A stretch of DNA of 42,930 nucleotides, taken from Pseudoxanthobacter soli DSM 19599 (GTDB taxonomy: Bacteria > Pseudomonadota > Alphaproteobacteria > Rhizobiales > Segnochrobactraceae). Below the pieces are notes generated by a model. It worked only from the letters and a program-made list of their open reading frames with translations, did not search any database and was not told where the DNA came from. The stretch is taken from assembly GCA_945898215.1 (NCBI GenBank), contig CAMDHY010000025.1, forward strand, positions 1 through 42,930. Direction: 5' to 3'. The translations under genes were made by a program, and so were the position numbers. Of this stretch, positions 1-42,930 are shown one piece after another. How positions within the stretch are numbered: position 1 is the stretch's first letter; each line of letters begins with the position of its first letter.

Positions 1-1
1 G

Positions 2-391
2 CCGGTCGCGTCGCCGCCGAAGCCCGGCCCCGCCGACATCGACCGCCGCACCCGTCTGCGCATCGCCCGTGGCCACACCGCGGTGGAGGCGCGCATCGAC
101 CTGCACGGGCTGACGCAGGCGCGCGCCCACGCGGCTCTCCTCGGCTTCCTAGCCGCGAAGCAGGCGGAGGGACTGAAGACCGTGCTCGTCATCACCGGCA
201 AGGGCCGCCCGGGCGATGCCGAGCGCCACAGCGACGGCGAGCGCGGCGTGCTGCGCCGCCTGGTGCCGGCCTGGCTCGGCGCCCGCGACGCCGCGAGCCT
301 CGTCGAGAGCTTCGGCGAGGCCGCCCCGCCGCACGGCGGCGGCGGCGCGCTCTATGTCCGGCTTCGGCGGCGCGGGCGCGTCAGCGGTTGA
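2..391 (+). CDS. Smr-domain protein (C-terminal part; gene enters from the left edge)
   Basis: The frame is already open at base 2, so the true start lies outside the window. The visible part ends with an Smr (small MutS-related) domain: a D-L-H-G-L-T motif, then V-I-T-G-K-G, then a G-V-L-R-R-L-V-P-W-L stretch and a C-terminal G-G-x-G-A-L-Y-V-R-L-R-R tail typical of short alphaproteobacterial Smr proteins. Smr domains are known as nucleic-acid nicking or binding modules; the substrate of this stand-alone type is not established. Upstream visible residues are Pro/Ala/Arg rich and look like the usual linker before the domain. The gene converges on the leftward GGDEF frame, with an 11-base overlap of their 3' ends. 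Family assignment is secure; function is not. Confidence 0.9.
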   Translation, partial: PVASPPKPGPADIDRRTRLRIARGHTAVEARIDLHGLTQARAHAALLGFLAAKQAEGLKTVLVITGKGRPGDAERHSDGERGVLRRLVPAWLGARDAASLVESFGEAAPPHGGGGALYVRLRRRGRVSG

Positions 392-1547
392 GCGCCGGCG
401 CCCGCTCGACCCTGTTCCGGCCCGCCGTCTTGGCGGCGGAGAGCGCCCGGTCGGCACGCGCGAACAGGCTCTCCGCGTCGCCGCCGAACACCTGCGCCGC
501 CACCCCGGCGCTGACCGTCGGCATGGCCTCCACGGTCGCGGCGGCCGTCGCCGCATAACCCCGCCGCACCGCCTCGGCGAGGCGCGCGGCCTCGTCGGCG
601 TCGCCGGTGATCGCGACCGCGAACTCCTCGCCGCCGGTGCGGCCGAAGACGCCCGTCGGAGGCAGCGCCGTCCGCACGGTGTCGGCGAAGCGCTGCAGCA
701 GCAGGTCGCCCGCCTCATGGCCGGCGACATCGTTGACGGCCTTGAAGCCGTCGAGGTCGAAGACGACGACGGAGAGGGGCTCGCCCTTGGCGTGGGCGGC
801 GTCGGTCCTCGCCGCGAGGGCGGCGAAGAAGGGCGCGCGCGCGGTGGCGCCGGTCAGCGGATCGGTGTCGGCGAGCCGGTGCATCGCCGCCGCTGCGCGC
901 TCCTTCGCCATCGCCATCAGCACGACGTTCGCCGCCACCACCGCGAGCAGGGAGGCGAGGCCCGTGATCGACAGGACGGGATCGGAAACCCCCATCATAT
1001 CGAAGTCCGGCGCCATGGTGAGCGAGTGGAGGGCGCGGACCGCGTTGGCGGCCGCGTTCACGCCGAGGATGGCGGCGAGCGCGGGGCGCGTCCGCAGCCC
1101 GTCGCCGCGCCCCCGGACCACATCGGCGACCATGGCGATGCTGCAGGCGACGGCCAGCGCCGTGACGATGAAGGCGCGCGCCCGGTAGTCGTCGCCCACC
1201 CCCGGTGCCATGTAGGCGGCGGCGCACAGCACCGGGCCGGCGAGGGTCGGAATCCACAGGATGCGGCGGCCGTCGAACACCCGCAGGCCCGCCCAGTTGA
1301 GGGCATAGGCGGCGACGATGATGGTGTTGGCGAGCGGAAATCCGACGAACCAGGGCAGGCTCGGGCGCAGCGGCCGGAACCAGCCGCACGGCCGAGCTGC
1401 GCGACGATGGCCGCGGCGGCACGATCGATCGGGCAGGGATCGGAAACGGCCGGACGGCGCGCCGGATCGACCGGCGCGCCTGTTCAGGTGACGCTCGTCC
1501 GCCTCAGGCGGCGGCGGTCTCCGGCTGGACGTGCGCCTTGGCGGCAT
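381..1547 (-). CDS. GGDEF-domain protein, N-terminally truncated (possible pseudogene)
   Basis: The C-terminal half is a GGDEF (diguanylate cyclase) domain with the metal-binding F-D-L-D-G-F-K-x-x-N-D segment and an intact signature R-T-G-G-E-E-F. The product of active members is cyclic di-GMP. The position of the inhibitory RxxD site is L-P-P-T, so product inhibition at the I-site is unlikely. The N-terminal half has four or so hydrophobic segments and aligns, from memory, with membrane GGDEF proteins only from their third helix onward. The only in-frame ATG (1547) lies inside rplT, and the first ~30 codons run through the rplT terminator, so that start is improbable. The next plausible start is an internal GTG near 1279. 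I read this as a 5'-truncated gene; catalytic residues remain, so activity cannot be excluded. Confidence 0.6.
1456..1480 (-). terminator. Hairpin terminator after rplT
   Basis: A perfect 10-bp inverted repeat (GGCGCGCCGG, 5-base loop, CCGGCGCGCC) lies 23 bases past the rplT stop on the leftward strand. There is no clear U-tract, which is common for high-GC genomes. It separates rpmI-rplT from the GGDEF frame and argues that translation of the latter does not begin at 1547. Confidence 0.55.
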
Positions 1548-1878
1548 CGACCAGCGCCTTGAAGGCCTCCGGCTCGCGGATGGCGAGATCCGACAGCACC
1601 TTGCGGTCGACCTCGATGCCCGCCTTGGCGAGACCGTCGACGAAGCGCGAGTAGGTCAGGCCGTGCTCGCGCACCGCGGCGTTGATGCGCTGAATCCACA
1701 GGGCGCGGAAGGTGCGCTTGCGGTTTTTGCGGTCGCGGTAGGCGTACTGCAGCGACTTGTCGACGGCGGCCTTCGCCGTGCGAATGGTGTTCTTGCGACG
1801 GCCGTAGAAGCCCTTCGCCTGCTTCAGGACCTTCTTGTGCTTGGCATGGGCGGCGACGCCGCGCTTCACGCGAGCCAT
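1504..1878 (-). CDS. rplT: 50S ribosomal protein L20
   Basis: Encodes 124 residues, slightly longer than the usual ~118. The N-terminus M-A-R-V-K-R-G-V and the following basic helix with K-G-F-Y-G-R-R-K-N are diagnostic of L20, which binds 23S rRNA early in 50S assembly. The ATG is preceded by an AGGAG ribosome-binding site at about 8 bases. It follows rpmI with a 91-base gap and is cotranscribed with it. In many bacteria infC precedes and pheST follows this pair; here neither is present, and a hairpin ends the transcript directly after the gene. Autoregulation by L20, as known in other bacteria, cannot be confirmed from the leader. Confidence 0.97.
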
Positions 1879-1969
1879 GGCGGATACTCCTCGTCGAGGG
1901 TGTCAGTGTCGGTCGATGCGATGACGACCGGATGCGGATCAATCGGTGGAAGGGTCCCGGCGGACGGCC

Positions 1970-2170
1970 TCAGCCGTTCGGCAGGAAGTTCTTCTTGATG
2001 ATGCGCGCGTCCGGGTCGCTGAGCACGGTGGTGCCGCGGGCGTTGCGGATGAACTTCGTCGTCCGCTTGATCATCCCGTGGCGCTTGCCGGCCTGCTGGA
2101 CCTTCACCTTGCCGGTGGCGGTGAGCTTGAAGCGCTTCTTGGCGCCCGACTTCGTCTTCAGCTTGGGCAT
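1970..2170 (-). CDS. rpmI: 50S ribosomal protein L35
   Basis: Encodes 66 residues beginning [10 protein letters not shown], the standard L35 start, followed by the basic K-K-R-F-K and H-G-M-I-K-R segments and ending K-K-N-F-L-P. An upstream in-frame ATG would add eight residues that no L35 has; the ATG at 2170 has a GGAGAG site 6-7 bases upstream and is preferred. L35 is a small rRNA-binding protein of the 50S subunit. It is first in a two-gene operon with rplT. A well-formed promoter sits about 140 bases upstream, leaving a leader of about 130 bases with short GC-rich hairpins. Confidence 0.97.
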
Positions 2171-2307
2171 TTGGCTCTCCAGTCGTTGGGACACCTCGCG
2201 CGCGGTCGGGGCTTCCCCGAAGGGAGCCGCTCCGCCAACGGTGTCGCATGAGCGTTCGGGATCGCCACGGCATGCCCTTTTAGCCGGGCGATCCTCGAAG
2301 GTTGGGG

Positions 2308-2336
2308 CTTATAGCGGTCCGCCCGGCCGAAGGCAA
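2308..2336 (-). promoter_or_regulatory. Sigma-70-type promoter of rpmI-rplT
   Basis: On the leftward strand a TTGCCT (-35; 2331-2336) and a TATAAG (-10; 2308-2313) are separated by exactly 17 bases. The TATAAG is one of few AT-rich hexamers in this GC-rich stretch. It explains how the operon is expressed without infC upstream. Confidence 0.6.
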
Positions 2337-2379
2337 CGCCGGGCCGTCGCCGCCGCCGCGGCACGTCGCAGCGGCAGGC

Positions 2380-2928
2380 TCAGACGGGTCCGCTGACCCG
2401 GGCCTGCCCACGCGGGCGCGCTTCCTCGGGCGCGCCGTTGCCCGACAGCACCTGTGCGGCGGCGCCGATGCCGTTGCGGCAGGCGGCGTCGAAGCTCTCC
2501 CCGCGCACGGCCCAGCGCGCCGGCGCCGGGGCGCCGGGCTCCTCCCCCGTCTCCAGGTGCCATTCGGTGCTCCAGCCGCGGTCGCTGTCGCTCCAGATCA
2601 GGATGTCGATCAGGGTCGCGTCGGCGCCCACCCGCATCGTCGCGTCGGCGAACTCCGTCCCTGGCGTGAACAGCGCCGCCTGCCACAGCGAGCCGAGCCG
2701 CTTCAGCACAACGGCGTCCGGAACGACCGTCGGCAGCGCCATGCGCTCCGCGGCGATCGCCAGCGCCTCCACCATGTTGCGGCCGCGCGATCCGTCGGCG
2801 GCGACGACGAAGTCGGTGGTTCCCGTCCGCACCGCCACCACGGCGAGAACGGCCGGTCGCGGCTGCGGCCACGGCTTGCGACCGAGGGTGGCGAGGGCCG
2901 CGTCGACGCGGGCCGGATCGCCTCGCAA
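2380..2928 (-). CDS. DUF2066-like protein, C-terminal remnant
   Basis: The translation (about 182 residues from a TTG at 2928) resembles the C-terminal lobe of DUF2066 proteins: R-P-A-V-L-A-V-V-A-V, then an A-L-P-T-V-V-P-D-like segment (here M-A-L-P), then G-A-D-A-T-L-I-D and G-W-S-T-E-W with a closing helix. DUF2066 proteins are normally about twice this long; the function of the family is unknown. The conserved sequence begins only some 15-20 bases past the 3' end of tRNA-Leu, so the N-terminal half, including any signal peptide, is missing. An ATG at 2979 exists but lies inside the tRNA gene. It is probably a non-functional remnant, although the frame itself is intact. Confidence 0.6.
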   Translation of the reverse strand: MRGDPARVDAALATLGRKPWPQPRPAVLAVVAVRTGTTDFVVAADGSRGRNMVEALAIAAERMALPTVVPDAVVLKRLGSLWQAALFTPGTEFADATMRVGADATLIDILIWSDSDRGWSTEWHLETGEEPGAPAPARWAVRGESFDAACRNGIGAAAQVLSGNGAPEEARPRGQARVSGPV

Positions 2929-2941
2929 TGCACCGGGCGTG

Positions 2942-3028
2942 TGGTGCGGGCGGTCGGAATCGAACCGACACTCTGTCACCAGAACCGGATTTTGAGTCCG
3001 GCGCGTCTACCAGTTCCGCCACGCCCGC
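2942..3028 (-). tRNA. tRNA-Leu (anticodon CAA)
   Basis: Reading leftward, the sequence starts GCGGGCG and ends CGCCCGC-A-CCA, giving a perfect 7-bp acceptor stem with encoded CCA. The anticodon stem CCGGA/TCCGG encloses the loop CTCAAAA, so the anticodon is CAA and reads UUG. The D-arm contains AACTGGTAGACG. A long variable arm (TTCTGGTGACAGAG region) marks it as class II leucine tRNA, and the T-arm has GGTTCGATTCC. Total length is 87 bases. Its 3' end abuts a truncated gene. Confidence 0.96.
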
Positions 3029-3203
3029 ATCGTGCCCGGGGCAGGCCCGACGCTGTCGCGGGCCGCCGCCGCCCTCATACGATACCTCGGCAGTGAACGC
3101 CAGATTGCCGCGCCGCCCGTCCCGGCCGCGATCGCCGGCCGCCGCCCCGTTCTGCCGCGACGGCGATCCGAGGTCCGAGGCGTTGGTCGTGCGGCTACCC
3201 CGC

Positions 3204-3232
3204 TTGACAGTACCGGCCGTCTCCCCTTCAAC
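3204..3232 (+). promoter_or_regulatory. Candidate promoter of the aroKB fusion
   Basis: A consensus TTGACA (3204-3209) is followed after 17 bases by TTCAAC (3227-3232), a weak -10. It lies about 40 bases before the chosen GTG start and is the only good -35 hexamer in the 240-base space after the divergent tRNA. The weak -10 keeps confidence low. Confidence 0.35.
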
Positions 3233-3268
3233 CGCCGCAGCGACCCGAGCCGCAGGGATGCCGCCCGC

Positions 3269-5140
3269 GTGAACACGCAACCGACCCATCGCCCGATCCC
3301 CGCCGAGACTGTCGAGCGCGTGCTCGCCCGCCTCGGCGAACGCTCCGTCGTGCTCGTCGGCATGCCCGGCGCCGGCAAGTCGACCATCGGCCGTCGGCTC
3401 GCGAGCCTCCTCAGGCTGCCCTTCGTCGACGCCGACCACGAGATCGAGCGCGCCGCGGCGATGACCATCCCGGAGATCTTCGAGAAGTTCGGCGAGGCGG
3501 AGTTCCGCGAGGGCGAGAAGCGCGTCATCGCCCGCCTGCTCGAGGGCGGCCGGCAGGTGATCGCCACCGGCGGCGGCGCCTTCATGGCCGAGGAGACGCG
3601 CGCCGCCGTCCGCGCCCGCGCCGTCTCGGTCTGGCTGAAGGCCGACGTCGAGACGCTGATCGGCCGCGTCCGCCGCAAGTCGAACCGGCCTCTCCTCGCC
3701 GGCGCCGACCCGGAAGGCGCGCTGCGCCGCCTGCTCGCCGCCCGCGAGCCCGTCTACGCCACCGCCGACGTCACCGTGCAGTCGCGCGACATCGCCCACG
3801 ACGACGTCGTCGCGGCGCTGCTGGCGGCCCTCGCCCGGCCGACGGCGGCGGGTGCCACCGAGATTCCCGTCGAGACGGTCTCCCCCCCGACGATCGCTGC
3901 CGAGACGATCGCTGCCGAGATGGTTCCTGCCGAGATCGACACCACACCCCCTCACCGTCACGGCGGAGAAGCCCCGATGACCATCGCCACCGCGCTCGCC
4001 GCCGCCCCCGCCGGCGCCGCCGCCCGCGAGACCGTCACCGTCGGCCTCGGCACCCGCGCCTACGACATCCTGATCGGCCGCGGCCTCGACGCCGGCGCCG
4101 AGATCGCCGCGCGCTTCCCGGGGGCGCGCGCGAGCATCGTCACCGACACGACGGTGGCCGACCGCCACCTCGCCGCCTTTTCCGACAGCCTCGAGGCCGC
4201 CGGCCTCGAGCCGCACGCCATCATCGTCCCGCCGGGGGAGGGCTCGAAGAGCTTCCGCGGCCTCGAGACCGTCGTCGACGGCCTGCTCGAGGCGCGCCGC
4301 GAGCGCGGCGACCTCGTGGTCGCGCTCGGCGGCGGCGTCATCGGCGACCTCGCGGGCTTCGCCGCCGGCATCGTGCGGCGCGGCATGCGCATGGTGCAGG
4401 TGCCGACGACGGTGCTCGCCCAGGTCGATTCCTCCGTCGGCGGCAAGACCGGCATCAACGCGCCCCAGGGCAAGAACCTCGTCGGCGTCTTCCACCAGCC
4501 GAGCCTGGTGCTGGCCGACCTCGACCTCCTCGCCACCCTGTCGGAGCGCCACCGCCGCGCCGGCTATGCCGAGATCGCCAAGTACGGCCTGATCGACGAT
4601 CCGGGCTTCTTCGCCTGGCTGGAGGAGCACGGTGCCGACGTCGTGGCGCTGGGCGACGGCCTCGCCCACGCGGTGGCGACGAGCTGCCGGGCGAAGGCGC
4701 GCGTCGTCGCCGCCGACGAGCACGAGACCACCGGCGCCCGTGCCCTCCTCAATCTCGGCCACACCTTCGGCCACGCGCTGGAGGCCGGCACCGGCTACGG
4801 CGATCGCCTCGTGCACGGCGAGGCGGTGGCGCTCGGCATGGCCCAGGCCTTCCGCTTCTCCGCCGCCCGCGGCCTCTGCTCGCCCGAGGACGCGGCGCGG
4901 GTCGAGCGCCATCTGCGCGCGGTCGGCCTGCCGACGCGGCTGTCCGACGTGCCGGGCGGGCTTCCCGACGACGAGGCGCTGCTCGCCCTGATGGCGCAGG
5001 ACAAGAAGGTGGTGCGCGGCAGGCTCGTCTTCGTGCTCGTCACCGGCATCGGCGGCGCCTTCCTCGCCCGCGACGTGCCGGTCGAGGCGGTGCGCGCGTT
5101 CCTCGCCGAAGAGCGGTCGGGGGAGGAGGCGCGCCGGTGA
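3269..5140 (+). CDS. aroKB: Bifunctional shikimate kinase / 3-dehydroquinate synthase (AroK-AroB fusion)
   Basis: One uninterrupted frame of 623 residues holds two shikimate-pathway enzymes. Residues ~20-200 are shikimate kinase: Walker A G-M-P-G-A-G-K-S-T (31-39), D-A-D substrate motif, F-R-E-G-E arginine and a G-G-G-A-F loop. Residues ~245-610 are 3-dehydroquinate synthase: G-G-G-V-I-G-D-L NAD site, V-D-S-S-V-G-G-K-T-G, and the metal-binding E, L-V-H-G-E and G-H-T-F-G-H residues. AroB makes 3-dehydroquinate from DAHP; AroK phosphorylates shikimate. The genes are adjacent but separate in most relatives. The GTG start at 3269 has an AGGGA site ~11 bases upstream. An internal ATG at 3977 with GGAGAA upstream could also yield free AroB. 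The linker contains a three-copy 15-base repeat. Confidence 0.93.
   Translation: MNTQPTHRPIPAETVERVLARLGERSVVLVGMPGAGKSTIGRRLASLLRLPFVDADHEIERAAAMTIPEIFEKFGEAEFREGEKRVIARLLEGGRQVIATGGGAFMAEETRAAVRARAVSVWLKADVETLIGRVRRKSNRPLLAGADPEGALRRLLAAREPVYATADVTVQSRDIAHDDVVAALLAALARPTAAGATEIPVETVSPPTIAAETIAAEMVPAEIDTTPPHRHGGEAPMTIATALAAAPAGAAARETVTVGLGTRAYDILIGRGLDAGAEIAARFPGARASIVTDTTVADRHLAAFSDSLEAAGLEPHAIIVPPGEGSKSFRGLETVVDGLLEARRERGDLVVALGGGVIGDLAGFAAGIVRRGMRMVQVPTTVLAQVDSSVGGKTGINAPQGKNLVGVFHQPSLVLADLDLLATLSERHRRAGYAEIAKYGLIDDPGFFAWLEEHGADVVALGDGLAHAVATSCRAKARVVAADEHETTGARALLNLGHTFGHALEAGTGYGDRLVHGEAVALGMAQAFRFSAARGLCSPEDAARVERHLRAVGLPTRLSDVPGGLPDDEALLALMAQDKKVVRGRLVFVLVTGIGGAFLARDVPVEAVRAFLAEERSGEEARR
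3890..3934 (+). repeat. 15-base tandem repeat (three copies) in the AroK-AroB linker
   Basis: Units at 3890-3904 and 3905-3919 are identical (ACGATCGCTGCCGAG). A third unit at 3920-3934 is diverged (ATGGTTCCTGCCGAG). They encode T-I-A-A-E, T-I-A-A-E and M-V-P-A-E. This looks like recent slippage-type expansion of a low-constraint linker. Confidence 0.85.
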
Positions 5141-6486
5141 GCGTCCTCGAGATCTGGCTCACCGCCGGCGGCATCCTCGGCCTGCTCGCCTGTTCGTTCT
5201 TCTTCTCCGGGTCCGAGACGGCGATGACCGCCGCCTCGCGCTCGCGCCTGCTGCAGATCGAGAAGGGCGGCGACCGCCGCGCCGGCGTCGTCTCGCGTTT
5301 GATCCAGTCGCGCGAGCGGCTGATCGGGGCGCTGCTCCTCGGCAACAACATCGTCAACATCCTCGCCGCCTCGCTCGCCACCTCGATGCTGCTCGCCCTC
5401 TTCGGCGAGCGCGGCGTCGCCTACGCGACGATCGGCATGACGGTGATGATCGTGGTGTTCTCCGAGGTGCTGCCGAAGACCTGGGCGATCGCCGATCCCG
5501 AGCGCTTCGCGCTGGCCGTCGCCCGGCCGATCCGCATCGTCGTCGCCGTGTTCGGCCCGGTGACGATGGCGGTCGAGTTCCTGGTGCGCAACCTGCTGCG
5601 CGTCTTCGGCGTCAACGTCGACGACAAGACGGCCATCCTCTCGGCCCACGAGGAACTGCGCGGCGCCGTCGACCTGCAGCACCTCGAAGGCGGCCTCGTG
5701 AAGGTCGAGCGCGACCGCATCGGCGGCCTGCTCGACCTCGCCGAGCTCGCCGTCTCCGACGTCATGGTCCACCGCACCGCCATCCAGTCGCTCGACGCCG
5801 ACGAGCTGCCCGAGAAGATCGTCGAGAACGTCCTGAAGAGCCCGCACACCCGCCTGCCGCTGTGGCGCGGCCAGCCGGAGAACATCGTCGGCGTGCTGCA
5901 CGCCAAGGACCTTCTCCGCGCGCTCGCCGCCGTCGGCGGCGACGTGGCCCGCCTCGACCTCGCCACCATCGCGACGCCGCCCTGGTTCGTGCCCGACACG
6001 ACGAGCCTCGTCGACCAGCTCGCCACCTTCCTGAAGCGCAAGAGCCACTTCGCCCTGGTCGTCGACGAGTACGGCGAGGTCCAGGGCCTCGTCACGCTGG
6101 AGGACATCCTGGAGGAGATCGTCGGCGACATAGCCGACGAGCACGACCTCGTGGTGCAGGGCGTCCGCCCGCAGGCCGACGGCTCGGTGGTGGTCGACGG
6201 CACGGTGCCGATCCGCGACCTGAACCGGGCGCTGGACTGGCGACTGCCGGACGAGGAGGCGACGACGGTGGCCGGCCTCGTCATCCACGAGGCCCGCATG
6301 ATCCCGGAGGAGCGCCAGGCCTTCACCTTCCACGGCTTCCGCTTCCAGGTCCTGCGCAAGGACCGCAACCGCGTGGCATTGCTGAAGGTGACGCCGCTCG
6401 GGGCGGGCGTGGTGGTGGCGCCTGCGCCGGCCCCGCCTGCATCGCCGCCGGCACCCCCGGCACCGCCGGCGCGCGTGATGGGGTGA
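5137..6486 (+). CDS. HlyC/CorC (CNNM) family transporter with DUF21 and CBS domains
   Basis: Encodes 449 residues. The N-terminal ~190 residues form a DUF21/CNNM membrane domain with about four hydrophobic segments and the conserved S-G-S-E-T-A motif at ~25. Two CBS domains follow (roughly 205-330, with V-V-D-E-Y-G-E and L-E-D-I-L-E-E-I-V-G-D-I), then a C-terminal transporter-associated domain. Members are linked to magnesium or divalent-cation efflux; the substrate here is not shown. The C-terminus is an unusual Pro/Ala-rich tail. The GTG start overlaps the aroB stop by four bases (GTGA) and has a strong GGGAGGAGG site, so translation is probably coupled to the fusion gene. A second, soluble CorC-type paralogue lies at 38105. 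Confidence 0.92.
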   Translation: MSVLEIWLTAGGILGLLACSFFFSGSETAMTAASRSRLLQIEKGGDRRAGVVSRLIQSRERLIGALLLGNNIVNILAASLATSMLLALFGERGVAYATIGMTVMIVVFSEVLPKTWAIADPERFALAVARPIRIVVAVFGPVTMAVEFLVRNLLRVFGVNVDDKTAILSAHEELRGAVDLQHLEGGLVKVERDRIGGLLDLAELAVSDVMVHRTAIQSLDADELPEKIVENVLKSPHTRLPLWRGQPENIVGVLHAKDLLRALAAVGGDVARLDLATIATPPWFVPDTTSLVDQLATFLKRKSHFALVVDEYGEVQGLVTLEDILEEIVGDIADEHDLVVQGVRPQADGSVVVDGTVPIRDLNRALDWRLPDEEATTVAGLVIHEARMIPEERQAFTFHGFRFQVLRKDRNRVALLKVTPLGAGVVVAPAPAPPASPPAPPAPPARVMG

Positions 6487-6516
6487 GAGCGGCTTGTCGC
6501 CGTTTGCGTTTGCACC

Positions 6517-6694
6517 GGCGCCCGGCGGGCGCCGGCCCTCACCCGCCCTTCGGGCACCCTCTCCCCGCCTTCGGCCGGGAGAGGGGGAAGACTGCGCCGC
6601 CTCGCCGCCAGTTGGAACGGTGATGAAGCCGAGGGGACGCCGCGCGGTCCTTCTCCCGCTTGCGGGAGAAGGTGCCCGCAGGGCGGATGAGGGC
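6517..6694. repeat. Composite palindromic repeat (inverted pair) between convergent genes
   Basis: The intergenic space between the CNNM gene and bolA is filled by palindromes. There is a 7-bp hairpin at 6517-6533 and an 11-bp hairpin at 6649-6672 (CCTTCTCCCGC / GCGGGAGAAGG). A ~31-base sequence at 6535-6566 recurs as a near-perfect inverted copy at 6664-6694. It resembles the REP/RPE-like dispersed palindromes of Rhizobiales. It may also end transcription from both sides. Confidence 0.7.
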
Positions 6695-6725
6695 GCGCCG
6701 CAAGGCGGCGCGGCGGCGCCCGCCT

Positions 6726-7007
6726 CTACCTTCTCCCCGGCTCCCCCGGCGCGCTCGCGTGCACGGCGAGGGCGTGCACCGGGCCGGCGAGCTCCTGGCT
6801 GAGGATGGCGTTGACGCGGCGGTGGCGGTCGAGACGGCTCTGGCCGGCGAACTCGGCGGCCGTCACGTACACGCGGAAATGGCTCTCGCCGCCGGGGCGG
6901 TGGCCCGCGTGGCCGGCATGCAGGTGCGACTCGTCCTCGACCGCCAGCGCCTCCGGCGATAGCGCCGCCCTGAGCTTGCCCTCGATCGTCTCGCGCACGC
7001 CCGCCAT
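6726..7007 (-). CDS. bolA: BolA family protein
   Basis: Encodes 93 residues from an ATG with GAGGAG seven bases upstream. The N-terminal helix contains I-E-G-K-L-R-A-A-L; next come the E-D-E-S-H-L-H-A-G-H strand, E-S-H-F-R-V-Y-V, F-A-G-Q-S-R-L-D-R-H-R-R-V-N and H-A-L-A-V-H, all standard BolA positions. The His residues and the F-x-G-x-S-x-x-x-R-H helix form the family's iron-sulfur and glutaredoxin interface. BolA proteins work with monothiol glutaredoxins in iron homeostasis or cluster transfer. The 277 bases upstream, shared with the divergent carboxypeptidase gene, show no clear promoter hexamers by eye. Confidence 0.93.
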   Translation of the reverse strand: MAGVRETIEGKLRAALSPEALAVEDESHLHAGHAGHRPGGESHFRVYVTAAEFAGQSRLDRHRRVNAILSQELAGPVHALAVHASAPGEPGRR

Positions 7008-7284
7008 GTCGCTCTCCTCGTCGTCTTCGGTAAGAGCCTTGCGCGGAGCTTGTGGCGCGGTCAACCGGGACGTCCCGGCCGCCGAATCGTCCCGGCGCCG
7101 CCCCCGAAATGCCGCAACCGCCCCGCACCAGAGGCGGGTTCCGGTCGGGCCGTTCACCACGGCGTGCGCACGGCTTTGCCAAGCGCCGGGCCGATCGGCT
7201 ATTGATCGGGTGTCCCAACCGGATGCCGTCTTCGACCCCCGGCGGCCTTGGCCGTCCCGAGCGCAGGAAGGAAGCGACCCGACG

Positions 7285-8760
7285 ATGATCTCCGTCGTAC
7301 GGATCGCGGCGATCGCCGTCGCGGCAGTCATCGGCCTCTTCGCGGGCCTTGCCTCCACGTCGGCACGGGCCGACATCGGCGCCTACGTCGTCGTCGACGC
7401 CGCGTCCGGCGCGGTGCTGGCCGAGAAGAACATGTTCCAGGCCTGGTATCCGGCCTCGATCACCAAGCTGATGACCGCCTACGTCACTTTCCGCGCCATG
7501 CGCGAGGGACGGATCGGGCCGGACTCGCCGGTGAAGATCACCCAGAACGCCGCCACCCGGCCGCCGAGCAAGATGGGCTTCAAGGTCGGCACGGTGCTGA
7601 CCGTCGACACCGCGCTGAAGATCATCATCGTCAAGTCGGCGAACGACATCGCGGTGGCGCTCGGCGAGGCCGTCGGCGGCGGCTCCGAGGGCCGGTTCGT
7701 CGACATGATGAACGCCGAGGCCCGGCGCCTCGGCATGGTCGCCACCCACTTCGAGAACCCGCACGGCCTGCCCGATGACGCCCAGGTCACCTCGGCGCGC
7801 GACATGGCGGTGCTCGCCCGTGCCCTGATGTCGGAGTTCCCCGAGCATCGGGACCTCTTCAGGATCACGGCGCTGCAGCTCGGCAAGCGCACCATCCGCA
7901 CCCACAACCACCTGCTCGAGCGCTTTCGCGGCACCGACGGCATGAAGACCGGCTTCATCTGCAATTCCGGCTTCAACGTCGTCACCACGGCGACCCGCAA
8001 CGGCCGCACCCTGATCGCCGTCGTGCTCGGCGCCTACACCTCCGCCGAGCGCAACGAATTCGCCGCCATGCTGCTCACCAAGGCGTTCGGCGAGCCGGCA
8101 CTGCGGCGCGGCACCCTCGCGACCCTCGCCCCGCCAGCGGTGACGCCGCAGCCGGTGAGCGTGCGCGACTACACCTGCGGTGCCAAGCGCAAGCAGCGCC
8201 AGCAGACCGCCGCCGCCCCCGCCCCTGCCGGCGAGATGGAGGACGACGACGGCGTCATCGCCGAGGCCGGCAACCGCCTGATCGTCGCCAACGCCGCCGG
8301 CGCGGCCGCGCCGGCCAAGCCGAAGAGCTATCTCGAGGCGCGCTTCTCGACGATGGCGCCGGTGCCGATCAAGCTCGGCGGCGCCACCGGAGCGGCGATC
8401 GCACTGGCCGTGCCGCTGCCGCCGGTTCGCCCGGCCGGCGGCCCGGGGGTCACCCCCGGCCCCGATCCGGCGACGCTGATGGCGCTGGTGCCGGCGACGG
8501 AAGCGGGCACCGCCCTGCCGGTCGCCAGCACCGCCCCGCCGGCTCCGGTGGTGCCGGCCGCCACCGCGCCGCCGCCGCCGCCCCTGGCGGAGCCGCTGCC
8601 GGATGCGCCGCAGCCGCAGGCCCCCGGCCTCGGCTCGATCGCGTCTGCCGCCCAGCCCGGCGTCTCGGTGCCGCTGTCGCTGATCCCGACGACGGCGCCA
8701 GCCGCCGATCCGGCCGACGCGGCGGCGCCGATGCTCGGGCCGCGGCAACGGCAGAACTGA
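7285..8760 (+). CDS. D-alanyl-D-alanine carboxypeptidase (DacA/DacC type)
   Basis: Encodes 491 residues. A signal peptide (residues 1-29, ending A-R-A before D30) sends it to the periplasm. The serine penicillin-binding motifs are complete: S58-I-T-K61, S118-A-N120 and K221-T-G223. Such enzymes remove the terminal D-Ala from peptidoglycan stem peptides. After the catalytic and short C-terminal domain, residues ~300-490 form a long Pro/Ala-rich, poorly ordered tail, much longer than in classic DacA, and no amphipathic membrane anchor is obvious. The ATG at 7285 has GGAAGGAAG about ten bases upstream; the open frame continues further 5' but without signal-peptide character. The stop overlaps the next start by one base (TGATG), so cobW is translationally coupled. 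Confidence 0.92.
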   Translation: MISVVRIAAIAVAAVIGLFAGLASTSARADIGAYVVVDAASGAVLAEKNMFQAWYPASITKLMTAYVTFRAMREGRIGPDSPVKITQNAATRPPSKMGFKVGTVLTVDTALKIIIVKSANDIAVALGEAVGGGSEGRFVDMMNAEARRLGMVATHFENPHGLPDDAQVTSARDMAVLARALMSEFPEHRDLFRITALQLGKRTIRTHNHLLERFRGTDGMKTGFICNSGFNVVTTATRNGRTLIAVVLGAYTSAERNEFAAMLLTKAFGEPALRRGTLATLAPPAVTPQPVSVRDYTCGAKRKQRQQTAAAPAPAGEMEDDDGVIAEAGNRLIVANAAGAAAPAKPKSYLEARFSTMAPVPIKLGGATGAAIALAVPLPPVRPAGGPGVTPGPDPATLMALVPATEAGTALPVASTAPPAPVVPAATAPPPPPLAEPLPDAPQPQAPGLGSIASAAQPGVSVPLSLIPTTAPAADPADAAAPMLGPRQRQN

Positions 8761-10097
8761 TGGCGACCGGCGACGCCGTCGGCGTGCCTGACCCCGGTTC
8801 GCCCCCGCCCGCGGCGGACGGTGAGGCCGCGGCCGCGCGGCGGGCGCGGCGCGTACCGATCCCGGTGACGATCCTCACCGGCTTCCTGGGCGCCGGCAAG
8901 ACGACGCTCCTGAACGCCCTCCTGAACGATCCGGCGCTGAAAGAGGCCGCCGTCATCGTCAACGAGTTCGGCGACGTCGGCATCGACCACCTGCTGGTCG
9001 CCTCTTCCGCCGACGGCATCATCGAGCTCTCCTCCGGGTGCCTGTGCTGCACCGTGCGCGGCGAGCTCGTCACCACGCTGGAAAACCTACTGCGCGGCCT
9101 CGACAACGGCCGCATCGCGACGCTGTCGCGGGTCGTCATCGAGACCACCGGGCTGGCCGACCCCGCCCCGGTGATGCACGCAATCATGCTGCATCCCTAT
9201 CTCGTGCAGCGCTTCCGCCTCGACGGCGTCGTCACCGTCGTCGATGCCCTGAACGGCGCCGCGACGCTCGATGCCCACGAGGAGGCGGTGAAGCAGGCGG
9301 CGGTGGCCGACCGGCTGGTGCTGACGAAGACCGACATGGCCGGCGGCGCGGAGGCCGGTGCCGCGCTCCGCCGGCGGCTCGGGGCCCTCAACCCGGCGGC
9401 ACCGATCCTCGAGGCCGCCCGCGGCGAGGCGACGGCCGAGCGCCTGCTCGACTGCGGCCTCACCGATCCGAAGACGAAGATCCCCGACGTCGCCCGCTGG
9501 CTCGCTGCCGAGGCCTATGGCCGGCCGGGGCAGGGCGGGGCACACGATCACGGCGGCCACGGTCACCACGACCATGATCACGGATCACACGATCACCGGG
9601 ACCACGGTCACGGCGCCTCGGCCGGCGCCGACCCTGATCACGGATCACATGGCCATGCGCACGGCCACGACCATCACGACCACGCCGACCACGCCGACCA
9701 CGTCCACGATGTGAACCGCCACGACGCGCGCATCCGCTCGTTCTCGCTGATCACCGACCGGCTGATCCCGATGGCGACCTTCGACATGTTCCTCGACCTC
9801 CTCCGCTCGGCGCACGGGCCGAAGCTCTTGCGGATGAAGGGGATCGTCGGCATCGCCGAGGATCCGGACCGGCCGCTCGTCATCCATGCCGTGCAGCACG
9901 CCATGCACCCGCCGACGCAGCTGCCATCGTGGCCGGGCGGTGACCGCCGCACCCGCCTCGTCTTCATCACCTGCGACCTGCCGGAAGAGTTCGTGCGCGG
10001 CCTGTTCGACGCCTTCACCGGCGTCATCGCGCCCGACCGACCGGACGCGGCGGCGATGATGAACAACCCGCTGGCTATCCCCGGCTTCCGCGCCTGA
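8760..10097 (+). CDS. CobW/COG0523 family GTP-binding metallochaperone
   Basis: Encodes 445 residues. G3E-type GTPase: Walker A G-F-L-G-A-G-K-T-T near residue 42, the metal-binding C-L-C-C motif near 94, E-T-T-G and a T-K-T-D base-recognition motif. Between the GTPase domain and the CobW_C domain is a ~60-residue insert (about 260-320) with roughly thirty His residues in D-H-x-H arrangements, expected to bind zinc, cobalt or nickel. COG0523 proteins deliver metals to target enzymes; the subgroup cannot be fixed here, and no cobalamin genes are nearby. A one-base overlap with the carboxypeptidase stop suggests cotranslation. No Zur/Fur box was recognised. It converges with the lyase gene across seven bases. 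Confidence 0.92.
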   Translation: MATGDAVGVPDPGSPPPAADGEAAAARRARRVPIPVTILTGFLGAGKTTLLNALLNDPALKEAAVIVNEFGDVGIDHLLVASSADGIIELSSGCLCCTVRGELVTTLENLLRGLDNGRIATLSRVVIETTGLADPAPVMHAIMLHPYLVQRFRLDGVVTVVDALNGAATLDAHEEAVKQAAVADRLVLTKTDMAGGAEAGAALRRRLGALNPAAPILEAARGEATAERLLDCGLTDPKTKIPDVARWLAAEAYGRPGQGGAHDHGGHGHHDHDHGSHDHRDHGHGASAGADPDHGSHGHAHGHDHHDHADHADHVHDVNRHDARIRSFSLITDRLIPMATFDMFLDLLRSAHGPKLLRMKGIVGIAEDPDRPLVIHAVQHAMHPPTQLPSWPGGDRRTRLVFITCDLPEEFVRGLFDAFTGVIAPDRPDAAAMMNNPLAIPGFRA

Positions 10098-10104
10098 GGG
10101 GCCT

Positions 10105-10989
10105 CTAGGCGCCGCGCGCCGCGATCGCCTCGGCGAGCGCCACCGTCCGCGCCGCCATCTCGGCGTGCAGGCGCTCCACCATCCGCCCGCCGAGCGACAG
10201 CGCGCCTTTGCCGGCGTTCTCCGGCAGCGCGAAGGCGGCGACCAGAGTGCGCGCGAAATCGACCTCCGCCGGGTCCGGCGAGAAGGTGCGGTTCGCCGCC
10301 TCGATCTGGTTCGGGTGGATCAGCGTCTTGCCGTCCATGCCGAGATCGACGCCCTGGCTGCATTCCGCCGCGAAGCCCTCGGCGTCGTCGAGCCGGTTGT
10401 AGACGCCGTCGATGACATCGAGGCCGTAGGCGTGGCCGGCCGCCACCGCGTCGGCGAGCCAGTGCAGCATCGGCGCGCGGCCGGGCACGAGGCGCACGCG
10501 GGTGTCCTTGGAAAGATCGTTGGTGCCGAGCACGAAGGCGGCGAGCCGCGCCCCCTCCGGTGCCCGCCGTGCCGCCGCCACCGCAATCGGGTCGAGGGCA
10601 GCGCGCGGCGTCTCGATCATCGCCCACAGCGCGATCGTGCGGGCCGCGCCGAACTCGGCGAGCGCCCGGTCGACGGCGAAGACGTCCTCGGCGGTCGAGA
10701 CCTTCGGCACCAGGATGGCGTCGGGGCAGGCAGCGGCCGCGGCGGCGAGGTCGTCCTCGCCCCACGGCGTCGCGAGCGCGTTGATGCGCAGGATCACCTC
10801 GCGGCCGCCGAAACCGCCGGCCTTCACCGCCTCGGCCACCTGTGCCCGCGCGGCCGCCTTGGCGTCCGGGGCGACGGAATCCTCGAGGTCGAGGATGATC
10901 GCGTCGGCCGGCAGGGTGCGCGCCTTCTCGATGGCGCGGGCGTTGGAGCCCGGCATGTAGAGGACGCTGCGGCGCGGTCGGATCGTCAT
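10105..10989 (-). CDS. HpcH/HpaI (CitE-like) CoA-ester lyase
   Basis: Encodes 294 residues. The N-terminus R-R-S-V-L-Y-M-P-G-S-N and the D-L-E-D-S-V motif mark the CitE-like family (citrate lyase beta, malyl-CoA and citramalyl-CoA lyases). R-I-N, I-E-T-P-R-A and G-T-N-D-L-S-K-D-T supply the Mg-binding Glu/Asp and the substrate arginine. Family members cleave or form 3-hydroxyacyl-CoA thioesters; substrate is unresolved, with (S)-malyl-CoA or citramalyl-CoA plausible. The ATG at 10989 has an AGGAAG site; a 5' extension of the frame is low-complexity Arg-rich and was rejected. It is divergent from the flavoprotein gene across about 118 bases. Confidence 0.9.
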   Translation of the reverse strand: MTIRPRRSVLYMPGSNARAIEKARTLPADAIILDLEDSVAPDAKAAARAQVAEAVKAGGFGGREVILRINALATPWGEDDLAAAAAACPDAILVPKVSTAEDVFAVDRALAEFGAARTIALWAMIETPRAALDPIAVAAARRAPEGARLAAFVLGTNDLSKDTRVRLVPGRAPMLHWLADAVAAGHAYGLDVIDGVYNRLDDAEGFAAECSQGVDLGMDGKTLIHPNQIEAANRTFSPDPAEVDFARTLVAAFALPENAGKGALSLGGRMVERLHAEMAARTVALAEAIAARGA

Positions 10990-11107
10990 CGGCGTCTTCC
11001 TGGCTTGGACGGTTCGGCTGGACGGTTCGTCGCGGCGGCGCCGCTTTGCGGGTCCGCGCCATTCTGCCAGTGTCCGGCCGCGGCGCGAGAGGCAGGGAGG
11101 TCGCACT

Positions 11108-12322
11108 TTGGTCGGGGTCGGGGGCGAGGTCTTGGTCGAGGGCTTGGGCGAGAGCGCGGACGTCGTCATCGTCGGGGGTGCCGCCGTCGGCGCCTCGGTC
11201 GCCTATTTCCTGAAATCCGAGATGGGCTTTGCCGGCCGCGTCATCGTGGTCGAGCGCGACCCGACCTATGCGCGCTCGGCCACCACGCTCTCGGCGGCCT
11301 CGATCCGCCAGCAGTTCTCGACGCCGGAGAACGTCCGCCTGTCGCTGTTCGGCGTCGATTTCATCAGGACGCTCAAGACACGCTTCGGTGCCGACGCCGA
11401 CGTCGGCTTCCGCGAGGGCGGCTACCTCATCCTCGCCGGCACGGCCGAGGGCGCGGCGGTGCTCGCCGCCAACCACGCCGTCCAGGCGGCCGAGGGCGCC
11501 GACACAGTGCTTTACGATGCCGCCGGCCTCGCTGCGCGCTTCCCCTGGCTCGCGACCGACGATCTCGCCGCCGGCTGCTTCGGCCGCAGCGGCGAGGGCT
11601 GGTTCGACGCCCACATGCTGTTGTCGCTGCTGCGCACCGGCGCCCGCGCCGCCGGGGCGGAGTTCCTCCACGGCACGGTCGCAGCGATCGAGCGGGTCGG
11701 CGCCCGTGTCACGGCCGTCCGCCTCGCCGACGGGCGCCGCATCGCCTGCGGGATGCTCGTCAACGCCGCCGGCCCGCAGGCGGGCGACGTCGCGGCGCTG
11801 GCCGGCCTGCCGCTCGCCGTCGAGCCGCGCAAGCGCTCGGTCTTCGTCTTCCGCTGCCGGGACGAGGTGCCGGGGCTGCCGCTGCTGGTCGACCCCTCGG
11901 GCGTCTACGTACGGCCGGAGGGCGAGGCGTTCATCTGCGGCGTCTCGCCACCGGAGGAGGAAGACGGGCGCGCGGGCGACGACGACTTCGAGCCCGACTA
12001 CGCCCTCTTCGACGAGGTCATCTGGCCGGCGCTCGCCAGCCGGGTGCCGGCCTTCGAGGCGATCCGCTTCGAGCGCGCCTGGGCGGGCCACTACGACTAC
12101 CACACCCTCGACCAGAACGCCGTCGTCGGGCCGCACCCGGAGGTCGGCAACCTCCTGTTCGCCAACGGCTTCTCCGGCCATGGCCTGCAGCACGCCCCCG
12201 GCGTCGGCCGCGCCGTCGCGGAATTCATCGCCACCGGCGGCTGGCGGACGATCGACCTCTCGGTGTTCGGTTACGAGCGGGTGGCGGCGGGGCGGCCGCT
12301 GATCGAGCAGGCGGTGATCTGA
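11108..12322 (+). CDS. FAD-dependent oxidoreductase, FOXRED1-like (DAO family)
   Basis: Encodes 404 residues. An N-terminal Rossmann fold (D-V-V-I-V-G-G-A-A-V-G-A-S, here with G-G-A in place of the usual G-G-G) is followed by V-V-E-R-D-P-T-Y and S-I-R-Q-Q-F-S-T-P-E-N. The latter closely matches the FOXRED1/DAO family of amine- or hydroxyacid-oxidising flavoproteins. The C-terminal G-F-S-G-H-G-L-Q-H-A-P-G loop completes the FAD site. Start: TTG at 11108 is preceded by GGGAGG at seven bases, a strong site; no ATG is available before the fold. The neighbouring lyase and ThDP decarboxylase suggest a small-acid catabolic role, but that is inference. Confidence 0.88.
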   Translation: MVGVGGEVLVEGLGESADVVIVGGAAVGASVAYFLKSEMGFAGRVIVVERDPTYARSATTLSAASIRQQFSTPENVRLSLFGVDFIRTLKTRFGADADVGFREGGYLILAGTAEGAAVLAANHAVQAAEGADTVLYDAAGLAARFPWLATDDLAAGCFGRSGEGWFDAHMLLSLLRTGARAAGAEFLHGTVAAIERVGARVTAVRLADGRRIACGMLVNAAGPQAGDVAALAGLPLAVEPRKRSVFVFRCRDEVPGLPLLVDPSGVYVRPEGEAFICGVSPPEEEDGRAGDDDFEPDYALFDEVIWPALASRVPAFEAIRFERAWAGHYDYHTLDQNAVVGPHPEVGNLLFANGFSGHGLQHAPGVGRAVAEFIATGGWRTIDLSVFGYERVAAGRPLIEQAVI

Positions 12323-12378
12323 GGGCGGCGGGCATCCGCCATGCCCGTCAGGTGCCCCGCCCGGTCCGCCCTTTGGAA

Positions 12379-12407
12379 TTGCAGGATGGTGACCGCTCCA
12401 ACATAAC
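12379..12407 (+). promoter_or_regulatory. Candidate promoter of the ThDP decarboxylase gene
   Basis: TTGCAG (12379-12384) and CATAAC (12402-12407) are separated by exactly 17 bases in a locally less GC-rich stretch. If used, the transcript begins near 12414, which would exclude the upstream in-frame TTG codons (12373, 12379) as translation starts. Confidence 0.45.
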
Positions 12408-12441
12408 GGGCTCTCAACAACCGAGAAATGGACGAACAGCG

Positions 12442-14070
12442 ATAGCAGTCTCGACGGTTCGCACGGTCACCTTCGATCTCCTCCGGTCGCTCGGCCTGAC
12501 GAGGATCTTCGGAAATCCCGGATCGACGGAAGAGACCTTCCTGAAGGACTTCCCGGCTGACTTCACCTACCATCTGGCGCTGCAGGAAGCCTCGGCCATC
12601 GCCATCGCCGATGGCTACGCCCAGGCGACCGGCAAGCCGGCGATCGTCAACGTCCACACCGCCGCCGGCCTCGGCAACGCGATGGGCAACCTGATCACCG
12701 CGAGCCTCAACAAGACGCCGCTGATCGTCACCGCCGGCCAGCAGACGCGCGAGATGCTGCTGATGGAGCCGTGGCTCACCAACGTCGAGGCGACGATGCT
12801 GCCGCGGCCGTGGGTGAAGTGGGCCTACGAGCCCGTCCGCCCCGAGGACGTGCCAGCCGCCTTCATGCGCGCCTATGCGGTGGCGACGCAGGCGCCGGCC
12901 GGCCCGGTCTTCCTGTCACTGCCGCTCGACGACTGGGACAAGCCCTGCGACGGACCGGCCGTGGTGCGCACGGTGAGCCGCCGCGTTGCCCCCGACATGG
13001 ATCGCCTGAAGGAGTTCGCCGACATCCTCTCCAAGGCCGCCTCGCCGGTGCTGATCTTCGGTGCGGCGATCGACCGTGGCGACGGCTGGGCGGATGCGGT
13101 GGCGCTCGCCGAAAGGCTCGGTGCGCCGGTGTGGGCGGCGCCGGCGAGCGAGCGGGTGCCGTTTCCCGAGAACCATCCCCTCTATGCCGGCGGACTGCCG
13201 TTCGCCCTCGGACCGCTGTCGGAGCGCCTCGCCGGCCACGATGTCGCGATCGTCATCGGCGCGCCGGTGTTCCGCTACTACCCCTACGTCGCCGGCCGAT
13301 ACCTGCCGGAGGGCCTGCGCCTGCTCCACATCAGCGACGACCCTGCCGAGACCGCCCGGGCACCCGTCGGCGACAGCCTGGTGGCAGACGCCGTGCTCGC
13401 CACCCGGGCGCTGGCCGAACGGGTGACGCCGCGGGCGAAGCAGGGCGGCAGCCCCGCGTCCCCGTCGCGGCCGGTCCCTGCCTCGCCTGCAGCCGCGCCG
13501 GCGGGCGAGGCCGGCGTGCCGCGGGCGGCGGCGGTGTTCGCCGCCCTCGCCGAGGTGCGGCCGGACGACGCCGTGCTCGTCCACGAGACGCCGTCGAACC
13601 TCGCTGACCTGCGCCGCGCGTGGCCGATCACGAGGCCCCGGACCTTCTTCACCTTCGCCAGCGGCGGCCTCGGCTGGAACCTGCCGGCCTCGGTCGGCAT
13701 CGCCCTCGGCGAGCGCGACACCGGTCGCAACAGGCCGGTGGTGATGATCATCGGCGACGGCTCCTTCCAGTACTCGCTGCAGGCGCTGTGGACGGCGGCG
13801 CAGAACGACCTGCCGATCGTCTTCATCGTGATGCGCAACGGCCAGTACGGCATCCTGAAGTCGTTCGCCGTCCTGGAGGAGACGCCCGGGGTGCCGGGCC
13901 TCGACATTCCCGGCATCGACATCGTCAGCCTCGCCCGCGGCTATGGCTGCGAGGCGGAGCGCATCACCGACCTCGAGGAGCTGAAGCGCCGGGTCACCGC
14001 CGGCCTCGCCGGGACGCGGCCGTGCGTCTTCGAGGTGCCGATCACGGCCGAGGTGCCGCCGCTCATCTGA
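12442..14070 (+). CDS. mdlC: Thiamine diphosphate-dependent decarboxylase, benzoylformate decarboxylase-like
   Basis: Encodes ~542 residues (Pseudomonas putida benzoylformate decarboxylase, 528). The three ThDP-enzyme domains are in order. G-N-P-G-S (Ser28), L-Q-E-A (Glu49) and N-V-H-T-A-A-G (His72) match P. putida Ser26, Glu47 and His70. The ThDP motif G-D-G-S-x-x-Y-S...M-R-N-G-Q-Y-G is intact near the C-terminus. The second catalytic His (281) is replaced: the segment reads V-F-R-Y-Y-P-Y instead of V-F-R-Y-H-Q-Y. No ATG, GTG or TTG occurs where the family begins; the frame there has ATA (12442), which overlaps the stop of a five-codon ATG minigene at 12428. In-frame TTG at 12373/12379 are the nearest canonical alternatives. 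Family is clear; substrate and start are not. Confidence 0.85.
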   Translation: MAVSTVRTVTFDLLRSLGLTRIFGNPGSTEETFLKDFPADFTYHLALQEASAIAIADGYAQATGKPAIVNVHTAAGLGNAMGNLITASLNKTPLIVTAGQQTREMLLMEPWLTNVEATMLPRPWVKWAYEPVRPEDVPAAFMRAYAVATQAPAGPVFLSLPLDDWDKPCDGPAVVRTVSRRVAPDMDRLKEFADILSKAASPVLIFGAAIDRGDGWADAVALAERLGAPVWAAPASERVPFPENHPLYAGGLPFALGPLSERLAGHDVAIVIGAPVFRYYPYVAGRYLPEGLRLLHISDDPAETARAPVGDSLVADAVLATRALAERVTPRAKQGGSPASPSRPVPASPAAAPAGEAGVPRAAAVFAALAEVRPDDAVLVHETPSNLADLRRAWPITRPRTFFTFASGGLGWNLPASVGIALGERDTGRNRPVVMIIGDGSFQYSLQALWTAAQNDLPIVFIVMRNGQYGILKSFAVLEETPGVPGLDIPGIDIVSLARGYGCEAERITDLEELKRRVTAGLAGTRPCVFEVPITAEVPPLI

Positions 14071-14097
14071 GCGCCGGCGCCAGGTGAGCGCCGGCGC
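14071..14097 (+). terminator. Hairpin after the ThDP decarboxylase gene
   Basis: GCGCCGGCGC occurs at 14071-14080, directly after the stop, and again at 14088-14097. Since the unit is self-complementary, the two copies form a 10-bp stem with a 7-base loop. There is no U-tract. Confidence 0.45.
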
Positions 14098-14185
14098 CAC
14101 GCCGTCGTGGGCAAACGCCACCGAAGTTTCCGGCGGCGGTCCCGCCGCGGGTGCGGGGGCGCGAAGCATCAGCAAACGCGCTCAG

Positions 14186-14260
14186 CTGCATCAGATTTTA
14201 TGACTTCCCCAAGTTGTCAGACTAATTCTATCCTCAATGGCCCCCGAGGGGCTCGGGGGC
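14186..14260 (+). promoter_or_regulatory. AT-rich leader with hairpin before the substrate-binding-protein gene
   Basis: About 55 bases (14186-14239) are markedly AT-richer than their surroundings and contain TTGTCA and TATCCT elements, although with poor spacing. They are followed by a perfect 9-bp hairpin (GCCCCCGAG / CTCGGGGGC, 14240-14260). This probably carries the promoter of the gene at 14334; exact -35/-10 assignment is not possible by eye. Confidence 0.35.
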
Positions 14261-14333
14261 AGGGTCGAGGGCTGTCGTCTGCGCCGCGCGCTGCGGACGG
14301 CCCTGACACCAGGACGCCCCGGGGAAACGTCAC

Positions 14334-15392
14334 ATGGTCCACCGCCTTACTCTGCCGCGCCGCGACGTGCTGAAGCTCGGCGCCCTCGGCGCTCTGGGCA
14401 CGCTCATCGCCGCCGGGACGCTCGACAGGGCGGGCGCGCAGTCGCCCAGCGTCGAGAACGTCATGTCGAACCTGAAGGAGATCAAGTTCGGCAACTACAA
14501 TCCGAACTATGCGGCGCAGTGGCCGTTCCGGCTGGCGCAGGCGCTCGGCTACTTCAAGGAAGTTGGCATCGAAGACTTCGAGATCATCCAAAGCGAAGAA
14601 TACATCCCGGGCCTGATTGGCGGCAGCCTCGACCTGACGCACGGCGACACCAGCAACTTCATCGGCGCCGGCGTGGCGAGCGGCGTGCCGCTGAAGATCA
14701 TCGAAATCTACCGCGACCAGGAGTGGTGGATGATGGGTGTCGGCAAGGGCATCAACACGATCGAGGACCTCAAGGGCAAGAAGGTCAGCGGCGGCCAGCT
14801 CGGCGCCCGCAACACCTGGGTGCTGAAGCAGATCATCAAGAAGCTCGGCCTCAATCCCGAGACGGACGTCGAGTTCGTGCCGACGTCGGGCGGCTCCGAC
14901 GGGCGGCTCGGGGCGATCATCGCCGGCACCATCCAGGCGACGATCCTGTTCCCGCGCCACCGCAAGGGCCTCGAGGAGAACGGCGGACAGTTCCTGTCGA
15001 TCGAGTTGACGCCGTCGCCGCAGGAGGCGATCTGCGCGACGTCCGACTGGCTGGCGAAGAACGAGGACGCCGCCTACGCCTTCGTGCGCGAGGACATCCG
15101 CGCCCGCCAGTGGCTGATGAAGCCCGAGAACAAGGACAAGGCCTACCAGATCATGATCGATCTCGGCTACGAGATCCCGCCGGCCTTCATGGCGCTCTAC
15201 CAGGAAGAGATCGACCAGATCAGCCCGGACGGCGGCTTCGACAACGTCCAGGTGATGCAGACGTTCATGGACCAGGTGGCGCTGACCGGCGACGTGCCGG
15301 CGGGCGTCGACTGGCGCAAGTACATCGACATGAAATATGTCTGGGCCGCCCAGGAGGCCCTCGGCCTGCCGAAGCGCCCGCCGTCGATGTGA
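14334..15392 (+). CDS. ABC transporter substrate-binding protein, NMT1/SsuA-like (orphan)
   Basis: Encodes 352 residues. The N-terminus carries a twin-arginine-like signal (P-R-R-D-V-L-K followed by a Gly/Ala/Leu hydrophobic run, cleavage after A-G-A), so export through Tat to the periplasm is likely. The mature part has the periplasmic type-2 fold typical of nitrate/sulfonate/taurine or thiamine-precursor binding proteins: W-P-F-R-L-A-Q-A-L-G-Y-F-K-E-V-G-I, then I-P-G-L-I-G-G-S-L-D and D-L-K-G-K-K-V. No permease or ATPase gene is adjacent, so it must use partners elsewhere. The ligand cannot be named; proximity to the ThDP decarboxylase hints at a carboxylate. The ATG has GGGGA about seven bases upstream. 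Confidence 0.85.
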   Translation: MVHRLTLPRRDVLKLGALGALGTLIAAGTLDRAGAQSPSVENVMSNLKEIKFGNYNPNYAAQWPFRLAQALGYFKEVGIEDFEIIQSEEYIPGLIGGSLDLTHGDTSNFIGAGVASGVPLKIIEIYRDQEWWMMGVGKGINTIEDLKGKKVSGGQLGARNTWVLKQIIKKLGLNPETDVEFVPTSGGSDGRLGAIIAGTIQATILFPRHRKGLEENGGQFLSIELTPSPQEAICATSDWLAKNEDAAYAFVREDIRARQWLMKPENKDKAYQIMIDLGYEIPPAFMALYQEEIDQISPDGGFDNVQVMQTFMDQVALTGDVPAGVDWRKYIDMKYVWAAQEALGLPKRPPSM

Positions 15393-15436
15393 GGGGTGCG
15401 GCCGGCGATTTCGCGGGCGCCTCCAACTGAAACACT

Positions 15437-15609
15437 GACCCTCCCCCTGTGGGAGGGTCGGACCGCGTGAGCGGTCCGGGGAGGGCCGCCGTCGGCGCAG
15501 CCGAGAGCGGGGGCGACGGTCCGACAGTCGCGGGCGTCGTACCCCCGCGCTCTGCGCGGCGGCCTCCTCCGGCCGGCTCTGCCGGCCACCTCCCCCACGA
15601 GGGGGGAGG
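15437..15609. repeat. Palindromic repeat cluster between two binding-protein genes
   Basis: The ~380-base gap between the two binding-protein genes contains no gene but several hairpins: GACCCTCCC/GGGAGGGTC (15437-15459), GGACCGC/GCGGTCC (15460-15477), GGCCGG/CCGGCC (15571-15587) and CCTCCCC/GGGGAGG (15589-15609). The outer parts (CCCTCCCC..., ...GGGGAGGG) are themselves complementary. The layout resembles dispersed palindromic elements and may also terminate the upstream transcript. Confidence 0.65.
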
Positions 15610-15771
15610 GAAGCTCGCCGCCCCCCCCTCCTCGGCCCTCTTCGCCCATTGGCGGGTTGCGCCGTCGCGCTCCTGCGACCTACCCTGCGAGCTTCCGTCG
15701 CACGGGCGTCCGTCGCGGCGTCATTCGAGCGCGCCACGCAAGGCGTGCCGCCACCGGAGGAACTGTCCCCC

Positions 15772-16746
15772 ATGCTGACGACACCCTCGAAATGGACGCG
15801 ACTGCGCTCCGCCGTTCTCGCCGCCGTCGCCGGAGCGGCGCTGCTCGGCGCCGGCACCCAGGCCGCCCGGGCGGAGTTCATCAACGTGCTGACCGGCGGC
15901 ACCTCGGGCGTCTACTACCCGCTCGGCGTGGCGCTGACGAAGATCTATGCCGAGGCGATCCCCGACGCCCGGCCGACCGCCCAGGCCACCAAGGCCTCGG
16001 TGGAGAACCTCAACCTGCTCGACGCCGGCAAGGGCGAGATCGCCTTCACCCTCGGCGACAGCCTCGCCTTCGCCTGGGCGGGCGACGCCGACGCCGGCTT
16101 CAAGAAGAAGCTCGAGGGCCTGCGGACAGTGGCGGCGATCTACCCGAACTTCATCCAGGTGGTCGCCTCGCAGGAATCCGGCATCAAGACGCTCGCCGAC
16201 CTGAAGGGCAAGCGCGTCTCCGTCGGCGCGCCGAAGTCCGGCACCGAGATCAACGCCCGCGCCATCCTCGGCGCCGCCGGCCTGAAATACGAGGACCTCG
16301 GCAAGGTCGAGTACCTGCCGTTCGCCGAGTCCGTGGAGCTGATGAAGAACCGCCAGCTCGACGCGACGCTGCAGTCGGCCGGCCTCGGCGTCGCCTCGAT
16401 CCGCGACCTCGCGAGCTCGGTGCCGATCACCATCGTCGAGGTGCCCGCCGCCGACATCGAGAAGATCGGCCTGCCCTACATGCCGGTGACGATCCCGGCC
16501 GGCACCTACACCGGCCAGGACGCCGCGGTCTCGACCGCCGGCGTGCAGAACTTCCTCGTCACCCGCGCCGACCTGTCGGACGACCTCGTCTACGCGATGA
16601 CGAAGTCGATGTTCGACCACCTCGACCAGATGACCGCCGCCCATGCCGCGGCCAAGGGCATCAAGCTCGACGCCGCCGCGAAGGACTCGCCGGTGCCGCT
16701 GCACCCCGGCGCCGAGCGCTTCTACAAGGAAAAGGGCGCGATGTGA
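15772..16746 (+). CDS. TAXI-type TRAP transporter solute-binding protein
   Basis: Encodes 324 residues. A signal peptide (1-34, ending A-R-A) precedes F-I-N-V-L-T-G-G-T-S-G-V-Y-Y-P-L-G, the hallmark opening of TAXI (TRAP-associated extracytoplasmic immunogenic) proteins. Further family features are A-T-K-A-S-V-E-N-L-N, L-K-G-K-R-V-S-V-G-A-P-K-S-G-T and I-P-A-G-T-Y. It binds a solute (often glutamate or a C4/aromatic carboxylate in characterised members; unknown here) and passes it to the sodium-driven TRAP permease encoded 295 bases downstream. The ATG has GGAGG at eleven bases. The gap to the permease gene is filled by a hairpin array, which fits stronger expression of the binding protein than of the permease. 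Confidence 0.94.
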   Translation: MLTTPSKWTRLRSAVLAAVAGAALLGAGTQAARAEFINVLTGGTSGVYYPLGVALTKIYAEAIPDARPTAQATKASVENLNLLDAGKGEIAFTLGDSLAFAWAGDADAGFKKKLEGLRTVAAIYPNFIQVVASQESGIKTLADLKGKRVSVGAPKSGTEINARAILGAAGLKYEDLGKVEYLPFAESVELMKNRQLDATLQSAGLGVASIRDLASSVPITIVEVPAADIEKIGLPYMPVTIPAGTYTGQDAAVSTAGVQNFLVTRADLSDDLVYAMTKSMFDHLDQMTAAHAAAKGIKLDAAAKDSPVPLHPGAERFYKEKGAM

Positions 16747-16756
16747 GGTGAGGCGA

Positions 16757-16946
16757 CCTGTCCCTCCCCTGCAACCGAAGCGGGCTTGCCCGCTTCGGTA
16801 AACTCAGGTGCCCATGTCGGCATGCCGACATGGGTGGGAGGGACAGGCGACCGCAGGTCGCCAGGGTGGGGCCCGTGAAATAGAAGCGAGACCTCGCCGT
16901 CGTCGCATTCTCGATTGACGGGCCCCACCCTGACCGCTTCGCGGTC
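16757..16946 (+). repeat. Array of perfect hairpins between TAXI binding protein and permease genes
   Basis: Six perfect inverted repeats are packed into 190 bases. An outer 12-bp stem (16757-16768 with 16836-16847) encloses a 10-bp hairpin (16775-16798) and a 10-12-bp hairpin (16811-16834). These are followed by a 7-bp hairpin (16846-16862), a 14-bp stem with a 41-base loop (16863-16876 with 16918-16931) and a 6-bp hairpin (16932-16946). The rest of the 295-base gap shows no gene. Confidence 0.85.
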
Positions 16947-17041
16947 GGTCCCTCCCCCTGGCAGGGAAGGGACGTGGCGGCGCGTGTCGATGGAGATGCG
17001 GACGAGCGTTGCGACTGGACGGCCTTGGGAGAGCATCGCCG

Positions 17042-19198
17042 ATGACCACCACCGCCACCGCTGCGCCGGCGCCGCCGATCGACGAGGCGACCGTCGAGGG
17101 GCATCTGCCGGGGTTCGGCATCGATGCCGCCGGACGCGTGCTGTTCTACATCGCCGTGGTGTTCTCGCTGTTCCAGCTGTGGACCGCCGCCTACGCGCTG
17201 CTGCCGAGCCAGGTGGTGCGCTCGGTCCACGTCGGCTTCCTGCTGCTCTTGCTGTTCGGGCTCGCTGCCGAGGGGCTGAAGGGCAGCGCGGCGCGACCGA
17301 TCTTCTGGCTGCTCGGCCTCGCCGGCTTCGTCACCAGCTTCTACCACTGGGTCTTCTACGAGGACCTGATCGTCCGCTCCGGCGATCCCTCGCAGGCCGA
17401 CATCATCGTCGGCGTGATCGTCATCGCCATCGTCTTCATCGCCGGCTGGCGGCTGATGGGCTGGGCGCTGCCGATAATGTGCGGCATCACCGTCGCCTAT
17501 GCGCTGTTCGGCCAGTACCTGCCGCCACCGCTCGACCACCGGGGCTTCGACTTCACCCAGGTGGTCGACCAGCTGTTCCTCGGCACCGAGGGCATCTACG
17601 GCCTGCCGGTCTACGTGTCGTCGACCTACATCTTCCTGTTCATCCTGTTCGGCGCCTTCCTCGAGCGCGCCGGGATGATCCAGCTGTTCAACGACATCGC
17701 CATGGGCACCGTCGGCCACGCCCGCGGCGGTCCGGCGAAGGTGGCGGTGGTGTCGTCGGCGCTGATGGGGACGATCAACGGCTCGGGGGTGGCGAACGTC
17801 GTCTCCACCGGCCAGTTCACCATCCCGCTGATGAAGCGCTTCGGCTACAAGCCGGCCTTCGCCGGGGCGGTGGAGGCGACCGCCTCGATGGGCGGCCAGA
17901 TCATGCCGCCGGTGATGGGGGCGGTCGCCTTCATCATGGCCGAGACGATCGACGTCCCCTATGTCGAGATCGCCAAGGCGGCGGCGATCCCGGCGATCCT
18001 CTACTTCTTCACCGTCTTCTGGATGGTGCACCTGGAGGCGGGCAAGCACGGCCTGCTCGGGCTGCCGAAGGCCGAATGCCCGTCGGCGCTCGGCGCCATC
18101 CGCAAGAGCTGGTACCTGCTCCTGCCGCTGGTGGCGCTCGTCTACCTGCTGTTCTCCGGCTACACGCCGCTATTCTCCGGCACGGTCGGCCTCGCGCTGA
18201 CGCTGCTCATCATCCTCGGTGCGCCGATCGCGGCGCGGCTGTCGGCGCGCGCCTTCCGCATGGTGTTCTGGGTGGCGCTCGGACTCGCGGCCTCGGCCTT
18301 CCTGCGCTTCGGGGTCGACTGGCTGGTGCTGGTGCTCGCCGTGCTGATCGTCGGCTGCGCGCTCTTCACCCACGGCCGCGGCGCGCTGCGCGTCACCATC
18401 GAGAGCCTCGCCGATGGCGCCCGCAACGCCCTGCCCGTCGGCGTCGCCTGCGCGCTCGTCGGCACCATGATCGGCGTCTTCACGCTCACCGGCGTCGCCA
18501 CCACCTTCGCCCGCTTCGTCGTTGAGATCGGCGAGGGCAGCCTGCTCTTGTCGCTGCTTCTGACGATGGTCGCCTGCATCGTGCTCGGCACCGGCCTGCC
18601 GACGATCCCGAACTACATCGTCACGGCGGCGATCGCCGGGCCGGCGCTGCTCGAGCTCGGCGTGCCGCTGATCGTCAGCCACATGTTCGTGTTCTATTTC
18701 GGCATCATGGCCGACCTGACGCCACCGGTGGCGCTCGCCGCCTTCGCGGCCGCGCCGATCGCCCAGGCGCCGGGCATGACGATCGGCTGGATCGCCACCC
18801 GGCTGGCGCTCGCCGCCTACGTCGTGCCGTTCATGGCCGTCTATGCGCCGGTGCTGATGCTGCAGTCGGGCGGGCCGCTCGAGGCCGCCATCGGCTTCTG
18901 GCCGGCGGTGGCCTACGTGGTCGCGAAGGCGGTGGTGGCGATCGTGCTGTGGGGCGTGGCGGCCGTCGGCTTCCTGTCGACGCGGGTGTCCTGGTGGGAG
19001 CGGCTGTGGGCCTTCGCCTCGGCCGGGCTGCTGGTGATGGAGCTGCCGGTCACCGACGGCCTCGGCTGGGCGGGCTGCATCGCCTTCTTTGCCTGGCACG
19101 CCTGGCGCAGCCGGGGCGCGGTGCGCCGGGAAGCCTCCGGGGCGGGCGTCGCGAAGCCGGCCCCCGACACGGCCGCCGGCCCGACCGCCGCGCCGTGA
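17042..19198 (+). CDS. TRAP transporter fused permease (4TM/12TM, TAXI subtype)
   Basis: Encodes 718 residues and is hydrophobic along nearly its whole length, with well over a dozen transmembrane segments. The small (DctQ-like) and large (DctM-like) subunits are fused, the standard arrangement for TAXI systems. Conserved large-subunit stretches include G-T-I-N-G-S-G-V-A-N-V-V-S-T-G, A-S-M-G-G-Q-I-M-P-P-V-M-G and G-T-G-L-P-T-I-P-N-Y. It sits in the inner membrane and imports the solute delivered by the binding protein, normally with a sodium gradient. The ATG at 17042 has GGGAGAG eight bases upstream; an ATG 33 bases earlier adds an atypical leader and was rejected. It is coupled by a GTGA overlap to the DUF1850 gene. 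Confidence 0.95.
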   Translation: MTTTATAAPAPPIDEATVEGHLPGFGIDAAGRVLFYIAVVFSLFQLWTAAYALLPSQVVRSVHVGFLLLLLFGLAAEGLKGSAARPIFWLLGLAGFVTSFYHWVFYEDLIVRSGDPSQADIIVGVIVIAIVFIAGWRLMGWALPIMCGITVAYALFGQYLPPPLDHRGFDFTQVVDQLFLGTEGIYGLPVYVSSTYIFLFILFGAFLERAGMIQLFNDIAMGTVGHARGGPAKVAVVSSALMGTINGSGVANVVSTGQFTIPLMKRFGYKPAFAGAVEATASMGGQIMPPVMGAVAFIMAETIDVPYVEIAKAAAIPAILYFFTVFWMVHLEAGKHGLLGLPKAECPSALGAIRKSWYLLLPLVALVYLLFSGYTPLFSGTVGLALTLLIILGAPIAARLSARAFRMVFWVALGLAASAFLRFGVDWLVLVLAVLIVGCALFTHGRGALRVTIESLADGARNALPVGVACALVGTMIGVFTLTGVATTFARFVVEIGEGSLLLSLLLTMVACIVLGTGLPTIPNYIVTAAIAGPALLELGVPLIVSHMFVFYFGIMADLTPPVALAAFAAAPIAQAPGMTIGWIATRLALAAYVVPFMAVYAPVLMLQSGGPLEAAIGFWPAVAYVVAKAVVAIVLWGVAAVGFLSTRVSWWERLWAFASAGLLVMELPVTDGLGWAGCIAFFAWHAWRSRGAVRREASGAGVAKPAPDTAAGPTAAP

Positions 19199-19560
19199 GC
19201 GCGCTCTGCCTCGCCGGCGGCGGCGAGGTAATTCGGGTGGCGACCCTCGCCTTCACGCTCGCCTGGACGCACACCATCGAGCGCACCGCCTGGGAGGAGG
19301 ACTGGCGCGTCGACCCCGCCGCCCTCGTCCTCGTCGCGGCGCGGGTGAAGGGCACCGGCGCCGGCATGGAGCCGCCGGACAGCGCCCGTTTCGACGGCAC
19401 CTGGTGGCGCTGGTCGCCCGGGGTGTCGGTGCCGTCGGTGACGCTCAGGCGGGCGCCGCAGGCCGGCGACTGGCGGCTCTGCGTCGCCGGCGCGTGCCGG
19501 CCCGTCGGCGAGATCCTGCCGCCCGCGGCGGACCCGGTGACACTGTCGGCCTGCCCCTGA
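19195..19560 (+). CDS. DUF1850 protein, TAXI-TRAP accessory
   Basis: Encodes 121 residues. Typical DUF1850 landmarks are F-T-L-A-W-T-H-T-I-E-R-T-x-W-E-E-D-W, then V-K-G-T-G-A-G-M-E-P-P and a W-R-L-C-V at the end, with a mildly hydrophobic N-terminus that could be a signal or anchor. DUF1850 genes are repeatedly found beside TAXI-type TRAP permease genes, so a role in assembly or function of that transporter is inferred; the biochemical role is unknown. The GTG start overlaps the permease stop (GTGA). A -10-like TATAAC occurs near 19638 downstream, before glnD, without a matching -35. Confidence 0.85.
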   Translation: MSALCLAGGGEVIRVATLAFTLAWTHTIERTAWEEDWRVDPAALVLVAARVKGTGAGMEPPDSARFDGTWWRWSPGVSVPSVTLRRAPQAGDWRLCVAGACRPVGEILPPAADPVTLSACP

Positions 19561-19697
19561 GGCGTTGCGGCGCCGTCCGCGCGCCTGACCGGATTTTGGG
19601 CAGTCCGCACGATCCCGTGGCGCCGGCGGCGGCGGCGATATAACGTCCGCCCGTTCGCCGGCCCCGTCCGGCCGCCGGAAGGACAAGAAGAAGCGAC

Positions 19698-22499
19698 ATG
19701 CGGAAGGTCGACCCGCGACTGTCGGAGATCGTCGACGCCGAGGCGCTGTCGCGGGAGCTCCGGGCGCTCGCCGACGCCAGCGCCGAGCGCGACGTGCGGC
19801 CGAAGCTCGTCGCCCGCCTCAAGGAGGTGCGCAAGGAGGCGCTCGCCCGCGCCGAGGCGATGCTCGCCGTCGACGGCAGCGGCGCCGCCTGCGCCCGGCG
19901 GCTGTCGCACCTGCAGGACGTCATCATCCGCGAGCTCGCGACGATCGCGGTCGAGCGCGTCTACCGCGCCGACAACCCGTCGAAGGGCGAGCGCATCGCC
20001 ATCATGGCGGTCGGCGGCTACGGCCGCGGCACGCTGGCGCCGGGCTCCGACGTCGATCTTCTGTTCCTGCTGCCCTACAAGCAGACGGCGTGGACCGAGA
20101 GCGTCATCGAGTTCGTCCTCTATGCGCTGTGGGACCTGCGCCTGAAGGTCGGGCACGCGACGCGCACCGTCGACGAGTGCATCCGTCTCGCCCGCACCGA
20201 CATGACGATCCGCACCGCCGTGCTGGAGGCGCGCCATCTGTGGGGCGACGCCGGCCTCGCCGATTCGCTGCTGGTGCGCTTCGACACCGAGGTGGTGAAG
20301 GGCACGGCGGCGGAGTTCATCGCCGCCAAGCTCGCCGAGCGCGACGAGCGCCACCGCCGCCAGGGCCGCTCGCGCTACCTCGTCGAGCCGAACGTCAAGG
20401 AGGGCAAGGGCGGCCTCAGGGACCTCAACACGCTGTTCTGGATCGCAAAATACTTCTACCGCGTGCGCCGCGCCGGCGACCTCGTCGAGAAGGGGGTGTT
20501 CACCCGCGGCGAATACAACCTCTTCCGCAAGGCCGAGGACTTCCTGTGGGCGGTGCGCTGCCACATGCACTTCCTCACCGGCAAGGCCGACGAGCGGCTG
20601 TCCTTCGACATCCAGCGCGAGATCGCGGTGCGGCTCGGCTACACGAGCCACCCGGGCCTGCGCGACGTCGAGCGCTTCATGAAGCACTACTTCCTGGTGG
20701 CGAAGGACGTCGGCGACCTCACCCGCATCTTCTGCTCGGCGCTGGAGGACGAGCAGGTGAAGACCGTCACCGGTCTCAACCGCTTCCTGCGCTCGATGCG
20801 CCGGCGGCGGGCGGCGCTCGCCGACAGCGCCGACTTCGTCGTCGACCACGACCGCATCACCGTCGTCGACGACGGCGTCTTCGAGCGCGACCCGGTCAAC
20901 CTCGTGCGCATCTTCCATCTGGCCGACAAGCACGCGCTCGCCTTCCATCCCGACGCGATGCGGCTGATCCGCCGCTCGCTCAAGCTGATCGACCACGACC
21001 TGCGCGAGGACGCCGAGGCGAACCGGCTGTTCCTGGAGATCCTGACCTCGCGGCGCGAGCCGGAGATCGTGCTGCGACGGATGAGCGAGGCGGGCGTGCT
21101 CGGCCGCTTCGTGCCGGATTTCGGCAAGGTCATCGCGATGATGCAGTTCAACATGTACCACCACTACACGGTGGACGAGCATCTCCTGCGCTGCATCGGC
21201 ATCCTTTCCGAGATCGAGCGCGGCGACCGCGCCGACGAGCACCCGCTGACGACGCGCCTCGTCGAGGCGATCCAGAACCGCCGCGTGCTCTATGTGGCGC
21301 TATTCCTGCACGACATCGCCAAGGGCCGGCCCGAGGACCACTCGACGGCCGGCGCCAAGGTCGCCCGACGGCTCTGCCCGCGCCTCGGCCTGACGGCGGC
21401 GGAGACCGAGACGGTCGCCTGGCTGATCGAGACGCACCTCGTGATGAGCATGACGGCGCAGTCGCGCGACCTCTCGGACCCGAAGACGATCGCCGATTTC
21501 GCCCGCATCGTGCAGTCGCCGGAGCGGCTGAAGCTCCTGCACATCCTCACCGTCGCCGACATCAAGGCGGTCGGACCGGGGGTGTGGAACGGCTGGAAGG
21601 CGCAGCTGCTGCGCACGCTGTTCTTCGAGACTGAGCAGTTGGTGGCCGGCGGCCACACCCGGCAGTCGCGCGAGCAGCGCGTCAACGACGCCAAGGCGGA
21701 ACTCGCCCGCGCGCTCACCGACTGGCCGAAGGCCGAGCTCGACGCCTATCTCGAGCGCCACTACCCGGCCTACTGGCTGCGCGTCGACCTCGAGCGCAAG
21801 CGCGAGCACGCGACGCTGATCCGCTCCGCCGACCGCCGACGCCAGCGCCTCGCCGTCACCGCCGCGATGCTGGCCGACCGCGACGCCGTCTGCCTCAACG
21901 TGCTGGCGCCGGACCATCCGCGGCTCTTGTCGGTGGTGTTCGGCTGCTGCACCGCCGCCGGCGCCAACATCGCCGACGCGCAGATCTTCACCACCACCGA
22001 CGGGCTCGCCATCGATTCGATCTCGCTGTCGCGCGAGTTCCCCGACGATGCCGACGAACTGCGGCGCGCCGAGCGCATAACGGCGCTGATCGAGCGCGTC
22101 GTCGCCGGCAAGGAGCCGATGCCGGAGCGCCCCGCCCGCCGGGTCGGCACCGTCGCGCCGGCGAAGACCTTCCACGTCGAGCCGGAGGTGCTGGTCGACA
22201 ACGCCGCCTCGGAGCGCTTCACCATGCTGGAGGTGTCCGGCCTCGACCGGCCGGGCCTGCTCTACGAGCTGACGCGGGTCATCTCCGACTTGAGCCTCAA
22301 CATCGCCTCGGCCCACATCGCCACCTTCGGCGAGCGCGCCGTCGACGTCTTCTACGTCACCGACCTGATGAACCATAAGATCACCAACGCCAGCCGCCAG
22401 GCGGCCATTCGCCGGCGCCTGACGGCGGTGTTCGAGCCGCGCCCGCCCGCCGCCGCCGAGACACGCCCGCGCGAGCGCCGCGCGCTCGCCGCCGAATAG
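19698..22499 (+). CDS. glnD: Bifunctional [protein-PII] uridylyltransferase / uridylyl-removing enzyme
   Basis: Encodes 933 residues, the normal length. Domains in order: nucleotidyltransferase with G-G-Y-G-R-G (106-111) and the metal-binding D118-x-D120; a GlnD PII-UTase helical domain; an HD phosphohydrolase domain with H538-D539 in L-F-L-H-D-I-A-K-G; and two C-terminal ACT domains that sense glutamine (the second around L-E-V-S-G-L-D-R-P-G-L-L-Y-E-L). GlnD uridylylates PII proteins under nitrogen limitation and removes UMP when glutamine is high. The ATG has a purine-rich GGACAAGAAGAAG stretch upstream. It is followed after 22 bases by murJ, a pairing common in Alphaproteobacteria. Confidence 0.97.
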   Translation: MRKVDPRLSEIVDAEALSRELRALADASAERDVRPKLVARLKEVRKEALARAEAMLAVDGSGAACARRLSHLQDVIIRELATIAVERVYRADNPSKGERIAIMAVGGYGRGTLAPGSDVDLLFLLPYKQTAWTESVIEFVLYALWDLRLKVGHATRTVDECIRLARTDMTIRTAVLEARHLWGDAGLADSLLVRFDTEVVKGTAAEFIAAKLAERDERHRRQGRSRYLVEPNVKEGKGGLRDLNTLFWIAKYFYRVRRAGDLVEKGVFTRGEYNLFRKAEDFLWAVRCHMHFLTGKADERLSFDIQREIAVRLGYTSHPGLRDVERFMKHYFLVAKDVGDLTRIFCSALEDEQVKTVTGLNRFLRSMRRRRAALADSADFVVDHDRITVVDDGVFERDPVNLVRIFHLADKHALAFHPDAMRLIRRSLKLIDHDLREDAEANRLFLEILTSRREPEIVLRRMSEAGVLGRFVPDFGKVIAMMQFNMYHHYTVDEHLLRCIGILSEIERGDRADEHPLTTRLVEAIQNRRVLYVALFLHDIAKGRPEDHSTAGAKVARRLCPRLGLTAAETETVAWLIETHLVMSMTAQSRDLSDPKTIADFARIVQSPERLKLLHILTVADIKAVGPGVWNGWKAQLLRTLFFETEQLVAGGHTRQSREQRVNDAKAELARALTDWPKAELDAYLERHYPAYWLRVDLERKREHATLIRSADRRRQRLAVTAAMLADRDAVCLNVLAPDHPRLLSVVFGCCTAAGANIADAQIFTTTDGLAIDSISLSREFPDDADELRRAERITALIERVVAGKEPMPERPARRVGTVAPAKTFHVEPEVLVDNAASERFTMLEVSGLDRPGLLYELTRVISDLSLNIASAHIATFGERAVDVFYVTDLMNHKITNASRQAAIRRRLTAVFEPRPPAAAETRPRERRALAAE

Positions 22500-22521
22500 C
22501 CGTCAGACCCGGCCGCGCCGC

Positions 22522-24078
22522 GTGAGTCTCCTCAAGAACTTCGCCACCGTCGGCGGCCTGACGCTGTCGAGCCGCGTGCTCGGCTTCGTCCGCGACAGCT
22601 TCCTTGCCGCGGCGATCGGCACCGGTGCGGTGGCCGACGCCTTCGTCGTCGCCTTCCGCCTGCCCAACCTGTTCCGCCGGCTATTCGCGGAAGGGGCGTT
22701 CTCCTCCGCCTTCGTGCCGCTGTTCGCCGGCAAGCTCGAGGTGGAGGGCGAGGCGAGCGCCAAGCGCTTCGCCGAGGAATCGCTTTCCGCCCTCGGCCTC
22801 GCGCTCCTCATCCTGACGGTGGTGGCCGAGCTCGGCATGGCGGCCCTCGTCTTCGTGCTGGCACCGGGCTTCGCCGACGACCCGGCGAAGTTCGACCTCA
22901 CCGTACTCCTGAGCCGGATCGCCTTCCCCTATCTTCTGCTCGTCTCGCTGGTGTCGCTCTATTCCGGCGTTCTCAACGGCCTCGGCCGCTTCGCCGCCGC
23001 GGCGTTCTCGCCGGCGCTCCTCAACACGGCGCTGATCGCTGCCCTCGCCGCCGTCTTCATGCTCGGCTACGAGGGAACGACGATGGCCGGCGTGCTGCTC
23101 GCCGGCGGCATCACGCTCGGCGGCGTGCTGCAGCTCGGCCTGTTGCTGTTCGCCCTCGCCCGGGCGGGCTTTCCGATCGCCTTCAGGCGGCCGCGCCTCA
23201 CCGAGGGCGTCAAGCGCCTCGCCGTGCTGGCGGGGCCGAGCGTCATCGCCGGCGGCGTCGTGCAGATCAACTCGGTGGTCGGCACGATGATCGCCTCCAC
23301 CGAGGCCGGCGCGGTGTCGTGGCTCTACTTCGCCGACCGCGTCTACCAGCTGCCGCTCGGCATCGTCGGCATCGCCGTCGGCGTCGTGCTGCTGCCGGAC
23401 CTCGCCAAGCGGGTGCGCGCGGGCGACATCGCCAGCGTCAACGCCAGCCAGAACCGCTCGATGGAGTTCGCGATGGCGCTGACGCTGCCGGCGGCGGCGG
23501 CGCTGACGCTGTTCGCCCTGCCGATCACCATCGGGCTGTTCCAGCGCGGCGCCTTCACCGCCGCGGACAGCGTCGCCACCGCCGCGGCGCTCGCCGCCTT
23601 CGGCGCCGGCCTGCCCGCCTTCGTGCTGACGCGCGTCTTCCAGCCGGCCTTCTTCGCCCGCGAGAACACCCGCACGCCGATGGTCTATTCGGCGATCACG
23701 GTGGCGGCGAACGTCGTCATCAGCCTCGCCCTGTTCCCGCTGATCGGCTACGTCGGCGTCGCCATCGCCACCTCCGCCTCGAGCTGGCTCAACGTCGCGC
23801 TGCTCTACCGGGGCCTGCGCAAGGCCGATCTCTACGTCGCCGACGCCCGCCTGAAGCGCACGATGGTGCGGGTGCTGGCGGCGGTGGCGGTGATGGTCGC
23901 CGTGCTCTACGGCGCCGAATACCTGCTCGCGCCTTGGTTCGCCGCCGGCAGCCTGATGCGCCTCGGCGCTCTCGCCGCCTTCGTCGGTGCCGGCGGCCTC
24001 GCCTACGCGGTGGCGGCCATCGCCTTCGGCGCGGTCAGCCGCTCCGACCTCCGCCGGGTGCTGAAGCGCGGTCGCTAG
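22522..24078 (+). CDS. murJ: Lipid II flippase MurJ
   Basis: Encodes 518 residues with about fourteen hydrophobic segments. The opening V-G-G-L-T-L-S-S-R-V-L-G-F-V-R-D and the F-R-L-P-N-L-F-R-R-L-F-A-E-G-A-F-S segment are diagnostic of MurJ/MviN. It moves the undecaprenyl-linked peptidoglycan precursor across the inner membrane. The GTG start at 22522 is the first codon of the conserved N-terminus; the ribosome-binding site is weak, consistent with coupling to glnD 22 bases upstream. In related genomes trpS usually follows directly; here it lies about 2.8 kb further on. Confidence 0.96.
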   Translation: MSLLKNFATVGGLTLSSRVLGFVRDSFLAAAIGTGAVADAFVVAFRLPNLFRRLFAEGAFSSAFVPLFAGKLEVEGEASAKRFAEESLSALGLALLILTVVAELGMAALVFVLAPGFADDPAKFDLTVLLSRIAFPYLLLVSLVSLYSGVLNGLGRFAAAAFSPALLNTALIAALAAVFMLGYEGTTMAGVLLAGGITLGGVLQLGLLLFALARAGFPIAFRRPRLTEGVKRLAVLAGPSVIAGGVVQINSVVGTMIASTEAGAVSWLYFADRVYQLPLGIVGIAVGVVLLPDLAKRVRAGDIASVNASQNRSMEFAMALTLPAAAALTLFALPITIGLFQRGAFTAADSVATAAALAAFGAGLPAFVLTRVFQPAFFARENTRTPMVYSAITVAANVVISLALFPLIGYVGVAIATSASSWLNVALLYRGLRKADLYVADARLKRTMVRVLAAVAVMVAVLYGAEYLLAPWFAAGSLMRLGALAAFVGAGGLAYAVAAIAFGAVSRSDLRRVLKRGR

Positions 24079-24084
24079 ATGGGC

Positions 24085-24289
24085 TGGCACGACCTAGAGT
24101 CGATATCGTCAGTGGTTGAACAAGAAGCTGCCGTATTCCTTGCTGAAATGTTGCCGTGAGATAGCGGCCGGCAGGGGAAACTTGCCCGGTCGATAGAGGA
24201 AACTTCGCAACATCTCGCGCGTTGTTGAGCCAGTAGGGGATGGGCCGCAAGCGGCTCGATCCCTCCTCACGCACGACCGGAGATCCGCC
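24085..24289. other. Low-GC intergenic stretch after murJ
   Basis: This ~200-base region is visibly lower in GC (about 55% over 24110-24240) than the ~70% around it. It contains two related short motifs (GGGGAAACTTG and AGGAAACTTC, 21 bases apart). No gene, complete inverted repeat or confident promoter can be assigned. It may hold the promoter of the next gene or be a decayed foreign fragment. Confidence 0.4.
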
Positions 24290-24820
24290 ATGCGACACCT
24301 CACCAAGGTCGTGGCTCTGGGAGCATTTGCGCTCCTCGCCGTTGCCACGACCGGCCCGACCCCCGCACACGCCGACGAGAGCGCCTTCCTCTCCCGCTTC
24401 GAGACCGACTGGACCGGTGGCGGCAAAGTGCTGCGCCGCGCCAACGAGGGGGCGTGGAACGTCACCTGCACGATGACGCAGGACCTCGGGCCGAACGCCA
24501 TCGACATCGGCGGCAGCTGTCGCGCGGCGGTCTTCGTCAACAAGCAGATCGGTGCGAAGCTGACCATCGACCCGGCGACCGGGGTCTATTCGGGCACCTA
24601 CATCGGTGCCTCGGAAGGCCCGGCGACACTGTCCGGCAAGCGCAACGGCGACACGCTGACGCTCACCATCACCTGGGCGGAGCCGATCAACGGCGACGAC
24701 AAGGCGACGATGATCATCAGCAATCCCGGCGACGGCACGATGCGGATCCAGGTCACCGACAAGGACGGTGCCGGCGGCCCGACCGTGACGACCTCCGACC
24801 TCAGCTTCCGCGCCGGTTGA
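24290..24820 (+). CDS. Secreted protein of unknown function
   Basis: Encodes 176 residues. A clear signal peptide (1-28, ending A-H-A before D-E-S) is followed by F-L-S-R-F-E-T-D-W-T-G-G-G-K-V-L and a run of alternating hydrophobic/polar segments that looks like a small beta-barrel or beta-sandwich domain. There are two Cys after the signal (in V-T-C-T-M and G-S-C-R-A), which could form a disulfide in the periplasm. I recall similar conserved hypothetical proteins in Rhizobiales but no function. The ATG has a GGAGAT site at about six bases. It is the first gene of the segment between murJ and trpS and points toward the convergent regulator. Confidence 0.75.
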   Translation: MRHLTKVVALGAFALLAVATTGPTPAHADESAFLSRFETDWTGGGKVLRRANEGAWNVTCTMTQDLGPNAIDIGGSCRAAVFVNKQIGAKLTIDPATGVYSGTYIGASEGPATLSGKRNGDTLTLTITWAEPINGDDKATMIISNPGDGTMRIQVTDKDGAGGPTVTTSDLSFRAG

Positions 24821-24885
24821 CGCGCGGCAGACATCCAAGCGATCGATCCGAAGGCCGGTGGGGCACCTCGCCGGCCTCCGGCGCG

Positions 24886-25734
24886 TCAGGTCGCAACTGC
24901 GATCGCCCTCAGCGCGTCCGCCGTCTCCCCGTCTGCCGGGAAGAATGCCTCGACGGCGATTTCCGAAAGCGTCACGTCGACCGGCGTGCCGAAGACGGTC
25001 GTCGTCGAGAGAAACGACAGCACGCCATGGGGTGTGTCGAGCACCAGCGGCACGCAGACGTCACCGTCCTCGCAGGCCGCGGCGCGGCCGGGGACGCCGC
25101 GCGGCACCGGATAGGCGCGCAGCTCCTCTATCAGCGCCGCGAGGACCGGGTCCGCCGTCGCCTCGACCTGGCGGTGCAGGCGGGCGAGGAGGTGGGCGCG
25201 CCAGGCGGCGAGGTTGCGGATGCGGCGCTGCAGGCCGCCGGGGTGCAGGCTGAGGCGCAGGACGTTGCACGGCGCCGCCAGGAGGGCCGGCTCGACGCCC
25301 GCGAGCAGCGGCGCCACGGCGCGGTTGGCGGCCACCATCGTCCAGTGCCGGTCGACGGCGAGCGCCGGAAACGGCTCGTGGGCGGCGAGCACCGTCTCCA
25401 CGGCCCTGCGGGCGCTCGCGAGCGATGGCGCTTCGAACGGGCGCTCGGGAAAGGCGGGGGCGTAGCCGGCGGCGAGCAGCATGAGGTTCTGCTCGCGCAG
25501 CGGCACCTCGAGGCACTCGGCGAGCCGCAGCACCATCGCCCGGCTGGGTAGAGACTTGCCGGTCTCGACGAAGCTCAGGTGCCTGGACGAGATGCCGGCC
25601 TCGAGGGCGAGGTCGAGCTGGCTCAGCCGCCGCCGCTGCCGCCACTGCCGCAGCAGCGAGCCGAAGGCCTGAACAGGTTCGGTCGCCGGCTGGTGGTGCG
25701 CGGGGGAGACGGTGTCGGTGCGAAGGGTCGTCAT
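24886..25734 (-). CDS. XRE-family regulator with MmyB-like ligand domain
   Basis: Encodes 282 residues. Residues ~22-90 form a helix-turn-helix of the XRE type (L-R-Q-W-R-Q-R-R-R-L-S-Q-L-D-L-A, S-x-R-H-L-S-F-V-E-T-G-K-S). The rest matches the MmyB-like transcription-regulator ligand-binding domain, with A-V-D-R-H-W-T-M-V-A-A-N-R-A and L-H-P-G-G-L. Related proteins bind fatty acids and control nearby genes. It is divergent from a four-helix membrane-protein gene across 133 bases, the obvious candidate target. The start at 25734 is the first ATG of a poorly conserved 20-residue leader; no strong ribosome-binding site was seen. Confidence 0.9.
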   Translation of the reverse strand: MTTLRTDTVSPAHHQPATEPVQAFGSLLRQWRQRRRLSQLDLALEAGISSRHLSFVETGKSLPSRAMVLRLAECLEVPLREQNLMLLAAGYAPAFPERPFEAPSLASARRAVETVLAAHEPFPALAVDRHWTMVAANRAVAPLLAGVEPALLAAPCNVLRLSLHPGGLQRRIRNLAAWRAHLLARLHRQVEATADPVLAALIEELRAYPVPRGVPGRAAACEDGDVCVPLVLDTPHGVLSFLSTTTVFGTPVDVTLSEIAVEAFFPADGETADALRAIAVAT

Positions 25735-25867
25735 GTCGCGAGCTTAAGCCCTTGAGCGCCGGCGCGCCCATGACGTCCGAGGTCATCGATCCGGGGCGGC
25801 GAAGCGCGGAGGCTCGTGTCGTTCGCGGCCGGCACCCCCGCCGGCCGCCTCGCCAGGAGCCAGACCG

Positions 25868-26278
25868 ATGCTGCCTTCGCTCTCCCACGATCCCGTCCGC
25901 TTCCTGCGCACCGTGCTGGCGGCCGATGCCGTCTCTGCCGGCGCCACGGGGCTCTTGCTGCTCGTCGCCCCCGCCGCGATCCTCGACCTGCTCGGGCTGC
26001 CGGGCTGGCTGACGCGCTCGGCCGGGCTGGCGCTGCTGCCGTTCGCCGCCTTCGTCGGCTGGACGGCGAGCCGTCCGGTGCCACCGCGCGCCGCGGTCCT
26101 GCTCGTCGTCGTCCTCAACGCCGCCTGGGCGGTCGAGAGCGTCGTGACGGTCGCCGGCGGCTTCGTCACGGCGACGCCGCTCGGCGTGGCGTTCGTCCTC
26201 GTCCAGGCAGCGCTGGTGGCGGCCTTCGCGGCGCTGCAGGCCGCGGCCTTGCGGCAAGCTTCCCCGCGGGTCGCGTGA
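25868..26278 (+). CDS. Four-helix integral membrane protein of unknown function
   Basis: Encodes 136 residues with four hydrophobic segments (approximately 13-35, 45-65, 75-95 and 105-125) and almost no soluble part. An AGGAG site lies about ten bases before the ATG. It is divergently transcribed from the XRE/MmyB-type regulator, a frequent arrangement for a regulator and its target. No enzymatic motif is visible, and I do not recognise a named family. Its 3' end faces a bidirectional hairpin terminator. Confidence 0.8.
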   Translation: MLPSLSHDPVRFLRTVLAADAVSAGATGLLLLVAPAAILDLLGLPGWLTRSAGLALLPFAAFVGWTASRPVPPRAAVLLVVVLNAAWAVESVVTVAGGFVTATPLGVAFVLVQAALVAAFAALQAAALRQASPRVA

Positions 26279-26328
26279 CGCGACGGCGCCGGCACCGACC
26301 GGTACGCCGGCCACGCCCAGACGCGAAG

Positions 26329-26359
26329 AGGCCCGGCCGCCGCAGGGCAGGCCGGGCCT
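26329..26359. terminator. Bidirectional hairpin terminator
   Basis: A perfect 9-bp inverted repeat (AGGCCCGGC at 26329-26337, GCCGGGCCT at 26351-26359, 13-base loop) lies between the convergent membrane-protein and small secreted-protein genes. Confidence 0.6.
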
Positions 26360-26412
26360 CGCAACCATCTCCGAACCGCGGCGTTCGGAGCCGCGTCGGC
26401 CGGGTGCCGGTG

Positions 26413-26700
26413 TCAGCAGTTCGTCTTGACGGTCTTGGTGTCCGGACGGTTGCCCGGGCGGTCGACCTTGGTGACGGTCTTCTTGCAGTTCCCATTGTTG
26501 TTGTTGCGATAGGCCGGCACCACGGCGACGCCGGGGATCAGCGGGTTCACCACGATCACACCGGTGTTCGGGCGAGCCTGCGTCCGGACCGTCGTCTCCT
26601 TCTTGATGACGACCTTGTCGGCGAGCGCGGAACCTGCCGAGAAGCTTGCACCCGAAAGCGCGATGGCGATTGCGACCGCGGAAGAAGTGAGGATCTTCAT
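26413..26700 (-). CDS. Small secreted basic protein of unknown function
   Basis: Encodes 95 residues. A signal peptide (1-27, cleavage after A-L-A) precedes a short mature protein rich in Lys, Thr, Asn and Val, with a V-V-N-P-L-I-P-G-V-A-V-V-P centre and an N-N-N-N-G-N-C segment. Two Cys, one at the very C-terminus, could pair. No known domain is recognised. The ATG at 26700 has CGGAGA at seven bases; the frame extends ten codons further upstream but without signal-peptide character. It is transcribed toward the shared hairpin terminator. The 148 bases between it and trpS contain no visible gene. Confidence 0.75.
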   Translation of the reverse strand: MKILTSSAVAIAIALSGASFSAGSALADKVVIKKETTVRTQARPNTGVIVVNPLIPGVAVVPAYRNNNNGNCKKTVTKVDRPGNRPDTKTVKTNC

Positions 26701-26848
26701 GGCAAAGTCTCCGTTGTTGTGCCGGGACAACTGTCAGAGCGTCCGGTTGGTTCCCTCGCATCGGCGTCGCGGACCCTCGCCTTGCGTCGCCCCGCGGCCT
26801 CCGCCATAACCCGCCGGCCTCGCAACCCGCTCCGGACCGGTCCGCCCC

Positions 26849-27895
26849 ATGACGACGTTCACCCCCCGCGTGTTCTCCGGCGTGCAGCCGACCGGCAACC
26901 TGCACCTCGGCAACTATCTCGGCGCCATCGTGCGGTTCGTGGCGCTGCAGGACACCCACGAGTGCCTCTATTGTGTCGTCGACCTGCACGCGATCACCGT
27001 CTGGCAGGACCCGGCCGAGCTGAAGCGGCAGATCCGCGAGGTCACCGCCGCCTTCATCGCCGCCGGCATCGACCCGAAGGCGCACATCGTCTTCAACCAG
27101 AGCCAGGTCTCGGCCCATGCCGAACTCGCCTGGATCTTCAACTGCGTCGCCCGCATGGGCTGGCTCAACCGCATGACGCAGTTCAAGGAGAAGGCCGGCA
27201 AGGACCGCGAGAACGCCTCCGTCGGGCTGTTCGCCTATCCGAACCTGATGTCGGCCGACATCCTCGCCTACAAGGCGACGCACGTGCCGGTCGGCGAGGA
27301 CCAGAAGCAGCACCTCGAGCTCGCCCGCGATACCGCTGCGAAGTTCAACCACGACTATGCCGAGACGATCGCGGCGCTCGGCCACGGCGACGCCTTCTTC
27401 CCGCTGCCGGAGCCGCTGATCCAGGGCCCGGCGACGCGGGTGATGAGCCTGCGCGACGGCACCAAGAAGATGTCGAAGTCGGACCCGTCCGACTATTCGC
27501 GCATCAACCTCACCGACGACGTCGACGGCATCGCCCAGAAGGTGCGCAAGGCGAAGACCGACCCGGAGCCGCTGCCCTCGGAGTTGAAGGGTCTCGAGGG
27601 GCGGCCGGAAGCCGACAACCTCGTCGGCATCTACGCGGCGCTCGCCGGGACGAGCCGCGAGCAGGTGCTGGCCGAGCACGGCGGCGCGCAGTTTTCCGCC
27701 TTCAAGCCGCTGCTCGCCGAGCTCGCGGTGGAAAAGCTCGCGCCGATCGCCGGCGAGATGCGCCGGCTGCTGGCCGACCCTGCCTACATCGACGGCGTAC
27801 TCGGCGACGGCGCCGAGCGGGCGGCGGCGATCGCCGATCCGATCCTCGCCGATGTCAAGGACATCGTCGGCCTGCTCGCCAGCCGCCGCCGCTGA
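26849..27895 (+). CDS. trpS: Tryptophanyl-tRNA synthetase
   Basis: Encodes 348 residues, normal for bacterial TrpRS. Class I signatures are present: the HIGH-type sequence H-L-G-N in [13 protein letters not shown] near residue 18, and K-M-S-K-S near 206. It charges tRNA-Trp with tryptophan. The ATG begins the conserved N-terminus directly; no strong ribosome-binding site precedes it. In relatives this gene normally follows murJ, so the four genes in between are probably an insertion in this lineage. Confidence 0.97.
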
Positions 27896-27911
27896 GGCGG
27901 CAACGCGACCT

Positions 27912-27943
27912 CCCGCCTCGGGGCTCCACCGGGCGGGCTTCTT
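27912..27943 (+). terminator. Candidate terminator of trpS
   Basis: CCCGCC (27912-27917) can pair with GGCGGG (27932-27937), followed by the pyrimidine run CTTCTT. The stem is only six base pairs. Confidence 0.3.
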
Positions 27944-28040
27944 ACGGAAGGCCCTACACGCAGAATCGACTTGCGTGCCGCGGCGATCGGCGGGACGCTC
28001 TCACCCGAGGCGCGCGAGGGCGCCCGACGGGAGGGATGGA

Positions 28041-28871
28041 ATGCGGCGCACCTCGGTAGTGCTGGCCGTCGCCGTGGCGGTGGGCATCGGTCAGGCGGCG
28101 CTCGCCGCCGATACGCCGACGGTCCCGACGGTGCCGGAAACCCCGGCAGAGGCGGCCGACACGCCGGCCGAGCCGGTGGTCGAGCAGGAGGCGATCGACG
28201 CCCTGAAGGCGATGGGCACCTACCTGCGGACGCTGAAGGCGTTCGAGGTCGTCTCCGACTTCACGGTCGAGGAGACGCTCGACGACGGCCAGAAGATCAT
28301 GAACGCCGGCTCTGCCGCCTATCTGGCGCGCCTGCCGGACCGGCTCGCCGTCGCGCTCTACACCGACACCTCCGAGCGCGACTTCTTCTACGACGGCAAG
28401 ACGCTGACGATGTTCGGGCCGAAGATCGGCTACTACGGCAGCGTGCCGGCGCCGGCGACGGTCGCCGAGACCCTGGAGATGGCCTACGAGCGCTACGGCA
28501 TCGAAGTGCCACTCGCCGACCTGTTTACCTGGGGCGCCGACGACGACGGCAGCGCCGACCTGACGTCGGCCTTCTTCGTCGGGGTGTCGCAGATCGGCGA
28601 CGTCGCCTGCGACCACTATGCCTTCCGCCAGGAGGGCGCCGACTGGCAGCTGTGGCTGGAGCCCGACGACACGCCGCTGCCGTGCAAGATCGTCATCACC
28701 GCCACCGACGACGCGACGCTGCCGCAATACGTCTCGCGGCTGACGTGGAAGCTCGATCCGCCGATCGACGATGCGGCCTTCGTGTTCACGCCGCCCGAGG
28801 GGGCCCAGAAGATCCCGCTGCGCGAACTGCCGCCCGAGGGCGACGCCGCCGGCGGCGACCAGGACGGTTGA
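28041..28871 (+). CDS. DUF2092 family secreted protein
   Basis: Encodes 276 residues. A signal peptide (1-23, ending A-L-A-A) is followed by a Pro/Thr-rich linker, then the DUF2092 region: A-L-K-A-M-G-T-Y-L-R-T-L-K-A-F-E-V, R-D-F-F-Y-D-G-K-T-L-T and D-H-Y-A-F-R-Q-E-G-A-D-W-Q-L-W-L. The pattern resembles outer-membrane lipoprotein-sorting-like (LolA/LolB-type) half-barrels, so a periplasmic carrier role is possible, but family function is unknown. The ATG has GGGAGGGA six bases upstream. The next gene starts 13 bases after its stop with an equally strong site, so both form an operon; this pairing recurs in other Alphaproteobacteria as far as I recall. Confidence 0.85.
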   Translation: MRRTSVVLAVAVAVGIGQAALAADTPTVPTVPETPAEAADTPAEPVVEQEAIDALKAMGTYLRTLKAFEVVSDFTVEETLDDGQKIMNAGSAAYLARLPDRLAVALYTDTSERDFFYDGKTLTMFGPKIGYYGSVPAPATVAETLEMAYERYGIEVPLADLFTWGADDDGSADLTSAFFVGVSQIGDVACDHYAFRQEGADWQLWLEPDDTPLPCKIVITATDDATLPQYVSRLTWKLDPPIDDAAFVFTPPEGAQKIPLRELPPEGDAAGGDQDG

Positions 28872-28884
28872 GGGAGGGAGAGAC

Positions 28885-29538
28885 ATGCAACGGCGAGATC
28901 TTCATCCGGCCGCACCGTCGACATCGGCGATGACGCCGGCCCCTGCGCGGCCCGGCCGCCCGACCCGCCTCGCACGGACGGCGCTCTCCCTCGCGGTGGC
29001 GCTGCTGTTTGTCGCCGGCACGGTGCTGCAGGGCACGGCCGAGGCCGGCGGCGGCCATGGCGGCCGCCACGGCGGTGGCCACGGCGGTGGCCACGCCCGC
29101 GTCAACGTCAGCAAGGGCCACGGCGGCGGCCACAACAAGGTCAAGGTCAACAAGCAGACCAATGTCAAGGTCACCAACAAGAAGACCGTCAACAAAGGCT
29201 CCCCGCCGCACGCCAAGACCGGTAAGAACAACAAAGGCCATGACAACCGCGGCAACCACGGTCATCACGGCAACAACAACCACCGCAACTACAATCACGA
29301 TGTCTACCACCACTACAACAACAACTACCGCTACGACTACGGGTGGGGTGGAGCGGTGGCGGCGGGCGTGGCGGTCGGCGTGACGGCGGCGGCGATCGGC
29401 TCCGTCGCCTATGCCCTGCCGTCCGGCTGCTCGTCGACGGTGGTGAACGGCGTCGTCTACCAGCAGTGCGGCAATACCTGGTACCAGCCGCAATATGCCG
29501 GAAACAGCATGAGCTACGTCGTCGTGGCTCGCCCCTAG
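28885..29538 (+). CDS. Gly/His/Asn-rich secreted or membrane-anchored protein
   Basis: Encodes 217 residues. An N-terminal Arg/Pro-rich stretch and one hydrophobic segment (about 33-53) suggest a signal anchor or long signal peptide. The middle has G-G-H-G-G repeats, then Lys/Val/Asn-rich K-V-N-K-Q-T-N-V-K-V and His/Asn/Tyr-rich segments. A second hydrophobic Gly/Ala stretch follows. The C-terminus (P-S-G-C-S-S-T-V-V-N-G-V-V-Y-Q-Q-C-G plus W-Y-Q-P-Q-Y) is a small two-Cys motif common in such proteins. The His-rich part could bind metal; this is not demonstrated. The ATG has GGGAGGGAG at about five bases. Operon with the DUF2092 gene. Confidence 0.8.
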   Translation: MQRRDLHPAAPSTSAMTPAPARPGRPTRLARTALSLAVALLFVAGTVLQGTAEAGGGHGGRHGGGHGGGHARVNVSKGHGGGHNKVKVNKQTNVKVTNKKTVNKGSPPHAKTGKNNKGHDNRGNHGHHGNNNHRNYNHDVYHHYNNNYRYDYGWGGAVAAGVAVGVTAAAIGSVAYALPSGCSSTVVNGVVYQQCGNTWYQPQYAGNSMSYVVVARP

Positions 29539-29554
29539 CTTGCGACGGTGGCGC

Positions 29555-29583
29555 CCGGCGCACCGAAAGGCATGGTGCGCCGG
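29555..29583 (+). terminator. Hairpin after the DUF2092 operon
   Basis: A perfect 10-bp inverted repeat (CCGGCGCACC at 29555-29564, GGTGCGCCGG at 29574-29583, 9-base loop) lies 17 bases after the stop. There is no U-tract. Confidence 0.5.
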
Positions 29584-29718
29584 AACAAAGTCGCTATGAT
29601 CCCGCCGTGTTTGGCGATGTCCACAGTGGACGTGCGCCGACTGTCCCGGGAACCGGGGCTTCGGGTGGGCGTTCCGGACGTGTGTGTTCGTTCGGGCAAT
29701 TGGTGCGGAGCAGGGCCG

Positions 29719-30081
29719 ATGAAGGCGTACGCGTTGCGGTCGCAGGGACGGGGACGGGCGGCGAGGATCGTGGCGACGCTGGCCGTGTCGGTGTCGGCCG
29801 CCGCGATGGTGTCGCTCGGTGCCGACAGCGCCTCGGCGCAGTCGAGCAACGTGCCCGAGATCACCATCTCGAAGCCACCCGGCGGCTACGGCGCTTACGG
29901 CCGCAATCTCCCCGGCGTCTACATGACGACCGGTACCGGCATCTCCACCGGACCCGAGCCCGGATCGCCGACCCCGGCCTATTCCTGGGTCGATCCGATG
30001 CCCGAGCTCACCTACGACCAGAATCCGGTCGGCTGGACGGACGGCTGGCACGGCGGCGTCGGCAACGGCATTCCCTTCTGA
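29719..30081 (+). CDS. Small secreted protein of unknown function
   Basis: Encodes 120 residues. A long signal peptide (1-41, ending A-S-A-Q) has an Arg-rich n-region. The mature part (~78 residues) is Gly/Pro/Tyr-rich, with P-G-G-Y-G-A-Y-G, T-G-T-G-I-S-T-G-P-E-P-G and a C-terminal G-W-T-D-G-W-H-G-G-V-G-N-G-I-P-F. No Cys in the mature protein and no known domain. The ATG at 29719 has a GGAGCAGGG stretch upstream; an ATG 171 bases earlier gives no credible signal peptide. Likely periplasmic or surface protein, function unknown. Confidence 0.65.
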   Translation: MKAYALRSQGRGRAARIVATLAVSVSAAAMVSLGADSASAQSSNVPEITISKPPGGYGAYGRNLPGVYMTTGTGISTGPEPGSPTPAYSWVDPMPELTYDQNPVGWTDGWHGGVGNGIPF

Positions 30082-30177
30082 GCCACTGCGTCTGCGGGCA
30101 GACGATCCGAGCGACGTCGATCCGAGGACCATCGGGCGGTCGGGCTGAGCACCCGACGGCGGCTCGTCGGCGTCGTT

Positions 30178-30213
30178 GCTTCTCCGCGTCGATTGGCTTC
30201 TCCGCGTCGATTG
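30178..30213 (+). repeat. 18-base perfect tandem duplication upstream of aatA
   Basis: GCTTCTCCGCGTCGATTG occurs at 30178-30195 and again at 30196-30213 with no spacer. The surrounding 268-base gap (30082-30349) contains no visible gene. Confidence 0.9.
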
Positions 30214-30238
30214 CGCTCGCGCCGGTGACGCGGCTTGA

Positions 30239-31552
<1,314 letters not shown>

Positions 31553-31732
31553 GACGGGCGGTCTTCCTCCCGCCGCAGGAGACGGCTAATCGAGGAGAAG
31601 CCGGCGACGCGTCGCCGATTCGGGGAACCGAAGCGGCGGCGGCGTGTTGTCGCCGGGGACCCGATCACCGTCGCCGGGGGACGGCAGCGGTGCCGGCCCG
31701 TGACTGAAGAGCCAGATCCTCAGGAGAATGTC

Positions 31733-32203
31733 ATGACCTTCCGGACTGCCGCCGCCGCCGCGAGCCTCGCGCTCGGCCTCGCCTTCGCCGCCTCGCCCGC
31801 CGCCGCCGCCCAGGTCGGCGTGCTGAAGTGCTCCGTCGCCGGAGGCATCGGCTTCGTATTCGGGTCCTCGAAGGACCTAGCCTGCGTGTTTGAGCGTTCC
31901 GACGGCGGCCCGAACGACCGCTATGTCGGCTCGATCTCCCGCTTCGGCATCGACATCGGCGTTACCACCAAGTCGGAAGTGATCTGGGGCGTCATCGCCG
32001 CGGCGCCTCCCGGCCCGGCCGGCCTCGCCGGCACCTATCTCGGCGCCTCCACCGAGGCAACGGCCGGCGTCGGCGTCGGTGCGAACGTCCTGGTCGGCGG
32101 CTTCAACAAGAGCTTCTCGCTGCAGCCGCTCAGCGTCTCCGGCCAGGAGGGCGCCGACATCGCCCTCGGCATTGCCGGCCTGGAGCTGCGCGCCGCCAAC
32201 TGA
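31733..32203 (+). CDS. DUF992 family secreted protein
   Basis: Encodes 156 residues. After a signal peptide (1-25, ending A-A-A-A) the mature protein follows the DUF992 pattern: V-G-V-L-K-C-S-V-A-G-G-I-G-F-V-F-G-S-S-K-D-L-A-C, then F-G-I-D-I-G-V, then G-A-N-V-L-V-G-G and S-F-S-L-Q-P-L-S-V-S-G-Q. The two Cys probably pair in the periplasm. The family is common in Rhizobiales and of unknown role. The ATG has AGGAGA at six bases. The 180 bases upstream contain only short hairpins such as GGCGAC/GTCGCC. Confidence 0.9.
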   Translation: MTFRTAAAAASLALGLAFAASPAAAAQVGVLKCSVAGGIGFVFGSSKDLACVFERSDGGPNDRYVGSISRFGIDIGVTTKSEVIWGVIAAAPPGPAGLAGTYLGASTEATAGVGVGANVLVGGFNKSFSLQPLSVSGQEGADIALGIAGLELRAAN

Positions 32204-32258
32204 GGCGCCACGGGCATTGATGCCCTGACGGGCTCTGTTGCGCCCGTTCCCTCGACAG

Positions 32259-32287
32259 GACGACCGCGAGCGGCTATCGCGGTCGTC
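32259..32287 (+). promoter_or_regulatory. Hairpin abutting the tsaB start codon
   Basis: GACGACCGCGA (32259-32269) and TCGCGGTCGTC (32277-32287) form a perfect 11-bp stem with a 7-base loop that ends exactly at the base before the tsaB ATG. The only Shine-Dalgarno-like AGGA (32257-32260) overlaps the 5' foot of the stem. Confidence 0.6.
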
Positions 32288-32986
32288 ATGCTCGTTCTCG
32301 CGATCGACGCCTCGCTCGGCCCGGTCACCGCCGCCGTCCACGATACGGCGAGCGGCCGCTCGCTCGTGCATCGCGATGACGCCGCCGAAGGCCGCGCCGA
32401 GCGGCTGCCGAAGCTCGTCGCCGACCTCCTCACCGAGGCGCGCGTCACTCCTGCCAGTCTCGACCGCATCGCCGTCACCGTCGGTCCCGGCGGCTTCACC
32501 GGCGTGCGCGTCGGCATCGCCTTGGCCCGCGGCTTCGCCCTCGTCCGCGGCACGCCGGTCGTCGGCGTCGAGACGCTGACGGCGCTGGCGCACTCCGTCG
32601 CGGTGCCGGAGAGCGGCGTCCTCGCCTTCGTGCAGGGCCGCAGGGGCCGCCTGCTGGTGCGCCGCTTCGACCGCGATGCCGCCCCCGTCGGTCCCGCCGA
32701 GGAGATCGACGCCGCCGCCCTCGCCGCCACCGCCCCCGGTCTCACCCTCGCCGGCCCGGATGCCGATCGTCTCGCCCCCGGCCGGCCGGGCATCACCGCC
32801 GTTTCGGTGGCGGCGCTCGCCCTCCATGCAGCTGCTCTTGACCCCGCCGGCCATCCGCCGGAGCCACGCTATGCGGCGCCCCCCGACGCCATCGCGGCGG
32901 CCCCGAGCCGCCTTTTGGCGGTGCCGGTGCGCCCCGAGATGGCGGCCCGGCCGGCGCTGGTGGCGGGCCGTTCCGGGGAGCAGTAG
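32288..32986 (+). CDS. tsaB: tRNA threonylcarbamoyladenosine biosynthesis protein TsaB
   Basis: Encodes 232 residues of the ASKHA fold. The start M-L-V-L-A-I-D-A-S-L-G and the V-T-V-G-P-G-G-F-T-G-V-R-V-G-I-A-L-A-R-G segment are diagnostic. TsaB pairs with TsaD (Kae1) and TsaE to make t6A at position 37 of ANN-decoding tRNAs; it is catalytically inactive itself but required for the complex. The C-terminal third is shorter and more variable, as usual. RimI follows after three bases, the standard alphaproteobacterial arrangement. A perfect hairpin ends immediately before the ATG. Confidence 0.95.
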   Translation: MLVLAIDASLGPVTAAVHDTASGRSLVHRDDAAEGRAERLPKLVADLLTEARVTPASLDRIAVTVGPGGFTGVRVGIALARGFALVRGTPVVGVETLTALAHSVAVPESGVLAFVQGRRGRLLVRRFDRDAAPVGPAEEIDAAALAATAPGLTLAGPDADRLAPGRPGITAVSVAALALHAAALDPAGHPPEPRYAAPPDAIAAAPSRLLAVPVRPEMAARPALVAGRSGEQ

Positions 32987-32989
32987 GGC

Positions 32990-33523
32990 ATGGCGAACCT
33001 GTGGTGGGACCCGTCGGCCTGGCCGATGTCGTGGTGGCCGATGTCGTGGTGGCCAGCCGGGCCGCCGCCGCTGATCGACGCCGCCGCTGCCGCCGACGCC
33101 CCGGCGCTTGCCGAGATCCACGCCGCCTGCTTCGCCCGCGGCTGGAGCGAGGCCGAGCTCGAGGCCCTCGTCGCAGACCCGGCGGTCGACGCGCTGGTGG
33201 CGCGGCGGGCGAGCCCGTTCGGCACCCGCCGGCCCGTCGGCTTCGCCCTCTGCCGCCGTGCCGGCGAGGAGGCGGAGGTGCTGACGGTCGCCGTCTCGCC
33301 GCACTGGCGCGGCCGCGGCGTCGCCACCGAGCTCACCGAGACGCTGCTGCGCCGGCTCTATGCCGAGCGCGTCGCGGCGGTGTTCCTCGAGGTCGACGCG
33401 GGCAACGTTCCGGCGCTGGCGCTCTACCGTCGCCTGCGCTTCCACCAGGTCGGCGAGCGGCGCGGCTACTATGCCGGATCGGGCGGCGGCCACGCGCTTG
33501 TCATGCGCTGCGATCTCCTTTAG
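32990..33523 (+). CDS. rimI: Ribosomal-protein-alanine N-acetyltransferase (GNAT)
   Basis: Encodes 177 residues, about 20 more than typical RimI. The GNAT core has E-V-L-T-V-A-V-S-P-H-W-R-G-R-G-V-A-T-E-L (the acetyl-CoA pyrophosphate loop with R-G-x-G-x-A) and F-L-E-V-D-A-G-N-V-P-A-L-A-L-Y-R-R-L-R-F. Expected role is N-terminal acetylation of ribosomal protein S18 (classic RimI) or other proteins. The N-terminus is odd: W-W-D-P-S-A-W-P-M-S-W-W-P-M-S-W-W-P, a Trp-rich stretch produced by a 15-base tandem repeat. A similar but unrepeated W-rich start may exist in relatives. The ATG is three bases after tsaB. Confidence 0.92.
   Translation: MANLWWDPSAWPMSWWPMSWWPAGPPPLIDAAAAADAPALAEIHAACFARGWSEAELEALVADPAVDALVARRASPFGTRRPVGFALCRRAGEEAEVLTVAVSPHWRGRGVATELTETLLRRLYAERVAAVFLEVDAGNVPALALYRRLRFHQVGERRGYYAGSGGGHALVMRCDLL
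33020..33054 (+). repeat. 15-base tandem repeat (2.3 copies) in the rimI 5' end
   Basis: TGGCCGATGTCGTGG is repeated perfectly at 33020-33034 and 33035-33049, with a partial third copy (TGGCC) to 33054. Each unit encodes W-P-M-S-W in frame. Confidence 0.9.
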
Positions 33524-33616
33524 GCCCAACCCAGGCGGGGAGAAACGCCCGCGAGCCGATCGCGGCGACGACCCACCTGTTTCATGCCGGCCGATGATCG
33601 CAACGGACGCGAACAC

Positions 33617-34072
33617 GTGAGCGATACGCAGTACTCCAAGCCCCCCGCTGAGCAGCCTCTCGAAGAGGTGTGCGTCGCCAAGGGCATGCGGATGACCGAC
33701 CAGCGTCGTGTCATCGCCCGCGTGCTGCAGTCGGCGATCGACCACCCCGACGTCGAGGAGCTGCATCGGCGCGCCAACGCGATCGACAACCGCATCTCGA
33801 TCTCCACCGTCTACCGGACGGTGAAGCTGTTCGAGGACGCCGGCATCATCGAGCGCCATGACTTCCGTGACGGCCGCTCGCGCTACGAGACGGTCAACGA
33901 CGAACATCACGATCATCTGATCGACGTGCGCTCGGGCGAGGTCATCGAGTTCCGCAGCGCCGACATCGAGCGGCTGCAGGAGCTGATCGCCCGCGAGCTC
34001 GGCTTCCAGCTCGTCGGCCACCGCCTCGAGCTCTATGCCGTGCCGCTCGGCGAAGACAAGAGACACCGGTGA
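33617..34072 (+). CDS. fur: Fur-family metalloregulator (rhizobial Fur/Mur type)
   Basis: Encodes 151 residues. The winged helix (G-M-R-M-T-D-Q-R-R-V-I-A-R-V-L, then S-I-S-T-V-Y-R-T-V-K-L-F-E) is followed by H-D-F-R-D-G-R-S-R-Y-E and the metal-binding D-E-H-H-D-H-L-I-D. C-x-x-C zinc motifs are absent. This is close to the rhizobial Fur homologue known as Mur, which responds to manganese and represses Mn-uptake genes. The GTG at 33617 fits the usual N-terminal length; an ATG at 33584 is possible, and neither has a strong ribosome-binding site. The stop overlaps the plsC start (GTGA). Confidence 0.94.
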   Translation: MSDTQYSKPPAEQPLEEVCVAKGMRMTDQRRVIARVLQSAIDHPDVEELHRRANAIDNRISISTVYRTVKLFEDAGIIERHDFRDGRSRYETVNDEHHDHLIDVRSGEVIEFRSADIERLQELIARELGFQLVGHRLELYAVPLGEDKRHR

Positions 34073-34893
34073 GCCGCGCCCTCGGCGTCGTCCGGGCGGT
34101 CGGCACGATCGCCGGCCTCGCGGTGACGACCGCCGTGCTGTTTCCCGCCCAGTGGGTGCTGCTGAAGCGCGGTTCGCTCAGGGCCGGCGTCCCGCCGTGG
34201 TGGTGGCACCGCACCGCCGTGCGCCTGCTCGGCCTCAGGGTCGAGACGCGTGGCATCCCGGCGCCGCAGCGGCCGCTGCTCATCGTCGCCAACCACGTCT
34301 CCTGGCTCGACATCCTCGTGCTCGGCTCGCTGATGCCGCTCTCCTTCGTCGCCAAGGCGGAGGTGGCCTCCTGGCCGGTGTTCGGCTTTCTCGCCCGCAT
34401 GCAGCGGACGGTGTTCGTCGACCGCACCCGTCGCACCGCGACGCGCGGCGTCGCCGACGACATCGCGGCGAGGCTGCGGCAGGGCGACCCGATGGTGCTG
34501 TTCGCCGAAGGCACGACGTCGAACGGTGCCGAGGTGCTGCCGTTCCGCTCGGCGCTGCTCGGCGCCGCCCGTCACGCGCTCACCGGCGACGGCCTGCCGG
34601 CGATGGTGCAGCCCGTCTCGATCGCCTACACCCGCCGCAACGGCCTGCCGCTCGGGCGGCGCGGACGCACGGCGATCGCCTGGTACGGCGACATGGAGAT
34701 CGCCGGCCACCTTTGGGGCGTCCTCACCGACGGGGCGATCGACGCCGTCGTCAGCTTCGGCGAGCCGATCGCCTTCCGCCCTGACGGCGACCGCAAGCAC
34801 GTCACGGCCACGGCGGAGGCGGCGGTCCGGGCGATGACGGCGGCGGCCCTCGCCGGGCGCCCGCAGCCGACGGTTGCGCCGGCCGGCCGATAG
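34069..34893 (+). CDS. plsC: 1-acyl-sn-glycerol-3-phosphate acyltransferase
   Basis: Encodes 274 residues. Acyltransferase motifs in order: N-H-V-S-W-L-D (the catalytic H-x4-D), F-V-D-R-T-R-R, F-A-E-G-T-T-S-N-G and a V-Q-P-V-S-I region. A hydrophobic segment near residues 8-28 anchors it to the inner membrane. It converts lysophosphatidic acid to phosphatidic acid in phospholipid synthesis; in rhizobia related genes also serve ornithine-lipid synthesis, which cannot be excluded. GTG start overlaps the fur stop by four bases, consistent with coupled translation. Confidence 0.93.
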   Translation: MSRALGVVRAVGTIAGLAVTTAVLFPAQWVLLKRGSLRAGVPPWWWHRTAVRLLGLRVETRGIPAPQRPLLIVANHVSWLDILVLGSLMPLSFVAKAEVASWPVFGFLARMQRTVFVDRTRRTATRGVADDIAARLRQGDPMVLFAEGTTSNGAEVLPFRSALLGAARHALTGDGLPAMVQPVSIAYTRRNGLPLGRRGRTAIAWYGDMEIAGHLWGVLTDGAIDAVVSFGEPIAFRPDGDRKHVTATAEAAVRAMTAAALAGRPQPTVAPAGR

Positions 34894-35007
34894 GCGCCGG
34901 GTGTTGCCCCGCCGCTATTCTCAAGCGGTCCGAAACCGGCTACAGCACGGACGGGTTCGGTGGCGGTTCGGCGCCGCCGCTGGGCGACGGTTCTCCCGGG
35001 CGTGCCG

Positions 35008-36438
35008 ATGTCCACGGCGCCCCCGCGACAGCGTCGCCGGGACCCTCGGTTGAGGAGCGGCGTGCGCAGCGTCTACGTCAAGACCTACGGTTGCCAGATG
35101 AACGTCTACGATTCCGATCGTATGGCGGACGCGCTGGCGCCCGAGGGCTACCGGCCGGTCGACAGCCCCGACGCGGCCGACCTCGTCATCCTCAACACCT
35201 GCCACATCCGCGAGAAGGCGGCCGAGAAGGTCTATTCCGAGCTCGGCCGGCTGCGCCTCCTCAAGGAGCGCGCCGCCCGCGAAGGCCGCACCATGACGAT
35301 CGGCGTCGCCGGCTGCGTCGCCCAGGCCGAGGGCCGGGAGATCATCGCCCGCGCCCCTGTGGTCGACCTCGTCGTCGGGCCGCAGACCTATCACCGCCTG
35401 CCCGAACTCGTCGCCCGCGCCCGCCGCGGCGAGAAGGCGGTCGACGCGGAGTTTCCTGCCGAGGACAAGTTCGCCCACCTGCCGGCCGCCGAGCGGCGCC
35501 AGACCATCGCCCGCGGCGTTACCGCCTTCCTCACCGTGCAGGAGGGCTGCGACAAGTTCTGCTCGTTCTGCGTCGTCCCCTACACCCGCGGCAGCGAGAC
35601 CTCGCGGCCGGTCGCGGCGATCGTCGCCGAGGCCGCGGGGCTTGCGGAGGCCGGCGTGCGCGAGGTGACGCTGCTCGGCCAGAACGTCAACGCCTATCAC
35701 GGCGCCGGACCGGACGGCCGCGACTGGGGTCTCGGCGACCTCCTGTTCCGCCTCGCCGCCATCCCCGGCCTCGACCGGCTGCGCTACACCACCAGCCATC
35801 CGCGCGACATGGACGACGCCCTGATCGCCGCCCACCGCGATCTGCCCGCCCTGATGCCCTACCTGCACCTGCCGGTGCAGTCCGGGTCCGACCGCATTCT
35901 GGCCGCGATGAACCGGCGCCACACGGCCGCTGAATATCTCACTCTCGTCGAGCGCATCCGTCGCGCCCGGCCGGACATCGCGCTCTCCGGCGACTTCATC
36001 GTCGGCTTCCCCGGCGAGACGGAGGACGACTTCCGGGCGACCCTCGCCCTCGTCGAGGCCATCGGCTATGCCTCTGCCTTCTCCTTCAAGTACAGCCCGC
36101 GCCCCGGCACGCCGGCGGCGGATCTGTCCGCGCAGGTGCCGGAGGCCGAGAAGGCCGAGCGCCTCGCCCGCCTGCAGGCGCTCATCGCCGCGCAGTTCGC
36201 CGCCTTCAACACCGCCACCGTCGGCCTCACCGTGCCGGTGCTGTTCGAGAAGCCCGGCCGTCGTCCGGGCCAGCTCGTCGGCCGCTCGCCATGGCTGCAG
36301 GCGGTGCACGTCGACGTCAGCGAGACCACCGCCCGCATCGGCGCCATCGCGCCGGTGACGATCACCGCGACGAGCACCAACAGCCTGGCGGGTCGCCTGG
36401 CCGACGGCGCGGACCGCCAGACCGAGGATGCCGCGTGA
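35008..36438 (+). CDS. miaB: tRNA-2-methylthio-N6-dimethylallyladenosine synthase
   Basis: Encodes 476 residues. The methylthiotransferase N-terminal domain holds its three cluster cysteines C29 (Y-G-C-Q-M-N), C65 (N-T-C-H-I-R-E) and C103 (A-G-C-V-A-Q). The radical-SAM domain has C181-x3-C185-x2-C188, and a C-terminal TRAM domain follows. MiaB adds the methylthio group to i6A37 of tRNAs. Start: ATG at 35008 gives an N-terminus of typical length; GTG at 35062 has a better GAGGAG but short spacing; a GTG at 34960 looks too early. The stop overlaps phoH by GTGA. Confidence 0.96.
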
Positions 36439-37499
36439 GTGCAGACCGCACGCTTCCCCCGGCCGCGCCGCGGCTGGTGCCGGCCTCCGACATCACCCAT
36501 GCCGTGCTCGCCTTCGACGACAACCGCATCGTCGGCGAGCTGTTCGGCCAGTTCGACCAGAACCTCGCGCTGATCGAGGCGCGGCTCGGCGTCGAGGCGG
36601 TGGCGCGCGGCAACCAGGTGACGATCAAGGGCCCGCACGACGCCTGCGAGCAGGCCCGCCACGTGCTGGAGACTCTCTACCAGCGCCTGCAGCAGGGCGC
36701 CGAGCTGCACCCGGCCGACGTCGAGGGCGCGATCCGCCTCGCCGTCGCCGATGTCGCGCAATTGAACCTGCCGACACTCGAGCCGAAGACGCGAATGTCC
36801 TATTCGCAGGTGTCGACGCGCCGGCGCACCGTCGTCGCCCGCACCCCCGCCCAGGACGCCTACCTGCGCGCGATGGACCGCGCCGACCTCGTCTTCGGGC
36901 TCGGCCCGGCCGGCACCGGCAAGACCTTCCTCGCCGTCGCCTACGCCGCCGCCCTGATCGAGCGCGGCGACGCCGCCCGCCTGGTGCTGTCGCGCCCGGC
37001 GGTGGAGGCGGGCGAGCGCCTCGGCTTCCTGCCCGGCGACATGCGCGAGAAGGTCGACCCCTATCTCCGGCCGCTCTACGACGCCCTCTACGAGATGATG
37101 CCGCCTGAAAAGGTCGAGCGCGGCCTCGCCTCCGGCATGATCGAGGTGGCGCCGCTCGCCTTCATGCGTGGCCGCACCCTGCAGAACGCCATCGTGCTGC
37201 TCGACGAGGCGCAGAACTGCACGTCCATGCAGATGAAGATGTTCCTGACGCGCCTCGGCGAGAATTCGAAGATGATCGTCAACGGCGACTCCAGCCAGAT
37301 CGATCTGCCGCCGGGGCAGGTGTCGGGCCTCGCCGAGGCGGCCGACCTGCTCACCGGTGTCGAGGGCGTGGCGATAGTGCGCTTCACTGCCGCCGACGTT
37401 GTCCGCCACCCGCTCGTCGCCCGCATCGTCTCCGCCTACGACCGGGCGGGCGCCGTCCGCTCGGCCGAGCGCGGCCACGGCCCGCCGCCGTCCTCGTGA
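36435..37499 (+). CDS. phoH: PhoH-like ATPase
   Basis: Encodes 354 residues. The P-loop G-P-A-G-T-G-K-T (157-164), [11 protein letters not shown]-x-L-G-F-L-P-G-D, Walker [10 protein letters not shown] and N-G-D-S-S-Q-I-D define PhoH. An N-terminal KH-like segment precedes the ATPase. PhoH/PhoL genes are almost always beside ybeY and miaB in Proteobacteria, and the protein is thought to act in RNA metabolism or ribosome biogenesis with YbeY. The GTG start overlaps miaB and the stop overlaps ybeY, both through GTGA, so the three are probably translated in tandem. Confidence 0.95.
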
Positions 37500-38032
37500 C
37501 CGCCGCGTCGCAGAGCGCGGCGGCCGGCGCGGCCGCCTCTCCGGACATCGCCGTGGACGTGGTGGTGGAGGCCGACGGCTGGCCCGCGGAAGCGGATCTC
37601 CTCGTCCTCGTCGAGGCCGCGGTCGCCGCCGCGGCGGTGCGCGCCGAGGCCGGCGCCATCGGCGACGGGCCGGCCGAGGTGGTCGTCGCCTTCGCCGACG
37701 ATGCCCGCGTCCGCGACCTCAACCGCGACTTCCGCGGCAAGGACAGCCCGACCAACGTGCTCTCCTTCCCGGCGCCGGACGACCTGCCGGGTCCGGGGCC
37801 GCGCGCCCTCGGCGACGTGATTCTGGCGCGCGAGACTGTCGCCGCGGAGGCGGCCGCGGAGGGCAAGACGCTCGAAAATCACGTCCGTCATTTGGTCGTG
37901 CACGGATTCCTGCATCTCTTGGGTTATGATCACGAGACGGACGCGGAAGCCGAGCGGATGGAGCGCCTCGAGACCGAGGTGCTGGCGTCGCTCGGCGTCC
38001 CCGACCCCTATGGAAGCACGGAGGCGGATTGA
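37496..38032 (+). CDS. ybeY: Endoribonuclease YbeY (rRNA maturation factor)
   Basis: Encodes 178 residues. The zinc motif H136-G-F-L-H140-L-L-G-Y-D-H146 is intact, and the conserved R-D-L-N-R-D-F-R-G-K-D-S-P-T-N-V-L-S-F-P substrate segment precedes it. YbeY acts in 16S rRNA 3'-end processing and ribosome quality control. GTG start overlapping phoH. An Ala-rich N-terminal extension of ~15 residues is likely disordered. It is followed after 72 bases by the CorC-type gene. Confidence 0.95.
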   Translation: MTAASQSAAAGAAASPDIAVDVVVEADGWPAEADLLVLVEAAVAAAAVRAEAGAIGDGPAEVVVAFADDARVRDLNRDFRGKDSPTNVLSFPAPDDLPGPGPRALGDVILARETVAAEAAAEGKTLENHVRHLVVHGFLHLLGYDHETDAEAERMERLETEVLASLGVPDPYGSTEAD

Positions 38033-38104
38033 GATGCCGGCGGCGGCACGGGGGCGAGGCATTCGGCCGATACCCTGCGACCACCCGGCGGATCGTAAAG
38101 AGGC

Positions 38105-39199
38105 ATGACGGAAGACCCTTCGAGTAGCGCCGCGACCGGTACGCCGGTCGAGACGGGCGCACCCCCGCCGCCCGCCCCTCCGGCGGGCGCGGCCTCCGAC
38201 CAGCCGGCCCGCCGCGACGGCTGGCTCGCCCGGCTGCGGTCGGCCTTGGCGCGCCGTGGTGGCGGCTCGCTGCGCGAGGACCTCGCGAGCGCGCTTGCCG
38301 ACGACCTCGGCGATCCCACCACCTTCACGCCGCGCGAGCGGGTGCTGCTGCAGAACATCCTGAGGCTGCGCGAGGTGCGCGTCGACGACGTCATGGTGCC
38401 GCGCGCCGACATCCAGGCGGTTGAGGCGGCGACGCCGCTCGCCGATCTGCTGGCGACCTTCAGCGATTCCGGCCACTCGCGCCTGCCGGTCTATCGCGAG
38501 ACCCTCGACGACCCGATCGGCATGGTGCTGATCAAGGACGTGACGGCGCAGCTCTTCGCAGCCGCCGCCATCCCCTCCGAGCCGACGGCCGAAGGCGCCC
38601 CGGGGGGAGCGCGCTACGACCTGTCGCGGGTGGACCTGTCCCGCCCGCTGTCGGCGACGAAGCTGGTGCGGCCGGTCCTGTTCGTGCCGCCCTCTATGCC
38701 GGCCACCGACCTGATGGCGAAGATGCAGTCGGCGCGCGTGCAGATGGCGCTCGTCATCGACGAGTACGGCGGCACCGACGGGCTCGTCTCGCTCGAGGAC
38801 CTTGTCGAGACCGTCGTCGGCGACATCGAGGACGAGCACGACGTCGACGACGACGAGGCGACGATCACGCCCTCCGGCGAGGGCGCCTGGATCGCCGACG
38901 CCCGCGTCGACCTCGACGCCGTGCAGGCGGCGATCGGCCCCGACTTCGATCCGGGCGAGATGTCCGAGGAGGTCGATACCATCGGCGGCCTGGTGTTCGC
39001 CATCCTCGGCCGCATCCCGGTGCGCGGCGAACTGATCTCGCCGCAGGCGCTGCCGGGCTTCGAGTTCGAGGTGCTCGACGCCGACACGCGCCGCATCCGC
39101 CGCCTGAAGATCGCCCGGCGCCGGCCCGACGGCCGCTCCGATGCGCGCCGCCGCGGTGGCCGCCGCGGCAGTGACGTGCCCGCGCCGGCCGAGGCGTGA
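38105..39199 (+). CDS. corC: CorC/HlyC-type CBS-domain protein
   Basis: Encodes 364 residues with no transmembrane domain. A Pro-rich N-terminal tail leads into a CBS pair (V-D-D-V-M-V-P-R-A-D-I near 97, then S-R-L-P-V-Y, and V-I-D-E-Y-G-G-T-D-G-L-V-S-L-E-D) and a CorC_HlyC domain (G-G-L-V-F-A-I-L-G-R-I-P-V-R-G-E-L). The end is Arg-rich. Family members are linked to magnesium/cobalt efflux and to CNNM-type partners; one membrane CNNM protein is encoded at 5137. Position between ybeY and lnt is conserved across Proteobacteria. An ~27-residue insert rich in Ala/Pro/Gly separates the two CBS repeats. The stop overlaps lnt (GTGA). Confidence 0.94.
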   Translation: MTEDPSSSAATGTPVETGAPPPPAPPAGAASDQPARRDGWLARLRSALARRGGGSLREDLASALADDLGDPTTFTPRERVLLQNILRLREVRVDDVMVPRADIQAVEAATPLADLLATFSDSGHSRLPVYRETLDDPIGMVLIKDVTAQLFAAAAIPSEPTAEGAPGGARYDLSRVDLSRPLSATKLVRPVLFVPPSMPATDLMAKMQSARVQMALVIDEYGGTDGLVSLEDLVETVVGDIEDEHDVDDDEATITPSGEGAWIADARVDLDAVQAAIGPDFDPGEMSEEVDTIGGLVFAILGRIPVRGELISPQALPGFEFEVLDADTRRIRRLKIARRRPDGRSDARRRGGRRGSDVPAPAEA

Positions 39200-40839
39200 C
39201 GCCGACGCCGCCGGCCGCAGCGTCGGACCGGCTCGCCGTCGCCGACGCGGGGCGGCTCGCGACGCGTCTCGCCGCCCGTCCCGCCGCCGTCCGCTTCACG
39301 GTGGCAGCCATCGCCGGGGCCGCGACGGCGCTCGCCCAGGCCCCGTTCGACCTGCTTCCGATCCTGCTGCTGGCGCTGCCGGCGCTGGTGGTGTCGCTCG
39401 ACGCCGCCCTGATCGCCGCCCCCGCCGGCGTCCGGCGGCTCAGGGCCGCCGCCGCGGTCGGCTGGTGGTTCGGCTTCGGCGCCCTGTTCGCCGGTCTGTG
39501 GTGGGTCGGCGCCGCCTTCCTGGTGGAGGCGGAGACCTTCGCCTGGGCGCTGCCGTTCGCCGTGACGGCGTTGCCGGCGGGGCTCGCGCTGTTCTACGCG
39601 CTCGCGACGATGCTCGCCTCGCTCGCCTGGTGGCCGGGGGCACCCCGCGTGCTCTCGCTCGCGGTGGCGATCGGGCTTGCCGAATGGCTGCGCGGCCACG
39701 TGCTCACCGGCTTTCCCTGGAACGGCCTCGGCACGGCCTTCGCCGCCGGCGATGCCCTCATGCAGTCCGCCGCCCTCGTCGGCGCCTACGGCCTCGCGCC
39801 GCTGACGGTCGCGATCTTCGCCACACCCGCCGCCTTCCTCGGCCCTTCCGGCACGCTGCGCGGAGCGGTTGCCCTCGCCGTGGTGGCGGCGGCCGGCTTC
39901 GGTGGTCTGGCGCTGTGGGGCCACCAGCGGCTGGCCGCGGCCACCGCGGGCGAGGTGCCGGGGCTCGCGCTGCGCATCGTCCAGCCGGCGATCGACCAGA
40001 GCGAAAAGTGGGTGCCGGAGAACCGCTGGATGATCTTCGACACCCTGCTCGGGCTGACCGGCGCGCCGCCGCCGCCGCCGGGGGTGACGCGGCTCGCGAT
40101 CTGGCCGGAGTCCTCCGTGCCCTTCCTGCTCGAGCGCTCGCCGCTGGCGCTGCAGTCGGTGACGGCGGCACTGCCGCCGGGCGGCTGGCTGATCGCCGGG
40201 GCGGGGCGTGCCGGCGTCGATCCCACCGCCCCCGACGCCGCCCCGCCGATCTACAACTCCGTGCTGGCGATCGACGGGACCGGGGCGACGCGGGCCTTCT
40301 ACGACAAGGTCAAGCTCGTCCCGTTCGGCGAGTTCCTGCCCTTCCAGGACGTCCTCGGCCGCCTCGGCATCGTCCCCGTGGCCTATCTTCCCGGCGGTTT
40401 CGCCGCCGGCTCGAGCCGCGCGCCGATGGCGCTCGGCGGCGTCATTCCACCCTTCGTGCCGCTCGTCTGCTACGAGGCGATCTTCGCAGGCCAGGTGCTC
40501 ACCGGGGGGGCGCGGCCGGCGTGGATCCTCAACGTCACCAACGACGCCTGGTTCGGCGACACCCCCGGCCCCTACCAGCACTTCCGCCAGGCGCGGCTGC
40601 GCGCCGTCGAGGAAGGCCTGCCGCTGGTGCGCGCCGCCAACACGGGGGTCTCCGCAGTCGTCGACCCCTTTGGCCGCGTGCTTTCGTCGCTGCCGCTCGG
40701 CACCCGCGGCGTGCTCGAGGCGGGCCTGCCTGTCGCGGCGCCGCCCCCACCCTATGCGCGCACCGGCGACTGGCCCTTTCTCGTCGCGAGTGCAGTCGTC
40801 GCTGCGGCGCTGGCGAGCCGCCGTCTTCGCAAGCCCTGA
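39196..40839 (+). CDS. lnt: Apolipoprotein N-acyltransferase
   Basis: Encodes 547 residues. Six or so N-terminal membrane helices (within ~40-250) precede a periplasmic nitrilase-fold domain with the catalytic triad E305 (W-P-E-S-S), K371 (Y-D-K-V-K-L-V-P-F-G-E) and C425 (L-V-C-Y-E), spaced as in the E. coli enzyme. A final hydrophobic segment lies near the C-terminus. Lnt transfers the third acyl chain to the N-terminal Cys of lipoproteins. GTG start overlapping corC. Transcription of the next gene probably restarts from a promoter overlapping the lnt stop. Confidence 0.96.
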   Translation: MTPTPPAAASDRLAVADAGRLATRLAARPAAVRFTVAAIAGAATALAQAPFDLLPILLLALPALVVSLDAALIAAPAGVRRLRAAAAVGWWFGFGALFAGLWWVGAAFLVEAETFAWALPFAVTALPAGLALFYALATMLASLAWWPGAPRVLSLAVAIGLAEWLRGHVLTGFPWNGLGTAFAAGDALMQSAALVGAYGLAPLTVAIFATPAAFLGPSGTLRGAVALAVVAAAGFGGLALWGHQRLAAATAGEVPGLALRIVQPAIDQSEKWVPENRWMIFDTLLGLTGAPPPPPGVTRLAIWPESSVPFLLERSPLALQSVTAALPPGGWLIAGAGRAGVDPTAPDAAPPIYNSVLAIDGTGATRAFYDKVKLVPFGEFLPFQDVLGRLGIVPVAYLPGGFAAGSSRAPMALGGVIPPFVPLVCYEAIFAGQVLTGGARPAWILNVTNDAWFGDTPGPYQHFRQARLRAVEEGLPLVRAANTGVSAVVDPFGRVLSSLPLGTRGVLEAGLPVAAPPPPYARTGDWPFLVASAVVAAALASRRLRKP

Positions 40840-40869
40840 TTGACTTGCAGGGTCGACCGGGAACATTAT
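40840..40869 (+). promoter_or_regulatory. Promoter of the PraR-like regulator gene
   Basis: TTGACT (40840-40845) and CATTAT (40864-40869) are 18 bases apart, starting at the base after the lnt stop. This implies a leader of about 160 bases. The rest of the 195-base gap contains no visible gene. Confidence 0.5.
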
Positions 40870-41034
40870 CCCTTCGTCCGATGGTGGCCCCGCAACAGGA
40901 TAGGGGTCTTCGGAGGACGCCTGCTCGGCGAGGGGGGAGCGGGTCTGCGGGCCTAGAATAGGCGTCGGGACGGCAGGGTCGACTGCGTGCGTGTCGCGCG
41001 CGGTCTCTGCATGTATTCTGAGGATCTGTTCCAC

Positions 41035-41442
41035 ATGGCCAGCAAGAAGTCCCCCAACCCGATCGATACGCACGTCGGCAGTCGCGTGCGCATGCGCCGC
41101 ATGATGCTCGGGATGAGCCAGGAAAAGCTCGGGGAAAGCCTGGGAATCACTTTCCAGCAGATCCAGAAGTACGAGAAGGGCACCAACCGCATCGGGGCGA
41201 GCCGCCTCCAGCACATCGCCACGGTGATGCAGGTCCCGGTCGCCTACTTCTTCGAGGACGCGCCGACGACGCCGAGTGACACGCCCGCCGGCTTCGCCGA
41301 GGATCGCCCCGGCGCCTATGTGACGAGCTTCCTCACCTCCACCGAGGGTCTCGCGCTCAACCGCGCCTTCGTCCGCATCAAGAACCCGCAGGTGCGGCGG
41401 CGCATCGTCGATCTCGTCGAGTCGTTCGCCGACGCCGGCTGA
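41035..41442 (+). CDS. XRE/HTH regulator, PraR-like
   Basis: Encodes 135 residues. The helix-turn-helix (V-R-M-R-R-M-M-L-G-M-S-Q-E-K-L-G-E-S-L-G-I-T-F-Q-Q-I-Q-K-Y-E-K-G-T-N-R-I) is followed by V-P-V-A-Y-F-F-E-D-A and a less conserved C-terminal half. It closely resembles rhizobial PraR/PhrR-type regulators, which control quorum sensing, biofilm and surface genes in Rhizobium and often lie just upstream of metK. The ATG at 41035 has GAGGA about ten bases upstream; two earlier ATG/GTG-type starts would add 6-16 residues not usual for the family. Own promoter likely at 40840. Confidence 0.9.
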   Translation: MASKKSPNPIDTHVGSRVRMRRMMLGMSQEKLGESLGITFQQIQKYEKGTNRIGASRLQHIATVMQVPVAYFFEDAPTTPSDTPAGFAEDRPGAYVTSFLTSTEGLALNRAFVRIKNPQVRRRIVDLVESFADAG

Positions 41443-41480
41443 AGTCCCCTCTTCCGTCCAGCCTGTCTGTCCGTTCCCCC

Positions 41481-41498
41481 CGCCGGCCGAGGCCGGCG
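41481..41498 (+). terminator. Hairpin after the PraR-like gene
   Basis: CGCCGGC and GCCGGCG pair around a CGAG tetraloop (41481-41498), flanked by C- and G-runs that could extend the stem. There is no U-tract. Confidence 0.45.
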
Positions 41499-41557
41499 AC
41501 GGGGCGGTGTCGTCTGTGCGCCGGGCGGTTCGGGTGGGCGATCTGCCATCGCTGGGA

Positions 41558-41595
41558 GTTCAAGATATAAAGATAGCTTTATATCCGACTTGAAC
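41558..41595 (+). promoter_or_regulatory. AT-rich palindromic operator upstream of metK
   Basis: The inner palindrome GATATAAAG-ATAG-CTTTATATC (41564-41585) is perfect over 9-bp arms. Outer arms GTTCAAG (41558-41564) and CTTGAAC (41589-41595) are also perfect. It is by far the most AT-rich sequence of the region. A possible promoter (TTGAAC 41590-41595, 17 bases, TATTGG 41613-41618) overlaps its right arm, as expected for repression. It resembles, from memory, operators of ArsR-type SAH/SAM-responsive regulators of methionine genes. Confidence 0.75.
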
Positions 41596-41628
41596 GCCCC
41601 CCGCGGTTGATCTATTGGACGGGGGGCG
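41595..41628 (+). promoter_or_regulatory. Second inverted repeat in the metK leader
   Basis: CGCCCCCC (41595-41602) and GGGGGGCG (41621-41628) form an 8-bp stem with an 18-base loop. It could be a leader hairpin. The loop does not match the conserved cores of the SAM riboswitch classes I can recall. Confidence 0.35.
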
Positions 41629-41708
41629 CCGCGCGTGCGGTGCCCGTGTTTCGGCGCGCCGTCGGCGCGGCTCGAACGCCGTCAGCAATCGCGGGGGAGC
41701 TGCTCGCC

Positions 41709-42887
41709 GTGTCCCGTCAGAACTATCTGTTTACGAGCGAATCCGTCTCTGAGGGTCACCCGGACAAGGTCTGCGACCGCATCTCGGACACCGTCGTCGA
41801 CGCATTCCTCAGCGAGATGCCCGAGGCGCGCGTCGCGTGCGAGACGCTCGCCACCACCAATCGCGTCGTCATCGCCGGCGAGGTGCGCGGGCCGGAGACG
41901 ATCACCGGCGACTACCTCGCCCACCTGACGCGTCTCGCCATCCGCGACATCGGCTACGAGCAGGACGGCTTCCACTGGAAGACCGCCGACATCGCCGTGC
42001 ACCTGCACGCGCAGTCGGCCGACATCGCCCAGGGCGTCGACGCGGCCGGCAACAAGGACGAGGGTGCCGGCGACCAGGGCATCATGTTCGGCTATGCCTG
42101 CCGCGAGACGCCGGACCTGATGCCGGCGCCGATCTACTACGCCCACAAGATCCTGAAGGTGCTGGCCGACGTCCGCAAGTCCGGCCGCGAGCCGGCTCTC
42201 GGTCCGGACGCCAAGAGCCAGGTGACGGTCGCCTACGAGAACGGCCGGCCGGTGCGCGCCACCCAGATCGTGCTGTCCACCCAGCACCTCGACGAGGCCC
42301 TTTCGTCGGCCGACGTGCGCAACATCGTCGAGCCCTACATCGTCGCCGCCCTGCCGGAAGGCTGGACCGGCAAGGAGACGAAGTGGCACGTCAACCCGAC
42401 CGGCAAGTTCGTCATCGGCGGACCTGACGGCGACTGCGGCCTCACCGGCCGCAAGATCATCGTCGACACCTACGGCGGTGCCGCCCCGCACGGCGGCGGC
42501 GCCTTCTCCGGCAAGGACCCGACGAAGGTCGACCGCTCCGCCGCCTACGCCGCGCGCTACCTCGCCAAGAACGTCGTCGCCGCCGACCTCGCCGACCGCT
42601 GCACGATCCAGCTCGCCTACGCCATCGGCGTCGCCGAGCCGCTCGCCGTCTATGTCGACCTGCACGGCACCGGCAAGGTGGAAGAGGCGAAGATCGAGAA
42701 GGCGGCGCGCGAGGTGATGAACCTGACGCCGCGCGGTATCCGCGAGCATCTCGGCCTCAACCGCCCGATCTACGCCCGCACCGCCGCCTACGGCCACTTC
42801 GGCCGCCAGCCCGAGGCCGACGGCGGCTTCTCGTGGGAGAAGACCGACCTCGTCAAGGATCTGCGCAAGGCGTTCGGCGCGCGTTGA
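41709..42887 (+). CDS. metK: S-adenosylmethionine synthetase
   Basis: Encodes 392 residues. Conserved MetK motifs: [13 protein letters not shown] at the start (ATP and Mg), [12 protein letters not shown], and the P-loop-like [14 protein letters not shown]. It makes SAM from methionine and ATP in the cytosol. GTG at 41709 gives the standard N-terminus [11 protein letters not shown] and has GGGGGAG at about ten bases; an upstream ATG at 41607 adds a 34-residue leader that no MetK has. The preceding leader carries an AT-rich operator and a hairpin, so feedback regulation is likely. It is probably followed by trmB. Confidence 0.97.
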
Positions 42888-42930
42888 ACGACGACGCGGA
42901 TCGCGACGGAAACGACAAGGCGCCGGGCGA
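42884..42930 (+). CDS. Start of the next gene, possibly trmB (runs off the right edge)
   Basis: A TTG at 42884 overlaps the metK stop (TTGA) and opens a frame to the window edge reading [15 protein letters not shown]. tRNA (guanine-N7)-methyltransferase TrmB commonly follows metK in Alphaproteobacteria and begins with a similarly acidic tail. Only 15 codons are visible, none of them diagnostic, so identity rests on gene order. Confidence 0.35.

Follow-up and report, generated by a model that had tools for sequence, protein, structure and literature searches.

The locus raises the question of what controls metK, the gene for methionine adenosyltransferase, in Pseudoxanthobacter soli DSM 19599: a protein that binds in front of the gene, or an RNA element in its leader. 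Two features of the window (the whole stretch of DNA analysed, 42,930 nucleotides) are needed at the outset.

41565..41584, + strand: predicted SahR box (22 bp with the flanking G/C, 41564-41585), from pattern, repeat and matrix score
41709..42887, + strand: metK, methionine adenosyltransferase, from TIGR01034 and three Pfam domains

An AT-rich palindrome in front of metK

The 20-bp core of the palindrome is ATATAAAG-ATAG-CTTTATAT (41565-41584), and with the flanking G and C the site forms a perfect 9+9 inverted repeat, GATATAAAG/CTTTATATC (41564-41572/41577-41585), with ATAG between the halves. When up to three mismatches were allowed, the core pattern occurred once in the window and in 0 of 100 shuffles, and the GC content over the palindrome was 0.375-0.425 (two 40-nt windows) against 0.725-0.85 directly outside. 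On these two grounds, the AT-rich palindrome described in an earlier note on this DNA is genuine. The same note placed metK downstream of it, and this was borne out by the match of the product to TIGR01034 (498 bits, cut-off 309). The start of metK was chosen by eye as the GTG at 41709, 124 nt downstream of the inverted repeat.

Recurrence of the box at ahcY and sahR

The 4.78-Mb, 97%-complete genome was searched with the palindrome pattern, allowing up to three mismatches. Three places were found: metK (no mismatch), position 33373 of contig C3 (one mismatch) and position 15278 of contig C73 (two mismatches); a reversed control pattern gave one match per strand in the same genome. The earlier note had pointed to metH, metF, ahcY and ArsR-type regulators as genes where the palindrome might be met again, and it does recur at ahcY and at a sahR-metF-metH operon. 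The C3 box lies upstream of ahcY (TIGR00936, 609 bits over 498). At C73, the box extends over the start codon of sahR, an ORF of 343 aa with an ArsR-type HTH at residues 28-72 and a methyltransferase domain at 167-263 (Pfam HTH_5 plus Methyltransf_11). The HTH scored 51.9 bits with PF01022 and 80.2 bits with NF033788 (cut-off 55); none of the library models that matched is named SahR, and the top NCBIfam model is that of a general ArsR subfamily. On C73, sahR is followed by metF (TIGR00676) and then by metH in two ORFs, the labels of ahcY, metF, both metH halves and metK being those given by NCBIfam/Pfam.

A SahR regulon of Proteobacteria was reportedly described by Novichkov in 2014. The published regulon, as far as the parts of the paper seen go, has a 20-bp palindrome and the targets sahR, ahcY, metH, metF and metK (PMC4239095). 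All the core targets are covered in the present genome by the boxes at ahcY and metK and the one that heads sahR-metF-metH, and the regulator's own gene bears a box, as expected of this regulon. SahR is the most likely identity of the C73 protein, judged from its domain layout, operon and box. Two motifs were at least 95% invariant across 30 SahR proteins: QSQPR-SRHL in the HTH and, in the methyltransferase fold, the loop GTGTGR, which we take to be SAM/SAH-binding. Among 27 PDB sequence matches (E <=1e-5), each covered one domain or the other, and no solved structure spanning both was found.

Two side observations concern this operon. The metH gene is split into a homocysteine-binding part (L004 2250-3326, 358 aa) and the remainder (3382-6048, 888 aa). 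The sahR box lies over the sahR start codon (L003 1501-1520), which suggests a very short or leaderless sahR mRNA.

The box in related genomes

Strong matches to SahR, here those with E below 1e-60 (a cut of our own), were present in 54 of 61 genomes of the order. A box matrix was derived from 29 sahR boxes, none of them from the own genome, and with it the metK, ahcY and sahR boxes of the own genome scored 29.9, 24.7 and 30.1 bits. The threshold of 13.5 bits, also our choice, was the highest score among 1160 first-order resampled upstream regions. Among the 54 sahR loci retrieved, 51 had the box (the sahR region of G028 is absent from this sample). The first 30 loci, which served to find the motif, all had it with at most three mismatches, and 21 of the 24 further loci scored above the threshold, the exceptions being L198, L207 and L220, the last a second SahR-like copy in G039 that has no box and was excluded from the geometry below.

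At ahcY, the box exceeded 13.5 bits in 48 of 57 genomes (G046, with 9.9 bits, was counted as boxless). It was found in 47 of 52 genomes with sahR and in 1 of 5 without (one-sided Fisher p 0.0015, a value that overstates independence because the genomes are related). In each of the two other genomes of the same family, G001 and G002, there were exactly three places (at most three mismatches), at sahR, ahcY and metK.

The metK loci gave fewer boxes. In all, 57 genomes contributed 58 scored loci, G026 having two copies (G004, G011 and G018 lie outside the set, and G034 gave no metK match), and 8 of the 58 exceeded 13.5 bits: those of the three genomes of the window's family, of G007 and G057 (both of family f6) and of G025, and with weaker boxes those of G024 and G009. 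All eight genomes also have sahR. Below the line yet over 5 bits were L020 (12.8), L176 (11.0) and L019 (7.3). With 8 of 58 loci boxed, metK is therefore no constant SahR target and its control is patchy. At sahR and ahcY, by contrast, the box is almost constant. The box itself, its three SAM-cycle sites, the regulator gene and the conservation in relatives are direct observations of this analysis.

Next to the site lies a gene for another DNA-binding protein.

41035..41442, + strand: small XRE-type HTH gene (PF01381), upstream neighbour of metK, not tied to the box

Its position makes the product a conceivable ligand of the palindrome and regulator of metK. This is very improbable, given that an XRE-type gene adjoins metK in 26 of the 30 relatives' loci, most of them boxless, that L024 has the box but no XRE-type gene, and that the palindrome tracks sahR and ahcY instead. 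The neighbour was rejected as the regulator, since the gene occurs without the box.

Named metK loci were also inspected, as the best 80 of at least 589 candidates (GTDB), a set from which the own genome is possibly absent. The box was found in 9 of these best 80 (of at least 589), eight of them from Rhizobium/Agrobacterium/Shinella and one from an uncultured alphaproteobacterium. As a separate observation, an XRE-type gene adjoins metK in 46 of the best 80 (of at least 589).

The predicted metK promoter and the repeats around it

41558..41564, no strand: left arm GTTCAAG, complement of the -35; lacking in both G001 and G002 and so not conserved
41590..41595, + strand: predicted -35, TTGAAC (within the right arm of the earlier note), kept in G001 and G002 and at the ahcY offset
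41595..41628, no strand: 9-bp GC stem, probably not regulatory, not kept and of ordinary frequency
41613..41618, + strand: predicted weak -10, TATTGG, by eye and by analogy with ahcY

TATTGG lies 17 nt past TTGAAC, and transcription would be expected, by eye, to start near 41625. A strict consensus promoter scan called no promoter at metK. The motif CTTGAAC is kept 3-5 nt past the box in G001 and G002. Further evidence came from ahcY, where a TTG stands 24-26 nt from the box start in 46 of 48 regions and at exactly 25 in 35, the distance also found at metK here; in 40 of the 48, this TTG is joined by TA[TA] 16-18 nt beyond the hexamer. After 1000 shuffles of the bases downstream of the ahcY boxes, the maximum at any one offset was 6. 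The ahcY layout therefore supports the -35/-10 reading at metK. As a minor observation, five or six consecutive C are found in the predicted promoter spacer of all three family genomes (41597-41602 here; L007 and L008).

The earlier note regarded the perfect arms on either side of the core as part of the operator. GTTCAAG (41558-41564) and CTTGAAC (41589-41595) are indeed perfect complements (10 of 11 if extended), so their complementarity stands. The operator role does not, as the left arm is missing in both relatives and the right one reads as the -35. The arms are also off-centre on the core, the left abutting it and the right following after a 3-nt gap (41586-41588). Of 42878 places in the window, 78 are the start of a comparable pair (11-nt arms, at least 10 pairs, gap 10-30 nt), and the arms alone are therefore weak evidence. 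The arms were rejected as operator halves, the left one not being conserved in G001/G002. GTTCAAG mirrors the -35 in the own genome but in neither G001 nor G002, and no -10 of a mirrored minus-strand promoter was seen by eye.

The stem that the earlier note proposed as a possible second layer of control in the leader found no support. It has 9 bp (41595-41603/41620-41628) and not 8. A perfect 9-bp stem with a gap of 3-30 nt begins at 47 of 42882 places in the window, and no matching arm was observed at the corresponding position of G001 or G002, whose equivalents fold weakly. It spans the spacer, the -10 and the predicted start, so that the transcript would hold one arm only, the other lying upstream of the predicted start. 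The stem was rejected as a regulatory element, being neither kept nor unusual in frequency.

These results bear on whether the palindrome and the GC stem might instead act at the RNA level, as a leader structure or as a riboswitch not yet described. Both stretches can fold as RNA, with -12.9 kcal/mol for 41558-41596 and -20.7 for 41595-41628 (energies without a shuffled control). However, an Rfam covariance scan of 41300-41900 in E-value mode (E up to 10) gave no SAM or SAH family; its four matches were all far under their gathering scores, the best being Giardia U1 with 19.6 against 100 bits. Nor was a terminator-like site found, the stem is not kept in G001/G002, and the copies of the box at ahcY and across the start codon of sahR have a different loop. 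Control by RNA is thus extremely unlikely, and a riboswitch at metK was rejected for want of any support from Rfam, in line with the earlier note, which had seen no riboswitch core. Of the outcomes that the note had named as contrary to its proposal, those that concern sequence are a palindrome unique in the genome and a riboswitch match; the palindrome has three places, and Rfam gave no riboswitch at metK. The SAM-SAH model gave no match in the own genome, where its controls were likewise silent. The one SAM_alpha riboswitch of the genome (80 bits, C40, L278 1501-1578) lies before metZ, the gene for O-succinylhomoserine sulfhydrylase; this points to RNA control for metZ and to protein control, as predicted, for the SAM cycle.

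Predicted control of metK by SahR

The boxes are those of a SahR regulon and no riboswitch was found at metK by Rfam, which makes the protein SahR the most likely controller of the gene. We estimate at about 0.8 the probability that SahR, encoded elsewhere in the genome, uses the palindrome as its operator at metK, with repression relieved by S-adenosylhomocysteine (SAH). The proposal of the earlier note, protein control plausibly by an ArsR-type SAH sensor encoded elsewhere, gains support from the box at ahcY and from the ArsR-methyltransferase gene found with metF and metH. SahR binding, repression and SAH as the ligand are transferred by analogy from published SahR work. According to this model, SahR (contig C73), an ArsR-type winged helix predicted to be fused to a SAM/SAH-binding methyltransferase fold, would bind in its ligand-free form to the box beside the metK promoter and keep transcription low. 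A build-up of SAH would release it from the box, and metK, ahcY and the sahR-metF-metH operon would then go up together and the SAM cycle run faster. This would assign metK control in the lineage to a named, though predicted, SAH sensor, and the riboswitch question for metK is answered as far as Rfam allows.

Regulator, motif and target are already known, and the metK box here is a new instance of a known circuit. It resembles the SahR regulon, in the parts seen of PMC4239095, in its 20-bp palindrome, its ArsR-family regulator and its sahR/ahcY/metF/metH/metK targets, and differs in having only three sites and a fixed layout against the promoter. The SahR sites predicted in Ensifer aridi (PMC8877191, seen in part) agree at sahR, ahcY, metH and metK, with a similar sahR length, whereas its bhmT site was not found here. 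SamR of Xanthomonadales is an ArsR-type relative of SahR that controls metK, but by its description in the parts seen of PMC4239095 it is set apart by a 24-bp motif and its restriction to Xanthomonadales. The SAM-SAH riboswitch of Rhodobacterales metK also ties the gene to SAM/SAH; it is, however, an RNA element and was not detected here, the controls for its model in the own genome also being silent.

Position of the box relative to the promoter

A simple blocking repressor most commonly binds elsewhere than upstream of the -35, where the box is found at metK and ahcY. At sahR, the geometry was taken from 50 of 53 loci (L198 and L207 are boxless in the stretch used and the L204 box is at its edge). 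A TTG stands 19-21 nt ahead of the box start in 28 of these 50 boxes, which would therefore place the -10 (TAAAGA) inside the box; the same spacing occurs in 0 of 48 ahcY and 0 of 17 metK regions, and a TTG at 24-26 in 7 of the 50 sahR boxes. Control windows of equal width gave 0-6 of 50 (sahR), 0-5 of 48 (ahcY) and 0-6 of 17 (metK). The position of the SahR box thus differs between the two genes: it precedes the -35 at ahcY (46/48) and surrounds the -10 at sahR (28/50). At metK, the TTG stands at 24-26 in 5 of 17 boxes, at 29-31 in 8 (all Rhizobiaceae-like, about 5 nt further from the -35 than here) and at neither in 4; the 17 include L150, L155 and L158, near-copies of L190. Given controls of up to 6 of 17, the metK data alone are therefore not strong.

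These positions suggest an alternative to plain blocking, in which SahR would block at sahR and act at metK and ahcY through RNA polymerase, by activation or by masking a UP-like AT-rich site for alpha-CTD. UP elements lie at about -41 to -60, which is where the box would be at metK and ahcY. The tight box-to-TTG spacing at ahcY, matched by the 25 nt at metK here, and the different layout at sahR, with the -10 in the box, are consistent with this idea. We nevertheless hold it to be unlikely. The ahcY promoters look strong unaided (40/48), unlike typical activator-dependent ones, the two metK spacings are half a helical turn apart, the metK control windows reach 6 of 17, and the published view of SahR is one of repression. 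Likewise, the more general proposal of two SahR modes set by box position, blocking at sahR and polymerase contact or alpha-CTD-site masking at ahcY and, in some lineages, at metK, is tentative and rather doubtful. If it were true, a single sensor could produce graded responses, or even opposite ones.

One box at two positions relative to the promoter offers a testable SahR promoter grammar across the order. The passages seen of PMC4239095, PMC8877191 and PMC5343134 contained no mention of where the box lies with respect to the promoter, and the two-position layout is presented without claim of priority. The centre of the box was ATAT in 44 of 51 sahR boxes, and AAAT or ATTT in 25 of 48 ahcY boxes.
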